The notes under the pieces are model-generated. The model was not told the origin of the DNA. It searched no databases and saw only the letters and a program-made list of their open reading frames with translations. Below are positions 1 through 64,000 of a stretch of DNA of 64,000 bases, piece after piece. Both the position numbers and the translations under genes were made by a program. The DNA comes from Leptospirillum ferrooxidans C2-3 (GTDB lineage Bacteria > Nitrospirota > Leptospirillia > Leptospirillales > Leptospirillaceae). The stretch spans positions 1,209,486-1,273,485 of the forward strand of contig NC_017094.1 in the NCBI RefSeq assembly GCF_000284315.1. The letters are read 5' to 3'. The first letter of the stretch is position 1. Every line of letters starts with the position of its first letter.

Positions 1-1136
1 ACGGGGATTCCCATTTCGCGGGCTTTTTTGATGAAATCCCAGACGATCATGAAATAGCCTTCATAACCCATTCTGGCGATGACGGCTATTTCCAGATCCA
101 GACGTTTTCGGTATTCGTTTCTTTCTTCATCTGAAAAACGGGATTCAGAAAACCGCTCCTCAAGCCCTTCCAGTGTTTTAGAGACAAAGAGATCTTTTAC
201 GGATACCTCCGGAAACTGTCCAGCGTCGATCTTGTAATCGGGCATATGGGTTGTCTGAAGGTCCAGTTTCAGATCGACCATGTCCGCAACTCTCAGCGTG
301 TTCTGGATGGCTTCCGGGAGCTCCTTGAAGGACTCGATCATTTCCCTGGGAGTCTTGATGTAAAATTCATCCGAGCCAAAACGAAGCCTGTTGGGCTCAG
401 AAAGCGTTTTTCCTGTCTGGAGGCACAGGAGAATATCGTGCGGTGTAGAGTCTTCCCGTTCGAGATAATGGCAATCGTTTGTGGCCACCAGAGGCAGATC
501 CATCGCCCTGGCCATTTTGATGATTTCCTTGTTTGCGCGTATCTGGTCGTCTAGTCCATTGGCCTGGACTTCCAGAAAAAAATTCTCTTTTCCAAAAATA
601 TCCTGAAAAACGCCCGCTGTTGCGTAGGCGGTTTCATCGTCTCCTCGTGTCAGCATATAGGCAATTTGACCCTTGAGACATCCGGAAAGGGCAATAATAC
701 CCTCGTGGTACCGGGAGAGAAGCTCAAAGTCGACACGGGGACGAAAATAAAATCCCTCGATATGGGAAAGAGAGACAATTTTTAAAAGATTTTTATAACC
801 CACTTCATTTTGAGCCAACAAGATGAGATGGAAGGAGGCGTTATTGATCTTGCGCCCCTGATGGGGACCTTCGCCCATAAAGTGTATTTCCCGTCGTTCA
901 TGCCGGGATCTTGGGGTAATATAGACTTCGCAGCCGATAATGGGCTTGACCCCTTCTTTTCGGGCCGCCTGGTAGAACTCGATGGCTCCGAAGAGATTCC
1001 CGTGATCGGTCATGGCTACGGCCTGCATGCCGGTCTCCCGGACCTTCTTCATGAGTGGAGGGATCTTGTTTGCCCCATCCAGAAGGCTATATTGGGTGTG
1101 GACATGAAGGTGGACAAATCGGTCAATGGAAGACAT
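1..1136 (-). CDS. dnaE: DNA polymerase III alpha subunit, N-terminal part (runs off window)
   Basis: This is the catalytic subunit of the replicative DNA polymerase. Only the N-terminal 378 codons are present, because the gene continues past base 1. The reading frame opens with a PHP domain: an HLHVHTQYSLLDG motif follows the start, then MTDHGNLFGA and GCEVYITPR, which are the metal-site motifs of the bacterial PolIIIalpha PHP fold. The start at 1136 is chosen because GGAG lies about nine bases upstream and the PHP motif begins within ten residues, as in other DnaE proteins. It lies just downstream of the uvrD-like gene on the same strand and is probably co-transcribed with it. Confidence 0.95.
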   Translation of the reverse strand, partial: MSSIDRFVHLHVHTQYSLLDGANKIPPLMKKVRETGMQAVAMTDHGNLFGAIEFYQAARKEGVKPIIGCEVYITPRSRHERREIHFMGEGPHQGRKINNASFHLILLAQNEVGYKNLLKIVSLSHIEGFYFRPRVDFELLSRYHEGIIALSGCLKGQIAYMLTRGDDETAYATAGVFQDIFGKENFFLEVQANGLDDQIRANKEIIKMARAMDLPLVATNDCHYLEREDSTPHDILLCLQTGKTLSEPNRLRFGSDEFYIKTPREMIESFKELPEAIQNTLRVADMVDLKLDLQTTHMPDYKIDAGQFPEVSVKDLFVSKTLEGLEERFSESRFSDEERNEYRKRLDLEIAVIARMGYEGYFMIVWDFIKKAREMGIP

Positions 1137-1187
1137 CTACAGTTTCTCCGTCATAACAGCGTCTAAAAACACGGTTTGCCCACTGTT

Positions 1188-3131
1188 TCAGGAATACCAG
1201 TGTTCATAGTCTTCATGGCTAAAACGTTCACTTCCGGCCTCAAGCAGGAACCGGGATGGGGCGAGAGGTGCATATCGCCCCCTTCCTTGTGCCGATTTCG
1301 GTACACACAGGACCAGCTCTTTTCGTGCTCTTGTCACGGCCACATAAAAAAGCCTTCGTTCTTCTTCAATATCCGACATCCGCTCAAGGGACTTTTCCGA
1401 AGGGAAGAGTCCCTCATTGACCGATAAAAGAAAAACGGTATCCCATTCCAGGCCTTTGGCCTGATGAATGGACGACAGGACAACCCGGTCCGAAACAACA
1501 GAGCCTTCGAGCGCAGATTCCTCGAAGGATTCCAGGAGAGCGATTTCGGAAAGAAAGGTTTCAAGATCGGACTGATTGTCCAGCTGCTTTGCAAAAGCTT
1601 CAAGGTCTTCTTCTCTTTCCTGGGGATTTTCCCTGATATCGTAGAGTTCCTTTTTGTAGCCGAGGGAGAGTATCTCCCGGACCAGAAAGCCAAGCGAGTT
1701 GGTCCCGGAAATATAGCTTCTGCGAAGTGAGGAGAGTCTTTCTCCCAATGAGGTGACCCCAGCAACCAGCTTGGGAGTTAAGACTTTTCCGGCCTGGAGG
1801 GAGCACAGGGCCTCGACCGGATCATCGCAGGTCGCCATCCATTGCAGGATCTTTTCGGTGGCTTTTGGTCCAACCTTGGGGATCATCCTCAAAAGCCTTG
1901 AAAAAGCCGAGCTGTCCCTCGGATTCAAAACAAGACGCAAATACGCAAGAATGTCCTTTATATGGGCCTGTTCATAAAATCTTAAACCGGAAGTCAATGT
2001 GAACGGAATCCTTCTTCTTGCCAGTTCGATTTGAATGGAAAGAGAGAGATAATGGGAGCGGTACAGAACGCAAACCTCTCCCATCATCTCTCCCCGGTCT
2101 TCTTTCTGGGAAATCCTCTTGGCGACGTATTGTGCCTGGTCGATATCAGAGTAAAAGGTTATGCATTCCGGAAGAGAGCCCTGATCCAGCACTGAGCGGA
2201 GTACTTTTGGAAGTTGCCTCTGGTTCTGGAGAATGACGCGATTGGCAATGTCCAGAATGGAAACCGTTGAGCGGTAATTGGTTTCCAGGCGGAAGACTTC
2301 CGCATTGGGATATCGTTCTGAAAAGGAGAGCATGTTTTCAACATTCGCTCCCCGGAATGAATAGATGCTCTGACTGTCATCCCCGACAGCAAAAAGCTGC
2401 TGATGTCCTTGGGCAAGCCGATCGAGAAGGGCTGCCTGAAGGGGATTGGTGTCTTGATATTCATCGACCAGAATGAACCGGAACCGTCCCTGAAGGAGAG
2501 GGAGAATTTCCGGATCATCCAAAAGACGGTACCAGTATAATAAAAGGTCATCGTAGTCCAATAGCCTTGAGTCCTGTTTCCTGACCAAATATCTTCTTGC
2601 AATTTCCTCAAGTTCGGGAAGATAGCGGAACAGGTGCGGGTACCTGTCTCCCAATAGCTCTTCAAGTGCCATGAGTTTATTGGAGGCAAGGCTCATGATA
2701 TTGAGAATCAGTGAGGCGGGAGGGAAGTCAGAGTCCTTTGTTCCAACGGTATCGACAAGTGCCTTGATCATATCGAGCTGGTCTTCCCTGTCCATGATGG
2801 TCAGAGCGGATGCAAGTCCAACCCTTTGCCCGAATTCCCTGATCAATCGAAAACCCACATGGTGGAAAGTGCCCGCCCAGGGCAGGGGGGGATGGTCTCC
2901 CAGAAGATCTTTGAGACGATTTTGCATGACAATTGCCGATTTCTTTGTGAAGGTCAACAAAAGGATTCTGTGAAAAGGCACTCCCTTGGAAAGAAGGTAG
3001 GCCGCGCGATAGGTGAGGACTCTTGTTTTCCCCGACCCTGCGCCTGCAAGAATCAGAGAGGGACCGTCTGGTGCGAGTGCCGCTTTTTGTTGTTCCTCAT
3101 TTAAATCATGCTCAAAATCCACTGAATTCAT
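1188..3131 (-). CDS. UvrD/Rep/PcrA-type superfamily 1 DNA helicase
   Basis: ATP-dependent 3'-5' DNA helicase of the UvrD/PcrA family, acting in repair and removal of replication blocks. The Walker A motif AGAGSGKT is near residue 30 and the DEYQDT Walker B motif follows around residue 220. Later SF1 motifs are GDDSQSIYSFRGA, LETNYRS, IHQAKGLEW and FYVAVTRARKEL. From the start used here the protein is 647 aa, slightly short for UvrD (about 720), with a reduced C-terminal tail. The start at 3131 is preferred over the ATG at 3179 because a GGA lies at suitable spacing and family homology begins just after it. Whether it is UvrD, PcrA or Rep in the strict sense cannot be settled here. Confidence 0.93.
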   Translation of the reverse strand: MNSVDFEHDLNEEQQKAALAPDGPSLILAGAGSGKTRVLTYRAAYLLSKGVPFHRILLLTFTKKSAIVMQNRLKDLLGDHPPLPWAGTFHHVGFRLIREFGQRVGLASALTIMDREDQLDMIKALVDTVGTKDSDFPPASLILNIMSLASNKLMALEELLGDRYPHLFRYLPELEEIARRYLVRKQDSRLLDYDDLLLYWYRLLDDPEILPLLQGRFRFILVDEYQDTNPLQAALLDRLAQGHQQLFAVGDDSQSIYSFRGANVENMLSFSERYPNAEVFRLETNYRSTVSILDIANRVILQNQRQLPKVLRSVLDQGSLPECITFYSDIDQAQYVAKRISQKEDRGEMMGEVCVLYRSHYLSLSIQIELARRRIPFTLTSGLRFYEQAHIKDILAYLRLVLNPRDSSAFSRLLRMIPKVGPKATEKILQWMATCDDPVEALCSLQAGKVLTPKLVAGVTSLGERLSSLRRSYISGTNSLGFLVREILSLGYKKELYDIRENPQEREEDLEAFAKQLDNQSDLETFLSEIALLESFEESALEGSVVSDRVVLSSIHQAKGLEWDTVFLLSVNEGLFPSEKSLERMSDIEEERRLFYVAVTRARKELVLCVPKSAQGRGRYAPLAPSRFLLEAGSERFSHEDYEHWYS

Positions 3132-3326
3132 GGCTATCCGTTCATCAGAAAGATGGGTTCTGGAAAATGGTTTCTCCATTGGGTCGCGGGATGGTGCAGA
3201 TGGAAAATCACAAGAAGATTGCCAGTATCGAATTCAAAATGAAAGAGCCCTGACTCGCGGGATTGAGATCCTAGTTGATATTTGGTATCATCTCCAGACA
3301 ATTAAAAACAATATGGGTTGAGGAAA

Positions 3327-4211
3327 ATGATCATACTACTTTTGGAAAGTCTTGGGTACGGGCTATTGCACGGTCTCCTGCCGGACGAGCATACATGGCC
3401 AATCACGTTCAGTTACGCAATCGGAAATGCAACCGGTAAAAAAGGCGTCAAGTCAGGGTTTTATTTTTCTCTTGCGTTTATGATCCAAAGGGCAATTGCC
3501 TCTGAGCTTGCCTATCTGTTTCTCGCAAGCTGGCTTTTGAAAGAGGTTGTGAATTCCTGGGCCGACCTGATTGTAGGAATTGTCATGTCCACAGCCGGGA
3601 TCATCATCATCAGAAAAAAGCGTTATATTCACTTTCATCTTCTCGGGCATCATCATGAATCGCCGCAAGAGGTCGAGACTGATTCCCATGTTCTTTCCAT
3701 GAGCCATGAGGCTCATGAGGCCCACACGAAACAAGGGGCTGATAAAGAGCCTGATGCGATTCCGACAAAGTGGGCCTTGATACACGGATTTATTGCGGGT
3801 TTTGGATTCGGTCCTTTTGCGCTCTTTATCTATACGACAGCGGCTCCAAGAATGACATCCGCTTGGCTTGGGTTTTTGCCAGGTCTTCTTTTTGGGTTGG
3901 GAACAATGATTATGCTGATGATTCTGGGGGGAGTATTCGGAGCATCCCTTAAACTGACAAAAAGATTCAATACGGAAGAAATTCAGTCGATCGGTCTCCA
4001 TACAGGCTCCATGACTCTTCTTTGGGGTGGGGTGATCTTTGCTTCAGGAGGAATTTTGGGGCTGTCTCCTTATGGAAAAAATCTTCCTTTCGATCTTGGA
4101 AATGCACTGATTGTTCTGGTGATGCTAGGAGTGGCTGTTCCTGTTTTATTCTTTTCGATCAGAAAAGTGCTCCTCTGCAAAAAGAATACCCCGATTCCCT
4201 CATCTCCCTGA
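3327..4211 (+). CDS. Histidine-rich NiCoT/UreH-like membrane transporter
   Basis: Integral membrane protein of about 294 aa with some six hydrophobic segments. TM1 carries HGLLPDEH, resembling the H-x4-DH signature of nickel/cobalt permeases and UreH/RcnA-like proteins, here with an extra residue before the final His. A second HGF-containing segment (HGFIAGFGFGPFALF) starts the other half, giving a two-repeat layout. The central loop is rich in His (HFHLLGHHHE and HEAHEAH), as in metal-transport proteins. A role in divalent metal movement is inferred; the substrate is unknown. ATG 3327 is used, though GAGG sits only three bases upstream; the in-frame TTG at 3318 is an alternative. Confidence 0.7.
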   Translation: MIILLLESLGYGLLHGLLPDEHTWPITFSYAIGNATGKKGVKSGFYFSLAFMIQRAIASELAYLFLASWLLKEVVNSWADLIVGIVMSTAGIIIIRKKRYIHFHLLGHHHESPQEVETDSHVLSMSHEAHEAHTKQGADKEPDAIPTKWALIHGFIAGFGFGPFALFIYTTAAPRMTSAWLGFLPGLLFGLGTMIMLMILGGVFGASLKLTKRFNTEEIQSIGLHTGSMTLLWGGVIFASGGILGLSPYGKNLPFDLGNALIVLVMLGVAVPVLFFSIRKVLLCKKNTPIPSSP

Positions 4212-4536
4212 GCTATTCTGTCAAAGGTGTCCTCAGCGGAATCCCCTGATTTTCGGGGATTTCGGGGGTTGCCTTGACAAAAGAGGGGGAGGAGGCTATA
4301 ACTAGCCTCCTCCGAACGACCTGGAAAAAAACGAAGGGAAGCAAGGGGGGAGGGGTTGACAGGGATGGTCCTTAAGTGTAGGATCAAACGGTTGACTCTT
4401 TCGGGGAGAAAAAAGTCCCCGAAGCGAGAAAGCGCCTGTGGAAACGCAGGGAAGAAGTTCTCGGATCATTGACAACTAAATAGGAGCAGCAACGTCCAAT
4501 GAAAGGGCCCTGATCATGAAATACAGGAACAAAATG
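4212..4536 (+). promoter_or_regulatory. rRNA operon promoter region and leader
   Basis: This 325-base gap holds the rrn control region and no gene. A weak hairpin lacking a T-tract (4240-4261) follows the previous gene. After the promoter, an 8-bp hairpin pairs 4400-4407 with 4416-4423. A boxA-like element (GATCATTGACAA, 4464-4475) matches one placed before 23S. Bases 4475-4487 are perfectly complementary to 6126-6138 downstream of 16S. That forms the pre-16S processing stem expected for RNase III. Confidence 0.8.
4356..4384 (+). promoter_or_regulatory. Sigma-70 promoter of the rRNA operon
   Basis: TTGACA (4356-4361), a 17-base spacer, then TAGGAT (4379-4384). This is a near-consensus housekeeping promoter. 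It lies about 150 bases ahead of mature 16S and would start transcription near 4391. Confidence 0.8.
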
Positions 4537-6101
<1,565 letters not shown>

Positions 6102-6180
6102 GGAGAGAAGGGTCCTGGATGAAGCGCTCCTATTTAGTATTGTGAAGGATCCGAGTGGAAGCCGGGACCGGAGAAAAACC

Positions 6181-6257
6181 GGGCCTGTAGCTCAGATGGT
6201 GAGAGCGCACGCCTGATAAGCGTGAGGTCGATAGTTCGAATCTATCCAGGCCCACCA
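6181..6257 (+). tRNA. tRNA-Ile (GAT)
   Basis: The cloverleaf folds cleanly. The acceptor GGGCCTG pairs with CAGGCCC, the anticodon stem CACGC/GCGTG frames loop CTGATAA (anticodon GAT), and the T-loop is TTCGAAT. The 3' CCA is encoded. The position between 16S and 23S, followed by tRNA-Ala, is the standard rrn spacer arrangement. Confidence 0.97.
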
Positions 6258-6262
6258 TCTGC

Positions 6263-6338
6263 GGGGATGTAGCTCAGTTGGGAGAGCGCCTGCTTTGCAA
6301 GCAGGAGGTCAGCGGTTCGATCCCGCTCATCTCCACCA
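6263..6338 (+). tRNA. tRNA-Ala (TGC)
   Basis: The acceptor GGGGATG pairs with CATCTCC (one wobble). The anticodon loop CTTTGCAA gives anticodon TGC, the T-loop is TTCGATC and CCA is encoded. It begins five bases after tRNA-Ile in the 16S-23S spacer. Confidence 0.97.
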
Positions 6339-6430
6339 CGGAAGAGGAAGAAGGACAGGGTGGACCGGCAGGAAAGGAAAGAGGCCGGCCGTCGGGAAGC
6401 GACCCCGGGCAAGGATGGGGAAAGAGGCTT

Positions 6431-6443
6431 CGATCATTGACAA
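6431..6443 (+). promoter_or_regulatory. boxA-like antitermination element before 23S
   Basis: CGATCATTGACAA resembles the boxA consensus (TGYTCTTTGACAA in many bacteria). It shares 12 bases exactly with the element in the 16S leader. It is presumably bound by the Nus complex to prevent Rho termination in untranslated rRNA. Confidence 0.65.
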
Positions 6444-6539
6444 TTGAATCGGCAGAAATACAAGAAGAGGGCAACGCAGGACCGGGGGAACCCGGGGAAT
6501 GCGAGTCAACAAGCTTTTTGGAGCAAGGGCGAAGAGTAA

Positions 6540-9513
<2,974 letters not shown>

Positions 9514-9616
9514 ATGGCTCTTCGTCCTTGCTCTAGAAAGTTTGACCCTTCTTCTTGACGAACGCCGGAACGCCTCGTAAAAAACAACGAGGGGTCCCGC
9601 AGTTCGCCTGCCGGTT

Positions 9617-9734
9617 TTCCGGTGGCCATGCCGGAGGGGATCCACCCGTTCCCATCCCGAACACGGCCGTTAAGCCCTCCAGGGCCGATGATACTGCAAC
9701 TGCAAGGTTGTGGGAAAGTAGGACGCTGCCGGAA
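9617..9734 (+). rRNA. rrf: 5S ribosomal RNA
   Basis: About 118 bases. Helix I forms between TTCCGGTGGC (9617-9626) and GCTGCCGGAA (9725-9734). The conserved CCCATCCCGAACACGG segment is at 9650-9665 and GAAAGTAGGACGC is near the 3' end. It lies about 100 bases after 23S in the same transcript. Confidence 0.95.
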
Positions 9735-9742
9735 TAAATGTT

Positions 9743-9782
9743 GGGTCTGTTCCCGTCCTCGACGGGTTCAGGCCCTTTTTTT
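9743..9782 (+). terminator. Rho-independent terminator of the rRNA operon
   Basis: GGGTCTG, CCCGT, a short loop, ACGGG and CAGGCCC form a strong hairpin (9743-9775) directly followed by seven T (9776-9782). It begins nine bases after 5S. Confidence 0.9.
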
Positions 9783-9849
9783 AATTCCCTTTTTGTCCCC
9801 TTCATCTCAATCACTTCTTTTCCATTATGAGACTCGAGGCATCTTTCTG

Positions 9850-11472
9850 ATGACCGAAGACATTTCCCGACCACCAAGAAGCTCTTTCCTCCATTCACTG
9901 AACCTTCGCCGTTTTTTTCAGTTCTTTTTTCCCATGTTCTTCCTTTTGGATCTTTCCTGTTCTCCCCATTTTCAGCCGGTTTCAAAACATGACTCTCATA
10001 CTCTGTTCATGGCAATGGCGGATGACCCATCCACTCTGGACTGGAACAAGGCGACGGATGGTATCAGTTTCGAGGTGATCACCAACCTGATGGACGGACT
10101 CACCAGATTTGATAAACACCTTAATGTTTCACCGGATATTGCCCTTTCCTGGGAAACGGTCGGGAACAAAGAGTTTACTTTTCACCTTGATCCCTCCCGG
10201 ACATGGAGTGATGGCAAACCGGTCAGATCTTCCGATTTCAGAAATTCCTTCCTGAGACTTCTCTCTTCAAAAACGGCATCTCCCTACGCATATTATCTTT
10301 TCGATGTTCAAAACGCTTCCTGCTTTCACGAAAACAAGTGCACTGCCTCCCAAGTGGGAATCGAGGTTCCTGATTCGAAGACATTAAAAGTGTCTCTTTC
10401 TCATCCGATGGCGGCCTTTCCTTCTTTGCTGACCAGCCCCATAACCGATCCGGTCCGAATCGACCTGATTCAAAAATACAAGGACAAATGGACATCGCCC
10501 AAACATCTGGTCACCAATGGCCGTTTTATCCTAAAAGACTGGTGGCATGGAGATTCTCTTCTCCTCGAATCCAGAAAGGATATTGTTCCTGCCCCCTCCC
10601 TCAGGCGAATCCGTTTTCTGATCATTCCGGAGCCTGTTACCCAGCTTCTTTTATATGACCGCCATGTTTTGGATATTGTGGGGGTTCCCAGTTTTTACGT
10701 GAAAAAATATCAGCAATCCCCGGATCTTCATCGTATCCCCCAGTTCAGTACAGTCTATTATAGCCTCAATATAAAACGGCCTCCTTTTGACAATATTCAC
10801 GTACGAAAAGCGTTTGCTCTTGCCGTTGACCGTTCGGATCTTCGAGAACTGTTCCAGAATGCGTTTCCGGTATCACGATCCTTCATTCCGAGGGGATTGT
10901 TGGGATATGAAAAAAATGGCGGCTACCGTTATGACCCACAAAAAGCACGTTCCGAACTTGCAATGGCTGGTTATCCGGGTGGAAAACATTTTCCAAGGGT
11001 GACCCTCATTTTCCCTTCTGGTACTCAAAGCCGAATCTTGGCTGTTCACTTTCAGGAATCCTTCAGAAAAGTTCTTCATGTCAGTATTCATCTGAGATCC
11101 CTTGAATGGAAGGCTTTTCTAGCGAAACTTGACTCCAAAACTCCTCAAATGTATCAGTCCGGATGGCTTGCAGACTATCCTGATCCGAATACCTTCATGA
11201 CATTGATGATGACGGATTCGGGGAACAACAGGACAGGTTGGGGAGATCCCCTTTTTGATCATCTTGTGTCTGAGGCTCTGAGTTCAGACAATCAGAGTGT
11301 ACGATCTGAACTCTATAAAAAAGCCCAAAAACAACTCCTGAGAATCGGGATACCGGTTATTCCGCTTTCAGAAGGTCTTTCCAACATGCTAGTCCATCAA
11401 GACATCAAGGGATTTTGGCATGATCCGCTTGGAACAGATCATCTCGAGAATGTGACCAAAATTCCGGATTAA
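9850..11472 (+). CDS. Oligopeptide/dipeptide ABC transporter substrate-binding lipoprotein (OppA/DppA family)
   Basis: A 540-aa solute-binding protein of SBP family 5. A hydrophobic signal segment ends in the lipobox LDLSC, so it is probably lipid-anchored. Family features include DDPSTLDWNKATDG after the signal, GLTRFD, TWSDGKPVRSSDF, VRKAFALAVDRSDLRELF and a late GWLADYPDPNTF segment. Length matches OppA (about 540). No permease or ATPase gene is adjacent, so it is an orphan in this window. ATG 9850 is used because longer readings start inside 5S rRNA; GAGG lies ten bases upstream. Ligand unknown. Confidence 0.88.
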   Translation: MTEDISRPPRSSFLHSLNLRRFFQFFFPMFFLLDLSCSPHFQPVSKHDSHTLFMAMADDPSTLDWNKATDGISFEVITNLMDGLTRFDKHLNVSPDIALSWETVGNKEFTFHLDPSRTWSDGKPVRSSDFRNSFLRLLSSKTASPYAYYLFDVQNASCFHENKCTASQVGIEVPDSKTLKVSLSHPMAAFPSLLTSPITDPVRIDLIQKYKDKWTSPKHLVTNGRFILKDWWHGDSLLLESRKDIVPAPSLRRIRFLIIPEPVTQLLLYDRHVLDIVGVPSFYVKKYQQSPDLHRIPQFSTVYYSLNIKRPPFDNIHVRKAFALAVDRSDLRELFQNAFPVSRSFIPRGLLGYEKNGGYRYDPQKARSELAMAGYPGGKHFPRVTLIFPSGTQSRILAVHFQESFRKVLHVSIHLRSLEWKAFLAKLDSKTPQMYQSGWLADYPDPNTFMTLMMTDSGNNRTGWGDPLFDHLVSEALSSDNQSVRSELYKKAQKQLLRIGIPVIPLSEGLSNMLVHQDIKGFWHDPLGTDHLENVTKIPD

Positions 11473-11560
11473 TGCATTGTTTCATCTTCTGATATGTCTA
11501 AAACTATGATATCCTTAACGGACAAGCTGCTTTTCTATAACGTATTCTGAAAGGAATCCA

Positions 11561-13300
11561 TTGCAATCCCTAAAGTCATTGCCCGCCGCAGAACGATTTG
11601 AAGAAGAGATAAGGCAGTTTTGTCTGACTGGACTTTCTGGAAAGGACCTTAGCCGTATTTCCGATATCGGGATGGATCCTTTTTGGCAAAACGGGGTGAA
11701 TGTTTATTTTTATGAACGGAATATCTATTCACCCATCGGTCAAAAGGAAATTGACGGGCTCCTGTTGACAGACAAGGGTGTTTTTGTTTTGGAATGCAAA
11801 AATGTCATCGGTTCGGTAACGGGGACCTTGAACTCCTCATGGAGCGCGGACAATCAGATGATTCACGTCCCGGGCCCCAGAAACTCGAATCCCGTGACTC
11901 AAATCAAAAGCAGAATCGGGCCGTTGTCTTCTTTTCTCAGGGACAAGGGGATCTCTCTTTTCCTGACAGGTGTCATTCTTTTTCCGGATGAAGCCAATCT
12001 TGACGGATTGGCCAGTAGTGGCACACTCTCTGTTTCAGAGCCCCCGAACAGGGATCGATCCTATATCATTACCAATCTCCACAAGCTTCCTGAAATTCTT
12101 GGAAATATCCATCCATCTTCTCCTCTCAGCCACGAAGATGCTTTTAAAATTGCGGATCTTCTGGGTATCGTTATCGCCTCGGATCCAAACGATCCTGAAC
12201 GGATTCTGCGCTTTCCGGCCGGTGGTTTCCCTGATATCTCCTCTATTGCAAACCTTGAAATCCTGGACAAGAAGAAGGACACACTCTTTTCAATCCATCC
12301 GGAATACAAGGATAATCCTCAATCCCTGGAAATCATCGACGGGGCGTACAAAACGCTCAGGGAGTCTTTCGATAAGCCGGAGCCTCCCCTTGTGGGAACC
12401 AGAAAAAATATTCGATGGGCTGTTTTCGGAGTGATCTTTTTTCTCCTGGGAGGGCTCTTGATGCTGGGGGCCTTTCATCTGAACGGAAAAAAAGTACAGA
12501 CTGCAAAGCTTCTCTCGGATGGTTGGCCAGTTCCAGGAGAGAGTCAGCTTGATCCTTATCAATTGCTCCTTTTGTTCTACCACCAGCATCCGACAATGAC
12601 CCCGGACTATCAGATCCTTTCATTGGGGTTGCCCATGGATATCAGGACAAAGGGCAACCAAAATCCCGATGGCCAGAAAGCTCTCGACAAAAAACTGGAT
12701 CGTGAAATCAAAAAGATAGGATCTGTCAAAAGTTTTCCGCTGACTTTTCCCGCGAGCATTGTCCAATATGATTCAAGGGCAAAGCTTTTTACGCTTTCAG
12801 GGCTTCAGGGGGTTCAGATGCAGTCATCCCCGGAAAGCCCCGTTCCATCTTTTCTGATGCCTTTTGGTGGAAAGGTCTCCATAGGAATCGCCCAAAAGTT
12901 AACCTGCAATTATTGCGATGGTCAGGTTTTAATCCGAAATTGGCCATTGCAGGCCATTCCTGGACCGATGGGACATCTTTTTTTCCGATTTTCCCCAATG
13001 GCTGAACTGAACCTTCAGGAAGTTCTCAAGCAAACTCCATGTCAGGGATGCAGTATCCCTGTCCATATTCAGGTTCAACTCAATGTGGTGCAGGTTGAAA
13101 TTGGTCGAACGAATCTTGGAAAACCCGTGGTGTCATCACTGGCAACGCTTTCAGAAATTTCAATACGGCTCGACTCGGACAATACTTTACTTTTTGAAAA
13201 AAAGTACAGTGAAAGACCGGTTGAAAAAGATCAAAAATCCGTTTCTCCAAAACAGGATTGTCCCGGGTGTCCAGCTTCCCCTCCGGCTCAATCCTTATAA
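11561..13300 (+). CDS. NERD-domain protein with one transmembrane segment
   Basis: A 579-aa protein. The N-terminal ~170 residues form a NERD (nuclease-related) domain: NIYSPIGQKEIDGLLL and GVFVLECKN carry the E/D and E-x-K residues expected of that restriction-endonuclease-like fold. One hydrophobic segment near residues 285-305 (AVFGVIFFLLGGLLMLGAF) anchors it. The C-terminal half (about 270 aa) is unrecognised, carries two CxxC motifs (CNYC, CQGC) and ends with CPGCPAS. The start is TTG, supported by AAAGGA five bases upstream. It is followed within 30 bases by a lipoprotein gene and probably co-transcribed. Nuclease activity is unproven. Confidence 0.75.
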   Translation: MQSLKSLPAAERFEEEIRQFCLTGLSGKDLSRISDIGMDPFWQNGVNVYFYERNIYSPIGQKEIDGLLLTDKGVFVLECKNVIGSVTGTLNSSWSADNQMIHVPGPRNSNPVTQIKSRIGPLSSFLRDKGISLFLTGVILFPDEANLDGLASSGTLSVSEPPNRDRSYIITNLHKLPEILGNIHPSSPLSHEDAFKIADLLGIVIASDPNDPERILRFPAGGFPDISSIANLEILDKKKDTLFSIHPEYKDNPQSLEIIDGAYKTLRESFDKPEPPLVGTRKNIRWAVFGVIFFLLGGLLMLGAFHLNGKKVQTAKLLSDGWPVPGESQLDPYQLLLLFYHQHPTMTPDYQILSLGLPMDIRTKGNQNPDGQKALDKKLDREIKKIGSVKSFPLTFPASIVQYDSRAKLFTLSGLQGVQMQSSPESPVPSFLMPFGGKVSIGIAQKLTCNYCDGQVLIRNWPLQAIPGPMGHLFFRFSPMAELNLQEVLKQTPCQGCSIPVHIQVQLNVVQVEIGRTNLGKPVVSSLATLSEISIRLDSDNTLLFEKKYSERPVEKDQKSVSPKQDCPGCPASPPAQSL

Positions 13301-13316
13301 AGGAGAGTTCAATCAT

Positions 13317-13331
13317 ATGGAAAATCGATGA
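13317..13331 (+). other. Possible four-codon leader ORF overlapping the next start
   Basis: A well-spaced AGGAGAG (13301-13307) precedes ATG 13317, which reads only Met-Glu-Asn-Arg-stop. Its TGA overlaps the ATG of the lipoprotein gene at 13328 (ATGA). The ribosome site thus suits the mini-ORF better than the gene, suggesting coupling by reinitiation. Confidence 0.4.
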
Positions 13332-13744
13332 GCCAGTCGAAAAGGATCAGGCTTGTTTTTCCTTTTGTTTTCTGCTTGTTGCTTGTTTCCTGTTTTCCAA
13401 CTTCCGATTATTTTAAAGCCCATCTGGATTCATACAAGGGAGAGCCATCCACGGTTCTTCTTCATCAGCTGGGACCTCCAACTCAAACCATCAAGCTTCC
13501 ACATGGACAAACGGTTTGGGCTTATTTTGCCGACTCGACAACGTATATCTCCAATAATCAACTTTCTACTGTGATGATGCCGGTCACATCTTCCTGCCAC
13601 TTTTGGTTCATTCTTGACTCTGAAGATACTGTCCAAAAGGTAGGGAATAAAGGGGACGAGTGTCAGACGACCAAAAATGGAAGCAATACGGCAGGATTGA
13701 AGTTTTGGGGCGGGACAGTATTGCCTCCAGCCCATTCCCATTAG
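13328..13744 (+). CDS. Small lipoprotein, unknown function
   Basis: A 138-aa protein with a basic start, a hydrophobic run and lipobox LLVSC at about residue 22, so exported and lipidated. The mature part (YFKAHLDSYKGEPSTVLLHQLGPP and TIKLPHGQTVWAYFADS) resembles the short proteins in which a small domain begins with a G-x-P segment and a gene-length repeat is absent. I do not recognise the family. It follows the NERD gene by 27 bases and its start overlaps a four-codon mini-ORF that carries the obvious ribosome site. Confidence 0.65.
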   Translation: MSQSKRIRLVFPFVFCLLLVSCFPTSDYFKAHLDSYKGEPSTVLLHQLGPPTQTIKLPHGQTVWAYFADSTTYISNNQLSTVMMPVTSSCHFWFILDSEDTVQKVGNKGDECQTTKNGSNTAGLKFWGGTVLPPAHSH

Positions 13745-13923
13745 TTTTTCATGGCCGCTAAGAAGAACTTCCGGTCTCCATCGATCACTGAGATGTCCGC
13801 TATCCTTGTCTTGGGAAGATGTTTAATGTATCTTTCTTCGATTGAGTGAATGAATCTGATCGCCGTGGGAGGCACCTCCATTACGGGTGCGGAATGCTGT
13901 CGGAAACAGCAGGCATTAGCCAT
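13741..13923 (-). CDS. Hypothetical 60-aa protein
   Basis: A 60-aa reading frame with AGGGA six bases ahead of its ATG. The composition is protein-like: an N-terminal CC pair, then a charged middle (SIEERYIKHLPKTRIADISV) and DGDRKFF. It lies divergent from the aminotransferase gene and its 3' end overlaps the previous gene's stop by four bases on the other strand. It could instead be chance coding in an intergenic region. No function is assigned. Confidence 0.45.
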   Translation of the reverse strand: MANACCFRQHSAPVMEVPPTAIRFIHSIEERYIKHLPKTRIADISVIDGDRKFFLAAMKN

Positions 13924-13974
13924 TTATTTTCCCTATAAAACATGTCCATTATCAGCTTTGAGGAGCTCTCCAGA

Positions 13975-15117
13975 ATGAAAAAACAGTATTTGTTGGCACC
14001 AGGTCCGACCCCCGTTCCACCAGAAGTTCTTCTCGCCATGTCCAGACCCATTATTCACCATAGATCACCTGACTTTATTCCCGTAATCCAGGATGTCAGA
14101 AAAGATCTGAAATGGCTTTTTCAGACAGAACAGGAAGTCATTACTGTGGCAGGCAGCGGTACAGCGGGAATGGAAGCCTCCATTTCAAATTTTATGTCCC
14201 CCGGAGACAAGATCCTTGCTGTAAACGGCGGAAAATTTGGAGAAAGATGGGCGAAGATTGCCACTGCTTTCGGAGTGACAACCATAGAGATCAAGGTCAA
14301 TTGGGGAGAGTCGGTCAACGTATCCGAGATCAAGGCTCATCTTGACAAGGATCCTTCCATCAGGGGTGTCTATGTTCAGGCGAGCGAGACGTCGACGGGT
14401 GTGGCTCATGATGTCAAATCGATTGCAGAGATTACCAAAACTCGGGAGAACACGATTCTGGTCGTTGATGCCATCACCGCTCTTGGCGTCACCAATCTGC
14501 CAATGGATCTTTGGGGAATCGATATTCTGATCACCGGATCGCAAAAGGCCCTCATGCTTCCCCCTGGACTTGCCTGTATAGGAGTATCGGAAAAAGCATG
14601 GAAGCATCAGTCCCAGGCCAAATGTTCCAGATTTTATCTTGATCTCAAGAGAGAAAAGGATAATCTCTTAAAGGATACAAACGCCTGGACTCCTGCGGTG
14701 ACCCTTTGGATCGGGCTTGCAACCTCCCTGAAAATGATGCGGGAAGAGGGACTTGAAAATGTTTTCGCAAGACACTCAAAACTTGCGCGTGCAACGAGAG
14801 AGGGTGTGAAAGGATTTGGTCTTGAAGTGTTCGCCAAGAATGCGCCTTCTGATGCGGTCACGGCTGTTTTGGCTCCTGAAGGATTTGATGGGGAGGCTCT
14901 CTACAAGAATCTCCGAAAACAATACGGAATTACAGCAGCTGGTGGACAAGACCAATTGAAAGGGAAGGTTTTCAGGCTCTCCCACATGGGCTATTCCGAT
15001 ACTTTTGATATCATTACAGCGATCAGTGGAGTGGAAATGGCACTGTATCGTATGGGATACAAGCATCCGCTCGGATCGGGTGTCGCCAAGGCCCAGGCCG
15101 TATTGATCGAGGATTAA
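13975..15117 (+). CDS. Serine-pyruvate / alanine-glyoxylate-type aminotransferase
   Basis: A 380-aa class V PLP-dependent aminotransferase of the serine-glyoxylate / alanine-glyoxylate type. The N-terminal LLAPGPTPVPPEVL motif, the PIIHHRSPDF substrate segment and GSGTAGMEA cofactor loop are typical. The PLP lysine is in TGSQKALMLPPG. The start at 13975 is chosen because GAGGAG lies nine bases upstream; the in-frame ATG at 13942 has no ribosome site. It precedes serA by 30 bases, so the pair likely serves serine/glycine metabolism, linking glyoxylate or pyruvate to serine. Confidence 0.9.
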   Translation: MKKQYLLAPGPTPVPPEVLLAMSRPIIHHRSPDFIPVIQDVRKDLKWLFQTEQEVITVAGSGTAGMEASISNFMSPGDKILAVNGGKFGERWAKIATAFGVTTIEIKVNWGESVNVSEIKAHLDKDPSIRGVYVQASETSTGVAHDVKSIAEITKTRENTILVVDAITALGVTNLPMDLWGIDILITGSQKALMLPPGLACIGVSEKAWKHQSQAKCSRFYLDLKREKDNLLKDTNAWTPAVTLWIGLATSLKMMREEGLENVFARHSKLARATREGVKGFGLEVFAKNAPSDAVTAVLAPEGFDGEALYKNLRKQYGITAAGGQDQLKGKVFRLSHMGYSDTFDIITAISGVEMALYRMGYKHPLGSGVAKAQAVLIED

Positions 15118-15147
15118 AAATCAGAACATCCTATCGGAGGACTACCG

Positions 15148-16755
15148 TTGTCAGAAAATATCAGGGTACTTGTCAGTGATGCCATCTCTGAAGATGGCTT
15201 GAAGATCTTCAGGGAAGCGGGCTTTGAGGTTGTGGTCAAGACGAAGTTAACACCGGAAGAACTTGCTGTTGAAATAGCAGGTTATGATGGTTTGGTCATC
15301 AGAAGCGGAACCAAGGTTACCAAAGATATTTTAAAAGGGGCAAAACGACTGAAGGTTGTCGGACGCGCTGGAGCGGGGCTCGATAATGTCGACCTCGATG
15401 CGGCGACATCCCACGGCATAGTGGTCATGAATACACCTGGCGGAAATACCATCACGACTGCAGAGCACACCATGTCGCTTCTGATGTCCATGGCAAGACG
15501 CATTCCTCAGGCCAACGCATCCAATCGGTCCGGAAAATGGGAAAAAAGCAAGTTCATGGGTGTGGAGCTTTTTCAGAAAACACTGGGAATCATCGGAATG
15601 GGTAAAATCGGGCAGCATCTGACACAGATCGCCAAAGGGCTTTCAATGCATGTGATCGCATTTGATCCCTATCTTACTCCGGAAGTGGCGGAAAAATCCG
15701 GGGTTACTCCGGTCTCCCTTGATGAAATCTACCAGAAGTCGGATTTTATTTCGGTGCATACTCCACTCAATGCTGAAACAACAAATCTGATCAACAAAAC
15801 CACCATTGCCAAAATGAAAAAAGGCGTATACATCGTCAATTGCGCAAGGGGTGGCATCGTCAATGAAACAGACCTTGCGGAAGCTCTCTTGAGTGGCCAT
15901 GTCGCAGGGGCTGCATTTGATGTGTTCGTTCAGGAGCCGGTTCCTGCGGATCATCCTCTCCTGAAGATAGACTCCTTTATTTCAACTCCCCATATCGGAG
16001 CGGCAACGAAGGAAGCCCAGGAAAATGTGGCGCTCGCCATTGCTGACCAGATGGTTGATTACCTGGCCAAGGGTGTGATCCGTTATGCGGCCAATCTTCC
16101 TTCGGTGTCTCCTGAAGAAATGAGCATCGTTACTCCTTACCAGAAGCTTGCGGAAATCATGGGGAACATCATTTCCCAAATTTCTTCTTCCCCCTTGTCC
16201 AAAGTGACCATAGAGTATTCTGGAGAAATTGCCACAGTCCCTACGGCAGCCGTTACGATTTCTGCATTGAAAGGGATCCTTTCTCCGATTCTCGACACAA
16301 TGGTCAATGAGGTGAATGCCCCCATTCTCGCAAAAGAGAGAGGAATTGAGGTCGTTGAGGTTCGATCGACCCATAATGGGGATTATACCGGGTTGCTTTC
16401 AATCAAGATTTCTTCTCCGACTGATTTCCACCAGATTTCGGGATCTGTTTTCCAAAAACGGGATTACAGGATTGTCTCGATGGACCAGCTTCCGGTTGAA
16501 GTGATCCCCGAGCCCATCATGATTTACCTCACCAATCAGGATCAGCCAGGTGTTGTCGGAGCGGTCGGGACCATTTTGGGAAATCACAAGATCAATATTT
16601 CCAGAATGCAATTCGGCCGTGACTACCCAGGTGGAAAAGCCATTTCAATGATTGGCGTGGATAATGAAATCAGCCCTGCTCTTCTTTCAGAGCTGAGGAA
16701 GATTCCCAATATCCTTTCTCTCAAGATTCTTCATCTTCCTTCTGCCCAGGCATGA
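15148..16755 (+). CDS. serA: D-3-phosphoglycerate dehydrogenase
   Basis: A 535-aa long-form SerA catalysing the first step of serine synthesis from 3-phosphoglycerate. The NAD-binding GMGKIGQH is near residue 152. The catalytic dehydrogenase features are NCARGGIVNETDL and FISTPHIGAATKEAQ (His of the Glu-His pair). An intervening domain and a C-terminal ACT domain (LTNQDQPGVVGAVGTILG) follow, the usual serine-sensing module. The start is TTG with GGAGGA six bases upstream. The stop overlaps the next gene's start (ATGA). Confidence 0.97.
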   Translation: MSENIRVLVSDAISEDGLKIFREAGFEVVVKTKLTPEELAVEIAGYDGLVIRSGTKVTKDILKGAKRLKVVGRAGAGLDNVDLDAATSHGIVVMNTPGGNTITTAEHTMSLLMSMARRIPQANASNRSGKWEKSKFMGVELFQKTLGIIGMGKIGQHLTQIAKGLSMHVIAFDPYLTPEVAEKSGVTPVSLDEIYQKSDFISVHTPLNAETTNLINKTTIAKMKKGVYIVNCARGGIVNETDLAEALLSGHVAGAAFDVFVQEPVPADHPLLKIDSFISTPHIGAATKEAQENVALAIADQMVDYLAKGVIRYAANLPSVSPEEMSIVTPYQKLAEIMGNIISQISSSPLSKVTIEYSGEIATVPTAAVTISALKGILSPILDTMVNEVNAPILAKERGIEVVEVRSTHNGDYTGLLSIKISSPTDFHQISGSVFQKRDYRIVSMDQLPVEVIPEPIMIYLTNQDQPGVVGAVGTILGNHKINISRMQFGRDYPGGKAISMIGVDNEISPALLSELRKIPNILSLKILHLPSAQA

Positions 16756-18134
16756 GCAAGAATTCTCAAAAGTCCCAGAATTCTTCCCGTTTAGAAAAAA
16801 GAGGGCTGACTCCGAAAGGGGTTGGCCCTCTTTTTTCAGGGAACCCGACTTTTCGTAGAAAAGTAGCTGGAGAACTACTAGATCTTTTCAAACAGAGAGG
16901 ATATCGCGAGATAGCCTTACCTGCCTTTGAATATCTTGATGCGTTGAGGCCCGGGATTGATCCTGCCCTTCTGGAAAAGGCCTATACAATACAAGATCGG
17001 ACTTCCGGCCATGTTCTGATTCTGAGACCTGATGCGACAGCCCAGATTGCCCGTCTTCTGGCCCATGCTATCGACTCGGGATTTGATGACCTGAGATTTT
17101 CCTATAGCACAACGGTTTTTCGACACGAAGATCATCATGTTCTGGAGCGCGAGCTTTTTCAGGCCGGGGTGGAATACTGGGGGAATGCAAGCGTATGGGG
17201 CGATTGGGAAGTGATCCATCTTTGCCTCCAGGGTGCAAGAAAACTCGCCATATGGGATCCAACCCTTGTCTTGTCCCATCAGGGTCTTCAGACATCCATT
17301 CTTGACTTGATTGCCTCTTTGGCTCCCGAGGTCTCAAGACAGGAATTGTCAAGACTTTTCTATGCCCATGATTCAGGATCCCTGACCAAGGCTATCCAGG
17401 AAGGAAGCTCCAAAAATATCCTTCCATCCGGAAAACTTAAAATATTTACGGAAACACTGGCTTTTTTCCTCAGAAATGTCATTTGTCTTCCGGAAACCAT
17501 TTCATCTCTTGAATCCTTGATCTCCTGCCTGCCGCAAGATCAGGTCGACGAATCGTTCCTGTCACTAGTGAAGGAGTGGACATATGGCCCTTCGGAAATC
17601 GTTCTGGACCTTGCTCTAGCTCCTGTAGGGCCTTATTACAGCGGCATGTTTTTCCATCTCTATACACCAGGCTCAACAAGGGAAATTGCATCTGGTGGTC
17701 GATATGACAAGCTTCCGGCTCTCTTTGGTGCCAATATCCCGGCAACAGGATTTGCCTTTCATCTGAATCGTATAGACGACTCAACAAGCATAGGGAAAGA
17801 GATTCGGGACCAGGAGGAAATCCATTTTCTTGTCCAGCCTGAAGATAGCGGATCCTATCACCTCATCGAGAAACTTATCTCGGGCTTGACACAAAACAGA
17901 CCACCGGTCCGAATCCTTTATCCCCAGGACTTTCCTGGAAACAAGGACCTTAAACTTCTTGAGCCTTCTTATTTTGAGCGGTTTCCAAATGTTTCAGAGG
18001 TGATCTTTAAAAAGGGTGATGACTTTATCTCTTTTTTAAAAAATGGCTCTTCCCACAGGATTTCCCAGGCAGAACATTCATCCTCTGAAGATCCCATCCT
18101 CCATCGTCAAGGGCATCCTTCCAATCCGTCCTAA
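16752..18134 (+). CDS. hisZ: ATP phosphoribosyltransferase regulatory subunit-like (HisZ)
   Basis: A 460-aa class II aminoacyl-tRNA-synthetase-like protein of the HisZ group, which activates short HisG in histidine synthesis. The histidyl-tRNA-synthetase-like core shows PAFEYLDAL, LILRPDATAQIARLLA, FQAGVEYWG and EIASGGRYDKL. No tRNA-anticodon-binding domain typical of HisS is evident. It overlaps serA by four bases, so it is translationally coupled. hisG is not in the window. HisS is the main alternative, but the motifs favour HisZ. Confidence 0.85.
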   Translation: MSKNSQKSQNSSRLEKRGLTPKGVGPLFSGNPTFRRKVAGELLDLFKQRGYREIALPAFEYLDALRPGIDPALLEKAYTIQDRTSGHVLILRPDATAQIARLLAHAIDSGFDDLRFSYSTTVFRHEDHHVLERELFQAGVEYWGNASVWGDWEVIHLCLQGARKLAIWDPTLVLSHQGLQTSILDLIASLAPEVSRQELSRLFYAHDSGSLTKAIQEGSSKNILPSGKLKIFTETLAFFLRNVICLPETISSLESLISCLPQDQVDESFLSLVKEWTYGPSEIVLDLALAPVGPYYSGMFFHLYTPGSTREIASGGRYDKLPALFGANIPATGFAFHLNRIDDSTSIGKEIRDQEEIHFLVQPEDSGSYHLIEKLISGLTQNRPPVRILYPQDFPGNKDLKLLEPSYFERFPNVSEVIFKKGDDFISFLKNGSSHRISQAEHSSSEDPILHRQGHPSNPS

Positions 18135-18164
18135 AAACATTATCGGGTATCTACCGGAGCGTTC

Positions 18165-19556
18165 ATGAAAAATGTCAGAAAATCCGGTCATGAAGTTTTT
18201 CGGAATCTTCCCCAGAGTATAGAGGCCGAAAAATCCTTTCTGGGATCAATCCTTCTCAATAATGAAGTTCTGACCCAGATCGGAGACAGCGTCAAGGAGG
18301 AAGACTTTATCCTTGACGCCCATCGAAAAATCTATCAGGTCATGAGGGAAATGGCAGAAGTCCAGCATCCGATTGATCCTGTGACTTTGTCGGATCGATT
18401 GAAGAAAAAGGGCTGGGATGGGCTGACCGGAGCCCCTCAGTATATAGAAGACTTAAGCTATATTGTTCCAACTGCTGCCAACGCAAAACACTATGCACGG
18501 CTTTTGACTGAAAAGGGGATTTACCGGAAGCTGATTCTGGCGGCAGAAGATATCGCGCAGAAAGGGTATGAGGAAACAGAGGAGGTCGAGTCCCTCCTTG
18601 ATCTCGCCGAAAGAAAGATTCTTGAAATCGGTTCCCATAAAAACTCTGGTGGTTTTGTAAAAGTGGGGGATGTTCCTTATCTTGATACCCAGTTCAAGAA
18701 GCTTGAGGAGCTTCGCTCACGGGAGATCGCAGATGCCGTGATTGGCCTTCCTACCGGATTTATTGACCTCGACAGAATGACGACTGGGCTTTATCCCTCT
18801 GATCTGATTATTGTGGCAGGGCGACCTGCCATGGGAAAAACAGCGTTCGCCATGGGAATTGCCCAATACGTCTCATTTGATCTGAGATTGCCTGTTGGGA
18901 TCTTTTCACTGGAAATGTCGAAGGAACAACTTTTCATGCGACTTATCAGCTCCCAGAGCCGTGTTGATGCATGGAAGCTTCGGACAGGGCAGCTTCCGAG
19001 TGATGACTGGCGAGCGGTTATGCAGGCCTTTGGAGAAGCGAGCGACGTCCCGCTTTTTATCGATGATTCCGGAGATCTTTCTGTTTACGAACTAAGGGCC
19101 AGAGCCAGAAGACTCAAGGCTCAAAATAAAAATCTCTCCCTGATTGTGGTGGATTATCTCCAGTTGGTGAAAGGTTCTCAAAGAACGGATAACCGTGAAC
19201 AGGAAATCTCTGAGATTTCCCGTTCACTCAAGGCCTTGGCGAAAGAGCTGAACTTGCCGGTCATCGCGCTTGCCCAGTTATCACGATCCGTTGAGAATCG
19301 CCCCAAAGACAAAAAGCCCATTCTTTCTGATCTCAGGGAGTCGGGTGCCATTGAGCAGGATGCCGATATCGTTCTTTTTATCTATAGGGACGAGGTTTAT
19401 AACAAGGAAAATCTGGAAAACAAGGGCAAGGCTGAAGTGATCATCGGAAAACAAAGGAATGGCCCGATCGGATCGGTCAATCTCGCATTCCTTGGCCACT
19501 GCACAAGGTTCGAAAACCTCGCCTATGGTTATGACAATATGGATGGGGGAGAGTAG
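18165..19556 (+). CDS. dnaB: Replicative DNA helicase
   Basis: A 463-aa DnaB hexameric helicase of the replication fork. The N-terminal domain starts NLPQSIEAEKSFLGSILLN. RecA-like motifs follow: GRPAMGKTAFAMG (Walker A, about residue 220), FSLEMSKEQL, IVVDYLQLV (Walker B) and LSDLRESGAIEQDADIVLF. Length matches the family and no intein is present. It converges with gspJ, the two stops lying only four bases apart. Confidence 0.98.
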   Translation: MKNVRKSGHEVFRNLPQSIEAEKSFLGSILLNNEVLTQIGDSVKEEDFILDAHRKIYQVMREMAEVQHPIDPVTLSDRLKKKGWDGLTGAPQYIEDLSYIVPTAANAKHYARLLTEKGIYRKLILAAEDIAQKGYEETEEVESLLDLAERKILEIGSHKNSGGFVKVGDVPYLDTQFKKLEELRSREIADAVIGLPTGFIDLDRMTTGLYPSDLIIVAGRPAMGKTAFAMGIAQYVSFDLRLPVGIFSLEMSKEQLFMRLISSQSRVDAWKLRTGQLPSDDWRAVMQAFGEASDVPLFIDDSGDLSVYELRARARRLKAQNKNLSLIVVDYLQLVKGSQRTDNREQEISEISRSLKALAKELNLPVIALAQLSRSVENRPKDKKPILSDLRESGAIEQDADIVLFIYRDEVYNKENLENKGKAEVIIGKQRNGPIGSVNLAFLGHCTRFENLAYGYDNMDGGE

Positions 19557-19560
19557 AAGC

Positions 19561-20268
19561 TCAGAAACCTCCTACAGAGGAAACGCTTCCTCCTTGAGTC
19601 TGCATCATCGTGGATAATGGGACAGGAACCACATCTGTAAATGTTCTTTCTCCGTTTTTCCCCGCTCTGACCTTAAGGACCAGCTTGACGTAGACAGGGA
19701 GAAGGTGGCTCTGTGTTGAGTTCCACTGGTTAACCCATTCATGGCTGTCAAAATAAAACAAACGTAAAGACAACACATGGTGGAGCAGGGGTTCAGCCTG
19801 AACGGCCTGGGTTCCATAACTTAACAAGTTGGTATCCTGTTCATGGGCCAGTACATATTCTCCTTCTTTCTTTTCCGGAAGAAGGACATACTGAACCCCC
19901 ATCAGGTGGGAAACCGGAGCATTTTGCATCAGTCTTGTCTGGCCCAGCGATGTGAACATCAGGGTATCCGTTTCTTCATCTCCCGCACTTTGAGGATTCC
20001 CAATAAAATAGGTGAGCGGATCGTTCGGATTGATGTAGGTTGAAAGAATTTCTTCATGAATGCGAAACAGGGCGCTCTGAACATTTTCAAAGATCCTGTT
20101 TCCGTTATTTGCGATTGACAGGACCTTTTGAGTGCTTTCCACCGCTCCAAACAGCAAGCCGAGGATCATGGCAAAAATCATGAATGCCACAAGAACTTCA
20201 ATCAGGGTGAATCCGCCATCCTTCTCATGAGGGATTTTGAATTTTTGAGGAAACTCCCGGTGAACCAT
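19561..20268 (-). CDS. gspJ: Type II secretion minor pseudopilin GspJ-like
   Basis: A 235-aa type IV pilin-like protein. The prepilin cleavage motif GGFTLIEVLVAFMIFAM begins about 19 residues in, with Gly-1, Phe+1 and Glu+5. A long N-terminal helix and a polar globular part of about 190 residues suit GspJ. The start at 20268 has AGGAGA ten bases upstream; the longer reading from 20295 lacks that. It is last of the three-gene gspH-gspI-gspJ run. Minor pseudopilins form the tip of the type II secretion pseudopilus. Confidence 0.8.
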   Translation of the reverse strand: MVHREFPQKFKIPHEKDGGFTLIEVLVAFMIFAMILGLLFGAVESTQKVLSIANNGNRIFENVQSALFRIHEEILSTYINPNDPLTYFIGNPQSAGDEETDTLMFTSLGQTRLMQNAPVSHLMGVQYVLLPEKKEGEYVLAHEQDTNLLSYGTQAVQAEPLLHHVLSLRLFYFDSHEWVNQWNSTQSHLLPVYVKLVLKVRAGKNGERTFTDVVPVPLSTMMQTQGGSVSSVGGF

Positions 20269-20307
20269 TATTGATAGATCTCCTGTCCAGAGCATGACCT
20301 TTATCGA

Positions 20308-20688
20308 TTACTGAATACCGGAAATGTAGGAAACAAGAGTGACGACAATTTTTCCCTTGCCTGTTTTCTTGGAAATCTTGACAGTGACCTGCCGAATGAT
20401 CGGCAATGGAGAAGCCGTCACAATTTCTTCCCACCGATAGTCTTTATGTTCTTTTCCAAAACCTCCGGATACATCTCCAACAGGGGCAAAGCCCTGTCCC
20501 ACGATTTCCGACATTTTCCTGTTAGCCAATATGGTCATTTCAACTTCATCGCGAGCTCTCTCATCGAGTTGTAACGCATTCGTCCTGATCGCCAGAAGGG
20601 CAATGACTGCTACACTAAAAATGAACAGGGCGACCATGACTTCTATGAGAGTGAAGGCATTGTCCGACAATCGCCTGGAATGGTTCAT
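20308..20688 (-). CDS. gspI: Type II secretion minor pseudopilin GspI-like
   Basis: A 126-aa prepilin-like protein with a short leader and NAFTLIEVMVALFIFSVAVIAL cleavage/helix motif (Ala at -1 instead of the usual Gly). The short length and ERARDEVEMTILANRKMSEI segment fit GspI, which shares the x-x-A-N-x-x pattern after the helix. Its start overlaps the gspH stop by four bases, so the genes are coupled. Confidence 0.8.
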   Translation of the reverse strand: MNHSRRLSDNAFTLIEVMVALFIFSVAVIALLAIRTNALQLDERARDEVEMTILANRKMSEIVGQGFAPVGDVSGGFGKEHKDYRWEEIVTASPLPIIRQVTVKISKKTGKGKIVVTLVSYISGIQ

Positions 20689-21353
20689 CCTGCCCCCATG
20701 AAGGCTCCGTTTCCGACTCCGCCAGGAAGCAATGGGGGAAGGGAAGGGGCTTCGACATCGCCCTTGAAGATATGTGTTCGACCATTGACAGGATTGACCG
20801 TTATGGTCATGGAGTGGGAGTGTCGGTCAGAGAGATGGATCGTTGTCGGTTCTACCGCTCCTGTTGGGAAAAATTGGGTAAAGGTTCTTCCCGATTCGAC
20901 CCGTCCCTGATGAAGTGTGTGAATGCGGGTGAAGCGAACTTTTGGAGCTATGCTCCATACAGAGATGCCGCGGATCGATACGGGTTTCAAGGATCCATCC
21001 GGTGCCATCCTGAAGGCGGATACGGTGCCTTTGTCAAGATCATATTTCAACCTGAGAACCTGTTGTCTGGAAATGGCTTCCCAATAAAGAGCCCGGTATT
21101 CTCCGGCGATTTTCAGGGAGACCTCTCTGAGTCCTGGTGTCTTTTGAAGTTTCAGATGGGGAGAAACAATCGCAAAGACAAGGCTGATCACAAAAAGGAC
21201 AATAACGATTTCAATCAATGTCCATCCTCTATCGCATTTTTCGGAGAAGAGTGTCTTCAGCGCAGATTGTCCGAAAAAGAACTCTTCCTTTTTCAAAAAA
21301 GACTGTCCTTTGTATGAATGCGATTTTTGATGAGAAGGTGAATGGTGCGACAT
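20685..21353 (-). CDS. gspH: Type II secretion minor pseudopilin GspH-like
   Basis: A 222-aa prepilin-like protein. The cleavage/helix motif DRGWTLIEIVIVLFVISLVFAI begins about residue 44, so its leader is unusually long. The start at 21353 has AGGA eight bases upstream; a longer reading to 21485 is a chance extension. It heads the pseudopilin run. The major pseudopilin and secretion machinery genes are not in the window. Confidence 0.72.
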   Translation of the reverse strand: MSHHSPSHQKSHSYKGQSFLKKEEFFFGQSALKTLFSEKCDRGWTLIEIVIVLFVISLVFAIVSPHLKLQKTPGLREVSLKIAGEYRALYWEAISRQQVLRLKYDLDKGTVSAFRMAPDGSLKPVSIRGISVWSIAPKVRFTRIHTLHQGRVESGRTFTQFFPTGAVEPTTIHLSDRHSHSMTITVNPVNGRTHIFKGDVEAPSLPPLLPGGVGNGAFMGAG

Positions 21354-21507
21354 GGCCATAATCCTAGCAGATACTCCCAATAATAATAGAATCAGGACTT
21401 CAGTATCATAGCGTACAGTCAAGCCCTTCCCAATGAAATAGTCGTCTCTGTGATGGCTTCTGTCTTTGGTAATTGCACATCCCAAATGATTGTTTTAGAA
21501 TTGGTCT

Positions 21508-21915
21508 ATGGATAATAAAGACGAAATTCGTAAAGGTAGAACATGTACTTTCTCAATTATTGTTGAGTTGGTCTTCTTTGCGGTTAGAAAAAGCGAAGTT
21601 TTTGACAAACACGCTTTGGCTGTTCTCGAGACTGTTTTCAAAAATGTTTGTGAGGATTTTCAAGCCAACATGATCCAGATGAGGGGAGAGTCGGATCATG
21701 TGCATCTTCTTGTGTCGATTCCCCCAAAAGTTTCTGTATCAATGCTCGTCAACAGCTTGAAGTGCGTATCAAGTCGTCTTCTGAAAAAAGAGCGGAAAGA
21801 TCTGGCTTCAAAATACTGGAATGGGGTGCTTTGGTCGCCAAGTTATATTGCTCGTTCCCATATGGGAAGTTTCGGGAAAACATTTGAAAACTGCTCGGAA
21901 GAAGAATTGTTGTGA
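21508..21915 (+). pseudogene. Inactivated IS200/IS605-family TnpA transposase
   Basis: A 135-aa remnant of a HUH-type Y1 transposase. The HUH motif is intact (GESDHVHLLVSIPPKVS) and is followed by the typical LVNSLKCVSSRLL segment. The C-terminal helix should carry the catalytic Tyr and downstream Gln (usually GGAP...YIE.Q), but here it reads GSFGKTFENCSEEELL. No other frame restores it. The early HLVFVTKYR motif is also eroded. It appears catalytically dead. I see no clear left or right end hairpins and no partner tnpB. Confidence 0.75.
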
Positions 21916-22003
21916 GATCTTTAAGAAAATGAGTAATTTTTTCAAGAAATGTTACATTGACTCTTTTTTGAAATAACACGGGTAATTGTTTCAAGATCGT
22001 AAT

Positions 22004-23029
22004 ATGGAGAAGATTGTGAACCTTTCTAAAACCTTTGGAAAGTCTATAAGCGGAAGATATTTTTCTTCGTCCGAATTTTTTCTTGCCATATCCATTTTCC
22101 TGGGATCCATGATTGTCGCTCCTTCAATTGCTCAGTCTGCACCCCAGTCCTCACCGGATCCCACAACAGCTCAAACTCCTTCAGCGGTCCTATACCAGGA
22201 TCCCTTTACACCGGAAGAAGATGAAAAAGACGGAGCCATTAATGAAAACGGGTACAGGGTACTGTTTTTTCCACAAGGTGATCCCTTCACCCCACTTCTG
22301 GCTGATCCGAGACAACCGACGAGTAATATCAGCTACTTCCTGGGCTCAAACAATCATTACGGACAGTTCGACGGGACGTTTGGTGCTGATATCGGGATTG
22401 TCCGATGGGAAAGCGAGGTTTCCGGAATCAATAAATCCATTCAGGTGGGTGTTATGGGCGCAGCGTTTTCACGATTTGCCTTTGTTCAGACAGCAACCTT
22501 TCTGGAAAGCACCGATTTTATCATCGGTCTGCCCATCACGATCCGGTACAACAAGTTTTCCACCAGGATCTTTTTCTATCACGACAGCTCCCACACGGGG
22601 TATAGCTATACAAGTTTAATGAATCTGAATAAGAATACAGACTATGGACAAGAATTACTCCAGATTATTCCGTCATACGATGTGACCCGGTATTTTCGTA
22701 TCTACGGAGGAGGTGCTTACCGTGTTGTTGGTCTGGGCTTCTATCCGTCGGCACAAGACTCCCTGATTGGCCAGGCGGGGTTCGAGCTCTATGCGCCAGA
22801 ATGGAAGGCAGCCTATTCAAGAGCTTATATGGCGTTAAATATTCTTTCCCAGGGGATCAATGGCTATACCCCGTCAGAAGATCTTCAGATCGGTATCCTG
22901 ACACACAGGCCTGCCTCATGGGTTCAGTTCAGGACAGCGATTGATTTTTATAACGGTTATTCACCAATGTATGATTTTCCTTTCTTGAAAGAAAATTATG
23001 TTGCCCTCGGAGCATATTTTGATTTTTAG
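22004..23029 (+). CDS. DUF1207-family outer-membrane protein
   Basis: A 341-aa exported protein. An unusually long N-region precedes a signal-like hydrophobic stretch (FFLAISIFLGSMIVAPSIAQS). The mature part begins with a Pro/Ser-rich linker and contains LFFPQGDPFTPLLADPRQP, the hallmark of DUF1207, followed by alternating hydrophobic/aromatic strands ending in Phe (YVALGAYFDF), suggesting a beta-barrel. ATG 22004 is used; TTG 21986 is in frame, and neither has a strong ribosome site. Function unknown. It lies alone between the dead transposase and the csp leader. Confidence 0.72.
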   Translation: MEKIVNLSKTFGKSISGRYFSSSEFFLAISIFLGSMIVAPSIAQSAPQSSPDPTTAQTPSAVLYQDPFTPEEDEKDGAINENGYRVLFFPQGDPFTPLLADPRQPTSNISYFLGSNNHYGQFDGTFGADIGIVRWESEVSGINKSIQVGVMGAAFSRFAFVQTATFLESTDFIIGLPITIRYNKFSTRIFFYHDSSHTGYSYTSLMNLNKNTDYGQELLQIIPSYDVTRYFRIYGGGAYRVVGLGFYPSAQDSLIGQAGFELYAPEWKAAYSRAYMALNILSQGINGYTPSEDLQIGILTHRPASWVQFRTAIDFYNGYSPMYDFPFLKENYVALGAYFDF

Positions 23030-23076
23030 CCTCAACCTGATGGATGGTCCTGAATAATCTTTTTTGATGGAGACAG

Positions 23077-23105
23077 TTGACAGATTGATTTGTTCCTGAT
23101 AAATT
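23077..23105 (+). promoter_or_regulatory. Sigma-70-like promoter upstream of the cold-shock gene
   Basis: TTGACA (23077-23082), a 17-base spacer and TAAATT (23100-23105). It would start transcription near 23112, giving a leader of about 150 bases before the cold-shock start, a length typical of csp mRNAs. Confidence 0.6.
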
Positions 23106-23162
23106 AGGAATGTGGGTTTCAAGAAGGTGTGGTTAATTTCAGGATTGTCTTCAGGACGGAAT

Positions 23163-23210
23163 GAAAAGCCGCAGCTTGAATTTGGAGCTCGCGGTTTTTT
23201 TTTACTGCGG
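23163..23210 (+). promoter_or_regulatory. Terminator/antiterminator-like structure in the csp leader
   Basis: CCGC plus AGCT (23169-23176) pairs with AGCT and GCGG (ending 23194), flanked by AAAA/TTTT pairing and nine T (23195-23203): an intrinsic terminator. The same CCGCAG (23169-23174) can pair instead with CTGCGG (23205-23210), which would break the terminator. It may instead simply end the DUF1207 transcript. Confidence 0.55.
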
Positions 23211-23258
23211 GACGCCCACATCTACTGACCGTTGGTTTATATCAAGGAGGAACACGTA

Positions 23259-23465
23259 ATGGCAAGAGGACATGTTAAGTGGTTTAATGCAAACAAAGGC
23301 TATGGCTTTATTTCCCAAGAGAACGGTGAGGACATTTTTGTTCACTACACCGCCATCGGCGGATCCGGATTTAAAACCCTTGAAGAAGGTCAGCTTGTGG
23401 AATTCGAGATCCAGAGTGGGTCCAAGGGACCTCAAGCCGCCAATGTGACAAAGGTTAACGCCTAA
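23259..23465 (+). CDS. Cold-shock protein (CspA family)
   Basis: A 68-aa single cold-shock domain. RNP1 KGYGFIS and RNP2 DIFVHY are both intact, with the N-terminal KWFNANKG and the C-terminal [10 protein letters not shown]. It binds single-stranded RNA/DNA as a chaperone. The start has AGGAGG eight bases upstream, so the longer reading frame from 23232 is rejected. The ~150-base leader carries a terminator-like hairpin, so expression may be attenuated. The transcript probably ends at the 23641 terminator. Confidence 0.96.
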
Positions 23466-23640
23466 TTCACATTTGCTAAAACCGCCGATAAAGAACGTGT
23501 GGTTTTTGGCTTGTTGCTCCAAGCATCTTGAGTGAATCGTTCAAGCTCTTTCTTCAAGTGCTTTGATTGGTTAAGGATGGATCTCTAGGAACAAAGGTCA
23601 TCATAAATCACTGATTCCATTGGCAGTTATTAGAATTAAG

Positions 23641-23668
23641 GAGGAGGGGAAACCCTCCTCTTTTTTTA
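23641..23668 (+). terminator. Rho-independent terminator
   Basis: GAGGAGGG, loop GAAA, CCCTCCTC then seven T. A textbook plus-strand terminator, about 175 bases after the cold-shock gene. Confidence 0.85.
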
Positions 23669-23734
23669 TCTTAACTCCTCCACCCGATGAGATTCCTTTC
23701 GGGTGAACCCGGCCGCTTCAATGTGATTTTGTCT

Positions 23735-25117
23735 CTAATCTCCCTCAAACGGGCGAATCCCAAGTTTTTTCATCTTCCGCCACAATGTGGTTCTACTCAT
23801 CCCCAACAATTCTGACGTTCTCCCGATTTCCCCTTCTGCAGAACGGAGGGACTGGATGATCAGCTCCCTTTCGCTAGCCATTTCTTCAGGGTCCTCAAAT
23901 CCTCCTCCTGACAAATCGAGCATAATCGATTTCAGCTCTTCCTTGACCCAACTGACTGGAACTTTTTCAGCAGAAGCGAAAGAACCCAGCAAGTAGTCCA
24001 GAAAAGAGAAAAGTTCACGAATGTTCCCCGGCCAGGAGTAGGACTGGAGTGCTTTCATTGCATCAGGTAGAACAAGCGGAGGAGGGGTCTTGTTTTCCTG
24101 CTCCCATTGTTGAAATTTCCAGTTGAGCAGGTCGGGAATCTCTTCAAGCTGTTCACGAAGGGGAGGGATCCGAATCGTTTTTCCCCTTATCCGGTAGAAA
24201 AAGTCGGGGCGTAACCTTCCATTTGACAGAAGGGCAGATAGAGGCTCGTTTGTGGCGACCAGGATCCTTGTATCAATAGAGATCTCTGCGGAGGAGCCGA
24301 GTGGGACCAAAGTTTTTCGGTCCAGAAATCTCAGAAGCTTCATCTGGATTGAGAGAGACATGTTCTGAAGTTCATCAATAAAAAGGGTCCCTTTGTCCGA
24401 TGATTCCAGACGGCCTTTCTGATCTCCGATTGCTCCGGTGAAGGTTCCTTTTCTATGGCCAAACAAAAGCGAGTCAGCAATTTCGTTTGAAAAATGTGTT
24501 GCGTCGAGAACGACAAACGGTCCTTTTTTTCTGGGACCATTTTCATGAATCATCCTGGCGAGAAACTCTTTCCCGGTTCCGGTTTCCCCCTCAATAATAA
24601 TTGGCAGGGATGTTTGTCCCGGTCCGGAGATGATCTTCATCAAGGAAGCGTTAAATTGTTCTCCCGGAAGAGAGGAAGAGGTTCTGGGAAGAATCTTCCG
24701 ATTTTCCACATTGCTCAAATCGTTGCTTGATTCCGGGCGGGGAGGGGAAAAGGTTTTCAGGACTCCCTGAAGCTCGCTTCCCAGGGAAAGAATGCTGGTT
24801 TGAACTGTTATCAGTTTTTCATCATGATTGCTTAAGCATGCTGGTGTGGATTCAAGTGTCAGCGGACCCTCAGCGACAGTCCTTTTGAAAGTGCAGGCTG
24901 AGCGGCAAAGCTCCGAGCCAAGAATGGTTTTGCAGGGAAGTCCCTCAAGTCGGTCGTCAGATGCGATACAAAGCTGTTTTTTGGCGCCGGCATTGATCGC
25001 ATGAATTCTGAAGTCGGAGCCAACGATAACCTGTGGTTCCTTGGAGGCTTCAAGTATGGCCCTCAGAAGTTCATTTGAGTTGATATCCACTTGATCCAAT
25101 CGGACCCCCTTCATCAT
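23735..25117 (-). CDS. Sigma-54-dependent transcriptional activator, PAS-AAA-Fis type
   Basis: A 460-aa bacterial enhancer-binding protein. Residues 15-125 form a PAS-like sensor with a Cys pattern (GLPCKTILGSELCRSACTF), suggesting a metal or redox ligand. The AAA+ domain has GETGTGKEF (Walker A), the sigma-54 contact loop GTFTGA in place of the usual GAFTGA, GTLFIDEL (Walker B) and NIRELF. A C-terminal Fis-type helix-turn-helix (GRTSELLGMSRTTLWRKM) binds DNA. The target genes are unknown; neighbours do not reveal a partner kinase. It is transcribed away from the outer-membrane gene at 25239, on the same strand. Confidence 0.9.
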   Translation of the reverse strand: MMKGVRLDQVDINSNELLRAILEASKEPQVIVGSDFRIHAINAGAKKQLCIASDDRLEGLPCKTILGSELCRSACTFKRTVAEGPLTLESTPACLSNHDEKLITVQTSILSLGSELQGVLKTFSPPRPESSNDLSNVENRKILPRTSSSLPGEQFNASLMKIISGPGQTSLPIIIEGETGTGKEFLARMIHENGPRKKGPFVVLDATHFSNEIADSLLFGHRKGTFTGAIGDQKGRLESSDKGTLFIDELQNMSLSIQMKLLRFLDRKTLVPLGSSAEISIDTRILVATNEPLSALLSNGRLRPDFFYRIRGKTIRIPPLREQLEEIPDLLNWKFQQWEQENKTPPPLVLPDAMKALQSYSWPGNIRELFSFLDYLLGSFASAEKVPVSWVKEELKSIMLDLSGGGFEDPEEMASERELIIQSLRSAEGEIGRTSELLGMSRTTLWRKMKKLGIRPFEGD

Positions 25118-25238
25118 CTGTTGCTAAATATGTTCTGCAGAAACGGCAGGAAGGCGTTTACCGGATTGTTTGCACTGGCGCCCACCCGACGATCTCTAGC
25201 GCAATGGTTTGAATTGGGTCGGGCGCGAGGTCTATCGA

Positions 25239-25802
25239 TTACAAATGCATCCCTATGGTCAGGGGGAACTCGATCAGAGATCCTCCCAGGAAATGGGACT
25301 GGGGGAAAACATTCACTCGGGCTTCTGCAAAAAAACGACTGAATGAATAGCCGATCCCTCCTCCATAGAGCGGCAAAAGCTCACCTCCCTGGGGAAAGAA
25401 GACAGGAGCAATCCCGATGGTTCCGATGACGTAGAAATCACCCGGGTCGGATTTGATCAGACGAAGTCCCGGACCAAAGGTGAGCGGGACCAGAAAAATG
25501 CCTGGAGAGGGGTAGTTTTCAAGCGTTGCGGAAAAACGAACAAAAAATGTGTCATTCAGAAAACCGTCTTCATTTCCGCCGATACCCCATCCAAGATCGG
25601 GCGAAACACCTGATTGGGAGGGAGTCAATGCCCCTGGCAGGAACTCTCCGTACACTCCTGGGATAAACCCACTGTCAGCTGAGGCAACAGTGGGTGAAAA
25701 AAATGGAATCAATGCCATAAAAAAGAATAAAATATAAGCATTTGATTGCCTTTTTAATTTTTTGACATGTTGAAAGAGACTGCTCAGAATGATACCCTCC
25801 AA
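25239..25802 (-). CDS. Exported beta-barrel-like protein, unknown function
   Basis: A 187-aa protein with a signal peptide (ILFFFMALIPFFSPTVASADS). The mature part is rich in Gly, Phe and Tyr in alternating patterns (VIGTIGIAPVFFPQGG and YGGGIGYSFSRFF), as in small outer-membrane barrels. The start is uncertain. The annotated TTG at 25802 contains the GGAGG itself, so the real start may be ATT 25790 or CTG 25787, both in frame behind that GGAGG. No family recognised. Confidence 0.6.
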   Translation of the reverse strand: MEGIILSSLFQHVKKLKRQSNAYILFFFMALIPFFSPTVASADSGFIPGVYGEFLPGALTPSQSGVSPDLGWGIGGNEDGFLNDTFFVRFSATLENYPSPGIFLVPLTFGPGLRLIKSDPGDFYVIGTIGIAPVFFPQGGELLPLYGGGIGYSFSRFFAEARVNVFPQSHFLGGSLIEFPLTIGMHL

Positions 25803-25858
25803 AAGATTTGAAAATGGACGACAAGCACGTTGGCGGAAAATAAAAAGGGGCTTGCACT

Positions 25859-26512
25859 ATGGTTTACCGTTGTCGAATATGGTCCATTATACTTTTTATA
25901 GGCCTGATATGTCCAATGACCGGTCTATTGCCCGTTGGCGAAAATAGGATCGATCAGGCTTGGGGAGACAGCTCGAATACCAACCCCACTCCGTTTCCAC
26001 CCCTTTTTGGAACAGCTTTTGGCGGTCCATCATCCCAGTCCGATCAGACAACCCAAAAAGATCCACTTTTAAAATACCCCTCACAGGGTCACGTTTTTGT
26101 GTCGGATCCATCCCAGTGTCAATCGTTTGCGTATTCCTCAGATCCACCCAATTCCGGAGCGATGACTCACGAATGGATTCCTCAGCCACAAACACCCCTC
26201 AAGGATATTTCGAACTGCACCATCGTTCATGTTTTGTCAAAAGGAAATGTTCTGCTTTTTGTCAATCCGAAGAAGCTTGATCCGGAGACACTAAAAGCCA
26301 TTGATAGACTCAAGGGGCCACCAAAGCCTCCTTCAGCATTTCTGTCGCAGGAGCAGATAGGGTATGCTGTCCTGGTGATTACCACAGAAAAATACAAGGA
26401 CCCGATTCTCTTGGCTGCATGGAGACGTTTGCTCCCGTTATCGACGTGGGATCAAATCATCGTGAATGGATTCATCTCGAACCATCTCGGAAATCCTCAC
26501 AGGGGAGAGTAG
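25859..26512 (+). CDS. Exported protein of unknown function
   Basis: A 217-aa protein with an N-terminal hydrophobic segment (IILFIGLICPMTGLLPVG) and AAGGGG eight bases before the ATG. The middle is Pro/Ser/Gln-rich and low in complexity; two Cys occur in the mature part (PSQCQSF and SNCTIVH). No recognised domain. It lies divergent from the preceding barrel-like gene, 56 bases apart, so the two may share a regulatory region. It precedes the Mla-type operon by 80 bases. Confidence 0.55.
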   Translation: MVYRCRIWSIILFIGLICPMTGLLPVGENRIDQAWGDSSNTNPTPFPPLFGTAFGGPSSQSDQTTQKDPLLKYPSQGHVFVSDPSQCQSFAYSSDPPNSGAMTHEWIPQPQTPLKDISNCTIVHVLSKGNVLLFVNPKKLDPETLKAIDRLKGPPKPPSAFLSQEQIGYAVLVITTEKYKDPILLAAWRRLLPLSTWDQIIVNGFISNHLGNPHRGE

Positions 26513-26592
26513 TTCCTCCTGTAATTCGCAAATAATGTATATTATGTAAACTACGAAGTCATCATAGGTGACAAACGATATGAGCCATTAAG

Positions 26593-27375
26593 ATGGATGC
26601 CATTTTTCACCGATTGAATTTTTTTCGAATCTTTTTTTATCTGAGGGACCTCTTCCAAATCATCCTGACCTCTTTTTATGATTTGGGCTCGATCCTTGTG
26701 AAAAGGCGAAGCTACGTTCCTCTTCTGCTTCAGCAGATTCTTTCAATCGGTTTTGATGCCATTCCCATTCTGACGATTGTCGGACTCCTGCTCGGTATGG
26801 GCACAGTTGCCGAGGCCGGCCTTGAACTTCCCAAGCTTGGAATCCAGAATCTTGTCGGAACCATCATTATTCATATTATTCTGAGAATTGTTGGCCCTTT
26901 CGCCACGGCCATGGTTGTGATCGCCCGGTCTGCTTCCGCCATATCCGTTGAGATCGGTAACATGAGAGTTTCGGGAGAGCTCGACACGATCGAGATGCTT
27001 GGGGTGAATCTTTCTTTTTTCCTGATCACTCCGAGAATTGTGGGTGTTTTGATCTCGATGATGGCTTTGACCTTCTATTTCGCCATCTGCTCGTTTACCG
27101 GCGGTTTCCTGATGGGACTCTTTGGCCTATCGATGCCCATGGTGTCGCTGATTGAAAGCCTCAAGACCAGCCTTACGCTTTCAGACCTTCTCGTACCACT
27201 GATGGACAGCGCGGCCTTTGGCCTGATCATTGCCGCTGTTGCGGTTTATCATGGGCTTTCCGTAGGCCAGTCTCCGAATGATGTTCCCCGGGAAACCAAC
27301 AAGGCCCTCGTCAATGCGATTGTTTTATGCACGCTGGTTCTGACTGTTATCCAGATCTTCCTGATCTTTGCCTGA
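26593..27375 (+). CDS. mlaE: Mla-type lipid ABC transporter permease (MlaE)
   Basis: A 260-aa MlaE/YrbE permease of the Mla phospholipid (or lipid) transport system in the inner membrane. It has about five hydrophobic segments, with the characteristic EIGNMRVSGELDTIEMLGV loop that contacts the ATPase, and LITPRIVG. Length matches the family. The operon continues with the ATP-binding and MCE subunits in the order mlaE-mlaF-mlaD. It probably moves lipids between inner and outer membranes, as in diderm bacteria. Confidence 0.92.
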   Translation: MDAIFHRLNFFRIFFYLRDLFQIILTSFYDLGSILVKRRSYVPLLLQQILSIGFDAIPILTIVGLLLGMGTVAEAGLELPKLGIQNLVGTIIIHIILRIVGPFATAMVVIARSASAISVEIGNMRVSGELDTIEMLGVNLSFFLITPRIVGVLISMMALTFYFAICSFTGGFLMGLFGLSMPMVSLIESLKTSLTLSDLLVPLMDSAAFGLIIAAVAVYHGLSVGQSPNDVPRETNKALVNAIVLCTLVLTVIQIFLIFA

Positions 27376-27419
27376 TCGCAGAACTTTAAAAAGATTCATC
27401 TGATCTGAAAGGACCATTC

Positions 27420-28151
27420 ATGGCGACCGATACCCTTTTGGAGCTGGAAAATGCGACATTCCTTCCTCTGGGAAGCGATGGTCCCCAGCTATCATCGGTT
27501 TATCTTGATATTTTGAAGGGAGAACACACCTACATCCTGGGAAAGGCCGGGACAGGAAAATCTCTCCTGGTCAAATCCATCATGGGGCTGATTCCTCTTT
27601 CAAGCGGGAGCTACTCAGCCTTTGGCCGATCCATGAAAGATCCGGACAACCTGACACTCCATTATGTTCGAAAAAAGATCGGCCTTCTTCCTGAAAACGG
27701 GATTTTACTGAACTCCCTGACTGTCAGGGAGAATCTGGCGTTTCCCCTGAAATACCTGAGCCAGAATAAAAATGAACGGCCTTATGAAACCGTCGATCAG
27801 CTTCTGATAGACCATCAGATGGAAAAAATCGCGCATTTGTACCCCTACCAGATCGGGATCAACGCACAGAAAAGCATTGGTCTCCTGAGAGCTCTGCTGT
27901 TTTCTCCGGGACTGATCATTCTCGATGACCCGTATGAAGGACTTGATCAGGACGGAATCGCCCTTTTCCATCAATACTTTAAAGCCATTTTAGAGAAACA
28001 GCATACGACCATCCTCCTTTTTTCAAGAAAGCCGATCAGCCCCAAGGGGATTTTCAAGAGATACCTGCTCATGGAAATCGGTAACACTTTTCAAAAGACA
28101 GATGGCGAGGATTCCCGATTCCTGAAGTTTCCCGAAACGTTTCAGCATTAA
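27420..28151 (+). CDS. mlaF: Mla-type ATP-binding subunit with degenerate motifs
   Basis: A 243-aa ABC ATPase partner of MlaE. Walker A is intact (GKAGTGKS, near residue 41). The Q-loop Gln is replaced by Glu (GLLPENG). The LSGG signature reads IGIN (YQIGINAQKSIG). Walker B LIILDDP has Asp where the catalytic Glu is expected. The H-switch His is absent (LLFSRKP). It can be recognised as MlaF from position and overall fold motifs, but several catalytic elements are altered, so ATP hydrolysis may be weak or supplied differently. See findings. Confidence 0.82.
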   Translation: MATDTLLELENATFLPLGSDGPQLSSVYLDILKGEHTYILGKAGTGKSLLVKSIMGLIPLSSGSYSAFGRSMKDPDNLTLHYVRKKIGLLPENGILLNSLTVRENLAFPLKYLSQNKNERPYETVDQLLIDHQMEKIAHLYPYQIGINAQKSIGLLRALLFSPGLIILDDPYEGLDQDGIALFHQYFKAILEKQHTTILLFSRKPISPKGIFKRYLLMEIGNTFQKTDGEDSRFLKFPETFQH

Positions 28152-28351
28152 CAAGAAAGCCTTTTCTGAAAGTTTAAAGGTTGTCAAATGGAGCAATCAT
28201 CAATATGATCTAATGACCATCTGTTCACGTCAGCCTTATTCTGGACAAGCAACTCGTTTTGACAACATAAAACACACGGTTCAATGCCAATCACACGAAC
28301 CCGCGAGGAGCCTGTGGCAGAAAACCATTCATTCCTGAGACAAAAAAAATC

Positions 28352-29266
28352 ATGAAACTTCATTATGTTCACCGGGAAAACGAAAAACGACTGGAGAGGC
28401 TTGCTGCCTTTTTTCTTCTCATCCCCCTGTTGGGCTTCTTTTTTGGTCTGTATGAAGTGGCCGTCAATCAGCACGCCTTTGACAAAAGGTATCGGATCTA
28501 TACGATTCTCGACCAGTCCTTCGGTATTGTCCCTGGCGTTCCTGTCAAGCTTGCCGGTATCTCCATCGGAGAGGTGAAATCGGTAGACTTTACCAAGCTG
28601 AACCAGATCCGTGTCGAAATGGAGGTTCTCAGAAAGTACTCTCCCAAAATCCGGCAGGATTCCTTCATTACCGTTGAAAAGTCCGGGATCATTTCCGGAG
28701 ACGTGACCCTCAGGATCAGTCTGGGTTCTCCATGGCTTCCGGTCATCCTTCCAAACCACAGGATCAAGGGCGAGGCGCCGCTGACTCTCGACCAGATCAT
28801 GGCAAAGCTTAATCCGACGATCTTGAACCTCCAGAGGATTGTCGCCAATATTGCCGACCTTTCGGATTCTGTCGATCGCGGAAAAGGAACGGTCGGGGCC
28901 ATTTTGAAGCGACAGGAAATTTATGACGAACTTCGGGATACCGCCGGGAATGTCCGGCAAACTTCTGAAAAGGTGCGAGACTCCGTTGACCGGCTTCCGT
29001 CGATCATGAAAAATGTCGATCTCTCCATCAAGGATGTCAAAGCGGCCACACCCAAGCTGGCACCGATTTCAAAGTCGGCACTGTCATTGGTTGTTGATAC
29101 CAAGAAAACCATATCCAATGCGGACGAAATCCTGGAAAGCCTTCAGCAGAGCTGGCCTCTTCGGGATTTGATCCAGACACCACAGGCCACATTGCCCTTG
29201 GGCCAGTCGACAAGGGATTCCCTTCCCTATCCGCAACCATCGTCTGCCGGAGGGAAGTCACCATGA
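28352..29266 (+). CDS. mlaD: MCE-domain lipid-binding protein (MlaD family)
   Basis: A 304-aa protein with one N-terminal membrane helix (LAAFFLLIPLLGFFFGLYEVAV) then an MCE domain: YTILDQSFGIVPGVPVKLAGISIGEVKSV, which carries the G-L/V-x-G-x-x-V motif. A long C-terminal helical/coiled tail (SVDRLPSIMKNVDLSIKDV) follows. Longer than E. coli MlaD (183 aa), like MCE proteins with extended tails. About 200 bases separate it from mlaF, and a short frame ending in ATGA over its start lies in that gap. It is coupled to the next gene by an ATGA overlap. Confidence 0.88.
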   Translation: MKLHYVHRENEKRLERLAAFFLLIPLLGFFFGLYEVAVNQHAFDKRYRIYTILDQSFGIVPGVPVKLAGISIGEVKSVDFTKLNQIRVEMEVLRKYSPKIRQDSFITVEKSGIISGDVTLRISLGSPWLPVILPNHRIKGEAPLTLDQIMAKLNPTILNLQRIVANIADLSDSVDRGKGTVGAILKRQEIYDELRDTAGNVRQTSEKVRDSVDRLPSIMKNVDLSIKDVKAATPKLAPISKSALSLVVDTKKTISNADEILESLQQSWPLRDLIQTPQATLPLGQSTRDSLPYPQPSSAGGKSP

Positions 29267-30201
29267 GTCTTTCTTCCTTCAAACAGCGAAAAGCCGTTCT
29301 TCTTCTGGCAGGATTCTTTCTTTTGTCTTTGGGGTCATGTTCATGGTCTTCCCATCAGTTAAAAGGGAATATGCTCAAGGCCAACGATAATCTTTTGAGT
29401 GCTTCTAAGCTGATTGATGCGGGTCATCCCGAAGAAGCGCTCATTGTCCTGAGATCGGCACTTCATCAATATCAGCTGGTTGGCAATCTCCCTCTTTCTG
29501 TCCAGACGATGAACCAGATCGGTTCCCTCTATGCAAGGACACAGCAACAATATTCCCTTGCAGTGTTATGGTTTCAGCGATCTCTGGCAATCGCGACCAT
29601 CCTTTCGGATCCTTCACTGGAGTCGGATACTCTCGCACTTGTGGCCCAGGTCGAATGGCAGCTTGGTAAAACGGCTTATGCCCAAAAGGAAGTTGACGCG
29701 GGAATTGCCATTTCCAAAGGGATCAAACATGGCAAAAATCGTCATGAAGTGTTGTCCGTACTTTATTCCGTCAGAGGTTTGATCCATTCAAGACTGAACA
29801 AGCGGGATCAGGCGTTGAAAGACTTCAGGAAATCCATCGTTTACAGCAAAAAAATCAAGGATGTCAAAAAGGAATCTGAAGATCAGGGAAATATCGGAAG
29901 GCTTTATCTGATCGGAAACGATCTTCCGGATGCCCTCGTTTCGTTTCAGAAGGCACTTGTCCTTGATCAGAAGATCCAGAACCCGGAAGGGATCGCTTTT
30001 GATTCTGAGGGGCTTTCGCTGGTCTACAACAACATGAAAAGCTACAGGCAGGCCTTGATCAGGATTCTGGTCGCGATTCCGATCAGAAAGCTCCAGGGCC
30101 CAGAAGATCTCTACAAAAAAGATGTTTTACTCCTGCACGATATTGAAAATCAAAGACACCGCCCGCAGGAGCTCGTTATCCTGGACAAATGGAACAGGTA
30201 A
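29263..30201 (+). CDS. TPR-repeat lipoprotein of the Mla-type operon
   Basis: A 312-aa protein with signal peptide and lipobox (LGSC), followed by several tetratricopeptide repeats (HPEEALIVLRSALHQYQLVGN, AVLWFQRSLAIATI, DQALKDFRKSIVYSKKI, DALVSFQKALVLDQK). It starts within the mlaD stop (4-bp overlap), so it is translated with the transporter. It may be a scaffold or an outer-membrane-facing component. It is not a known Mla core subunit and is an inference from context. Confidence 0.75.
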   Translation: MSLSSFKQRKAVLLLAGFFLLSLGSCSWSSHQLKGNMLKANDNLLSASKLIDAGHPEEALIVLRSALHQYQLVGNLPLSVQTMNQIGSLYARTQQQYSLAVLWFQRSLAIATILSDPSLESDTLALVAQVEWQLGKTAYAQKEVDAGIAISKGIKHGKNRHEVLSVLYSVRGLIHSRLNKRDQALKDFRKSIVYSKKIKDVKKESEDQGNIGRLYLIGNDLPDALVSFQKALVLDQKIQNPEGIAFDSEGLSLVYNNMKSYRQALIRILVAIPIRKLQGPEDLYKKDVLLLHDIENQRHRPQELVILDKWNR

Positions 30202-30246
30202 CCGAAAGAGACTTGAAACAGGGGAAAGTCTCCTGACCATGGTTCC

Positions 30247-30468
30247 TTATTTCTTTTCTTCCCCTTTTCCCTTTACGGTCTCTTCCAGGGGGTAGCCCCA
30301 CGGATCGACTTTTGGCCGATCCGGGGGCAATTTCTTGTCCATGACCTTCTCATATTGGACCAGACGCTGAACGCCCAACCCCACAAGAAAGGCAAGCCCA
30401 ATGATACCCATGAAGATAATGATATAGTTGACGGTAGAGTTCAGATTGCTGCCGATATCTGTACCCAT
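30247..30468 (-). CDS. Small single-helix membrane protein
   Basis: A 73-aa protein with one hydrophobic segment (VNYIIIFMGIIGLAFLVGLGV) then a charged tail ending PPDRPKVDPWGYPLEETVKGKGEEKK. The ribosome site AAGGGGAACC precedes the ATG. It lies 18 bases downstream of fdhE on the same strand, last in the long minus-strand block. The PWGYP-type tail is reminiscent of respiratory/formate-associated small subunits, but no family is recognised. Confidence 0.6.
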   Translation of the reverse strand: MGTDIGSNLNSTVNYIIIFMGIIGLAFLVGLGVQRLVQYEKVMDKKLPPDRPKVDPWGYPLEETVKGKGEEKK

Positions 30469-30486
30469 GGTTCCCCTTCCCTTTGA

Positions 30487-31392
30487 TTAAAACTTTGGAC
30501 TGTCTATCCCTGGTCTGACAATGATTTCAGCTCTTCCTGGCGGCTGACCAAGTGGATGAAATCCCATTTCCATCGCAGCGAGATCCAGATGGATCCCGAG
30601 AATTTCCTGAAAGTCCGAGTCAAGATCTTCTTCCGCATAGCGCTGGTCGACGACTTTCAGATAGGAAAAACAACCTTCACAGGCGAGTATCCCCTGGTTT
30701 TCCTCGGGGTGTTTATAGAGAAGGTTAACCCGGTCCGGGTCAATCAGTCCACAGGAAGGACAGCCTTCCGGAGGGTGGGCCAACCAGGAAAAGGAACAAA
30801 AGTAGCAAAAATAACGTCGCTCGTCCGGGGAAATCGTTTGTCCGATGGACGGTGCCGCTCCACAGACCGGACACAGGGGGTAGTCCCAGTCCAGGTTACG
30901 GAGGACCGTTCTCAGTGTTTCATGAAGACGCTCAAAGGAAATTCTGAGAGACATCCTCAGAAGGTGGAGAAGCAATGGACCAGGAACCTCGGTCTCCTGG
31001 GAGACACGATCCAGGAATCCGTCGTCATGAGCCAGAATCGAACGGATAAACCAGGCCTCACCCCTTCCCGATCCCCGAAGGTAGGAGGCCATTTTTGAAG
31101 CGAGGACCTCACGCTCTCCCCCACCGGTTTTCATCACCGTGAGGATGCGTCTCATCTGACTTTCCGAATTTGTCAGGGAAATCTTTGAAAAAAGCGGCCT
31201 GTCAATCAGAGGTGTTCCTTCCTTCATTCTTTGACGGACATCCGGCTCGGAAAGACAGACAACTGGCAGAAAATCGTCCGGAGATGAGGAATTCCATATC
31301 TCCTCAATCCGGTGCTGGAATTCAAAGATATCCCTCAGGTGAGGTCTGGCCTTTATGTGAGCTGCAAGACGTTTTTCCCGATCCATAATCAT
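30487..31392 (-). CDS. fdhE: FdhE-family formate dehydrogenase accessory protein
   Basis: A 301-aa FdhE-like protein with the family's zinc/iron-ribbon pairs: CPVCGAAP, CYFC, CPSCGLID and CEGC. FdhE helps activate or mature formate dehydrogenase. The start (31392) overlaps the spoT stop by four bases, so they are coupled. No formate dehydrogenase genes are in the window. It may act on an enzyme encoded elsewhere. Confidence 0.85.
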   Translation of the reverse strand: MIMDREKRLAAHIKARPHLRDIFEFQHRIEEIWNSSSPDDFLPVVCLSEPDVRQRMKEGTPLIDRPLFSKISLTNSESQMRRILTVMKTGGGEREVLASKMASYLRGSGRGEAWFIRSILAHDDGFLDRVSQETEVPGPLLLHLLRMSLRISFERLHETLRTVLRNLDWDYPLCPVCGAAPSIGQTISPDERRYFCYFCSFSWLAHPPEGCPSCGLIDPDRVNLLYKHPEENQGILACEGCFSYLKVVDQRYAEEDLDSDFQEILGIHLDLAAMEMGFHPLGQPPGRAEIIVRPGIDSPKF

Positions 31393-33644
31393 GCGGGTTC
31401 CGATCTACGGGAATTCTCCCCGGTCATTCGTTTGAGTCGCTGGACACTGATGACCCCTTTCACCCTTCGGATGGCTTCCATGATGGACTCCAGATCCGAA
31501 GTGTTTTTGACTCCAAGGGCGATTTCAATGACAGCCATCTTATGTCGATCCTGTTTGACTTCAGCATGATTGATATTGGCACCCTTTTCCGAAATGGCCG
31601 CTGACACTCCGGCGAGCATTCCAGGCTTGTCTTCCATCAGCACCCTGATCTGGACTTCAAAAAGGTTATTGGGATCATTGTCCCATGTTGACTGGATCAA
31701 CCTCTCCTTCTGGATAGAGAGGTGAACCAGATTGGGGCAGTCTCTGGAATGAATGACGACTCCCCTTCCCCTTGAGATATATCCTATGATCTCCTCGCCG
31801 GGAACAGGACTGCAACATCGGGCCAGACTGATCAAAAGATCCTTCCCTCCACCGCGGACAACAACAGGATGGTTGGAGACAGGGAAGGATTCGTGGGGGA
31901 GTTCCTGCTCGGGTGTTTCCTGAGTGACAGGAACGAGCTTCCTGAGTACGACATTGGGAGAAAGTTGGCCAAATCCGATTCTGGAATAGACATTTTCAAG
32001 TGTCGGTGCCGGCTGGTCCGAGTAACTGAGGATGACTTCAAGGTAAGGCGATTTCAGGTAATCGGAAAGATTCAGGCGAGCTTTCCTGAATTCATTTTCA
32101 AGAGACTTCCTGCCAATTTCCGCACTCTGCCGGTCTTCTTCTTCCTTGAGCCAATGACGAACCCTGGCGCGGGCTCTTGGTGTTGCCACAAAACGAAGCC
32201 AGTCCTTGCTGGGAGATTGGGAGGGGCTGGAGATGATTTCGACAATGTCGCCACTCTGAAGTTCCGTCTTGATCGGTGACCAGCGTCCGTTGATTCTGGC
32301 GCCCATACAGTGATGTCCAAGCTCTGTATGAATGCTGTAGGCAAAGTCGATGGCCGTCGATCCCTTGATCATTTCCTTCACCTGGCCCTTCGGCGTGAAA
32401 ACATAGACCTCGTCGGGGAAAAGGTTGACCTTGACAGAGTCCATGAACTCCCGGTTGTCCGGCAGTTCTTTTTGCCATTCAACCAGTTGTCGAAGCCAGG
32501 CGACAACCTTTCTCTCTCCCTCGGCGGGGGAGCCGTCGGCATTTTCCTTGTAGTTCCAGTGGGCAGCGATTCCCTCCTCCGCGACTCGGTGCATCTCTTC
32601 CGTCCGGATCTGGAACTCCACGGGAATTCCCTCGGAGCCGATAACGGTTGTATGCAGCGACTGGTACATGTTGGACTTGGGAACTGCGATAAAATCCTTG
32701 ATCCTTCCGGCCATAGGCTTCCACAAGCTGTGCAGGAGCCCCAAGATAGCGTAGCAGTTGAGCTTTGTGTCGGTGATGATCCGGATCCCCATCAGATCAT
32801 AAATCTCTTCAAACGGGATTTCCTGAATGGTCATTTTCCTGTAGATACTATAAATATGCTTGTATCGGCCCTGGACTTCTCCCTGAAGGTTGTTCGCGAT
32901 CAGGGCTTCCTGGACGGTCTTTACAATCGTGCTGATATAGTTTTTTCTTTCCCGTCTGCGATTGGAAACCTTGACCTTGAGATCCAGATAGGTTTCCCTG
33001 TCCTGAACGGAAAAAGAAAGGTCCTCAAGTTCGGATTTGATCCAGCCGATTCCAAGACGGTTGGCCAGGGGAGCGTAAATTTCCAGTGTTTCCTGGGCTA
33101 TGGCTCTCTGTCTGTCGATGTTCAGGGAGGAGATTGTTCTCATGTTGTGCAAACGATCAGCCAGTTTGACGAGAATAACCCGAATATCTTCCGACATGGA
33201 CAGGAGCATCTTTCGGAAGTTTTCGGCCTGCTTTTCCGCTTTTGTTGCCTGAAAGTGGAACTTTCCGATTTTGGTGACTCCATCGATAAGGGAGACAACC
33301 TTGCTTCCGAAAAGGGATTCAATCTGTTCGGAGGAAAGGGTCGTATCCTCAAGCGTATCGTGGAGAAGTGCCGTAATCAGACAGGTTGCGTCGACCTTCA
33401 TGCTTGCAAGAATCCATGCGACATTCAGGGGGTGTTCCACATAGGATTCCCCAGAACGTCGGAACTGTCCCTCGTGGGCCTTTGCGGAGAGTTCATAGGC
33501 CTGCCGGATTTTGGCCTGTGATTCCTCTGGAAGGTTATATTTGCTGGTTTCCTCGATCAGCTGATCGATCGTCACGGTATGGACGATCGAAGAGATCGGA
33601 ATGACCGTTGTTTCCTTGAGGTCCGAAACATCATGGTTATTCAT
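31389..33644 (-). CDS. spoT: Bifunctional (p)ppGpp synthetase/hydrolase (RelA/SpoT)
   Basis: A 751-aa Rsh protein that makes and hydrolyses the alarmone (p)ppGpp. The N-terminal HD hydrolase has ALLHDTLEDT. The synthetase domain shows DLMGIRIITDTK and PVEFQIRTEEMHRVAEEGIAAHWNYK. Then come TGS (EVYVFTPKGQVKEM), a CC/zinc-like region (ARCCSPVPGEEI) and a C-terminal ACT domain. Both activities look intact. The start at 33644 is a few bases from the recJ stop; the in-frame upstream start at 33701 would overlap recJ more. It lies in a recJ-spoT-fdhE coupled run. Confidence 0.95.
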   Translation of the reverse strand: MNNHDVSDLKETTVIPISSIVHTVTIDQLIEETSKYNLPEESQAKIRQAYELSAKAHEGQFRRSGESYVEHPLNVAWILASMKVDATCLITALLHDTLEDTTLSSEQIESLFGSKVVSLIDGVTKIGKFHFQATKAEKQAENFRKMLLSMSEDIRVILVKLADRLHNMRTISSLNIDRQRAIAQETLEIYAPLANRLGIGWIKSELEDLSFSVQDRETYLDLKVKVSNRRRERKNYISTIVKTVQEALIANNLQGEVQGRYKHIYSIYRKMTIQEIPFEEIYDLMGIRIITDTKLNCYAILGLLHSLWKPMAGRIKDFIAVPKSNMYQSLHTTVIGSEGIPVEFQIRTEEMHRVAEEGIAAHWNYKENADGSPAEGERKVVAWLRQLVEWQKELPDNREFMDSVKVNLFPDEVYVFTPKGQVKEMIKGSTAIDFAYSIHTELGHHCMGARINGRWSPIKTELQSGDIVEIISSPSQSPSKDWLRFVATPRARARVRHWLKEEEDRQSAEIGRKSLENEFRKARLNLSDYLKSPYLEVILSYSDQPAPTLENVYSRIGFGQLSPNVVLRKLVPVTQETPEQELPHESFPVSNHPVVVRGGGKDLLISLARCCSPVPGEEIIGYISRGRGVVIHSRDCPNLVHLSIQKERLIQSTWDNDPNNLFEVQIRVLMEDKPGMLAGVSAAISEKGANINHAEVKQDRHKMAVIEIALGVKNTSDLESIMEAIRRVKGVISVQRLKRMTGENSRRSEPA

Positions 33645-35283
33645 GGATGCGATAAGAGCAGATCGAAAAGTGTCTCTCCACTCTATCCCCCTTTCCAACA
33701 AGTTCAGGAGTCATGACAAGGTCCACACGCTCTCCAGAGTGGGGAACCTGCAGACCGCTTCTGATCGCCGCCCTTTCAAGACCATGTTTCCAGCGAAAAT
33801 GGCACAGCACTGTTCTTCCTCTTCCATCCTCGATCCTTTCAATCAATGCATTCCTGACGCCAAGCTTCGGTGGCTGGAATCCTTCCCCAAAGGGCAGAAG
33901 GGCTCCAAGACCCTCCCAAAAAGAAGTGGATCGATAATAGGCAGGAAGAAATGCGTCAATTTCAAGATCTGAGTTCAGGCCATATGAAGGTTCTTCTTTT
34001 TTATTCAATTGCGATGAAAGCTTTCTCCTGACCATATCAAGAATCTCGACCGGAAAACCGAGACCACCTGCCTTGGCATGGCCTCCGCCCTGAATGGGAA
34101 GGCCTTCGAGACATTTGAGAACGGTATCGAGCGTATCCCCTCCCCTAAGACGCAGGGAACCTCTGACTGCGCCATCTTTTGTCAATGTGCCGACAAAGAC
34201 CGAGACATTGAATTCTTCACAGAGCCTGTGCGCGATCCGACCCATGATTCCTGGCGCCCAACCCGGCTGAAAAACCACCGGACATCCATCCCATACTTTT
34301 CGAATCTCTTCGTAGAGGGACCACTCTGTTTCCTGGCGATGGCGGTTGATTTCCAGAACAATCTGCGCAAGCCGTTCTCCTTCGACCTCCGATGTGGCCA
34401 TCAGAAGCTCGAATGCCGGATATGGATCGGACATTCTTCCAGGAGCATTGATCGCAGGGATGACGAGGAAAGAGTAGTCATTGACCATAACCCGTCTTTG
34501 GAGACGACGTCTCAGGAGGGACCGGATTCCGGGAAAGGCTTCAAGAGAGGCTTGGTCCCTCAGGGCCCGGATAAAATACCGGTTCCCGTCCAGGAGGGGA
34601 GCCCTGTCGGCCAGGACCGCGAGGCCGGCCAGAAACGCCATTTCCCTTTCTTCATCATTCTGAAAAAAAGGAGCCAGAAGGACATACAAGCTTCCGACTG
34701 CGGTCAGACAGGAACGGCCGCGTGGATGGACAAGTGCAAGATTGGCAGGCCACTCTTCCCTGAGCAAATGATGATCCACAACGATGGTCGTGAGCCCGAG
34801 CGATTTCATTTCCTCCAACAGGGAAATATCGGAGGTTCCCATATCCGCTACCAGCAGGTAACGGAACCCTTTTGCGACAAGGGCGAGAAGACGTTCCCGC
34901 TTCAAGCCATGACCGTCATTTCTGTGGACCAGAAGTGTGATATAGGGGTGTTTTCTTCTCCTTAAAAATCTGGAGAACATGGTGGCGGAGGTGACACCGT
35001 CAACATCAAGATCGGCATAGACAGCTATGGGAGAGGCTGTTTCCAGGACATGGCACAAGATCTGAAACGCAAGAGTGAAGTCCCCAAGGGACTCCTCACC
35101 GGGAGGAAGGGGCGAAGTAAACGCACGTTTGGCCGACCCTCCGTCAAAGCCTCTGCCAAGAAGCATTCTGGCCCAGACCGGGTCTGTTCCCAGTTCCCTG
35201 GACAGGGACAGAATTTTCTCATCATGGATTTGAGGAATCGACCAACCGTTAGGACTGTCATACTCATTCCTTGGCGATTGCAT
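33637..35283 (-). CDS. recJ: Single-stranded-DNA exonuclease RecJ
   Basis: A 548-aa DHH-family 5'-3' ssDNA exonuclease of recombination repair. Motif I is VYADLDVDGVTSATMF, motif III VVDHHLLREEWP (DHH), and the late GGHAKAGGLGFPVE motif of DHHA1. AGGA lies eight bases before ATG 35283. It immediately precedes spoT, the two frames overlapping by a few bases. Length is slightly short of E. coli RecJ (577). Confidence 0.93.
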   Translation of the reverse strand: MQSPRNEYDSPNGWSIPQIHDEKILSLSRELGTDPVWARMLLGRGFDGGSAKRAFTSPLPPGEESLGDFTLAFQILCHVLETASPIAVYADLDVDGVTSATMFSRFLRRRKHPYITLLVHRNDGHGLKRERLLALVAKGFRYLLVADMGTSDISLLEEMKSLGLTTIVVDHHLLREEWPANLALVHPRGRSCLTAVGSLYVLLAPFFQNDEEREMAFLAGLAVLADRAPLLDGNRYFIRALRDQASLEAFPGIRSLLRRRLQRRVMVNDYSFLVIPAINAPGRMSDPYPAFELLMATSEVEGERLAQIVLEINRHRQETEWSLYEEIRKVWDGCPVVFQPGWAPGIMGRIAHRLCEEFNVSVFVGTLTKDGAVRGSLRLRGGDTLDTVLKCLEGLPIQGGGHAKAGGLGFPVEILDMVRRKLSSQLNKKEEPSYGLNSDLEIDAFLPAYYRSTSFWEGLGALLPFGEGFQPPKLGVRNALIERIEDGRGRTVLCHFRWKHGLERAAIRSGLQVPHSGERVDLVMTPELVGKGDRVERHFSICSYRIHE

Positions 35284-35296
35284 CTTTCGTATCCTT

Positions 35297-35410
35297 TTAT
35301 AGAATTTGCTTCTTTTTCAAAAAAAGGATGAGGAACACAAGAAGAACCGGAAGGAGAAAAAGACCAAAGCTTCCAAGGACTTCTTCGGGATCCACATAAT
35401 TTGAACTCAT
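35297..35410 (-). CDS. 37-aa single-helix membrane peptide
   Basis: A short frame of 37 codons with a strong GGAGG six bases before its ATG. It reads an acidic start (SSNYVDPEEV), a hydrophobic helix (FGLFLLPVLLVFLILFL) and a Lys tail (KKKQIL). It lies between secF and recJ, 13 bases ahead of recJ, on the same strand. The charge layout fits a single-pass membrane peptide with basic residues at the end. No family is recognised. Confidence 0.65.
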   Translation of the reverse strand: MSSNYVDPEEVLGSFGLFLLPVLLVFLILFLKKKQIL

Positions 35411-35441
35411 CCGCTACCTCCAGGACTATTGGGAAAAAGAG

Positions 35442-36371
35442 TTACAGGGCGGTTCGTCCTGTCTGTACGGGCTTCTTCACCCCTTTAGGCAACAGGAGGA
35501 GAAGAGGACTTGCAACAAAAATGGAGGCGTAGGTCCCCACAATGACACCCATCAACAATGTCAGGGAGAAATCATGGATGACCGGCCCGCCAAAGAAGAA
35601 CAAGGCGACCAGAACAATCAGCACAGTTGATGATACCACAACTGTGCGTGAAAGAACCTGATTGATCCCGGAATTGATGATCTCTTCCATCTTCTGTCTG
35701 CTGGATCTGCGCATCTGTTCCCGAATCCTGTCGAAGACAACCACTGTATCCGTGAGGGAATATCCCGCAAGTGTCAGCAGGGCAGTCACAATCAGGAGAT
35801 TGATCTCCGTTCCCATGATGTAAAGAAGACCGAGTACGGCGACCACATTATGGAATGTCGATATGGCTGCCGCCAGACCGAAACGGAACTCGAACCGGAA
35901 TGCGATATAGACAATGATTCCGATAATGGAGTACAAGATGGCCAAAAAGGCTTTTCCGGCAAGTTCTGAACCAATCGATGGACCAATTTCGGTAGCAGAA
36001 ACAATGGTCATCTTATCGTTGGGAAATCCATTTTTTAAAGCCGCAAGGATTTTCCCTGAAACCGATCCATTGCGGTTTTCATGGGCCTGGGCCCTGATCA
36101 GGATGTCGCTTGACGACTGTATGTTCTGGATCTGCGCTCCTGAAAACCCACCCTTCGAAAGAATTTCCCTGACATTTGAAACGGGAATCGTCTTGTCGAA
36201 GTGAACCTGAATGGCCGTTCCTCCTGCGAAATCGATTCCGAGGTTCGCATGGCCAGTGGCGATGGCTCCGATTGCAACAAAGCCCAGCAACAGAAATCCC
36301 GCCGATATTCCAAGCGTGATTTTTCTTTTTGCCATAAAGTCTATTGACGGATTTTTAATGAGTTCAATCAT
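35442..36371 (-). CDS. secF: Preprotein translocase subunit SecF
   Basis: A 309-aa inner-membrane subunit that works with SecD to use the proton gradient to complete Sec export. Hydrophobic segments are evident: GISAGFLLLGFVAIGAIA, GIDFAGGTAIQVHF, and the later LLTLAGYSLTDTVVVFDRIRE loop, a SecF signature. Directly downstream of secD. Confidence 0.97.
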   Translation of the reverse strand: MIELIKNPSIDFMAKRKITLGISAGFLLLGFVAIGAIATGHANLGIDFAGGTAIQVHFDKTIPVSNVREILSKGGFSGAQIQNIQSSSDILIRAQAHENRNGSVSGKILAALKNGFPNDKMTIVSATEIGPSIGSELAGKAFLAILYSIIGIIVYIAFRFEFRFGLAAAISTFHNVVAVLGLLYIMGTEINLLIVTALLTLAGYSLTDTVVVFDRIREQMRRSSRQKMEEIINSGINQVLSRTVVVSSTVLIVLVALFFFGGPVIHDFSLTLLMGVIVGTYASIFVASPLLLLLPKGVKKPVQTGRTAL

Positions 36372-36443
36372 TTAGTCCATTCCCTTCAAAAACCGATTGT
36401 TGAATTCATTTCGAGCCTTCCGAAAACGGATACGATGCTTTTT

Positions 36444-38015
36444 TCAGATGGACAGTTTCTGCATCTTTTTCCTGGAGGCCATATAGTCATAGACAACGCG
36501 TGTTCCAACGAGCGCCGTAAAAAGATTGATTCCGATTCCGACGGACAGTGTGACGGCAAAACCCTTGATCGGTCCTGTTCCAAAGATGAACAGAATGAGT
36601 GCGGTGATCAAGGTTGTCACATGGGAGTCAACGATCGTCAAAAAGGCCTTGTCATAGCCGGCATCAATGGACGTTCTGACTGGTTTTCCGGCCCTGATCT
36701 CTTCCCGGATTCTTTCGAGGATGAGAACATTGGAATCCACACCCATACCGACAGTCAGGATGATTCCAGCGATGCCCGGAAGCGTGAGAGTGGCATGAAG
36801 AGCTGCCAGAGCTCCCACAAGTATGATCAGATTCAAAACCAGTGCAAAGTCGGCGATCACGCCGGAGAAGCGATAGTAAAAGGCCATGAACAGAAGAACC
36901 AGAATCACGGCAAGAACCGTTGCCCGTATGCCGGACTGGATGGAATCCCGTCCAAGGGAGGGACCGACGGTGACATTCTGTAAAATGCGGACAGGAGCCG
37001 GAAGGGCTCCGGAGCGGAGCACAATCGAAAGGTCTTTCGCTTCCTTGAGAGAAAAGGATCCCGTGATCTGGGCCTGCCCGCCCGAGATTTCTTCCTGGAT
37101 CACCGGTGCGCTGTAGACACGGTTGTCAAGGACAATGGCCAGAAGCTGCTTGACGTGGTCCTTTGTGATTTCGTCAAACAGTTTTGCCCCGGCCGAATTG
37201 AATGTCATCGAGACATAAGGCTCATTGAACTGACCAAACGAGACTCTGGCATCAGAAATCATCTCGCCTGTCATCAAAGCCTGTTTTTTCAGGAGATAAG
37301 GGGTGGAAAGCCCTCCTGTCTTCTCCGAAGGCTGTCCGGACAGAAGAATATCATCGGCCGGGACAGGAACCTTTTTCTCGATAATATTTTCCGCCTGGGG
37401 ATTCCTGTCATCGACAAGCATGAACTCGAGTCGGGCCGTTCGTCCGATCAGGGCCATGGCCCTTTCCGGATCACTCACTCCCGGCAGTTCGATCAGGATC
37501 CGATTTTTTCCCTGACGGGAAATCACCGGTTCGGAGACGCCAAACTGGTCGATTCGATTTCTGATGACTTCGACAGCCTGGGTCATGGCATGCTCGCGAA
37601 TACGCTTGACCTCCCTGGCAGGAAGGGAAAAGGTGACGGTTGTGTCATTTTTGGAGGTTTCGGTGATGGCGGGATAACGTTTGGAAATGCTCTTTCTGAC
37701 TGCAGCCCGATGCGGTCCCCGGGGGACGGTCAGAACGACCGAATCTCCGGAACGAACAGCGGAGAAACCGGCCTCCTTGAGACCCGTGACCATTTCATCG
37801 ATAGTCCCTGAAACCGCCTTGTCCTGGTCCACTTCAAGCGTGACAGACATACCTCCCTTCAAATCGAGACCAAGGGAGATCTTGCCTTCCGGCAGAAATT
37901 TTTTGACGCTGTCCGGAACATTGTTCCAAAGCGGGAGTGAAGGCAAAATCAGGAGAAAAGAAATAATGACCGCCCCTGTCAGAAGGGCGATCCGGAATCC
38001 AAGCTTTTTCTTCAT
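36444..38015 (-). CDS. secD: Preprotein translocase subunit SecD
   Basis: A 523-aa inner-membrane Sec accessory protein. Motifs include SLGLDLKGGMSVTLEV near the N-terminus, RNRIDQFGVSEPVISRQG, LPGVSDPERA and the six-TM C-terminal part with GMGVDSNVLILERIRE. Standard order yajC-secD-secF. Ribosome site is weak (AAAGGATG about fifteen bases upstream). Confidence 0.97.
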   Translation of the reverse strand: MKKKLGFRIALLTGAVIISFLLILPSLPLWNNVPDSVKKFLPEGKISLGLDLKGGMSVTLEVDQDKAVSGTIDEMVTGLKEAGFSAVRSGDSVVLTVPRGPHRAAVRKSISKRYPAITETSKNDTTVTFSLPAREVKRIREHAMTQAVEVIRNRIDQFGVSEPVISRQGKNRILIELPGVSDPERAMALIGRTARLEFMLVDDRNPQAENIIEKKVPVPADDILLSGQPSEKTGGLSTPYLLKKQALMTGEMISDARVSFGQFNEPYVSMTFNSAGAKLFDEITKDHVKQLLAIVLDNRVYSAPVIQEEISGGQAQITGSFSLKEAKDLSIVLRSGALPAPVRILQNVTVGPSLGRDSIQSGIRATVLAVILVLLFMAFYYRFSGVIADFALVLNLIILVGALAALHATLTLPGIAGIILTVGMGVDSNVLILERIREEIRAGKPVRTSIDAGYDKAFLTIVDSHVTTLITALILFIFGTGPIKGFAVTLSVGIGINLFTALVGTRVVYDYMASRKKMQKLSI

Positions 38016-38087
38016 CGGCGACAGGGCATCCTTTAAAAGTGTTTTATCTCGAATACGTTCAGTGGACGATCAATGGACCAGGAAAGC

Positions 38088-41318
<3,231 letters not shown>

Positions 41319-41503
41319 ATCTTGCTCCCCAATTAAAAAGATCACTTTTTGACACAATTCTTGAATCGTACCATTATTGCGGGGTGGCGCTCAATCAGGG
41401 GAAATAAAGATCTATGGGCAATGATGGCCAAGCGGTTCAATCAGTGGGTCTTTTGTCCTGGAGAAATCATCCGGAACCGGAGGTGGGCAGGAAGCCATGA
41501 TCT

Positions 41504-42133
41504 TCAGTGTTTTTTGGTCCGTCCCATGATCTCGCAAACTTCGCTGTCCGTGACCTGCGGAAACGCATCATAGAACTGCCCGACAGAACCAAAATCTTGC
41601 GGAGCCGAAAGGCAGACAACTTCATCCGCCCACTCCCTGACCTTTTCCAGCGCATCCCTGGCTGCGACCGGAATCGCCACAATAAGGCGAGAGGGGTGGC
41701 TTTCAAGGATCGAATGAAGAGCGGCGATCATTGTCGCACCGGTTGCTAGGCCGTCATCGACCACGATCACGATGCGGCCGGAACGATCGATCGGCTTCGA
41801 GAACGGTGTGTAAATGCGTCTGCGATCCTTTATGACGGCAAGCTGCCGGTTTCGTTCCATTGTGATATAGGAGGGAGAGCTGCCCGGTTCTCCGGACAGG
41901 TGAGCCCACCCGGATTCATCCACCGATCCGATCGCAAATTCGGGATTGCCGGGTGCTCCGATCTTGCGGACCAGAACAATATCGAGCTCCCCGGAAAGTC
42001 TATTCGCAATGATCTCTCCCATGGGGACCGCTCCCCTTGGAATGGCAATGATCAGAGGAAATCTTCCCTTATAGGACATCAGCTCCGCCGAAAGCTTTTC
42101 GGCGGCATCGTTCCGGTCTGAAAACAAGGCCAT
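41504..42133 (-). CDS. Predicted phosphoribosyltransferase
   Basis: A 209-aa type I phosphoribosyltransferase. The PRPP-binding loop is VIVVDDGLATGATM. Also seen are IIAIPRGAVPMGEIIA and FAIGSVDESGW, shared with the family often placed beside erythromycin-esterase or dienelactone hydrolase genes. The substrate is unknown. It lies between argS and the frameshifted host-attachment gene. Confidence 0.85.
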   Translation of the reverse strand: MALFSDRNDAAEKLSAELMSYKGRFPLIIAIPRGAVPMGEIIANRLSGELDIVLVRKIGAPGNPEFAIGSVDESGWAHLSGEPGSSPSYITMERNRQLAVIKDRRRIYTPFSKPIDRSGRIVIVVDDGLATGATMIAALHSILESHPSRLIVAIPVAARDALEKVREWADEVVCLSAPQDFGSVGQFYDAFPQVTDSEVCEIMGRTKKH

Positions 42134-42209
42134 GGCGACCCCTCCGAAAGTCTTCAGAATCCATTTCGGGAAAGAGCCTCTTTTGAAAAGTCAGAGACTG
42201 ATGAATGGC

Positions 42210-42645
42210 TCAGAGAAGAATGACCGCATTGATTTTCTCTCGCATTTCTTTTGGAGACAGTCCCGTATAATCCTTGGCGATCGTTTGAAGGATTGTTTCC
42301 TGAACCTTGTTATCAAGACACTCCCTCAATTTTCCCACAAATTCGGGAAGTGCCACAATAACGAGCCGATCATACTTCTGATGTGTCCTGCCACTGGATA
42401 GCTCTTTTTCAATAACTCTGGTAAAACGGGTCAAATCCGCTTCATGGGGAGACGTCGACCATTCCACAGCGGGTCGGGAACCCTGTCCGGAAGCGGTATT
42501 GTTTCTTCCCCCGACATCGCTTGCCATGTCACTGTTTTTCAGGATGATCCAAGGTTTTTACGAGTGTCCATGGCTGTCCCGTGCCCTGACTCTGGTAAAT
42601 GGTTGCCGTTGACCGGTTTGCCGAAAGAATCCATGTTGTTGACAT
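42210..42645 (-). pseudogene. Host-attachment-family protein, frameshifted
   Basis: Two frames together encode one protein of the Host_attach family. The N-terminal part begins at 42645 with AAGGGG six bases upstream (STTWILSANRSTATIYQ ... KTLDHPEK) and stops at a TGA (42531-42529). The C-terminal part (ASDVGGRNNTASGQGSR ... LVIVALPEFVGKLREC) starts in the +1 frame and is the recognisable remainder. The stop follows a run of five A (42535-42539), so one extra base restores continuity; TGA is followed by C, the context used in RF2-type frameshifting. It could be a sequence error, a pseudogene or recoding. Function of the family is unclear. Confidence 0.65.
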
Positions 42646-42867
42646 ATTGGTCCCCTTTCAGAATGAGTTCAACGAGATATTGATCCTGCACAAGCTACTT
42701 GTCAATTGAGTGGAAAAGGAGAATGACGGAGGAGATATTTCTGCAGAAATAAAAGAAATATCTGAAAAAACAGGAATCGAATTCATGAAAACTGATGGTC
42801 TGTCAAGTCAACTAAAGTTTGGAAAAGCAGAGAAAGCCATTCGAGGTGGCAGATCAGAAGCTTGGTT

Positions 42868-43899
42868 CTATTCGGAGGGATCCCATCGGGCCTGAACGGA
42901 AAAATTCCGATAGGGAAAAGGGGTGAAAAGTCCCTGTTTCATGGAATCAAGGCCAATCATGGCGATGGAAAGGGCATTATCTCCACAGAGTTTTGGAGGG
43001 GCCATCAGAAGGTTGATCCCTTTTTGGTGACACAGTTTCTCCATGCGTGTTCGCAAAGCCCGGTTGATGGCCACGCCGCCCCCCAGGAGAAAGGTATCGG
43101 GTGACTCAGCTTCGATGACTTTGGTGATTCGGCTGAACAGATGGTCCAAAATCGCCGTCTGCAAGGAATCCGCCCATAAAGACTGATCTTCGCAAGACAA
43201 CACCCCGGCATTGGCATGGATGGTTTGCCGAAGCTTCAGGGAAAAAGCCGTTTTCATCCCGCTAAAGCTGAAATTCAGCGGATCTTCCGTTCGGATGGGA
43301 CCTTTGGTCAAGGGAAGGATTGAGCGGGTGTTGACACTGGCCATCCTCTCTATCGCCGGCCCTCCGGGAAATGGCAGCCCCATGAGCTTTCCACCCTTGT
43401 CAAAGGTTTCTCCCGCGGCATCATCGACCGTTCTGGATATCAGCTTCAGCTTGGGCCAGCGGGTCACGTCATAAAGATGGGTGTGGCCTCCGGAAACAAC
43501 GAGACCCAATGTTTTTCCGTGAAGATCCGAGATCTGGTCGAAGGCCCCACGAAGATGGGCAATGACATGATGGACGGGAACGATGGGGATTTCATGGGGG
43601 AAGGCAAGACCTTTTGCAAAGGAGACCCCCACCAGGAGGGATCCTGAAAGACCTGGTCCTCTGGTGACTGCGATTGCGAGAAGTTCAGAGATATCCGTAT
43701 TGGTTTCCTGAAACGCCTTTTGGACGAGAGAGGGGAGAATTTGGGCGTGAGCCCTTGAGGCCACTTCAGGAACAACTCCTCCATACCGCTCGTGGAGAGT
43801 TTCCTGGCCAAGCGTTTCCAGAAATAAAGTAGCCCCGGTCTCATCGACCAGGGCTACAGATGTATCGTCACAAGATGTTTCTATACCCAGAAGTTTCAA
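42868..43899 (-). CDS. tsaD: tRNA threonylcarbamoyladenosine transferase subunit TsaD
   Basis: A 343-aa TsaD (Gcp/YgjD) that transfers threonylcarbamoyl to A37 of ANN-decoding tRNAs. It starts MKLLGIETSCDDTSVALVD; the metal-binding His pair lies in VPVHHVIAHLRGAF, and LGLVVSGGHTHLYD is the ATP-fold motif. TTG start. Located just downstream of clpC. Confidence 0.97.
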   Translation of the reverse strand: MKLLGIETSCDDTSVALVDETGATLFLETLGQETLHERYGGVVPEVASRAHAQILPSLVQKAFQETNTDISELLAIAVTRGPGLSGSLLVGVSFAKGLAFPHEIPIVPVHHVIAHLRGAFDQISDLHGKTLGLVVSGGHTHLYDVTRWPKLKLISRTVDDAAGETFDKGGKLMGLPFPGGPAIERMASVNTRSILPLTKGPIRTEDPLNFSFSGMKTAFSLKLRQTIHANAGVLSCEDQSLWADSLQTAILDHLFSRITKVIEAESPDTFLLGGGVAINRALRTRMEKLCHQKGINLLMAPPKLCGDNALSIAMIGLDSMKQGLFTPFPYRNFSVQARWDPSE

Positions 43900-43919
43900 T
43901 CTTTTCCAAAAACTCCCTG

Positions 43920-46361
43920 TCAGCCGACTTGCGCCATCATGTCTTCTTCAATAAAGACGGGGTGACCTTCCCGGAGTTCCACCCGGATTTTCTTCGGATC
44001 CTTGAACTGTCCGGAAATGATCATTTCGGAGAGTCTGTCTTCTATATGTCGTTGTATCGCCCTTCTCATCGGCCGAGCACCATAATGGGCCTCATAGCCT
44101 TCCTTGACGAGCCACTTTTTGGCTTCAGGAGTAAGTGTTACCGAGATCCCCTTCTCGACAAGCCGCTTGTTCAGGTCTTCAATTCTGAGATCAACGATCG
44201 CCTCAAGGTGAATCTCCGTCAACGGATGGAAGACAACGATATCGTCAATCCTGTTGAGAAATTCAGGGTTGAAGGTTCTCTTGAGTTCTTCCTGGATGGA
44301 GTTCTTGACGAACTTCTCCTTGGAATCGAGCCCCGCTCGCTGAAATCCCAGGCTGCCCTCTTTTTCAATCGAACGGGCACCAAGATTGGATGTCATGATC
44401 AGGACAGTATTCTTGAAGTCGATTTTGCGTCCAAGGCTGTCCGTAATGTATCCATCGTCAAGAATTTGCAAAAGTACATTGAAAAGGTCTGGATGAGCCT
44501 TTTCAATTTCGTCAAACAGGACAACGGAATATGGTCTGCGACGGACCCGTTCTGTCAGCTGTCCGCCTTCTTCGTACCCGACGTAACCGGGAGGTGCTCC
44601 GGTCAGCCTGGAAACATTGAACCGTTCCATGTACTCGGACATGTCGACCCGGATAAGAGCCTCTTCATTTCCAAAAAGGGTCTCTGCGAGCGTTCGCGCA
44701 AGCTCCGTCTTTCCGACACCTGTCGGTCCCAGGAAAATAAAGGATCCGATCGGACGCTTTTCTCCCTTGATCCCTGCACGGGAGCGTCTGATCGAGCGTG
44801 CAATGGCGGAAATGGCTTCATCCTGACCAACGATTCTCTGATGCATCTCGGATTCCAGTTTCAAAAGCTTCTGGCTTTCCTGTTCCTCTATTTTGTAGAG
44901 GGGAATTCCGGTCATCTTGGAAACAATGACGGAAATCTCTTCAGGGCCGATCACAGGCTTGTTTCTCTCCTGCTCGGTTTTCCAGCGCAGCTTTTCCTCT
45001 TCGGACTGCTTTTTGAGGACATCCTCCTCCGAACGAAGTCTGACCGCCTCCTCAAAGTTCTGGACTCGAATGGCTTTTTCCTTGTCCCTGATGACCCTTT
45101 TCAGCTCCTGATCAAGTCCCTTGAGATCTTCCGGCAGGGAAAAGCTCTTGAGCTTGGCGCGGGAGCCCGCCTCATCAATGATATCAATCGCCTTGTCCGG
45201 CAGGAACCGGTCTGTCACATACCGTTGGGCCAATGTGACCGCATCATGAATGGCGGCGTCCGTGATCTGGACTCCGTGATGTTCTTCATAACGATCCCTG
45301 AGACCCATGATGATCCGCTCCGCTTCCTCAACAGGGGGTTCGTTCACCTGAATGGGCTGGAAGCGACGCTTCAGGGCACCGTCTTTTTCAATGTATTTTC
45401 TGTATTCATCAAGTGTGGTGGCTCCAATACACTGGATTTCTCCTCTGGAGAGAGCCGGTTTGAGCATGTTGGAGGCATCGATCGAGCCTTCGGCCGCTCC
45501 CGCTCCAACCAAGGTATGGAGTTCATCAATGAAGATGATGATATTTCCGGCTGTCACCACTTCCTTCATGACAATCTTCAGACGTTCCTCGAACTGGCCG
45601 CGATACTTGGTCCCGGCGACAAGGGATCCCAGATCGAGCGCGATGACCCTCTTGTTCAGAAGATTGTCGGGAACCTCTCCCGCCACGATTTTCTGGGCGA
45701 GCCCTTCAACGATGGCTGTTTTACCCACGCCGGACTCTCCGATAAGGATCGGGTTGTTCTTGCCCCTTCTTCCCAGAATCTGGAGAACGCGTTCGATTTC
45801 CTCGGTCCTTCCGATAACGGGATCAAGCTGGTTCTCGACAGCCATTTGTGTGAGATCCCTGCCAAAGTCATCAAGGGCCGGAGTGTTGCTTTTCCGTTCT
45901 TTTTCCTTGGCGGAGCCAGAGTTTGCCCGTTTCAGAAGACTGGCGGTCAACTGTCTTGCCGCCATCAGATTGGCACCCAAAGCCCTGAGGATTTTTCCAC
46001 CGATACCATCCTCTTCCCGGAGGACTCCCAGAAGAAGATGTTCGCTCCCAATATGTGTATGGCCCAGCAAACGGGCTTCATCGACAGCATATTCGATGAC
46101 TTTTTTGACACGGGGTGTAAGAGGAAGCTCTCCAAAGGTGAGCGTCGATGTGCCACCCAGAAGATTCCTCTCTATTTCCATGCGGATCTGTTCGGGAGTC
46201 AGCCCCATCCTTTTGAGGACAGAGACCGGTATTCCGTCCTGTTCACGCACAAGAGCCAAGACAATATGTTCCGTCCCAAGATAATCATTCTGGTGCTTTT
46301 CGGCCTCTTCCCTTGCCATAATGATAACTTTGCGACCTTTTTCTGTAAATTTGTCCATCAT
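43920..46361 (-). CDS. clpC: ATP-dependent Clp protease ATP-binding subunit ClpC
   Basis: An 813-aa class I Hsp100/Clp ATPase, the unfoldase partner of ClpP. N-domain repeats are followed by the first AAA+ module ([25 protein letters not shown]), a middle coiled region containing a UVR-like segment ([18 protein letters not shown]), and the second AAA+ module ([30 protein letters not shown]). The UVR-type middle indicates ClpC rather than ClpB. AAGGAGAT precedes its start. It leads the long minus-strand block. Confidence 0.97.
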
Positions 46362-46539
46362 GACGCATCTCCTTGGATAAGGCCCGATTCAGGACAACTA
46401 ACCTTCTGAAAAAATGGTACTCCCCACCTCCATTCTAGTCAAGGCGGTCCGATAAGGTTTGGTGACAATAATGTCCGAGTCCCCTCTCCATCCTGTTTTT
46501 CCGCAAGCTCCGGGGGAAGGCTGTCTACCCTGGCCAGAT

Positions 46540-47736
46540 TTACCGGGGGAGCACCTTCCCGTCTATTCCTCCCCAGTAGTACCAAAGGGAAAAGTTAGGG
46601 GTAACAGCAAGATATTCATTTGTCCCGAATGCGGGAAGAAGAACGCCCGCCGACATGGCCAGCCGCTCCGTCAGATTGACTTCAAAGGTCGGCTGAACAC
46701 CGAGAATGTTGAAAGTATTCGGTCGAGCCGAGACTGTATTTCCATCGATGCTGAAGGGAAGCCCTGAAAGCCCCACGAACTCCATAATGATCCCGAGTCC
46801 CCTCTGATCGTTGATCACATCTTCAATTCCCAGACGGTACTGCGCAATATCGCCGTATTGATTGAAGGTTGATTTGGTTGACCCGGGCAAGACTCCCGAT
46901 CCGGGGAATGAGTATGAGTACAAAAAATCACCATAGATTCTGATTGGCTTGATGTTTTTTCTGGTCAGGAAAACGGCGGTCAGGCTTGGTTCCCCGAGAT
47001 GCGTTGATGGAACCACTGACAGGGGAGGAAGTGTGGAGCTCTTTGGCAGCGGGGTGCCAAGCCAGGAAGATGTTGGAACAGTCACAAGAAGCGCCGTCGA
47101 AAAGGAGGGTCTGGAGGTTTCGGGATCCTGGATGACCCAGCGATGCTTGATTCCGATGGTGGTGTCATTGAATCCCGCTCCGTCGGTGACCTGTCCCTGA
47201 TAGGAGGAAAAAGTGCCGAGGAGAGAGGGCAAAAAAACAAGTTCTGTATTGGCATCCACTCCATAAAACATGGCAAAAAGAGCCAGAAGCTGATTTTTGG
47301 AAAACCCCTGAGGAAGACCGTTGATTCCCCCGCTGTCAGAGTATTCTCCTTCAGTCAGCGCACCGTAGAAGAAAAATCGTCCGTTGAACTCTCCCTCCGG
47401 GAGGGAATCCGCCTGGGGCATATAGTTCGGGCCGGCGGTCATTGGGTTCCAGGAATGTCGATAGGCTTCGATCGCATCCCGTCCATTTCGGGAGAGCGGA
47501 GTGGTTTCGGTATCGATAGGGGCGGGTTGGGAGTTTGTGGGCTGGATGGTTTTGGTGGAGGGTTTTTGAACCGGGATTTTGCCGGATTTTTGATCTTTGG
47601 TGGGTTGGGATACACTGGAAGGAGGGTTGGGTGCAGGGTCTGCCCCCCAGGCATTATTGAGAGTAATCACCTCAAATTGGTAAATAAAAACGATAATTAA
47701 AATGATTTTCGATAAAACAGACACTAGTTTGATCAT
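46540..47736 (-). CDS. Exported beta-barrel outer-membrane protein (MetA-pathway phenol-degradation-like)
   Basis: A 398-aa protein with a signal peptide (ILIIVFIYQFEVITLNNAWGADP), a Pro/Thr-rich linker with a degenerate Pro-Ser-Gln repeat region (residues 31-75), and a C-terminal domain of alternating aromatic/hydrophobic strands (FNGRFFFYGALTEG, ALLVTVPTSSWLG, YLAVTPNFSLWYYWGG). This pattern resembles outer-membrane porin-like proteins. AAAGG lies eight bases before the ATG. Function unknown. Confidence 0.65.
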   Translation of the reverse strand: MIKLVSVLSKIILIIVFIYQFEVITLNNAWGADPAPNPPSSVSQPTKDQKSGKIPVQKPSTKTIQPTNSQPAPIDTETTPLSRNGRDAIEAYRHSWNPMTAGPNYMPQADSLPEGEFNGRFFFYGALTEGEYSDSGGINGLPQGFSKNQLLALFAMFYGVDANTELVFLPSLLGTFSSYQGQVTDGAGFNDTTIGIKHRWVIQDPETSRPSFSTALLVTVPTSSWLGTPLPKSSTLPPLSVVPSTHLGEPSLTAVFLTRKNIKPIRIYGDFLYSYSFPGSGVLPGSTKSTFNQYGDIAQYRLGIEDVINDQRGLGIIMEFVGLSGLPFSIDGNTVSARPNTFNILGVQPTFEVNLTERLAMSAGVLLPAFGTNEYLAVTPNFSLWYYWGGIDGKVLPR

Positions 47737-47996
47737 ATGAACGGCCTTTCATTCGACGGAACGAATATTTCTATTGACAGGTGGACGCAAAAGTTACTAT
47801 GTAAACAAAATTGTCTTTCTGTTGTGTTCAGGCTTTTGAACAGTTGAGAGGGTTCTGTAGTCAATTCATTATAAATATCTTATGATCTATGATGATTCAT
47901 CAATATCCGAATCCACTTCATTTGTGGCACACAAGTTGCTTCATAACCTGTATTTCCAGAAATGACTTCAACGGCATTCCGGAGGAGGCAGGTTCG

Positions 47997-49451
47997 ATGA
48001 ACAAGACAGAGACCCCACAAAAAACACCTTCTCCAACAATCTTTGACGAGATGTTTTCTCCAGAAAAGACACCCAGGCCGGCCTATGAGGTTTTTCAAAG
48101 GTGGATGGACAAGGTCGATATTTCCATCCTTCATCACAAACAGGCTGAAGCGGAGGCCCTTTTCAAGCGTCTCGGCATCACCTTTTCTCTCTATGGAGCC
48201 GAACAGTCCGGGGAACGTCAAATCCCCTTCGATATCATCCCAAGAATTTTCTCAAGATCGGAATGGAGAATCCTTTCGAACGGATCCTGTCAGAGAATCA
48301 GGGCGATCAACGCTTTTCTTTACGATATTTATCACGGTAGGGAAATCATCCGGGCGGGCATTATTCCCGAGTCCCAGATTATGGGAAATTCCCTCTACAG
48401 AAAAGAGCTGGAAAATGTCACCCCTCCCGGCGGTGTTTATGTTCACATTGCCGGAGTGGATATCGTAAGGGTTTCCCCCCATGAGTTCTATGTCCTGGAA
48501 GACAATTTGAGAACTCCCTCGGGTGCTTCGTACATGCTTGAGAACAGGAGCATGATGATGCGTCTCTTTCCCGAGGTCTTCGATCTGATGAACATCGCCC
48601 CGGTAGACCATTACCCCCAGACTCTCCTTCACACGCTTCAGGAGCTTCTCAGAAGCCAGCACGGAAATCAGTCCCCCTGCTCGGTCCTTCTCACACCGGG
48701 TGTTTACAATAGCGCTTATTTTGAGCATGCCTTCCTCGCGGAGCAAATGGGTGTCGAGCTCGTTGAGGGTCAGGATCTTTTCGTGTCAAACGATAAGGTG
48801 TACATGAGAACGACCCAGGGGTCCCAGCAGGTCGATATCATTTACCGCCGTATCGACGATGATTTTCTTGATCCGAAATATTTCAGGAAAGACTCCATGA
48901 TCGGGGTAGCGGGTCTTCTTGATGCCTATCGGGCTGGTAACATCCTTCTTGCAAATGCTTTGGGGACTGGTGTCGCAGACGACAAGTCGACCTATACATT
49001 TGTTCCGAAGATGATCGATTTCTATCTGGGAGAAAAGCCCCTTTTGAAGAATGTCGAGACCTATTGTCTATCGAATCATGAGGATCTTCAGTATGTTCTT
49101 GATCATATTTCGGAGCTGGTTGTTAAGGAAGTGGGTGGATCCGGGGGGTACGGGATGCTGGTCGGCCCGGCGAGCTCCAAAAAAGAGATCGAGGACTACC
49201 GGAAAAGAATCCTTGCGGATCCGGCCAACTTTATTGCCCAGCCAACTCTTTCTCTGTCCACTTGTCCGACCTTCGTAAACTCCGGGATCGCGCCAAGACA
49301 TGTCGACCTCAGGCCATTTGTCCTGTCGGGAACCGGGGTGTCGATGATTCCGGGAGGGCTGACCCGGGTGGCCCTCAAGGAAGGCTCTCTGGTTGTTAAT
49401 TCTTCTCAGGGTGGCGGGACAAAGGACACATGGATTCTGGAGGAGGAATGA
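47997..49451 (+). CDS. Circularly permuted ATP-grasp protein
   Basis: A 484-aa circularly permuted ATP-grasp type 2 protein (DUF404/407 group). Motifs include RIRAINAFLYDIYHGREI, HEFYVLEDNLRTPSGASYMLENR and VDIIYRRIDDDFLDP. It is predicted to join amine and carboxylate groups. GGAGGAGG lies eight bases before ATG 47997; an upstream in-frame start is unsupported. It is the first gene of the Anbu operon, with alpha-E starting one base after its stop. Confidence 0.92.
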   Translation: MNKTETPQKTPSPTIFDEMFSPEKTPRPAYEVFQRWMDKVDISILHHKQAEAEALFKRLGITFSLYGAEQSGERQIPFDIIPRIFSRSEWRILSNGSCQRIRAINAFLYDIYHGREIIRAGIIPESQIMGNSLYRKELENVTPPGGVYVHIAGVDIVRVSPHEFYVLEDNLRTPSGASYMLENRSMMMRLFPEVFDLMNIAPVDHYPQTLLHTLQELLRSQHGNQSPCSVLLTPGVYNSAYFEHAFLAEQMGVELVEGQDLFVSNDKVYMRTTQGSQQVDIIYRRIDDDFLDPKYFRKDSMIGVAGLLDAYRAGNILLANALGTGVADDKSTYTFVPKMIDFYLGEKPLLKNVETYCLSNHEDLQYVLDHISELVVKEVGGSGGYGMLVGPASSKKEIEDYRKRILADPANFIAQPTLSLSTCPTFVNSGIAPRHVDLRPFVLSGTGVSMIPGGLTRVALKEGSLVVNSSQGGGTKDTWILEEE

Positions 49452-49452
49452 G

Positions 49453-50430
49453 ATGCTCAGCAGAACCGCATCAAATGTTTACTGGATGGCAAGATATATG
49501 GAAAGAGCCCAGAACACGGCCAGGGTTCTCAACATCATGTATATCATGTCCTTGATACCCCATGAAAAGAACCCCGACTTTACCGAATGGAACGCTCCCC
49601 TGAACATCACGGATACCCGTGAGTCCTTTTTGAGCCGGTACAAAAGCGTGACACCCAGAAATGTTCTTCTGTTCATGGGCTTTGATCAGGACAACCCGGT
49701 CAGTATCTATGCAAGTCTCAGACGGGCGAGGGAAAATGCGAGGGGGGTCCGGGGAACTATCACCTCGGAAATGTGGGAAAGCATCAATGACACATGGCTT
49801 GATTATCAAAGCTTTCAGGCGAAAGCCAAGAATGAAGCCGATTTACGGCCGATTTTTGACTGGGTCAAACAAAGGGCACACCTGTTTAATGGAATTACGC
49901 ACGGAACCATTCTTCAAGACGAAAGCTTCCATTTCATCCAGCTGGGAACATCGATTGAGAGGGCCGACAGTACAGCCCGAATCGTCGATGTCAAATACCA
50001 TATTCTTCTTCCGGACCCGAAAGATATCGGAGGTGCGGCGGACTATTACCAGTGGGGTGCCCTTTTGAGATCCCTCAGTGCGTTTACGGCCTTTCGAAAA
50101 ATCTACCAGCAGTCGATCACCCCGATGAAGGTGGCCGAGTTCCTTCTTCTCAGGGAAGATCTGCCCCGCTCCCTTCATGCCTGTCTCGACCAGGTTGTGG
50201 GAACACTTTCCATGATCGGCGGACGTTCGGGTGGAGAGGTTCGCAGAATTGCCGGGGAAATCCATGCCAGGTTGCATTTTTCCCGGATTGAGGACATTTT
50301 TAAAGTGGGGCTTCATGAATACATTGATGATTTTCTGAAAAGGATCGAGGCTCTTTCTAACGAGATCCAGCAGGTTTACTTCTCTCCGGAAGCCCATAGC
50401 GGCCCAACCATGCAAGGACGGTTTCAATGA
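49453..50430 (+). CDS. Alpha-E domain protein (DUF403)
   Basis: A 325-aa all-helical alpha-E domain protein. It opens LSRTASNVYWMARYMERAQNTARVLN, the DUF403 signature. These proteins normally sit next to circularly permuted ATP-grasp genes and Anbu. The start codon at 49453 lies within GGAGGAGGAATGAG context. Its stop overlaps the next gene's start (4 bp). Function unknown, inferred to work with the ATP-grasp partner. Confidence 0.9.
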   Translation: MLSRTASNVYWMARYMERAQNTARVLNIMYIMSLIPHEKNPDFTEWNAPLNITDTRESFLSRYKSVTPRNVLLFMGFDQDNPVSIYASLRRARENARGVRGTITSEMWESINDTWLDYQSFQAKAKNEADLRPIFDWVKQRAHLFNGITHGTILQDESFHFIQLGTSIERADSTARIVDVKYHILLPDPKDIGGAADYYQWGALLRSLSAFTAFRKIYQQSITPMKVAEFLLLREDLPRSLHACLDQVVGTLSMIGGRSGGEVRRIAGEIHARLHFSRIEDIFKVGLHEYIDDFLKRIEALSNEIQQVYFSPEAHSGPTMQGRFQ

Positions 50431-51164
50431 CCTATTGTGCGGCAATGATGATGGACAAGGGTCTTGTCTTTGGCTCTGATTCCCGGACGAATGCCGGGGT
50501 CGACAACATATCCATCTATTCGAAGATGAAGGTCTACGAGCGCCCAGGTGACCGGGTGATTGTCATCCTGACCTCCGGAAATCTTTCCATTACCCAGGCA
50601 ACACTCTCCAATCTTGACCGGAGGGCCCATTCCGGGGATGGCCGTGAAACATTATGGTCCGCACCCTCGATGTTTGATGTCGCGAGTGTGGTGGGGGAGG
50701 TTTTGCGGGAGGTCCAGGCAAAAGATGGTCCCCACCTTATCAAGAACTATATCGACAGCAATGCTTCCTTTTTAGTGGGAGGACAGATTCTGGGGGAAGA
50801 GCCGCGGCTCTTTCACGTCTATGCCCAGGGAAATTTTGTGGAAGCCACCCAGGAAACCCCCTACTTCCAGATTGGCGAAGCCAAGTACGGGAAGCCCATC
50901 ATCGACCGGCTGATCAGGGCCGATACGGACTTGACCGATGCCGCAAAATGTCTTCTGGTCTCTTTTGACTCGACCATGAGAAGCAATATATCTGTCGGGC
51001 TTCCCATCGATCTCGTGTGCTACAGAAAGGATTCCCTGAAAGTCGACATGAGATGGCACATCCTTGAATCGGACCCCTATTTCAATGAATTGAGGAGGCA
51101 ATGGTCCGACGGTATACGGGACGCTTTTTCAAAGCTTTCCAATCTTGAGGAAAAACCCTCCTAG
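50427..51164 (+). CDS. Anbu, ancestral beta-subunit-like proteasome homologue
   Basis: A 245-aa proteasome-type N-terminal nucleophile hydrolase. After Met removal the predicted catalytic Thr1 is exposed (MTYC...), with Asp17 in GSDSRT and Lys32 in SKMKVYE, matching the proteasome Thr/Asp/Lys triad. The third gene of the ATP-grasp/alpha-E/Anbu operon. The usual transglutaminase-like partner is not in this window. Ends before a strong hairpin. Confidence 0.92.
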   Translation: MTYCAAMMMDKGLVFGSDSRTNAGVDNISIYSKMKVYERPGDRVIVILTSGNLSITQATLSNLDRRAHSGDGRETLWSAPSMFDVASVVGEVLREVQAKDGPHLIKNYIDSNASFLVGGQILGEEPRLFHVYAQGNFVEATQETPYFQIGEAKYGKPIIDRLIRADTDLTDAAKCLLVSFDSTMRSNISVGLPIDLVCYRKDSLKVDMRWHILESDPYFNELRRQWSDGIRDAFSKLSNLEEKPS

Positions 51165-51180
51165 CGTCTTTCTCATCCGG

Positions 51181-51215
51181 GCCCTGTTTCTTTTGGAAAC
51201 AGGGCTTGTCGCTAT
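51181..51215 (+). terminator. Likely terminator of the Anbu operon
   Basis: Ten-base-pair perfect stem: GCCCTGTTTC (51181-51190) pairs with GAAACAGGGC (51196-51205) around a TTTTG loop. A CTATTTTTCC stretch follows with an imperfect T-run. Confidence 0.65.
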
Positions 51216-51353
51216 TTTTCCCAACGGGACACACTCCAAAATTTACGAAAAAATTAAGTCCTTCTTTTTCAAGGAAATGAGTCTTGGCTCTCAGATTGGT
51301 CCACCAATTGCTTCTTGATTGGAAACCCTATCATAGAGGAAAAGAGGTCTCCC

Positions 51354-52649
51354 TTGAGAGTGATACAAACAACAGCCAGCAAGATGCGGTACCTTTTTCT
51401 CGGACAATTCGTCTCCCAGGTGGGTGAAAATATCGCCCGTGTCGCCCTTCTGTATTATATCTACCGGGAAACCCACTCGGTGGGCGCGGTTGCCCTCACC
51501 GGAGTTCTTCAGAACCTTCCGCCGCTTTTGCTTTCACCGGTGACCGGAGCCCTCTTTGACCATCACGACAAACGCTCGGTCCTTCTCGTCCTGGATCTCT
51601 TCAGGACACTCCTTTCATTGGCCATACCGGTTCTTTATCTCTTTCATTTCCTGACCATTGCCTCCGTTGAGGTCATTGTCCTTCTGACAACGGTCTGCTC
51701 GGGAGCCTTCGGTCCCGGTCTTTACTCATTTATCCCCTCCATTTTGGAAAAATCGAATCCTGAGGAGATCCTGAAAGCCAATTCAACGATCCAGACGACC
51801 GGAAACGCTGGGGTCTTGATCGGACCGCTGCTTGGAGGAGCCCTCTTGACGACAGTGGCAGCACCCTTGGTGATGGGAGTGGCCTCGGTGACATTCCTGT
51901 TTTCGGTCATTTTTCTCTGGAAAATCCGGACGACCGCTTCGGAAGAATCATCGGTCTTCCCCAAAAAACCTCTGTCTTTTGGCAAACTCCTGGGGGTTGA
52001 GGGGGCCAGGGAGATCTTCCGGTCGGGAGAGCTGATGGAATCTTTCGCCATTTACGCTGTTTTTGGTTTTCTGATCATTCCCCTGACATTACTGTTGCCC
52101 GAGCTTGTCGCCGACAGACTCGGAAGCGGGGGAATGGCTTTCGGAGGGTTGCTGACCTCTTTTGGTGTGGGGCAGCTCGCGATGTCGGTCCTGATGTCGA
52201 GGGGGCTTCTCAAAAAGAAGGAACAGGGAGATAAAATGGCTCCTCTGGCCCTTTTGGCTTCAAGCGGAATGATCTTTTTCCTGGGAAATGCGTCGAACAA
52301 TGCGGAAGCGTTTTTTGAAGCCTTTTTTATCGGCGGATTGCTGTCCGTTATTCATCCGGTCGTTCATGCGAAAGTCTTCTGCCTCACCCCCAAATCGGCT
52401 CTCGGAAGTGTGATGAGCCTTTTGAGTGCGGGCTTTCTTCTTTTGGCTTCAGTGGGTTCCGCTCTTCTTCCCGCCTTGACCGGTCAATTGGGAATTTCCC
52501 GGACATTTGAAGTGCTCGGCGCTGTTTCTCTTGTTTCCGGACTGTTTTTTCTGGCCCAACCCGTTTCGTTTTTCCGAAAACAGAAGAGCCAACGGATGCT
52601 TTCAGACCACTCCTATCCCCGTAGGATTGAGAATGTCTACCAAGACTGA
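51354..52649 (+). CDS. MFS transporter
   Basis: A 431-aa major facilitator superfamily protein with about 12 hydrophobic segments (LGQFVSQVGENIARVALLYYI at the start; SPVTGALFDHHDKRSVL is the loop between TM2 and TM3). It resembles the efflux-type MFS group (MFS_3). The TTG start at 51354 has AGAGG six bases upstream, preferred over 51315. Substrate unknown. It converges with the MFS gene at 52669. Confidence 0.82.
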   Translation: MRVIQTTASKMRYLFLGQFVSQVGENIARVALLYYIYRETHSVGAVALTGVLQNLPPLLLSPVTGALFDHHDKRSVLLVLDLFRTLLSLAIPVLYLFHFLTIASVEVIVLLTTVCSGAFGPGLYSFIPSILEKSNPEEILKANSTIQTTGNAGVLIGPLLGGALLTTVAAPLVMGVASVTFLFSVIFLWKIRTTASEESSVFPKKPLSFGKLLGVEGAREIFRSGELMESFAIYAVFGFLIIPLTLLLPELVADRLGSGGMAFGGLLTSFGVGQLAMSVLMSRGLLKKKEQGDKMAPLALLASSGMIFFLGNASNNAEAFFEAFFIGGLLSVIHPVVHAKVFCLTPKSALGSVMSLLSAGFLLLASVGSALLPALTGQLGISRTFEVLGAVSLVSGLFFLAQPVSFFRKQKSQRMLSDHSYPRRIENVYQD

Positions 52650-52668
52650 GAGGCCATTATTTTTATGG

Positions 52669-53889
52669 TCATGGTCTTTGGGGGATTTTTTTCTCTGCCA
52701 TCAGAAGGATGAGCCCGCATGCGACGGCTCCGGTCGTCAGGAGCGCAGCCATCGAATAGGGAGCCCCTACCCCCTTTAGCATCAAAACAGGGCCGATAAA
52801 TGCTCCGATGGCGCTACCGGAGTCTCCCACAAACTGGATCGCCCCCATCCCCCGACCCCTCATTTCATGAGGAATGAATGTATCCAGAAAAAGAAGCAGG
52901 TTGATCCAGACCAGTCCCGCTCCCATTCCCAGCAGGATCAGGGCGCCATACAGCAAAATCCCGTTCAATTCTTTTGCGAACAGGAAAAGCCCCGAAAAAA
53001 CCAGGGAAAATCCAATCGTTGCCAAAAGTGCCGGTTTCCCCCATCGGTCAGCGATCCGTCCGGAGAATAAGGAAAATCCCGCCGAGCAAAACGCCTCAAT
53101 GGCCAGAAGGATCCCGGCGGTACCCTGTGACTGCAGGTGGCCGATGGAAAGATGTCGATGATGAACCCACAGAACGAGGGTCGAAAGCAGAACTCCCTGA
53201 AGGGAGAAAGTAAAAACAAAGACCATCAGGAACAAGGGGATAAACCGCCAGTTCCAGTGAAGCTTTTCAGGAGAAAGCTCCTTATGCCGCTCTGGGGCCG
53301 TTTTTCCCAGGTTGGGAAGGGTCAGGAATGCCACCAGAAACGCGGCGAGAAGAGCAAACATCGCCAGCAAAAATGTCGTGACCTCTCCCAGAAAGGTGAC
53401 GAGAACCCCTCCCAGGATAAATCCCAGCGGTGTTCCTGAGGACTGGGCCGCCCTGACGATGGATGTGGATCTCCCCCGGGACTCTTTCCCTCCGGCAAAG
53501 AGGGCCAGCGTCTGGGCTGAGACGAACACACAGGCAGATCCGACACCATGAAGAAGTCGACCGGAAAAAAAGAAGGCTCCTTCTTTTCCGGTCAAACTTC
53601 CCATGGCAAACAAGGCCATGACAACCATGTTGACGAGAATGCCCGAAAGAAAGACAGCCCTTCCCCCAAAACGGTCCACCAGGCTCCCGACAATGGGAGC
53701 GAAGACCATCCTGACCAACCGATTGGCGGCCATGATCAGGCCGATGAAGGACAGGGAAACACCGGCATTCAGGGCTGCGAGCGGAAGGACCGGAAAGGCC
53801 ATTCCTCCTCCCACCCCGGACAGTATGACCCCGGGTACGATGGAAAAACCAGGACGGATGGCCAACTGGTTTTTCAAAAACCTCAGCAT
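52669..53889 (-). CDS. MFS transporter
   Basis: A 406-aa major facilitator superfamily protein with about 12 hydrophobic segments. The loop between TM2 and TM3 reads GSLVDRFGGRAVFLSG, matching the D-R-x-G-x-R drug-efflux-type signature. It is different in sequence from the neighbouring MFS gene. It converges with it, stops 20 bases apart. Substrate unknown. Confidence 0.85.
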   Translation of the reverse strand: MLRFLKNQLAIRPGFSIVPGVILSGVGGGMAFPVLPLAALNAGVSLSFIGLIMAANRLVRMVFAPIVGSLVDRFGGRAVFLSGILVNMVVMALFAMGSLTGKEGAFFFSGRLLHGVGSACVFVSAQTLALFAGGKESRGRSTSIVRAAQSSGTPLGFILGGVLVTFLGEVTTFLLAMFALLAAFLVAFLTLPNLGKTAPERHKELSPEKLHWNWRFIPLFLMVFVFTFSLQGVLLSTLVLWVHHRHLSIGHLQSQGTAGILLAIEAFCSAGFSLFSGRIADRWGKPALLATIGFSLVFSGLFLFAKELNGILLYGALILLGMGAGLVWINLLLFLDTFIPHEMRGRGMGAIQFVGDSGSAIGAFIGPVLMLKGVGAPYSMAALLTTGAVACGLILLMAEKKIPQRP

Positions 53890-53989
53890 CTATTGATTCC
53901 TGTCCGGGATCTTCTGGGAGTGGCTGCTCGGGGAGGTGATGGGCCCCGTAACGTTTCGGGACCCATCGGGGGATCGTTAACCAGTGTCG

Positions 53990-54778
53990 TCAATGGGACG
54001 GTGTGCCGGAAAAACAGGAGTGCAGGAAAGTCCTGGCAAGATCCCAGGCTTTTTTTGCGCTTTCCAGGTGATAGGAGTTTCTTCTGCCGTTAAAAAAACC
54101 ATGTCCAGCGCCAGGATAGGCTGCCAGGACATATTCCTTTTTCCAATTACCCAGCGTTTCCACAATCTTTGCATGCTCTGATGGAGGAATGGAGGGATCA
54201 TCCGCTCCATAAAGAAAGAGAACGGGAGATTTGAGAAGAGTTCCCTTCGAAAGAACGCCTTCCCTTCCCAGTCGATCTTTTCCTTCGATCGCAAGGGATC
54301 CGGGATAAAAGGCCACGGCGGCCTTGAGCTTCTCCGAATAGGTCGCAAGGGAAAGAAAGGACAGGCGTCCCCCCATGCAAAAACCCGATACGGCAAGGCG
54401 TTCGGGATCCACTTCCTTACGATGGGTCAGGTAATCAATGGAGAGGCCGATTTCGGAGACAACCTCATGATCCTTCAACGTGGAAAGATGCTCTATGGCA
54501 GGACCAAAGTTCTCGTAATCATAAATGGCTCCATGATAAATGTCCGGAGCGAGGGCCACATACCCTTCCTTCGCAAAGAGCCGAAGGACATCCACCACAA
54601 AATCATTAAGACCGAAGGCTTCCATGATGACAATAACAGCAGGTCGTGGTCCTTTTTCCTCGGGAAGTGCCAGAACTCCGGTCAATCCTTTTCCCAAATC
54701 AACTTTGCTTGTATTGATCTCGGAAAACAGACCGTCCTGTGGCCATCGTTCAAAGACATGATCGCTCTTTTGCTGCAA
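53990..54778 (-). CDS. Dienelactone hydrolase family protein
   Basis: A 262-aa alpha/beta hydrolase of the DLH family. The nucleophile elbow is SGFCMGGRLSFL (Cys), the Asp lies in LYGADDPSIPP and the His in AYPGAGHGFFNGRR. Length and order match dienelactone hydrolase. TTG start with AAGGAG six bases upstream. It is a single gene; its substrate need not be a dienelactone. Confidence 0.88.
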   Translation of the reverse strand: MQQKSDHVFERWPQDGLFSEINTSKVDLGKGLTGVLALPEEKGPRPAVIVIMEAFGLNDFVVDVLRLFAKEGYVALAPDIYHGAIYDYENFGPAIEHLSTLKDHEVVSEIGLSIDYLTHRKEVDPERLAVSGFCMGGRLSFLSLATYSEKLKAAVAFYPGSLAIEGKDRLGREGVLSKGTLLKSPVLFLYGADDPSIPPSEHAKIVETLGNWKKEYVLAAYPGAGHGFFNGRRNSYHLESAKKAWDLARTFLHSCFSGTPSH

Positions 54779-54958
54779 AATACGCTCCTTTTTTTAGAAG
54801 AGACTCCATTCTCTTGGGATGAATTGCGTTTCCGGGATAGATTCGGTCTCTATCGATCCGTGTCACCGGATAACGGCATTTGAATGTTATAACACAGGTT
54901 TCCCGAACGGGGTTTGAATCGTCCTGTCTGAAGAAGCAGTGCACCAGGGATCAGTGCT

Positions 54959-55660
54959 TCAGACTTTTTCCAGTTCGTCAGAGACATCTTTCACGGACTG
55001 CTCGATCGTCAGCCCTAAAGTATGTTCAAGAATACCAACCGCCTTTTCTTTCAGGTGGGGGCCTTTCACATCTCTCATCCCGTCACTTGCTCCCACATAC
55101 CCATCCCACAGGATGGTATCGCCCTTGACGAGAAAAAGGTGGAGAGCCACCTGCGCCTTGATAACAGCTCCCCCAGCCATGTCGAAGGTTGAGATGTAGG
55201 TTCCGATTCCGACAACGGAATGATCGATCTGGAACTGGTAATCGATGATGGAGCCGCAGAGGAGCGCTCCCGGGTATGACGTTGATGCCCTGTATGTTCC
55301 ATCTTTTTCTTTTGTAATGTGGCATGCGATATCCGGCCGGTAACGGACATCGGCCCCAAAATCCCGGTATTGCCTGGCAATGGCTTGGGAGACATGCTTC
55401 GGGATGCTTTGAGGCGTTGTGAGCGTCCCTGTCCCCTGCCCCCACCCGGCGACATCCGGCATCGAGTTCGCTCCAAATGAGTAAAGTCGGAAGCGGTGAT
55501 CCTGAAGGGTTGTGACGATCAGGTTCTTGTGGGACATCTGGAGCGAATGATTGACCAATGGCGTGTAGTTCAGTGAAATTTTGTTTTCAGAACAAGCCGG
55601 AAGAAAGATCAAGACAAAAAGTGCCAGAACAGACAGTTTTCGTTTCACCAAACCGCCCAT
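54959..55660 (-). CDS. Lipoprotein of unknown function
   Basis: A 233-aa protein with a basic N-terminus, hydrophobic core and lipobox LPAC (VLIFLPACSENK), thus lipid-anchored. The mature domain contains PGALLCGSIIDYQFQID and HLFLVKGDTILWDGYVG, mixed alpha/beta in look. GGGGAG precedes the ATG. No family recognised. Confidence 0.65.
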   Translation of the reverse strand: MGGLVKRKLSVLALFVLIFLPACSENKISLNYTPLVNHSLQMSHKNLIVTTLQDHRFRLYSFGANSMPDVAGWGQGTGTLTTPQSIPKHVSQAIARQYRDFGADVRYRPDIACHITKEKDGTYRASTSYPGALLCGSIIDYQFQIDHSVVGIGTYISTFDMAGGAVIKAQVALHLFLVKGDTILWDGYVGASDGMRDVKGPHLKEKAVGILEHTLGLTIEQSVKDVSDELEKV

Positions 55661-56223
55661 TTCGCTCCCCTCTTTAAAAGGTCGAGTCCTGATTTTTAGG
55701 AACCTGTTGTTCGGATGGAATATCGTGATGGTTCTCTAAAAGATACCCCATCTATTTTGTGAGCTCAATCATGGATGGGAGATGTGGGAGGAAAGGTGAA
55801 GTTCCGGCTGCCCGATGGATGACGGGCAACCGGAAAAGAAGAATCAGGGAGCGACGGGTGTTCCGATAACAGGCGTTTTGACCGGAGAGGCAATTCCCAG
55901 AAAGGTGGTCATCGTAAAGGGACCGTTTCCTCCGGGTGCGTTTGGTCCACCGTAATGTTTTAATCCTCCAAACCGAAATGACAGTTGCCAACCAATGAAT
56001 TTTTCCTTATTTAGAGGGAGAAAATGTTATTAAATAAAAAAAGTTATTTAATTTAAATTGCTAGCATCTTTTTAAATAATTTTTGTTATCATTTCTATGA
56101 TAGATTATATGAATAGGAGTATTTATCCTTCCCTATTTCAGGGATGGCTCTGGTATCCTGTTTGGACTGGCAGACGGACAGGGCATTGATCCGGTTGATC
56201 CTTTGTCCTTCAGGGAGGGAGAT
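55661..56223 (-). other. 563-base intergenic region with a strong hairpin and a possible gene remnant
   Basis: No gene is confidently supported here. An AT-rich stretch spans 56015-56110. On the minus strand a 50-codon frame from 55996 to 55844 reads a Gly/Pro-rich peptide (GWQLSFRFGG ... PVIGTPVAP) with no ATG, GTG or TTG, only an ATT behind AAGGA. A strong stem (TTCCGG and TGCCCG, 55802-55814, against CGGGCA and CCGGAA, 55823-55835) lies after its stop. It may be the 3' remnant of a lost gene. Confidence 0.35.
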
Positions 56224-57198
56224 ATGAAACATTCAAAACTTTTTGAATGTCATGCAGACGAACTCCGCTTTCTTCCGGGACAAGACAAGGCCCAGGCGGT
56301 CTTTCATTCCCCGGAGGCCAGAAAATCCCATGCGCCCATTCTCCTTCCGGGAATTGCTCTTCCTCAGGCCCTGTCTGCTGTTCTGTTGGAAATTGTCGAG
56401 CAGATGTGGGTCAATGCGGCCCTTTTTGTCCTGTTTGAAATTCCGGATGCCCTCCATCAGGTCAGGGTCTCCCTGCGCCGTCTTGAAAGCTTTTGGGTTC
56501 TTACAAAATACCTTCCCCTTTCTGGGGATCTCCTTCAAAAGATCTCGGAGCTTGAGCGTCTCTCCCGACGATTGCGGGCCAATCTGGCCCCTGCCCGGGA
56601 GTGGGAAATTTTTTTCCAGTCGATTGTTCCGAAGATCAAGAAGCGGTTCTTCTCATCAGAAGACCAATATGACCTCTGTCTTCTTTCCAGGGCCCGGCAA
56701 AAACGTTCGACCCAAAAAGCGGATAAACTCCTGGATTCAAAGCCATTCATGAAGATGATCCTGGAAACCAGGTTGCTCTCGGAGAAATTCTCAAAGCTTG
56801 GGGAGAATGAAAGTCTCGATTCCTTCCGGGCCCGGGCGATTCTTGTTCTTGGACGGGAAGTTCATTCGAGATCTCGTGTGGGAACATCCAGAAAGTGTGC
56901 CCATCGGCTCCGGATTGCCCTGAAAACATTTCGGTACGTTTCAGAGTTCTTTCCTGAAAACAAAAGGGATCACCCGGACAGGCCGGAGCTTGAAACGGTC
57001 CGCGAGGTTTTGGAAAGGCTTGGTCGCCTCAATGACTTTTATAGCCTGAGAAGGAGGTTTACGAAAATGAGAAAACAGGAAGGCTCCCAGAAAGGTCGGA
57101 AGATCATCGGCCGACTCATCATCTGGCTCCGGAGAAAAGAGAAAAGAATCCTGAACTCCATCGGGAGAGTTGATCCGCCATCAATAGGTGCATTCTGA
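56224..57198 (+). CDS. CHAD-domain protein
   Basis: A 324-aa protein with a CHAD domain, a conserved-histidine helical domain thought to bind polyphosphate. Its HQVRVSLRRLESFW motif near residue 85 and RLRIALKTFRYVSEFF later are the two CHAD half-repeats. The chosen start has GGGAGG five bases upstream. It is a single gene. Polyphosphate association is an established idea for CHAD proteins, not shown here. Confidence 0.85.
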   Translation: MKHSKLFECHADELRFLPGQDKAQAVFHSPEARKSHAPILLPGIALPQALSAVLLEIVEQMWVNAALFVLFEIPDALHQVRVSLRRLESFWVLTKYLPLSGDLLQKISELERLSRRLRANLAPAREWEIFFQSIVPKIKKRFFSSEDQYDLCLLSRARQKRSTQKADKLLDSKPFMKMILETRLLSEKFSKLGENESLDSFRARAILVLGREVHSRSRVGTSRKCAHRLRIALKTFRYVSEFFPENKRDHPDRPELETVREVLERLGRLNDFYSLRRRFTKMRKQEGSQKGRKIIGRLIIWLRRKEKRILNSIGRVDPPSIGAF

Positions 57199-57400
57199 AA
57201 ACCAAAACGGATTTCCCGATGATTAATCTTTCCCCTTGACACCATTCCCCAAAATAAGGATCAATGGGCTAAGACAGTGAAGTTCCCTATTTCTGTTCAA
57301 TAGAGCAGATCGAACCGCCCAAGGAAATCACCCGGGTGAAAATGAAAACTTCTCCGGAAAAAATACTCTTCCCCTCCCCTACAAACAGAAGGAGATCATC

Positions 57401-57922
57401 ATGAACCACGTCAACCTCGATGCCATCAGGAAAACAGTCGAAGTCTTCACGAAAGAACCGGAAAAGGCCGTCAAGGAAAATGTCGTGAATGGAGAATGGG
57501 TAATGGAGGAGTCCGGTCCCCAATTCAAGGCAACCCTGTCCTATGAAAAAGGATCGGCAACCCTTACGATGGACAACCCGACGCCCATGGGCGGGACAGG
57601 GAGTGCACCCAATCCGCTTCAGTTTTGTCTTTTTGGAATGGCCTCATGTTTTGCATCCACGTATGTGATGGTCGCGACCCAGAAGGGGGTGGTGATCGAT
57701 AAGCTTTCCATCCAGGTCAAAAACACGGTCGATATGACAAGACCTCTTGGCATCTCTCAAAATCCTTTAACGGACGGAGTCAGGATTTCGTTGACGGTCA
57801 AGAGCAAGGCAAACGAGAGCCTCTTGAAGGAAATTGAAGTTCATTCCCGGGAACAGTGTCCGGCGGTTTATTGTCTGACGAATCCGATTCCCCTTTCGAT
57901 TGAGTTGATTACAGAGAAGTAA
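57401..57922 (+). CDS. OsmC-family protein
   Basis: A 173-aa OsmC/Ohr-type protein. The paired redox cysteines appear in GMASCFASTYV and SREQCPAVYCLT. OsmC proteins reduce organic hydroperoxides. AAGGAGAT precedes the start at four bases. A strong hairpin follows its stop. Confidence 0.85.
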   Translation: MNHVNLDAIRKTVEVFTKEPEKAVKENVVNGEWVMEESGPQFKATLSYEKGSATLTMDNPTPMGGTGSAPNPLQFCLFGMASCFASTYVMVATQKGVVIDKLSIQVKNTVDMTRPLGISQNPLTDGVRISLTVKSKANESLLKEIEVHSREQCPAVYCLTNPIPLSIELITEK

Positions 57923-57954
57923 GGAAGAGGATTCTTTTTGCCCCGATGAGTCTG

Positions 57955-57976
57955 GAGAGGAGGATGCCCTCCTCTC
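57955..57976 (+). terminator. Hairpin after the OsmC gene
   Basis: Nine perfect pairs, GAGAGGAGG with CCTCCTCTC, around a four-base loop. The T-tract is displaced (about 12 bases after), so terminator function is likely but not certain. Confidence 0.45.
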
Positions 57977-58040
57977 TGATCCTTTGCGTTTTTATGGGGA
58001 TCTCCTGAACAATCAGCCGGAGCAGGAAAGCAAAACCTCC

Positions 58041-59156
58041 TCAGCAGATTTCAGGTTGTGGGAAGGGAGAAGGTTCGGCTGAAAAATTTCCCCCTTTTTT
58101 GGGTGTTTCCCAGCAAATCCTGTTTTTTCCCATTTTTTTTGCGCTATACATCAGGTTGTCCGCCCTGTGCAAAAGACTGCTCAGCGTCTCTCCCACCCTG
58201 TATTGTGTCAGTCCAATGCTTACGGTGACCCCGGAACCATCAGAGCGTTTGACATCCCCTTCGATCTGTTTGCGGATCTTTTCCGTGAGGGAATGGGCGG
58301 TGTCAAAAGATTGTCCGGGAATCAGGAGGAGAAATTCTTCCCCTCCAAGCCGGATAAAAGAATCCGATTTTCCGATGGATCGGTGTATGGAGGCAGCGAC
58401 CTGAATAAGAACCTGGTCACCCGTCTGATGTCCATCCTGATCATTGATGGCTTTGAAGTTGTCGATGTCCATGAGAACAACGAACACCGTCATCTCCGGG
58501 TTTCTATCGTTTTGGGTCATCAGGGTGGATAAGTGTCCAAGACCTGCCTTTCGGACCATCGCTCCTGTGAGGCTGTCCACGAGAGCTTCTTTTTTCAGGC
58601 GATTTTGATAGGTATGGATCACCCCATAGTGGTACCAGGCCAGTATCACTGCGACAAGATAGGCGAAAAGGGAGCTCAGGAAGATCGGAAATGAAACCGG
58701 TGGAATGTGGTTCAAAAATGGAAAAGAGAGGTATCCAGCGATAATCCCGATGACCGCCGCGGCATTCCAGAGAAGTGCCTTTTGGTATCCGAGCAAAAAA
58801 AAGTAGGTTAATGGGAAGACCGGATACCAAATGATCATGAGAACTTCATTGAATGACAAAAAGGCGCCAAGAATCTGCTGGAAAAGGATCAACCCCGCAA
58901 ACCCCGTCAACACGTTTCTGTAGCTTTTTCTGTCACGATAGAGAGAGAAAAGAAGAAATGGGGCAATGATCGAGAAAAGAGTGGAAGGGATAACCCGAAA
59001 AAATTCATCTCTGTGAAATTCGATGAATGCCATGATGGCGGAAGAGGCAATTCCGATCGTTCCCGAAATATAGAGGAACCGGATCCTGTCTTTCAGGAAA
59101 TCCTTATCCTCTTCAGGATCGGGATGCATATAAGAATCGCTGTCGCCAGTTGTCAC
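58041..59156 (-). CDS. Membrane-bound diguanylate cyclase
   Basis: A 371-aa protein with about six N-terminal membrane helices and a C-terminal GGDEF domain. The active loop reads RLGGEEFLLLIPG. The RxxD autoinhibitory I-site is replaced by GKSD, so product feedback may be lost. It is predicted to make cyclic-di-GMP. GTG start with GAGGG five bases upstream. No EAL domain. Confidence 0.9.
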   Translation of the reverse strand: MTTGDSDSYMHPDPEEDKDFLKDRIRFLYISGTIGIASSAIMAFIEFHRDEFFRVIPSTLFSIIAPFLLFSLYRDRKSYRNVLTGFAGLILFQQILGAFLSFNEVLMIIWYPVFPLTYFFLLGYQKALLWNAAAVIGIIAGYLSFPFLNHIPPVSFPIFLSSLFAYLVAVILAWYHYGVIHTYQNRLKKEALVDSLTGAMVRKAGLGHLSTLMTQNDRNPEMTVFVVLMDIDNFKAINDQDGHQTGDQVLIQVAASIHRSIGKSDSFIRLGGEEFLLLIPGQSFDTAHSLTEKIRKQIEGDVKRSDGSGVTVSIGLTQYRVGETLSSLLHRADNLMYSAKKMGKNRICWETPKKGGNFSAEPSPFPQPEIC

Positions 59157-59391
59157 AATAACCCTCTCTACTGTGGCTGATCGAAATGGGCCATAAGCGA
59201 GGATGGATAATAGAAGAAAGGAGTCACAGAAAGGTCACTTGCCTATCCGGAATGATGAAAATGGCGGATAGCGCTTCTTTTGGAATTCTAAAGGATCGAT
59301 TGATTTTGTTCAATTTATGGGGGGCAGATGAGCGTGGACTCCATGCCCGGCCAATAATCCTGAAGTCTTCTGATCTCTTCAGACTGGCGAA
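59157..59391 (+). other. Intergenic region upstream of the arsR promoter
   Basis: No gene is supported. A 69-codon plus-strand frame (59186-59395) lacks a good ribosome site and recognisable protein features, and overlaps the promoter. The promoter and operator of arsR follow at 59392. Confidence 0.5.
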
Positions 59392-59420
59392 TTGACATCG
59401 TCAGAGCCCTAAGACATAAT
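59392..59420 (+). promoter_or_regulatory. Sigma-70 promoter of the arsR operon
   Basis: TTGACA (59392-59397), 17-base spacer, CATAAT (59415-59420). The -10 box lies within the left arm of the operator palindrome, so a bound repressor would block polymerase. Confidence 0.75.
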
Positions 59421-59449
59421 TACACTGATCAGTGTAATTATGTCTTAGG
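59408..59449 (+). promoter_or_regulatory. Perfect 42-bp palindromic operator of the ArsR repressor
   Basis: All 21 pairs from the centre (between 59428 and 59429, TGATCA) outward match. Left arm covers the -10 box; the right arm runs into the AGGAGAG ribosome site of arsR. It is a strong autoregulatory operator candidate and would also form an RNA hairpin hiding that site. Confidence 0.85.
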
Positions 59450-59456
59450 AGAGATC

Positions 59457-59870
59457 ATGACGATTCCTTCCCCTTCATCAAAGTTTGTTTCTTCCCAGAC
59501 GCCCGAGATTGAGACGAGACCGCTTATAGACTCTCCTCTCGCAAAGGGCCTTGAGTCCGTTTTTAAAATCCTGGGAAACCACACCAGACTTCGACTGCTC
59601 CACGCGCTCGTTCGCCACCCGGATCTGTGCGTCGGGGAGATTGCAGAAGCCATAGGAATGAAGCCTCAGGCCGTTTCCAACCAGCTTCAGCGTCTTGCCG
59701 ACAAGGGAATCCTTGTTTCCAGGCGAAGTGGGCTGAAAATTCATTACCGGATCGTGGATCCTTGTGTTGTGAGTTTACTAGACAAGGGGCTGTGCCTCGT
59801 CGAAGACCTTCCTCAAAAGAGTCCCTCTGTGCTCAAGATATCTGAGGGGGTCCCCACCTATGAAGAATGA
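59457..59870 (+). CDS. ArsR/SmtB-family metal-responsive repressor
   Basis: A 137-aa winged-helix repressor. The helix-turn-helix is EIAEAIGMKPQAVSNQLQRLADKG, followed by LVSRRSGLKIHYRIVD (wing). The metal-candidate Cys lie in DLCVGE, DPCVVS and GLCLVEDL, the last two resembling the C-terminal Cys site of CmtR-like members. It starts six bases after the operator palindrome. The next gene begins 11 bases before its stop, so they are translated together. The cognate metal is not determined by sequence. Confidence 0.9.
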   Translation: MTIPSPSSKFVSSQTPEIETRPLIDSPLAKGLESVFKILGNHTRLRLLHALVRHPDLCVGEIAEAIGMKPQAVSNQLQRLADKGILVSRRSGLKIHYRIVDPCVVSLLDKGLCLVEDLPQKSPSVLKISEGVPTYEE

Positions 59871-61029
59871 ACCGGCAATCCCGACGGCCTCAAATGTGGC
59901 GGCCGGGCACTTGCTAGAAGCCTCTTTGGCCAGAAAATGCTGGCCATGCGGATGCTTCCACGACGCATTACGTTCTCTTGACACATCTCTTCCTGAATCG
60001 GGGTGGCCGGTGGTTCTTTCGGATGCGATCCGCGGCGGGACAGAAAAACTCACTGAACGCCGCTATGACTGTCTGGGGTGCGAGGTATGCTATCCCGCAC
60101 TGGCGTTGAATGCGTTAAGCGAGGAGGGGGGTGCTGTGTCGCTTGAACCTTGCCCGACGGATCTCCCAAAAGCACAGGAAGGATGGCCACCTCTTCCTGG
60201 GGACTACCGGGTCCTTCGTTACCAGGCACCGGTCGCGGTATGCACTCTGAGCGATGTCCGGTTATTCGAAACACTTTCTAAAAGTGTCGAGACGGGACTT
60301 TCCATTATCGGAACCCTCCATACAGAAAACCTCGGCATCGAACGGATCATCACCAACGTTCTGGGCAATCCCCATATCCGATTTCTGATCGTTTGCGGAG
60401 CGGATTCAAGGCAGTCTGTTGGACATTTGCCAGGACAATCGCTGGTCTCCCTGATGTCAGCAGGGCTCGACGAAAAGGGAAAAATAAATGGAGCGTTGGG
60501 GAAACGGCCGATACTTAAAAACATCGGTCGGGATGCCGTTGAACATTTCCGGAACGTGATCACATTGCTCGATATGCAGGGTGTGGAAAATCAAGACGAA
60601 ATTCTGGCACGGATCCGGGAGTGCACGACCAGAAACCCGGGGCGATCCGATCCTTTTCCATCGCTCCCGACAATCGAGGTTTTGACGGGGGATCTCCCGG
60701 CACGGATGGTTCCCGATCCGGCAGGATATTTTGTCGTCTACCCGGATCCTGCCCGAAAAAAACTTGTTGTTGAACACTATCAGAACAATGGCCGGCTGAA
60801 CAAAGTGATCACAGGGATGGATCCGGCTGAAATCGCCACAACGGCAATCAAATATCGTTTGGTTTCCCGGCTGGACCATGCCGCCTATCTTGGGCAGGAA
60901 CTGGCCCGGGCTGAGGCTTCCCTATTTTCCGGAAGCCGTTATGTGCAGGACCGTGCGCCAGAGTCCCTGTTCACTTCCTCAAATGGTACCGGCGCATGCC
61001 AATGCGTTGAAACCTGTACGGAATCGTGA
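59860..61029 (+). CDS. Cys-rich MtrA-like protein (tetrahydromethanopterin S-methyltransferase subunit A / DUF4346-related)
   Basis: A 389-aa protein. Residues 95-265 resemble MtrA, the corrinoid-binding subunit of methanogen methyltransferase: GDYRVLRYQAPVAVCTLSD, GTLHTENLGIERIITNVLGNPHIRFL, CGADSRQSVGHLPGQSL, GKRPILKN, then a linker and DPAGYFVVYPDPARKKLVVEHY. The putative cobalt-ligand His is retained in GHLPGQ. It is framed by Cys clusters absent from MtrA: C27-x2-C30-x-C32, C71-x2-C74-x2-C77 and C380/C382/C386. It is sandwiched between the ArsR and MerT-like genes by overlaps. A metal- or methyl-handling role is inferred; no reaction is assigned. Confidence 0.8.
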   Translation: MKNEPAIPTASNVAAGHLLEASLARKCWPCGCFHDALRSLDTSLPESGWPVVLSDAIRGGTEKLTERRYDCLGCEVCYPALALNALSEEGGAVSLEPCPTDLPKAQEGWPPLPGDYRVLRYQAPVAVCTLSDVRLFETLSKSVETGLSIIGTLHTENLGIERIITNVLGNPHIRFLIVCGADSRQSVGHLPGQSLVSLMSAGLDEKGKINGALGKRPILKNIGRDAVEHFRNVITLLDMQGVENQDEILARIRECTTRNPGRSDPFPSLPTIEVLTGDLPARMVPDPAGYFVVYPDPARKKLVVEHYQNNGRLNKVITGMDPAEIATTAIKYRLVSRLDHAAYLGQELARAEASLFSGSRYVQDRAPESLFTSSNGTGACQCVETCTES

Positions 61030-61436
61030 TGGAACCAGAAAGGGTAAACAAAGAGCCAGAAGAGGAGAAAGGAAGTATTGGACTGATCTTCGGATTCCTG
61101 ACCTCTGTTTTATCCGTGGGGTGCTGTGCTATTCCGGTGGTTCTGATTTCTCTCGGATTGGGTGGTGCCTGGGCCAGCCGGCTTGAATTTCTGGACCGGG
61201 CTCGTCCTCTTCTTATCGTTTTTTCTCTTCTTTCACTTGGGTGGGGCATCCGACGTTACACGGAACGGGGACAGAAGTCCTTGTGTAAACCGAATGATGG
61301 TCCAGGGATTCGGAGCGATCGGGTACGAAAAGGACTATTCTGGGCGGCTGTCGCCGGAAGTCTTTTGATCCTGCTCCTTCCGTGGATGAGCGCCCACTTT
61401 TTCCACCTGAGATTTTTTGATCGGGATACGGACTGA
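61029..61436 (+). CDS. MerT-like membrane metal transporter
   Basis: A 135-aa inner-membrane protein. TM1 contains the vicinal Cys pair SVGCCAIPVVLISLGLGGAW, the hallmark of MerT, followed by FLDRARPLLIVFSLLSLGWG (TM2) and a third helix. MerT normally also has a cytoplasmic Cys pair; here a single Cys (LCKP) remains. Its start overlaps the upstream stop. Likely imports Hg or a related soft metal; no merP or merA is nearby. Confidence 0.82.
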   Translation: MEPERVNKEPEEEKGSIGLIFGFLTSVLSVGCCAIPVVLISLGLGGAWASRLEFLDRARPLLIVFSLLSLGWGIRRYTERGQKSLCKPNDGPGIRSDRVRKGLFWAAVAGSLLILLLPWMSAHFFHLRFFDRDTD

Positions 61437-61503
61437 TCACCTGTTTCGAGCGGGGGAAGACAGGACAGGCACCCGGGCAGAAATCAGTCTTTATCCGGAC
61501 CGG

Positions 61504-62145
61504 TCACAGTCTCTCTCCAGAAACCATGAGAAGTGATCCAAAAAGGCAGCTGTTTGGTGTAACGGTCTCAAGCACCCTGGCCCATGTCGTTCCTGAAGGC
61601 AGAAAAACAGCGGAATGCATCCTGAGCTTCTGAACTGGCAAATCAGCAAAAAAGCTGGAAATTTCCTGCCGATGATGCCATCGGGCTCCCTGATAAGCCC
61701 CGGTTCCCCCTTCCCGACCCTTATTCCGGTAAAGGAGGCTGTCCCGGTTGAGCCATCCGATGGCAAACCGGCGTTTCGTTACGCGCACGATTTCGCTTGT
61801 GGCCCGCAGTTCGTCGTCGATGAAACAAAGAGCCGCTATAGAAAAGACCCGATCGAAACTTCGGTCAGGAAAAGGGAGTGACCGGGCGTCTCCCCGGATC
61901 CAGCGAATCGTGTCCGGGCCTTTCCTTTTGGCAAAGGCAATCGCGAAAGGATCCGGATCGAGGCCGGTTATATGAAGATCATTTCGAAAGAACCGTCGCG
62001 TGAACCATCCCGTCCCGCACCCGATATCCAGGAGAGAGTCTCCCGCCTGATGATCGAGCGATCGGGAAATCAGGCGATATTCGGTTTCTCCAACCCAAAC
62101 CCCTCTCGGAGATTCATACCAGCCATCGTAGGAAGCGGCATCCAT
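61504..62145 (-). CDS. SAM-dependent methyltransferase
   Basis: A 213-aa class I methyltransferase. The AdoMet motif I is LLDIGCGTGWFTRR, motif II has DPDPFAIAFAK and DARSLPFPDRSFDRVF. It begins YDGWYESPRGVWVGETEYRLI, a segment shared by a group of methyltransferases. The start at 62145 overlaps the cysteine desulfurase stop (TGATG). A longer reading to 62364 is a shadow in the desulfurase. Substrate unknown; metal or metalloid methylation is possible. Confidence 0.82.
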   Translation of the reverse strand: MDAASYDGWYESPRGVWVGETEYRLISRSLDHQAGDSLLDIGCGTGWFTRRFFRNDLHITGLDPDPFAIAFAKRKGPDTIRWIRGDARSLPFPDRSFDRVFSIAALCFIDDELRATSEIVRVTKRRFAIGWLNRDSLLYRNKGREGGTGAYQGARWHHRQEISSFFADLPVQKLRMHSAVFLPSGTTWARVLETVTPNSCLFGSLLMVSGERL

Positions 62146-63282
62146 CAGGAGGTTCGCTCCCGCCATGCGGTGATCAGGAGATTCGCTGAAAAATCGATTT
62201 CCGACTCGGTCGTGAAACGGCCGAGAGTCAGCCGGACTGCACCCAAGGCCCGACTTTTTTCGAGATGCATCGCGAGAAGGACCGGACTCGCCGCATGGAT
62301 TCCCCCATGGCAGGCGCTTCCCGTGGAGGCCGCAATCCCGGGGGTGGCGGAGAGAAGATCCCATCCCTTTACCTTGGGAAAAGAGAGGTTCAGCGTATTG
62401 GGAAGCCGATCCTCAGGATGCCCATTAAGACGGAGTCCGGGGATGGCGGCGGAGAGTCTTCCGTGAAGTTTCTCCCGAAGCCTCTGTATTCTGGCCGGCT
62501 CCTCCCGGAGATTCTCCCGCGCCAGTCGGGCGGCCGTGCCCAAGGCCGCGATATAAGGGACGTTTTCGGTCCCGGGACGAAGCCCTCTTTCATGGCCCGC
62601 ACCTGACATGATCGGAGAGAGCGATATTCCCTCACGTACATACAGGGCCCCAATCCCTTTGGGAGCATAGAATTTGTGGCCGGCAACGGTCAGAAGATCG
62701 GCTCCGATCGTATTCACATCGACGGAGATCTTGCCAATCGCCTGAGCCGCATCAACATGGAACAATGCACCACAGGTGTGGGCAAGGTTCGCAATTTCAC
62801 GCACTGGCTGGATCGTTCCGGTCTCATTGTTGGCGAGCATGACCGATACCAGCGCTGTGTTCTTGCCGAACGCTCTTTCAGCCTCCCGAAGGTCGACACG
62901 ACCGAAGGAATCGACCGGGAGAAGAAGCAGACCCCCAACCCTCCTCCTTCCGGCGTAAAGATGGTTGCAATACCGACGGATGTTCGACGGCTGAAATCAC
63001 AAGGGAGGGGTTGCTTCTTCCCAGTTCCTGAGTGGTGCCCAATATCGCCAGATTGTTGGCCTCGGAAGCGGAACCGGTCAAGACAATCTCGTCCGCTTTC
63101 GCCCCGATCAGAGTCGCCACCTCTGCCCGTGAGAATTCCAGCTGTTCCTTGGCTTCCCGCCCAAAGAAATGATCGGAGGACGGGTTGCCGAAGCGTTCCC
63201 GGAACCAGGGCATCATGGCGTCCACAACCTCCGGATCTACGGGAGTCGTGGCATTGTAATCGAGATAGACCGGCCGAATCAG
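62145..63282 (-). pseudogene. Cysteine desulfurase (NifS/IscS-type), frameshifted
   Basis: Two frames together give a 378-aa PLP-dependent cysteine desulfurase, which mobilises sulfur for Fe-S and thiol biosynthesis. The N-terminal part contains LDYNATTPVDPEVV, HEGNPSS-type GNPSSDHFF and LTGSASEANNLAI. The C-terminal part contains MLANNETGTIQPV, HVDAAQAIGK, the PLP Lys in AGHKFYAPKG and the catalytic Cys in TGSACHGG. The frames meet near 62938-62943, where one extra G in a GGG run explains the shift. The start has no ATG/GTG/TTG; a CTG (63282-63280) overlaps the upstream TGA. Either a sequence error or a true lesion. Confidence 0.75.
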
Positions 63283-63515
63283 TCCAGATCCTTTCGCATT
63301 TCAAGATATTGCTCGCGGGTGATCTCGCCTTTTGCGTAACGTTGGTCCAGCACTTCTTTCGGAGTTTCCTCCTTGCGCGGAGGAGAGGAATTCCCGCAAG
63401 AATCCCCTCCCATTCTTCTCATGAAGACCATCAGGAAAACTCCGAGTCCCGCCAGAAAAAGAAACGGAAAAATCCACATCCAGCCCATCGCCCACATACC
63501 GTTCATCCATGGCAT
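63279..63515 (-). CDS. SHOCT-domain small membrane protein
   Basis: A 78-aa protein: a Trp/Met-rich N-terminal helix (WMWIFPFLFLAGLGVFLMVFM), then a linker and the SHOCT motif LDQRYAKGEITREQYLEMRKDL. GGAGGG lies six bases before the ATG. SHOCT peptides of this form are common in metal-resistance loci. Its stop overlaps the probable start of the desulfurase. Confidence 0.88.
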   Translation of the reverse strand: MPWMNGMWAMGWMWIFPFLFLAGLGVFLMVFMRRMGGDSCGNSSPPRKEETPKEVLDQRYAKGEITREQYLEMRKDLD

Positions 63516-63537
63516 TTTTTACCCTCCAATCATCTGG

Positions 63538-64000
63538 TCAAGTCTGAGCCGGAAACACTTTTGCCAGCCATAAATAATAGCCGGCCACGAGAAACATGAG
63601 CGTGGCGCTTGCATAGCGCACCCAGCTGATTCCGTTGATCCGGCATCCTGCCTCCAGGACCCGGTCGGATGCAACCCCAGCCAGAATAAAGGGGGCACTC
63701 CTGCCAAGACCAAAGGAAAATCCCAGCAAAGCGCCATATGCAGGCGTCATGTGAGGCATCCCCAGGCCGAAAAGAACCATGAGAGAAATCAGTGGAGCGC
63801 CGAGACTATAGACCAGCCCGACAAAAAAAGCCCATGGGATGGTTGCCGGAGTATTGGACTTGAATACGGGATGTCCAGGCGATTTTCTCCGGAGAATCCA
63901 GATTCCCACAAAAAGGGCCAGCCCCACCATGGCGAGGCTCCATATTCGCCGCATTTCCCCGCCAACCATCAACGATACACTTCCGGCGACTGCTCCCAGA
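63538..64000 (-). CDS. CcdA/DsbD-like membrane protein, partial (5' end off window)
   Basis: C-terminal 153 codons of a cytochrome c biogenesis CcdA/DsbD-type membrane protein, with about four helices visible (WSLAMVGLALFVGIWIL, FFVGLVYSLGAPLISLMVLFGLG, GALLGFSFGLGRSAPFILAGV, SATLMFLVAGYYLWLA). The frame stays open to the window edge. It lies upstream of the SHOCT and desulfurase genes. Such proteins pass electrons across the membrane. Being partial, its Cys pair cannot be judged. Confidence 0.75.
   Translation of the reverse strand, partial: LGAVAGSVSLMVGGEMRRIWSLAMVGLALFVGIWILRRKSPGHPVFKSNTPATIPWAFFVGLVYSLGAPLISLMVLFGLGMPHMTPAYGALLGFSFGLGRSAPFILAGVASDRVLEAGCRINGISWVRYASATLMFLVAGYYLWLAKVFPAQT

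Follow-up and report, generated by a model that had tools for sequence, protein, structure and literature searches.

The locus described here raises the question of what a relative of MtrA, recognised in the first-pass annotation as the corrinoid methyl carrier of methanogens, is doing in a metal-type operon of Leptospirillum ferrooxidans C2-3. The window, that is, the whole analysed stretch of 64,000 nucleotides, lies in a genome represented by one contig of 2,559,538 bases. The three overlapping genes that had been proposed for this operon were confirmed at the positions given in Table 1, with ORF calls overlapping by 11 bp (arsR and the mtrA-like gene) and 4 bp (the mtrA-like and merT-like genes), and their families were matched by profile, arsR as HTH_metalloreg (NF033788, E 2.5e-22) and the merT-like product as PF02411 (E 2.4e-13, 50.6 bits versus a cut-off of 32.9). 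The suggestion that the composition differs from that of mer and ars operons was also borne out, and no description of this regulon was found in the literature searched.

Table 1. Features of the operon and its control region, in window coordinates.
Feature	Position	Strand	Remarks
Sigma-70-like promoter TTGACA-17-CATAAT	59392-59420	+	11/12 match; consensus match only
Operator, perfect 42-bp palindrome CCTAAGACATAATTACACTGA/TCAGTGTAATTATGTCTTAGG	59408-59449	.	Candidate; overlaps -10 box; core ATTACA-N8-TGTAAT
arsR	59457-59870	+	137 aa; AntR-class ArsR/SmtB repressor with C58, C103, C113
mtrA-like gene	59860-61029	+	389 aa; MtrA and DUF4346 domains
N-terminal Cys domain (residues 18-104)	59911-60171	+	Invariant C27, C30, C32, C71, C74, C77, C98
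MtrA-type corrinoid domain (residues 105-264)	60172-60651	+	PF04208, E 3.7e-41; Foldseek 5laa
PterinBD-DUF4346 domain (residues 286-364)	60715-60951	+	PF14251, E 3.4e-21
C-terminal Cys tail GACQCVETC	60976-61026	+	Lineage-restricted Cys
merT-like gene	61026-61436	+	136 aa, GTG start; membrane protein, vicinal C33-C34 in TM1, single loop C87

The best PDB match of the window ArsR was 6uvu (E 7e-35), which is 99% identical to a plasmid-encoded protein bearing the annotation AntR, antimonite-responsive repressor. The window protein and this annotated AntR share 57% identity over 110 aa without gaps, and C103 and C113 stand at the same numbers in both. We take AntR to respond to Sb(III) and methylarsenite (MAs(III)), with C103/C113 as its site. 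Because of the AntR-class identity, the operator and the neighbours of other AntR-class genes (further plasmid copies adjoin P-type ATPases, metallothionein, CadD or an ABC module), the repressor is predicted to be a switch of the thiophilic metal(loid) class. The most likely inducers would belong to the Sb(III)/methylarsenite class, with Hg, Cd, Pb and Bi as possible ones. The soft-metal, thiol-based context proposed earlier is retained. Since the repressor is AntR-class, a thiophilic metal(loid) of the Sb(III)/methylarsenite type is a likelier inducer than mercury. A reading restricted to Hg was dropped as the default in view of the repressor class and of MerA, which does not co-occur. The window repressor differs from AntR in what it controls, namely mtrA-merT, whereas AntR's own target is a small protein and a P-type ATPase.

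Both the palindrome and the promoter were detected in the present analysis and are absent from the first-pass annotation. The core of the palindrome (N8 = CTGATCAG) lies 38 bases ahead of the arsR start; the annotated antR gene carries the same core with 0 mismatches, 41 bases ahead of its start. With at most one mismatch, the core was found upstream of 15 of the 47 mtrA-linked arsR genes, the window's own included, and with at most two mismatches upstream of 20 of the 47, compared with about five in shuffles. The window's core is the sole exact copy in the genome; the search for a second copy returned one site with two mismatches, versus one for the control pattern. It is highly likely from these matches that the palindrome serves as an AntR-class operator. 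Metal-type regulation, claimed from the outset, agrees with the AntR-class ArsR and its matching operator, and we have little doubt that the three genes form one operon regulated in this manner.

The MtrA-like protein scored 141 bits against PF04208 (curated cut-off 25), and its AlphaFold model (mean pLDDT 83.5) gave significant matches to MtrA structures only. Structural comparison, which had been proposed earlier as the test of the MtrA assignment, recovered the Rossmann-like MtrA fold, with target-normalised Foldseek TM scores of 0.86-0.89 to 5laa and 5l8x (up to 0.89 for M. fervidus MtrA). In the M. fervidus protein, cobalamin is held by His84 together with Glu54, by the side chains of Asn55 and Asn64, and by Thr53 (PMC4915002). 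The corresponding residues of the window protein, H189, E156, N157, N166 and T155, vary in none of the 48 relatives, H189 being the counterpart of the cobalt-ligand His that had been sought, and Y116 is a Tyr in 44 of the 48. The fold and these residues make corrinoid binding by the MtrA-like protein probable.

The resemblance to MtrA (PF04208; 5laa, 5l8x) thus covers the fold, His84 as the cobalt ligand, Glu54 and most of the contacts to cobalamin. The window protein differs in having no membrane helix or Mtr partners, in a meander that reads GKRPILKN instead of the consensus GAIPF-Y/F-xEN, with an invariant Arg (R216) at the position of MtrA Ile111, and in the addition of a Cys domain, DUF4346, a Cys tail and metal-type regulation. 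MtrH, considered as a possible methyl donor, was not found above the cut-off in any of 41 host genomes; therefore, this is not the methanogen (Na+-pumping Mtr) complex. The full-length architecture corresponds to NCBIfam NF002128, or "DUF4346 domain-containing protein" (E 2e-138), but its score of 461 lies below the equivalog cut-off of 568, and a name derived from methanogenesis is unfitting for these bacteria. That some bacteria possess homologues of MtrA, most of them retaining the His, has already been observed (PMC4915002); no metal context was reported for them in the literature searched.

The Cys residues of the protein are arranged as C27-x2-C30-x-C32, C71-x2-C74-x2-C77 together with C98, and the tail, and all seven N-terminal ones are invariant in the alignment of 48 relatives. 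The N-terminal Cys domain was modelled by AF2 with a pLDDT of 84.6; no PDB fold matched it by profile or Foldseek (PsaC appeared weakly, at a non-significant E of about 2), and profile search found no PDB relative of DUF4346. The name of the latter domain hints at pterins, for which no structural support was found.

The genome-wide scan yielded 62 bacterial mtrA-like homologues or loci, 43-58% identical to the window protein, and is biased in that it was seeded by short query peptides, some of them Cys-rich. An ArsR-type gene stands beside mtrA in 51 of the 60 bacterial loci with enough sequence (21 AntR-type, 25 CadC-type, five other); the CadC-type repressors carry an N-terminal Cys pair and ELCVCD and are near the CadC and Lmo1102 structures. 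The stretch just upstream of mtrA homologues holds ArsR-type genes at 30 times the density of the rest of those loci, which is more than chance would give; in 44 of 61 loci one lies there, at most 1.5 kb away. Most of the ArsR-less loci have RND, MerC/MerR or SMR/CDF genes nearby. In the gene tree, the branch of the window has AntR-type repressors, and these reappear in Acidobacteria, within a group of CadC-type loci; sensor classes have been swapped, and therefore one carrier has been placed under different soft-metal sensors. Downstream of mtrA, thioredoxin and CcdA-like genes occur in about 20 loci, MerC in nine, and SMR or RND pumps elsewhere. MerT, as defined by Pfam, is near mtrA only in the window and in three other loci (L005, L006, L017), and hardly any locus but the window has it immediately behind mtrA. 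Accordingly, of the arsR-mtrA-merT linkage suggested previously, the arsR-mtrA pair proved general, whereas MerT is rare and the exact trio is not general.

Other genes also recur in these neighbourhoods. A membrane protein with a GCCGSP motif, weakly MerT-like and, in the copies tested, above the cut-off of no Pfam family, adjoins mtrA in L003, L010, L011, L014, L016, L044 and L045. A MacB-like ABC permease and ATPase module recurs in L007, L009, L013, L125 and L143, accompanied in several of them by a small conserved protein of a 137-aa family; it stands beside mtrA or, on a Massilia plasmid, behind an AntR-like regulator without mtrA. The homologue on a mobilizable Planococcus plasmid (L141, 464-1840) adjoins an ISL3 transposase.

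Based on these results, we tentatively favour metal(loid)-inducible, corrinoid-dependent methylation by the MtrA-like protein, to which we give somewhat less than an even chance; for methyl transfer in either direction, to or from a metal(loid), the chances seem evenly balanced. Corrinoid methyl transfer to a thiol-bound metal(loid) is suggested because it agrees with three features of the protein: its conserved corrinoid site, a companion domain linked to C1 chemistry, and Cys-rich ends. Further points in favour are the AntR-class repressor with its operator, the ArsR genes adjoining mtrA in 51 of 60 loci with two sensor classes swapped on the tree, the soft-metal neighbours (MerC, MerT, RND, CDF), and the Cys tail, C128 and CGC-type repeats described below. 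A thiophilic metal(loid) would bind the Cys pair of the AntR-class repressor, release it from the palindrome and switch the operon on. The MtrA-like protein would carry a base-off/His-on corrinoid on H189, while the Cys domain and Cys tail may hold the metal(loid), an Fe-S cluster for re-reducing the cobalt, or both. A methyl group, probably from methyl-pterin, would be loaded on cobalt and passed to the metal(loid) held by the protein; the methylated product could be exported or would be less reactive. The MerT-like protein would move the metal(loid) across the inner membrane. Host genomes plausibly supply the corrinoid: CobS was found in 25 of 41, and of the remaining 16, 11 have a MetH-type domain. 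CobS and a MetH-like protein are both encoded in the window's genome.

In effect, the MtrA-like protein would be a one-polypeptide analogue of HgcA plus HgcB built on the MtrA scaffold. HgcAB likewise combines a corrinoid protein with a Cys-rich partner and a nearby ArsR-like regulator, but its corrinoid domain is unrelated, and the window protein has no membrane domain. Only PF04208 and PF14251 matched the window protein, and the CFeSP-type corrinoid domain of HgcA did not. The cobalt ligand of HgcA is a Cys, in contrast to the predicted His ligand of the MtrA-like protein. ArsR-like regulators have been found adjoining hgcAB (PMC7438021), and in methanogens, methylcobalamin-dependent metalloid methylation proceeds via MtaA (PMC6205960). 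MtrA as an in vitro metalloid methylator was dropped as a precedent, the review naming MtaA (PMC6205960).

Several observations count against the methylation reading. The operon has neither MtrH nor another dedicated methyl donor, both CobS and MetH are lacking in five of the 41 host genomes (draft assemblies), the meander is changed, with its Arg in place of Ile111, and the corrinoid chemistry of an aerobe requires reactivation. In addition, the neighbours vary widely, implying no single substrate or transporter.

The main rival is pure metal binding, which we regard as unlikely. According to it, the Cys domain and tail would sequester or chaperone the metal(loid) and pass it to the membrane protein, and the MtrA domain would be a structural or corrinoid-sensing relic with no methyl chemistry. 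The many conserved Cys speak for such a role, as do the metallothionein and P-type ATPase genes adjoining other AntR-class regulators, the Planococcus homologue, in which several CGC-type repeats separate the Cys domain from the MtrA domain, and the lineage-specific Cys tail. When 296 genomes of the phylum (Nitrospirota) were searched by HMM, more distant full-length homologues without an adjacent ArsR emerged, nine of which adjoin parAB (L115-L123); six N-terminal Cys are retained in these homologues, as are H189 and R216, but C128 and the Cys tail are missing. At least two tail Cys are present in 51 of 57 metal-linked homologues versus 0 of 13 in the ArsR-less clades, and C128 in 56 of 57 versus 0 of 13, a contrast that represents one evolutionary split and not independent events. 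Even so, this distribution ties the thiol tail to the metal context. However, a mere scaffold needs none of the residues H189, E156, N157, N166 and T155, which are nevertheless invariant, and DUF4346 is strongly conserved too.

Less likely still is demethylation, in which a methyl group would be taken off methylarsenite, methylmercury or methylstibine onto Co(I) and then passed to a pterin or thiol. The presumed response of AntR to methylarsenite besides Sb(III) counts in its favour, and so does MerC, named by NCBI as an organomercurial transporter, at the nine loci where it adjoins mtrA. As a further precedent, methylotrophic methanogens demethylate dimethylarsenate, with corrinoid proteins discussed as the acceptor (PMC10579292). 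On the other hand, the freed inorganic metal needs a sink, and MerA exceeded the cut-off in only 14 of 48 mtrA-bearing genomes and in one of 18 within the phylum, where the window's genome alone has both. Methylation is preferred to demethylation on the admittedly weak ground that a second detoxifying enzyme would not be required.

Since MerA seldom co-occurs, the system cannot be regarded as accessory to mercuric reduction. The operon shares a MerT-like transporter with vicinal Cys with mer operons (MerT/MerC) but has no MerR, MerP or MerA, and the merA of the genome is located at 154756-156144, about 1.1 Mb away. Against the NCBIfam MerT equivalog model, the MerT-like protein scored 58.9 bits, the cut-off being 150. 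The separate mer-like locus of this genome (L113, 6972-9612; 154 kb in the genome) comprises a vicinal-Cys transporter-like gene, the merA just mentioned, with an encoded N-terminal metal-binding domain, and a MerR-like gene.

A one-carbon backup, in which the protein would act as an alternative methyl carrier (for methionine or for thiols resembling CoM) whose induction follows the poisoning of the normal enzymes by metals, is very improbable: MtrA has been predicted as the methyl donor for MesA methionine synthases (PMC7857596) and the divergent clade beside parAB without ArsR suggests a possible non-metal role there, but the metal-linked loci show no recurring genes of methionine or C1 metabolism, and the metal transporters and Cys tail are left unexplained.

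With regard to the surroundings, a class I SAM-dependent methyltransferase gene that is not closely ArsM-like (61504-62364, - strand) is convergent with the operon. A cysteine desulfurase (NifS/IscS-like) is seemingly split on the - strand (62145-62840 and 62878-63304), with the C-terminal half in one ORF and the likely N-terminal half in the next, possibly a frameshift or pseudogene. Around and beyond the operon (57401-57922, 63279-63972 and L114, 800-2740) are genes for OsmC-like proteins, a SHOCT membrane protein, a 244-aa membrane protein, a metallo-beta-lactamase-fold protein and another ArsR; this set looks like a sulfide/persulfide stress island. The operon was likely gained horizontally; no other match was found among the sampled genomes of the same genus and family, several of which are incomplete assemblies.

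To our knowledge, the genes for biological methylation of Sb, Bi, Pb and Cd are poorly defined, and, as far as we know, hgcA does not obviously account for all mercury methylation. A corrinoid protein that occurs in many phyla under repressors of the antimony and cadmium types offers a concrete candidate for such methylation, and one that can be tested. With a probability that we place a little short of even, these proteins form a class of enzymes that is widespread and has so far gone unrecognised. Induced by soft metal(loid)s, such enzymes would use an MtrA-type corrinoid domain to methylate or demethylate toxic elements independently of ArsM and HgcAB, and would have been recruited under both AntR-type and CadC-type repressors. 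If this is true, bacterial proteins matching the "tetrahydromethanopterin S-methyltransferase subunit A" model would have to be reannotated, and a fold discussed mainly within methanogenesis would acquire a non-methanogenic role. In conclusion, the presence of relatives beside metal-sensing repressors in many unrelated bacteria points to an uncharacterised form of toxic-metal handling, probably by the movement of methyl groups.
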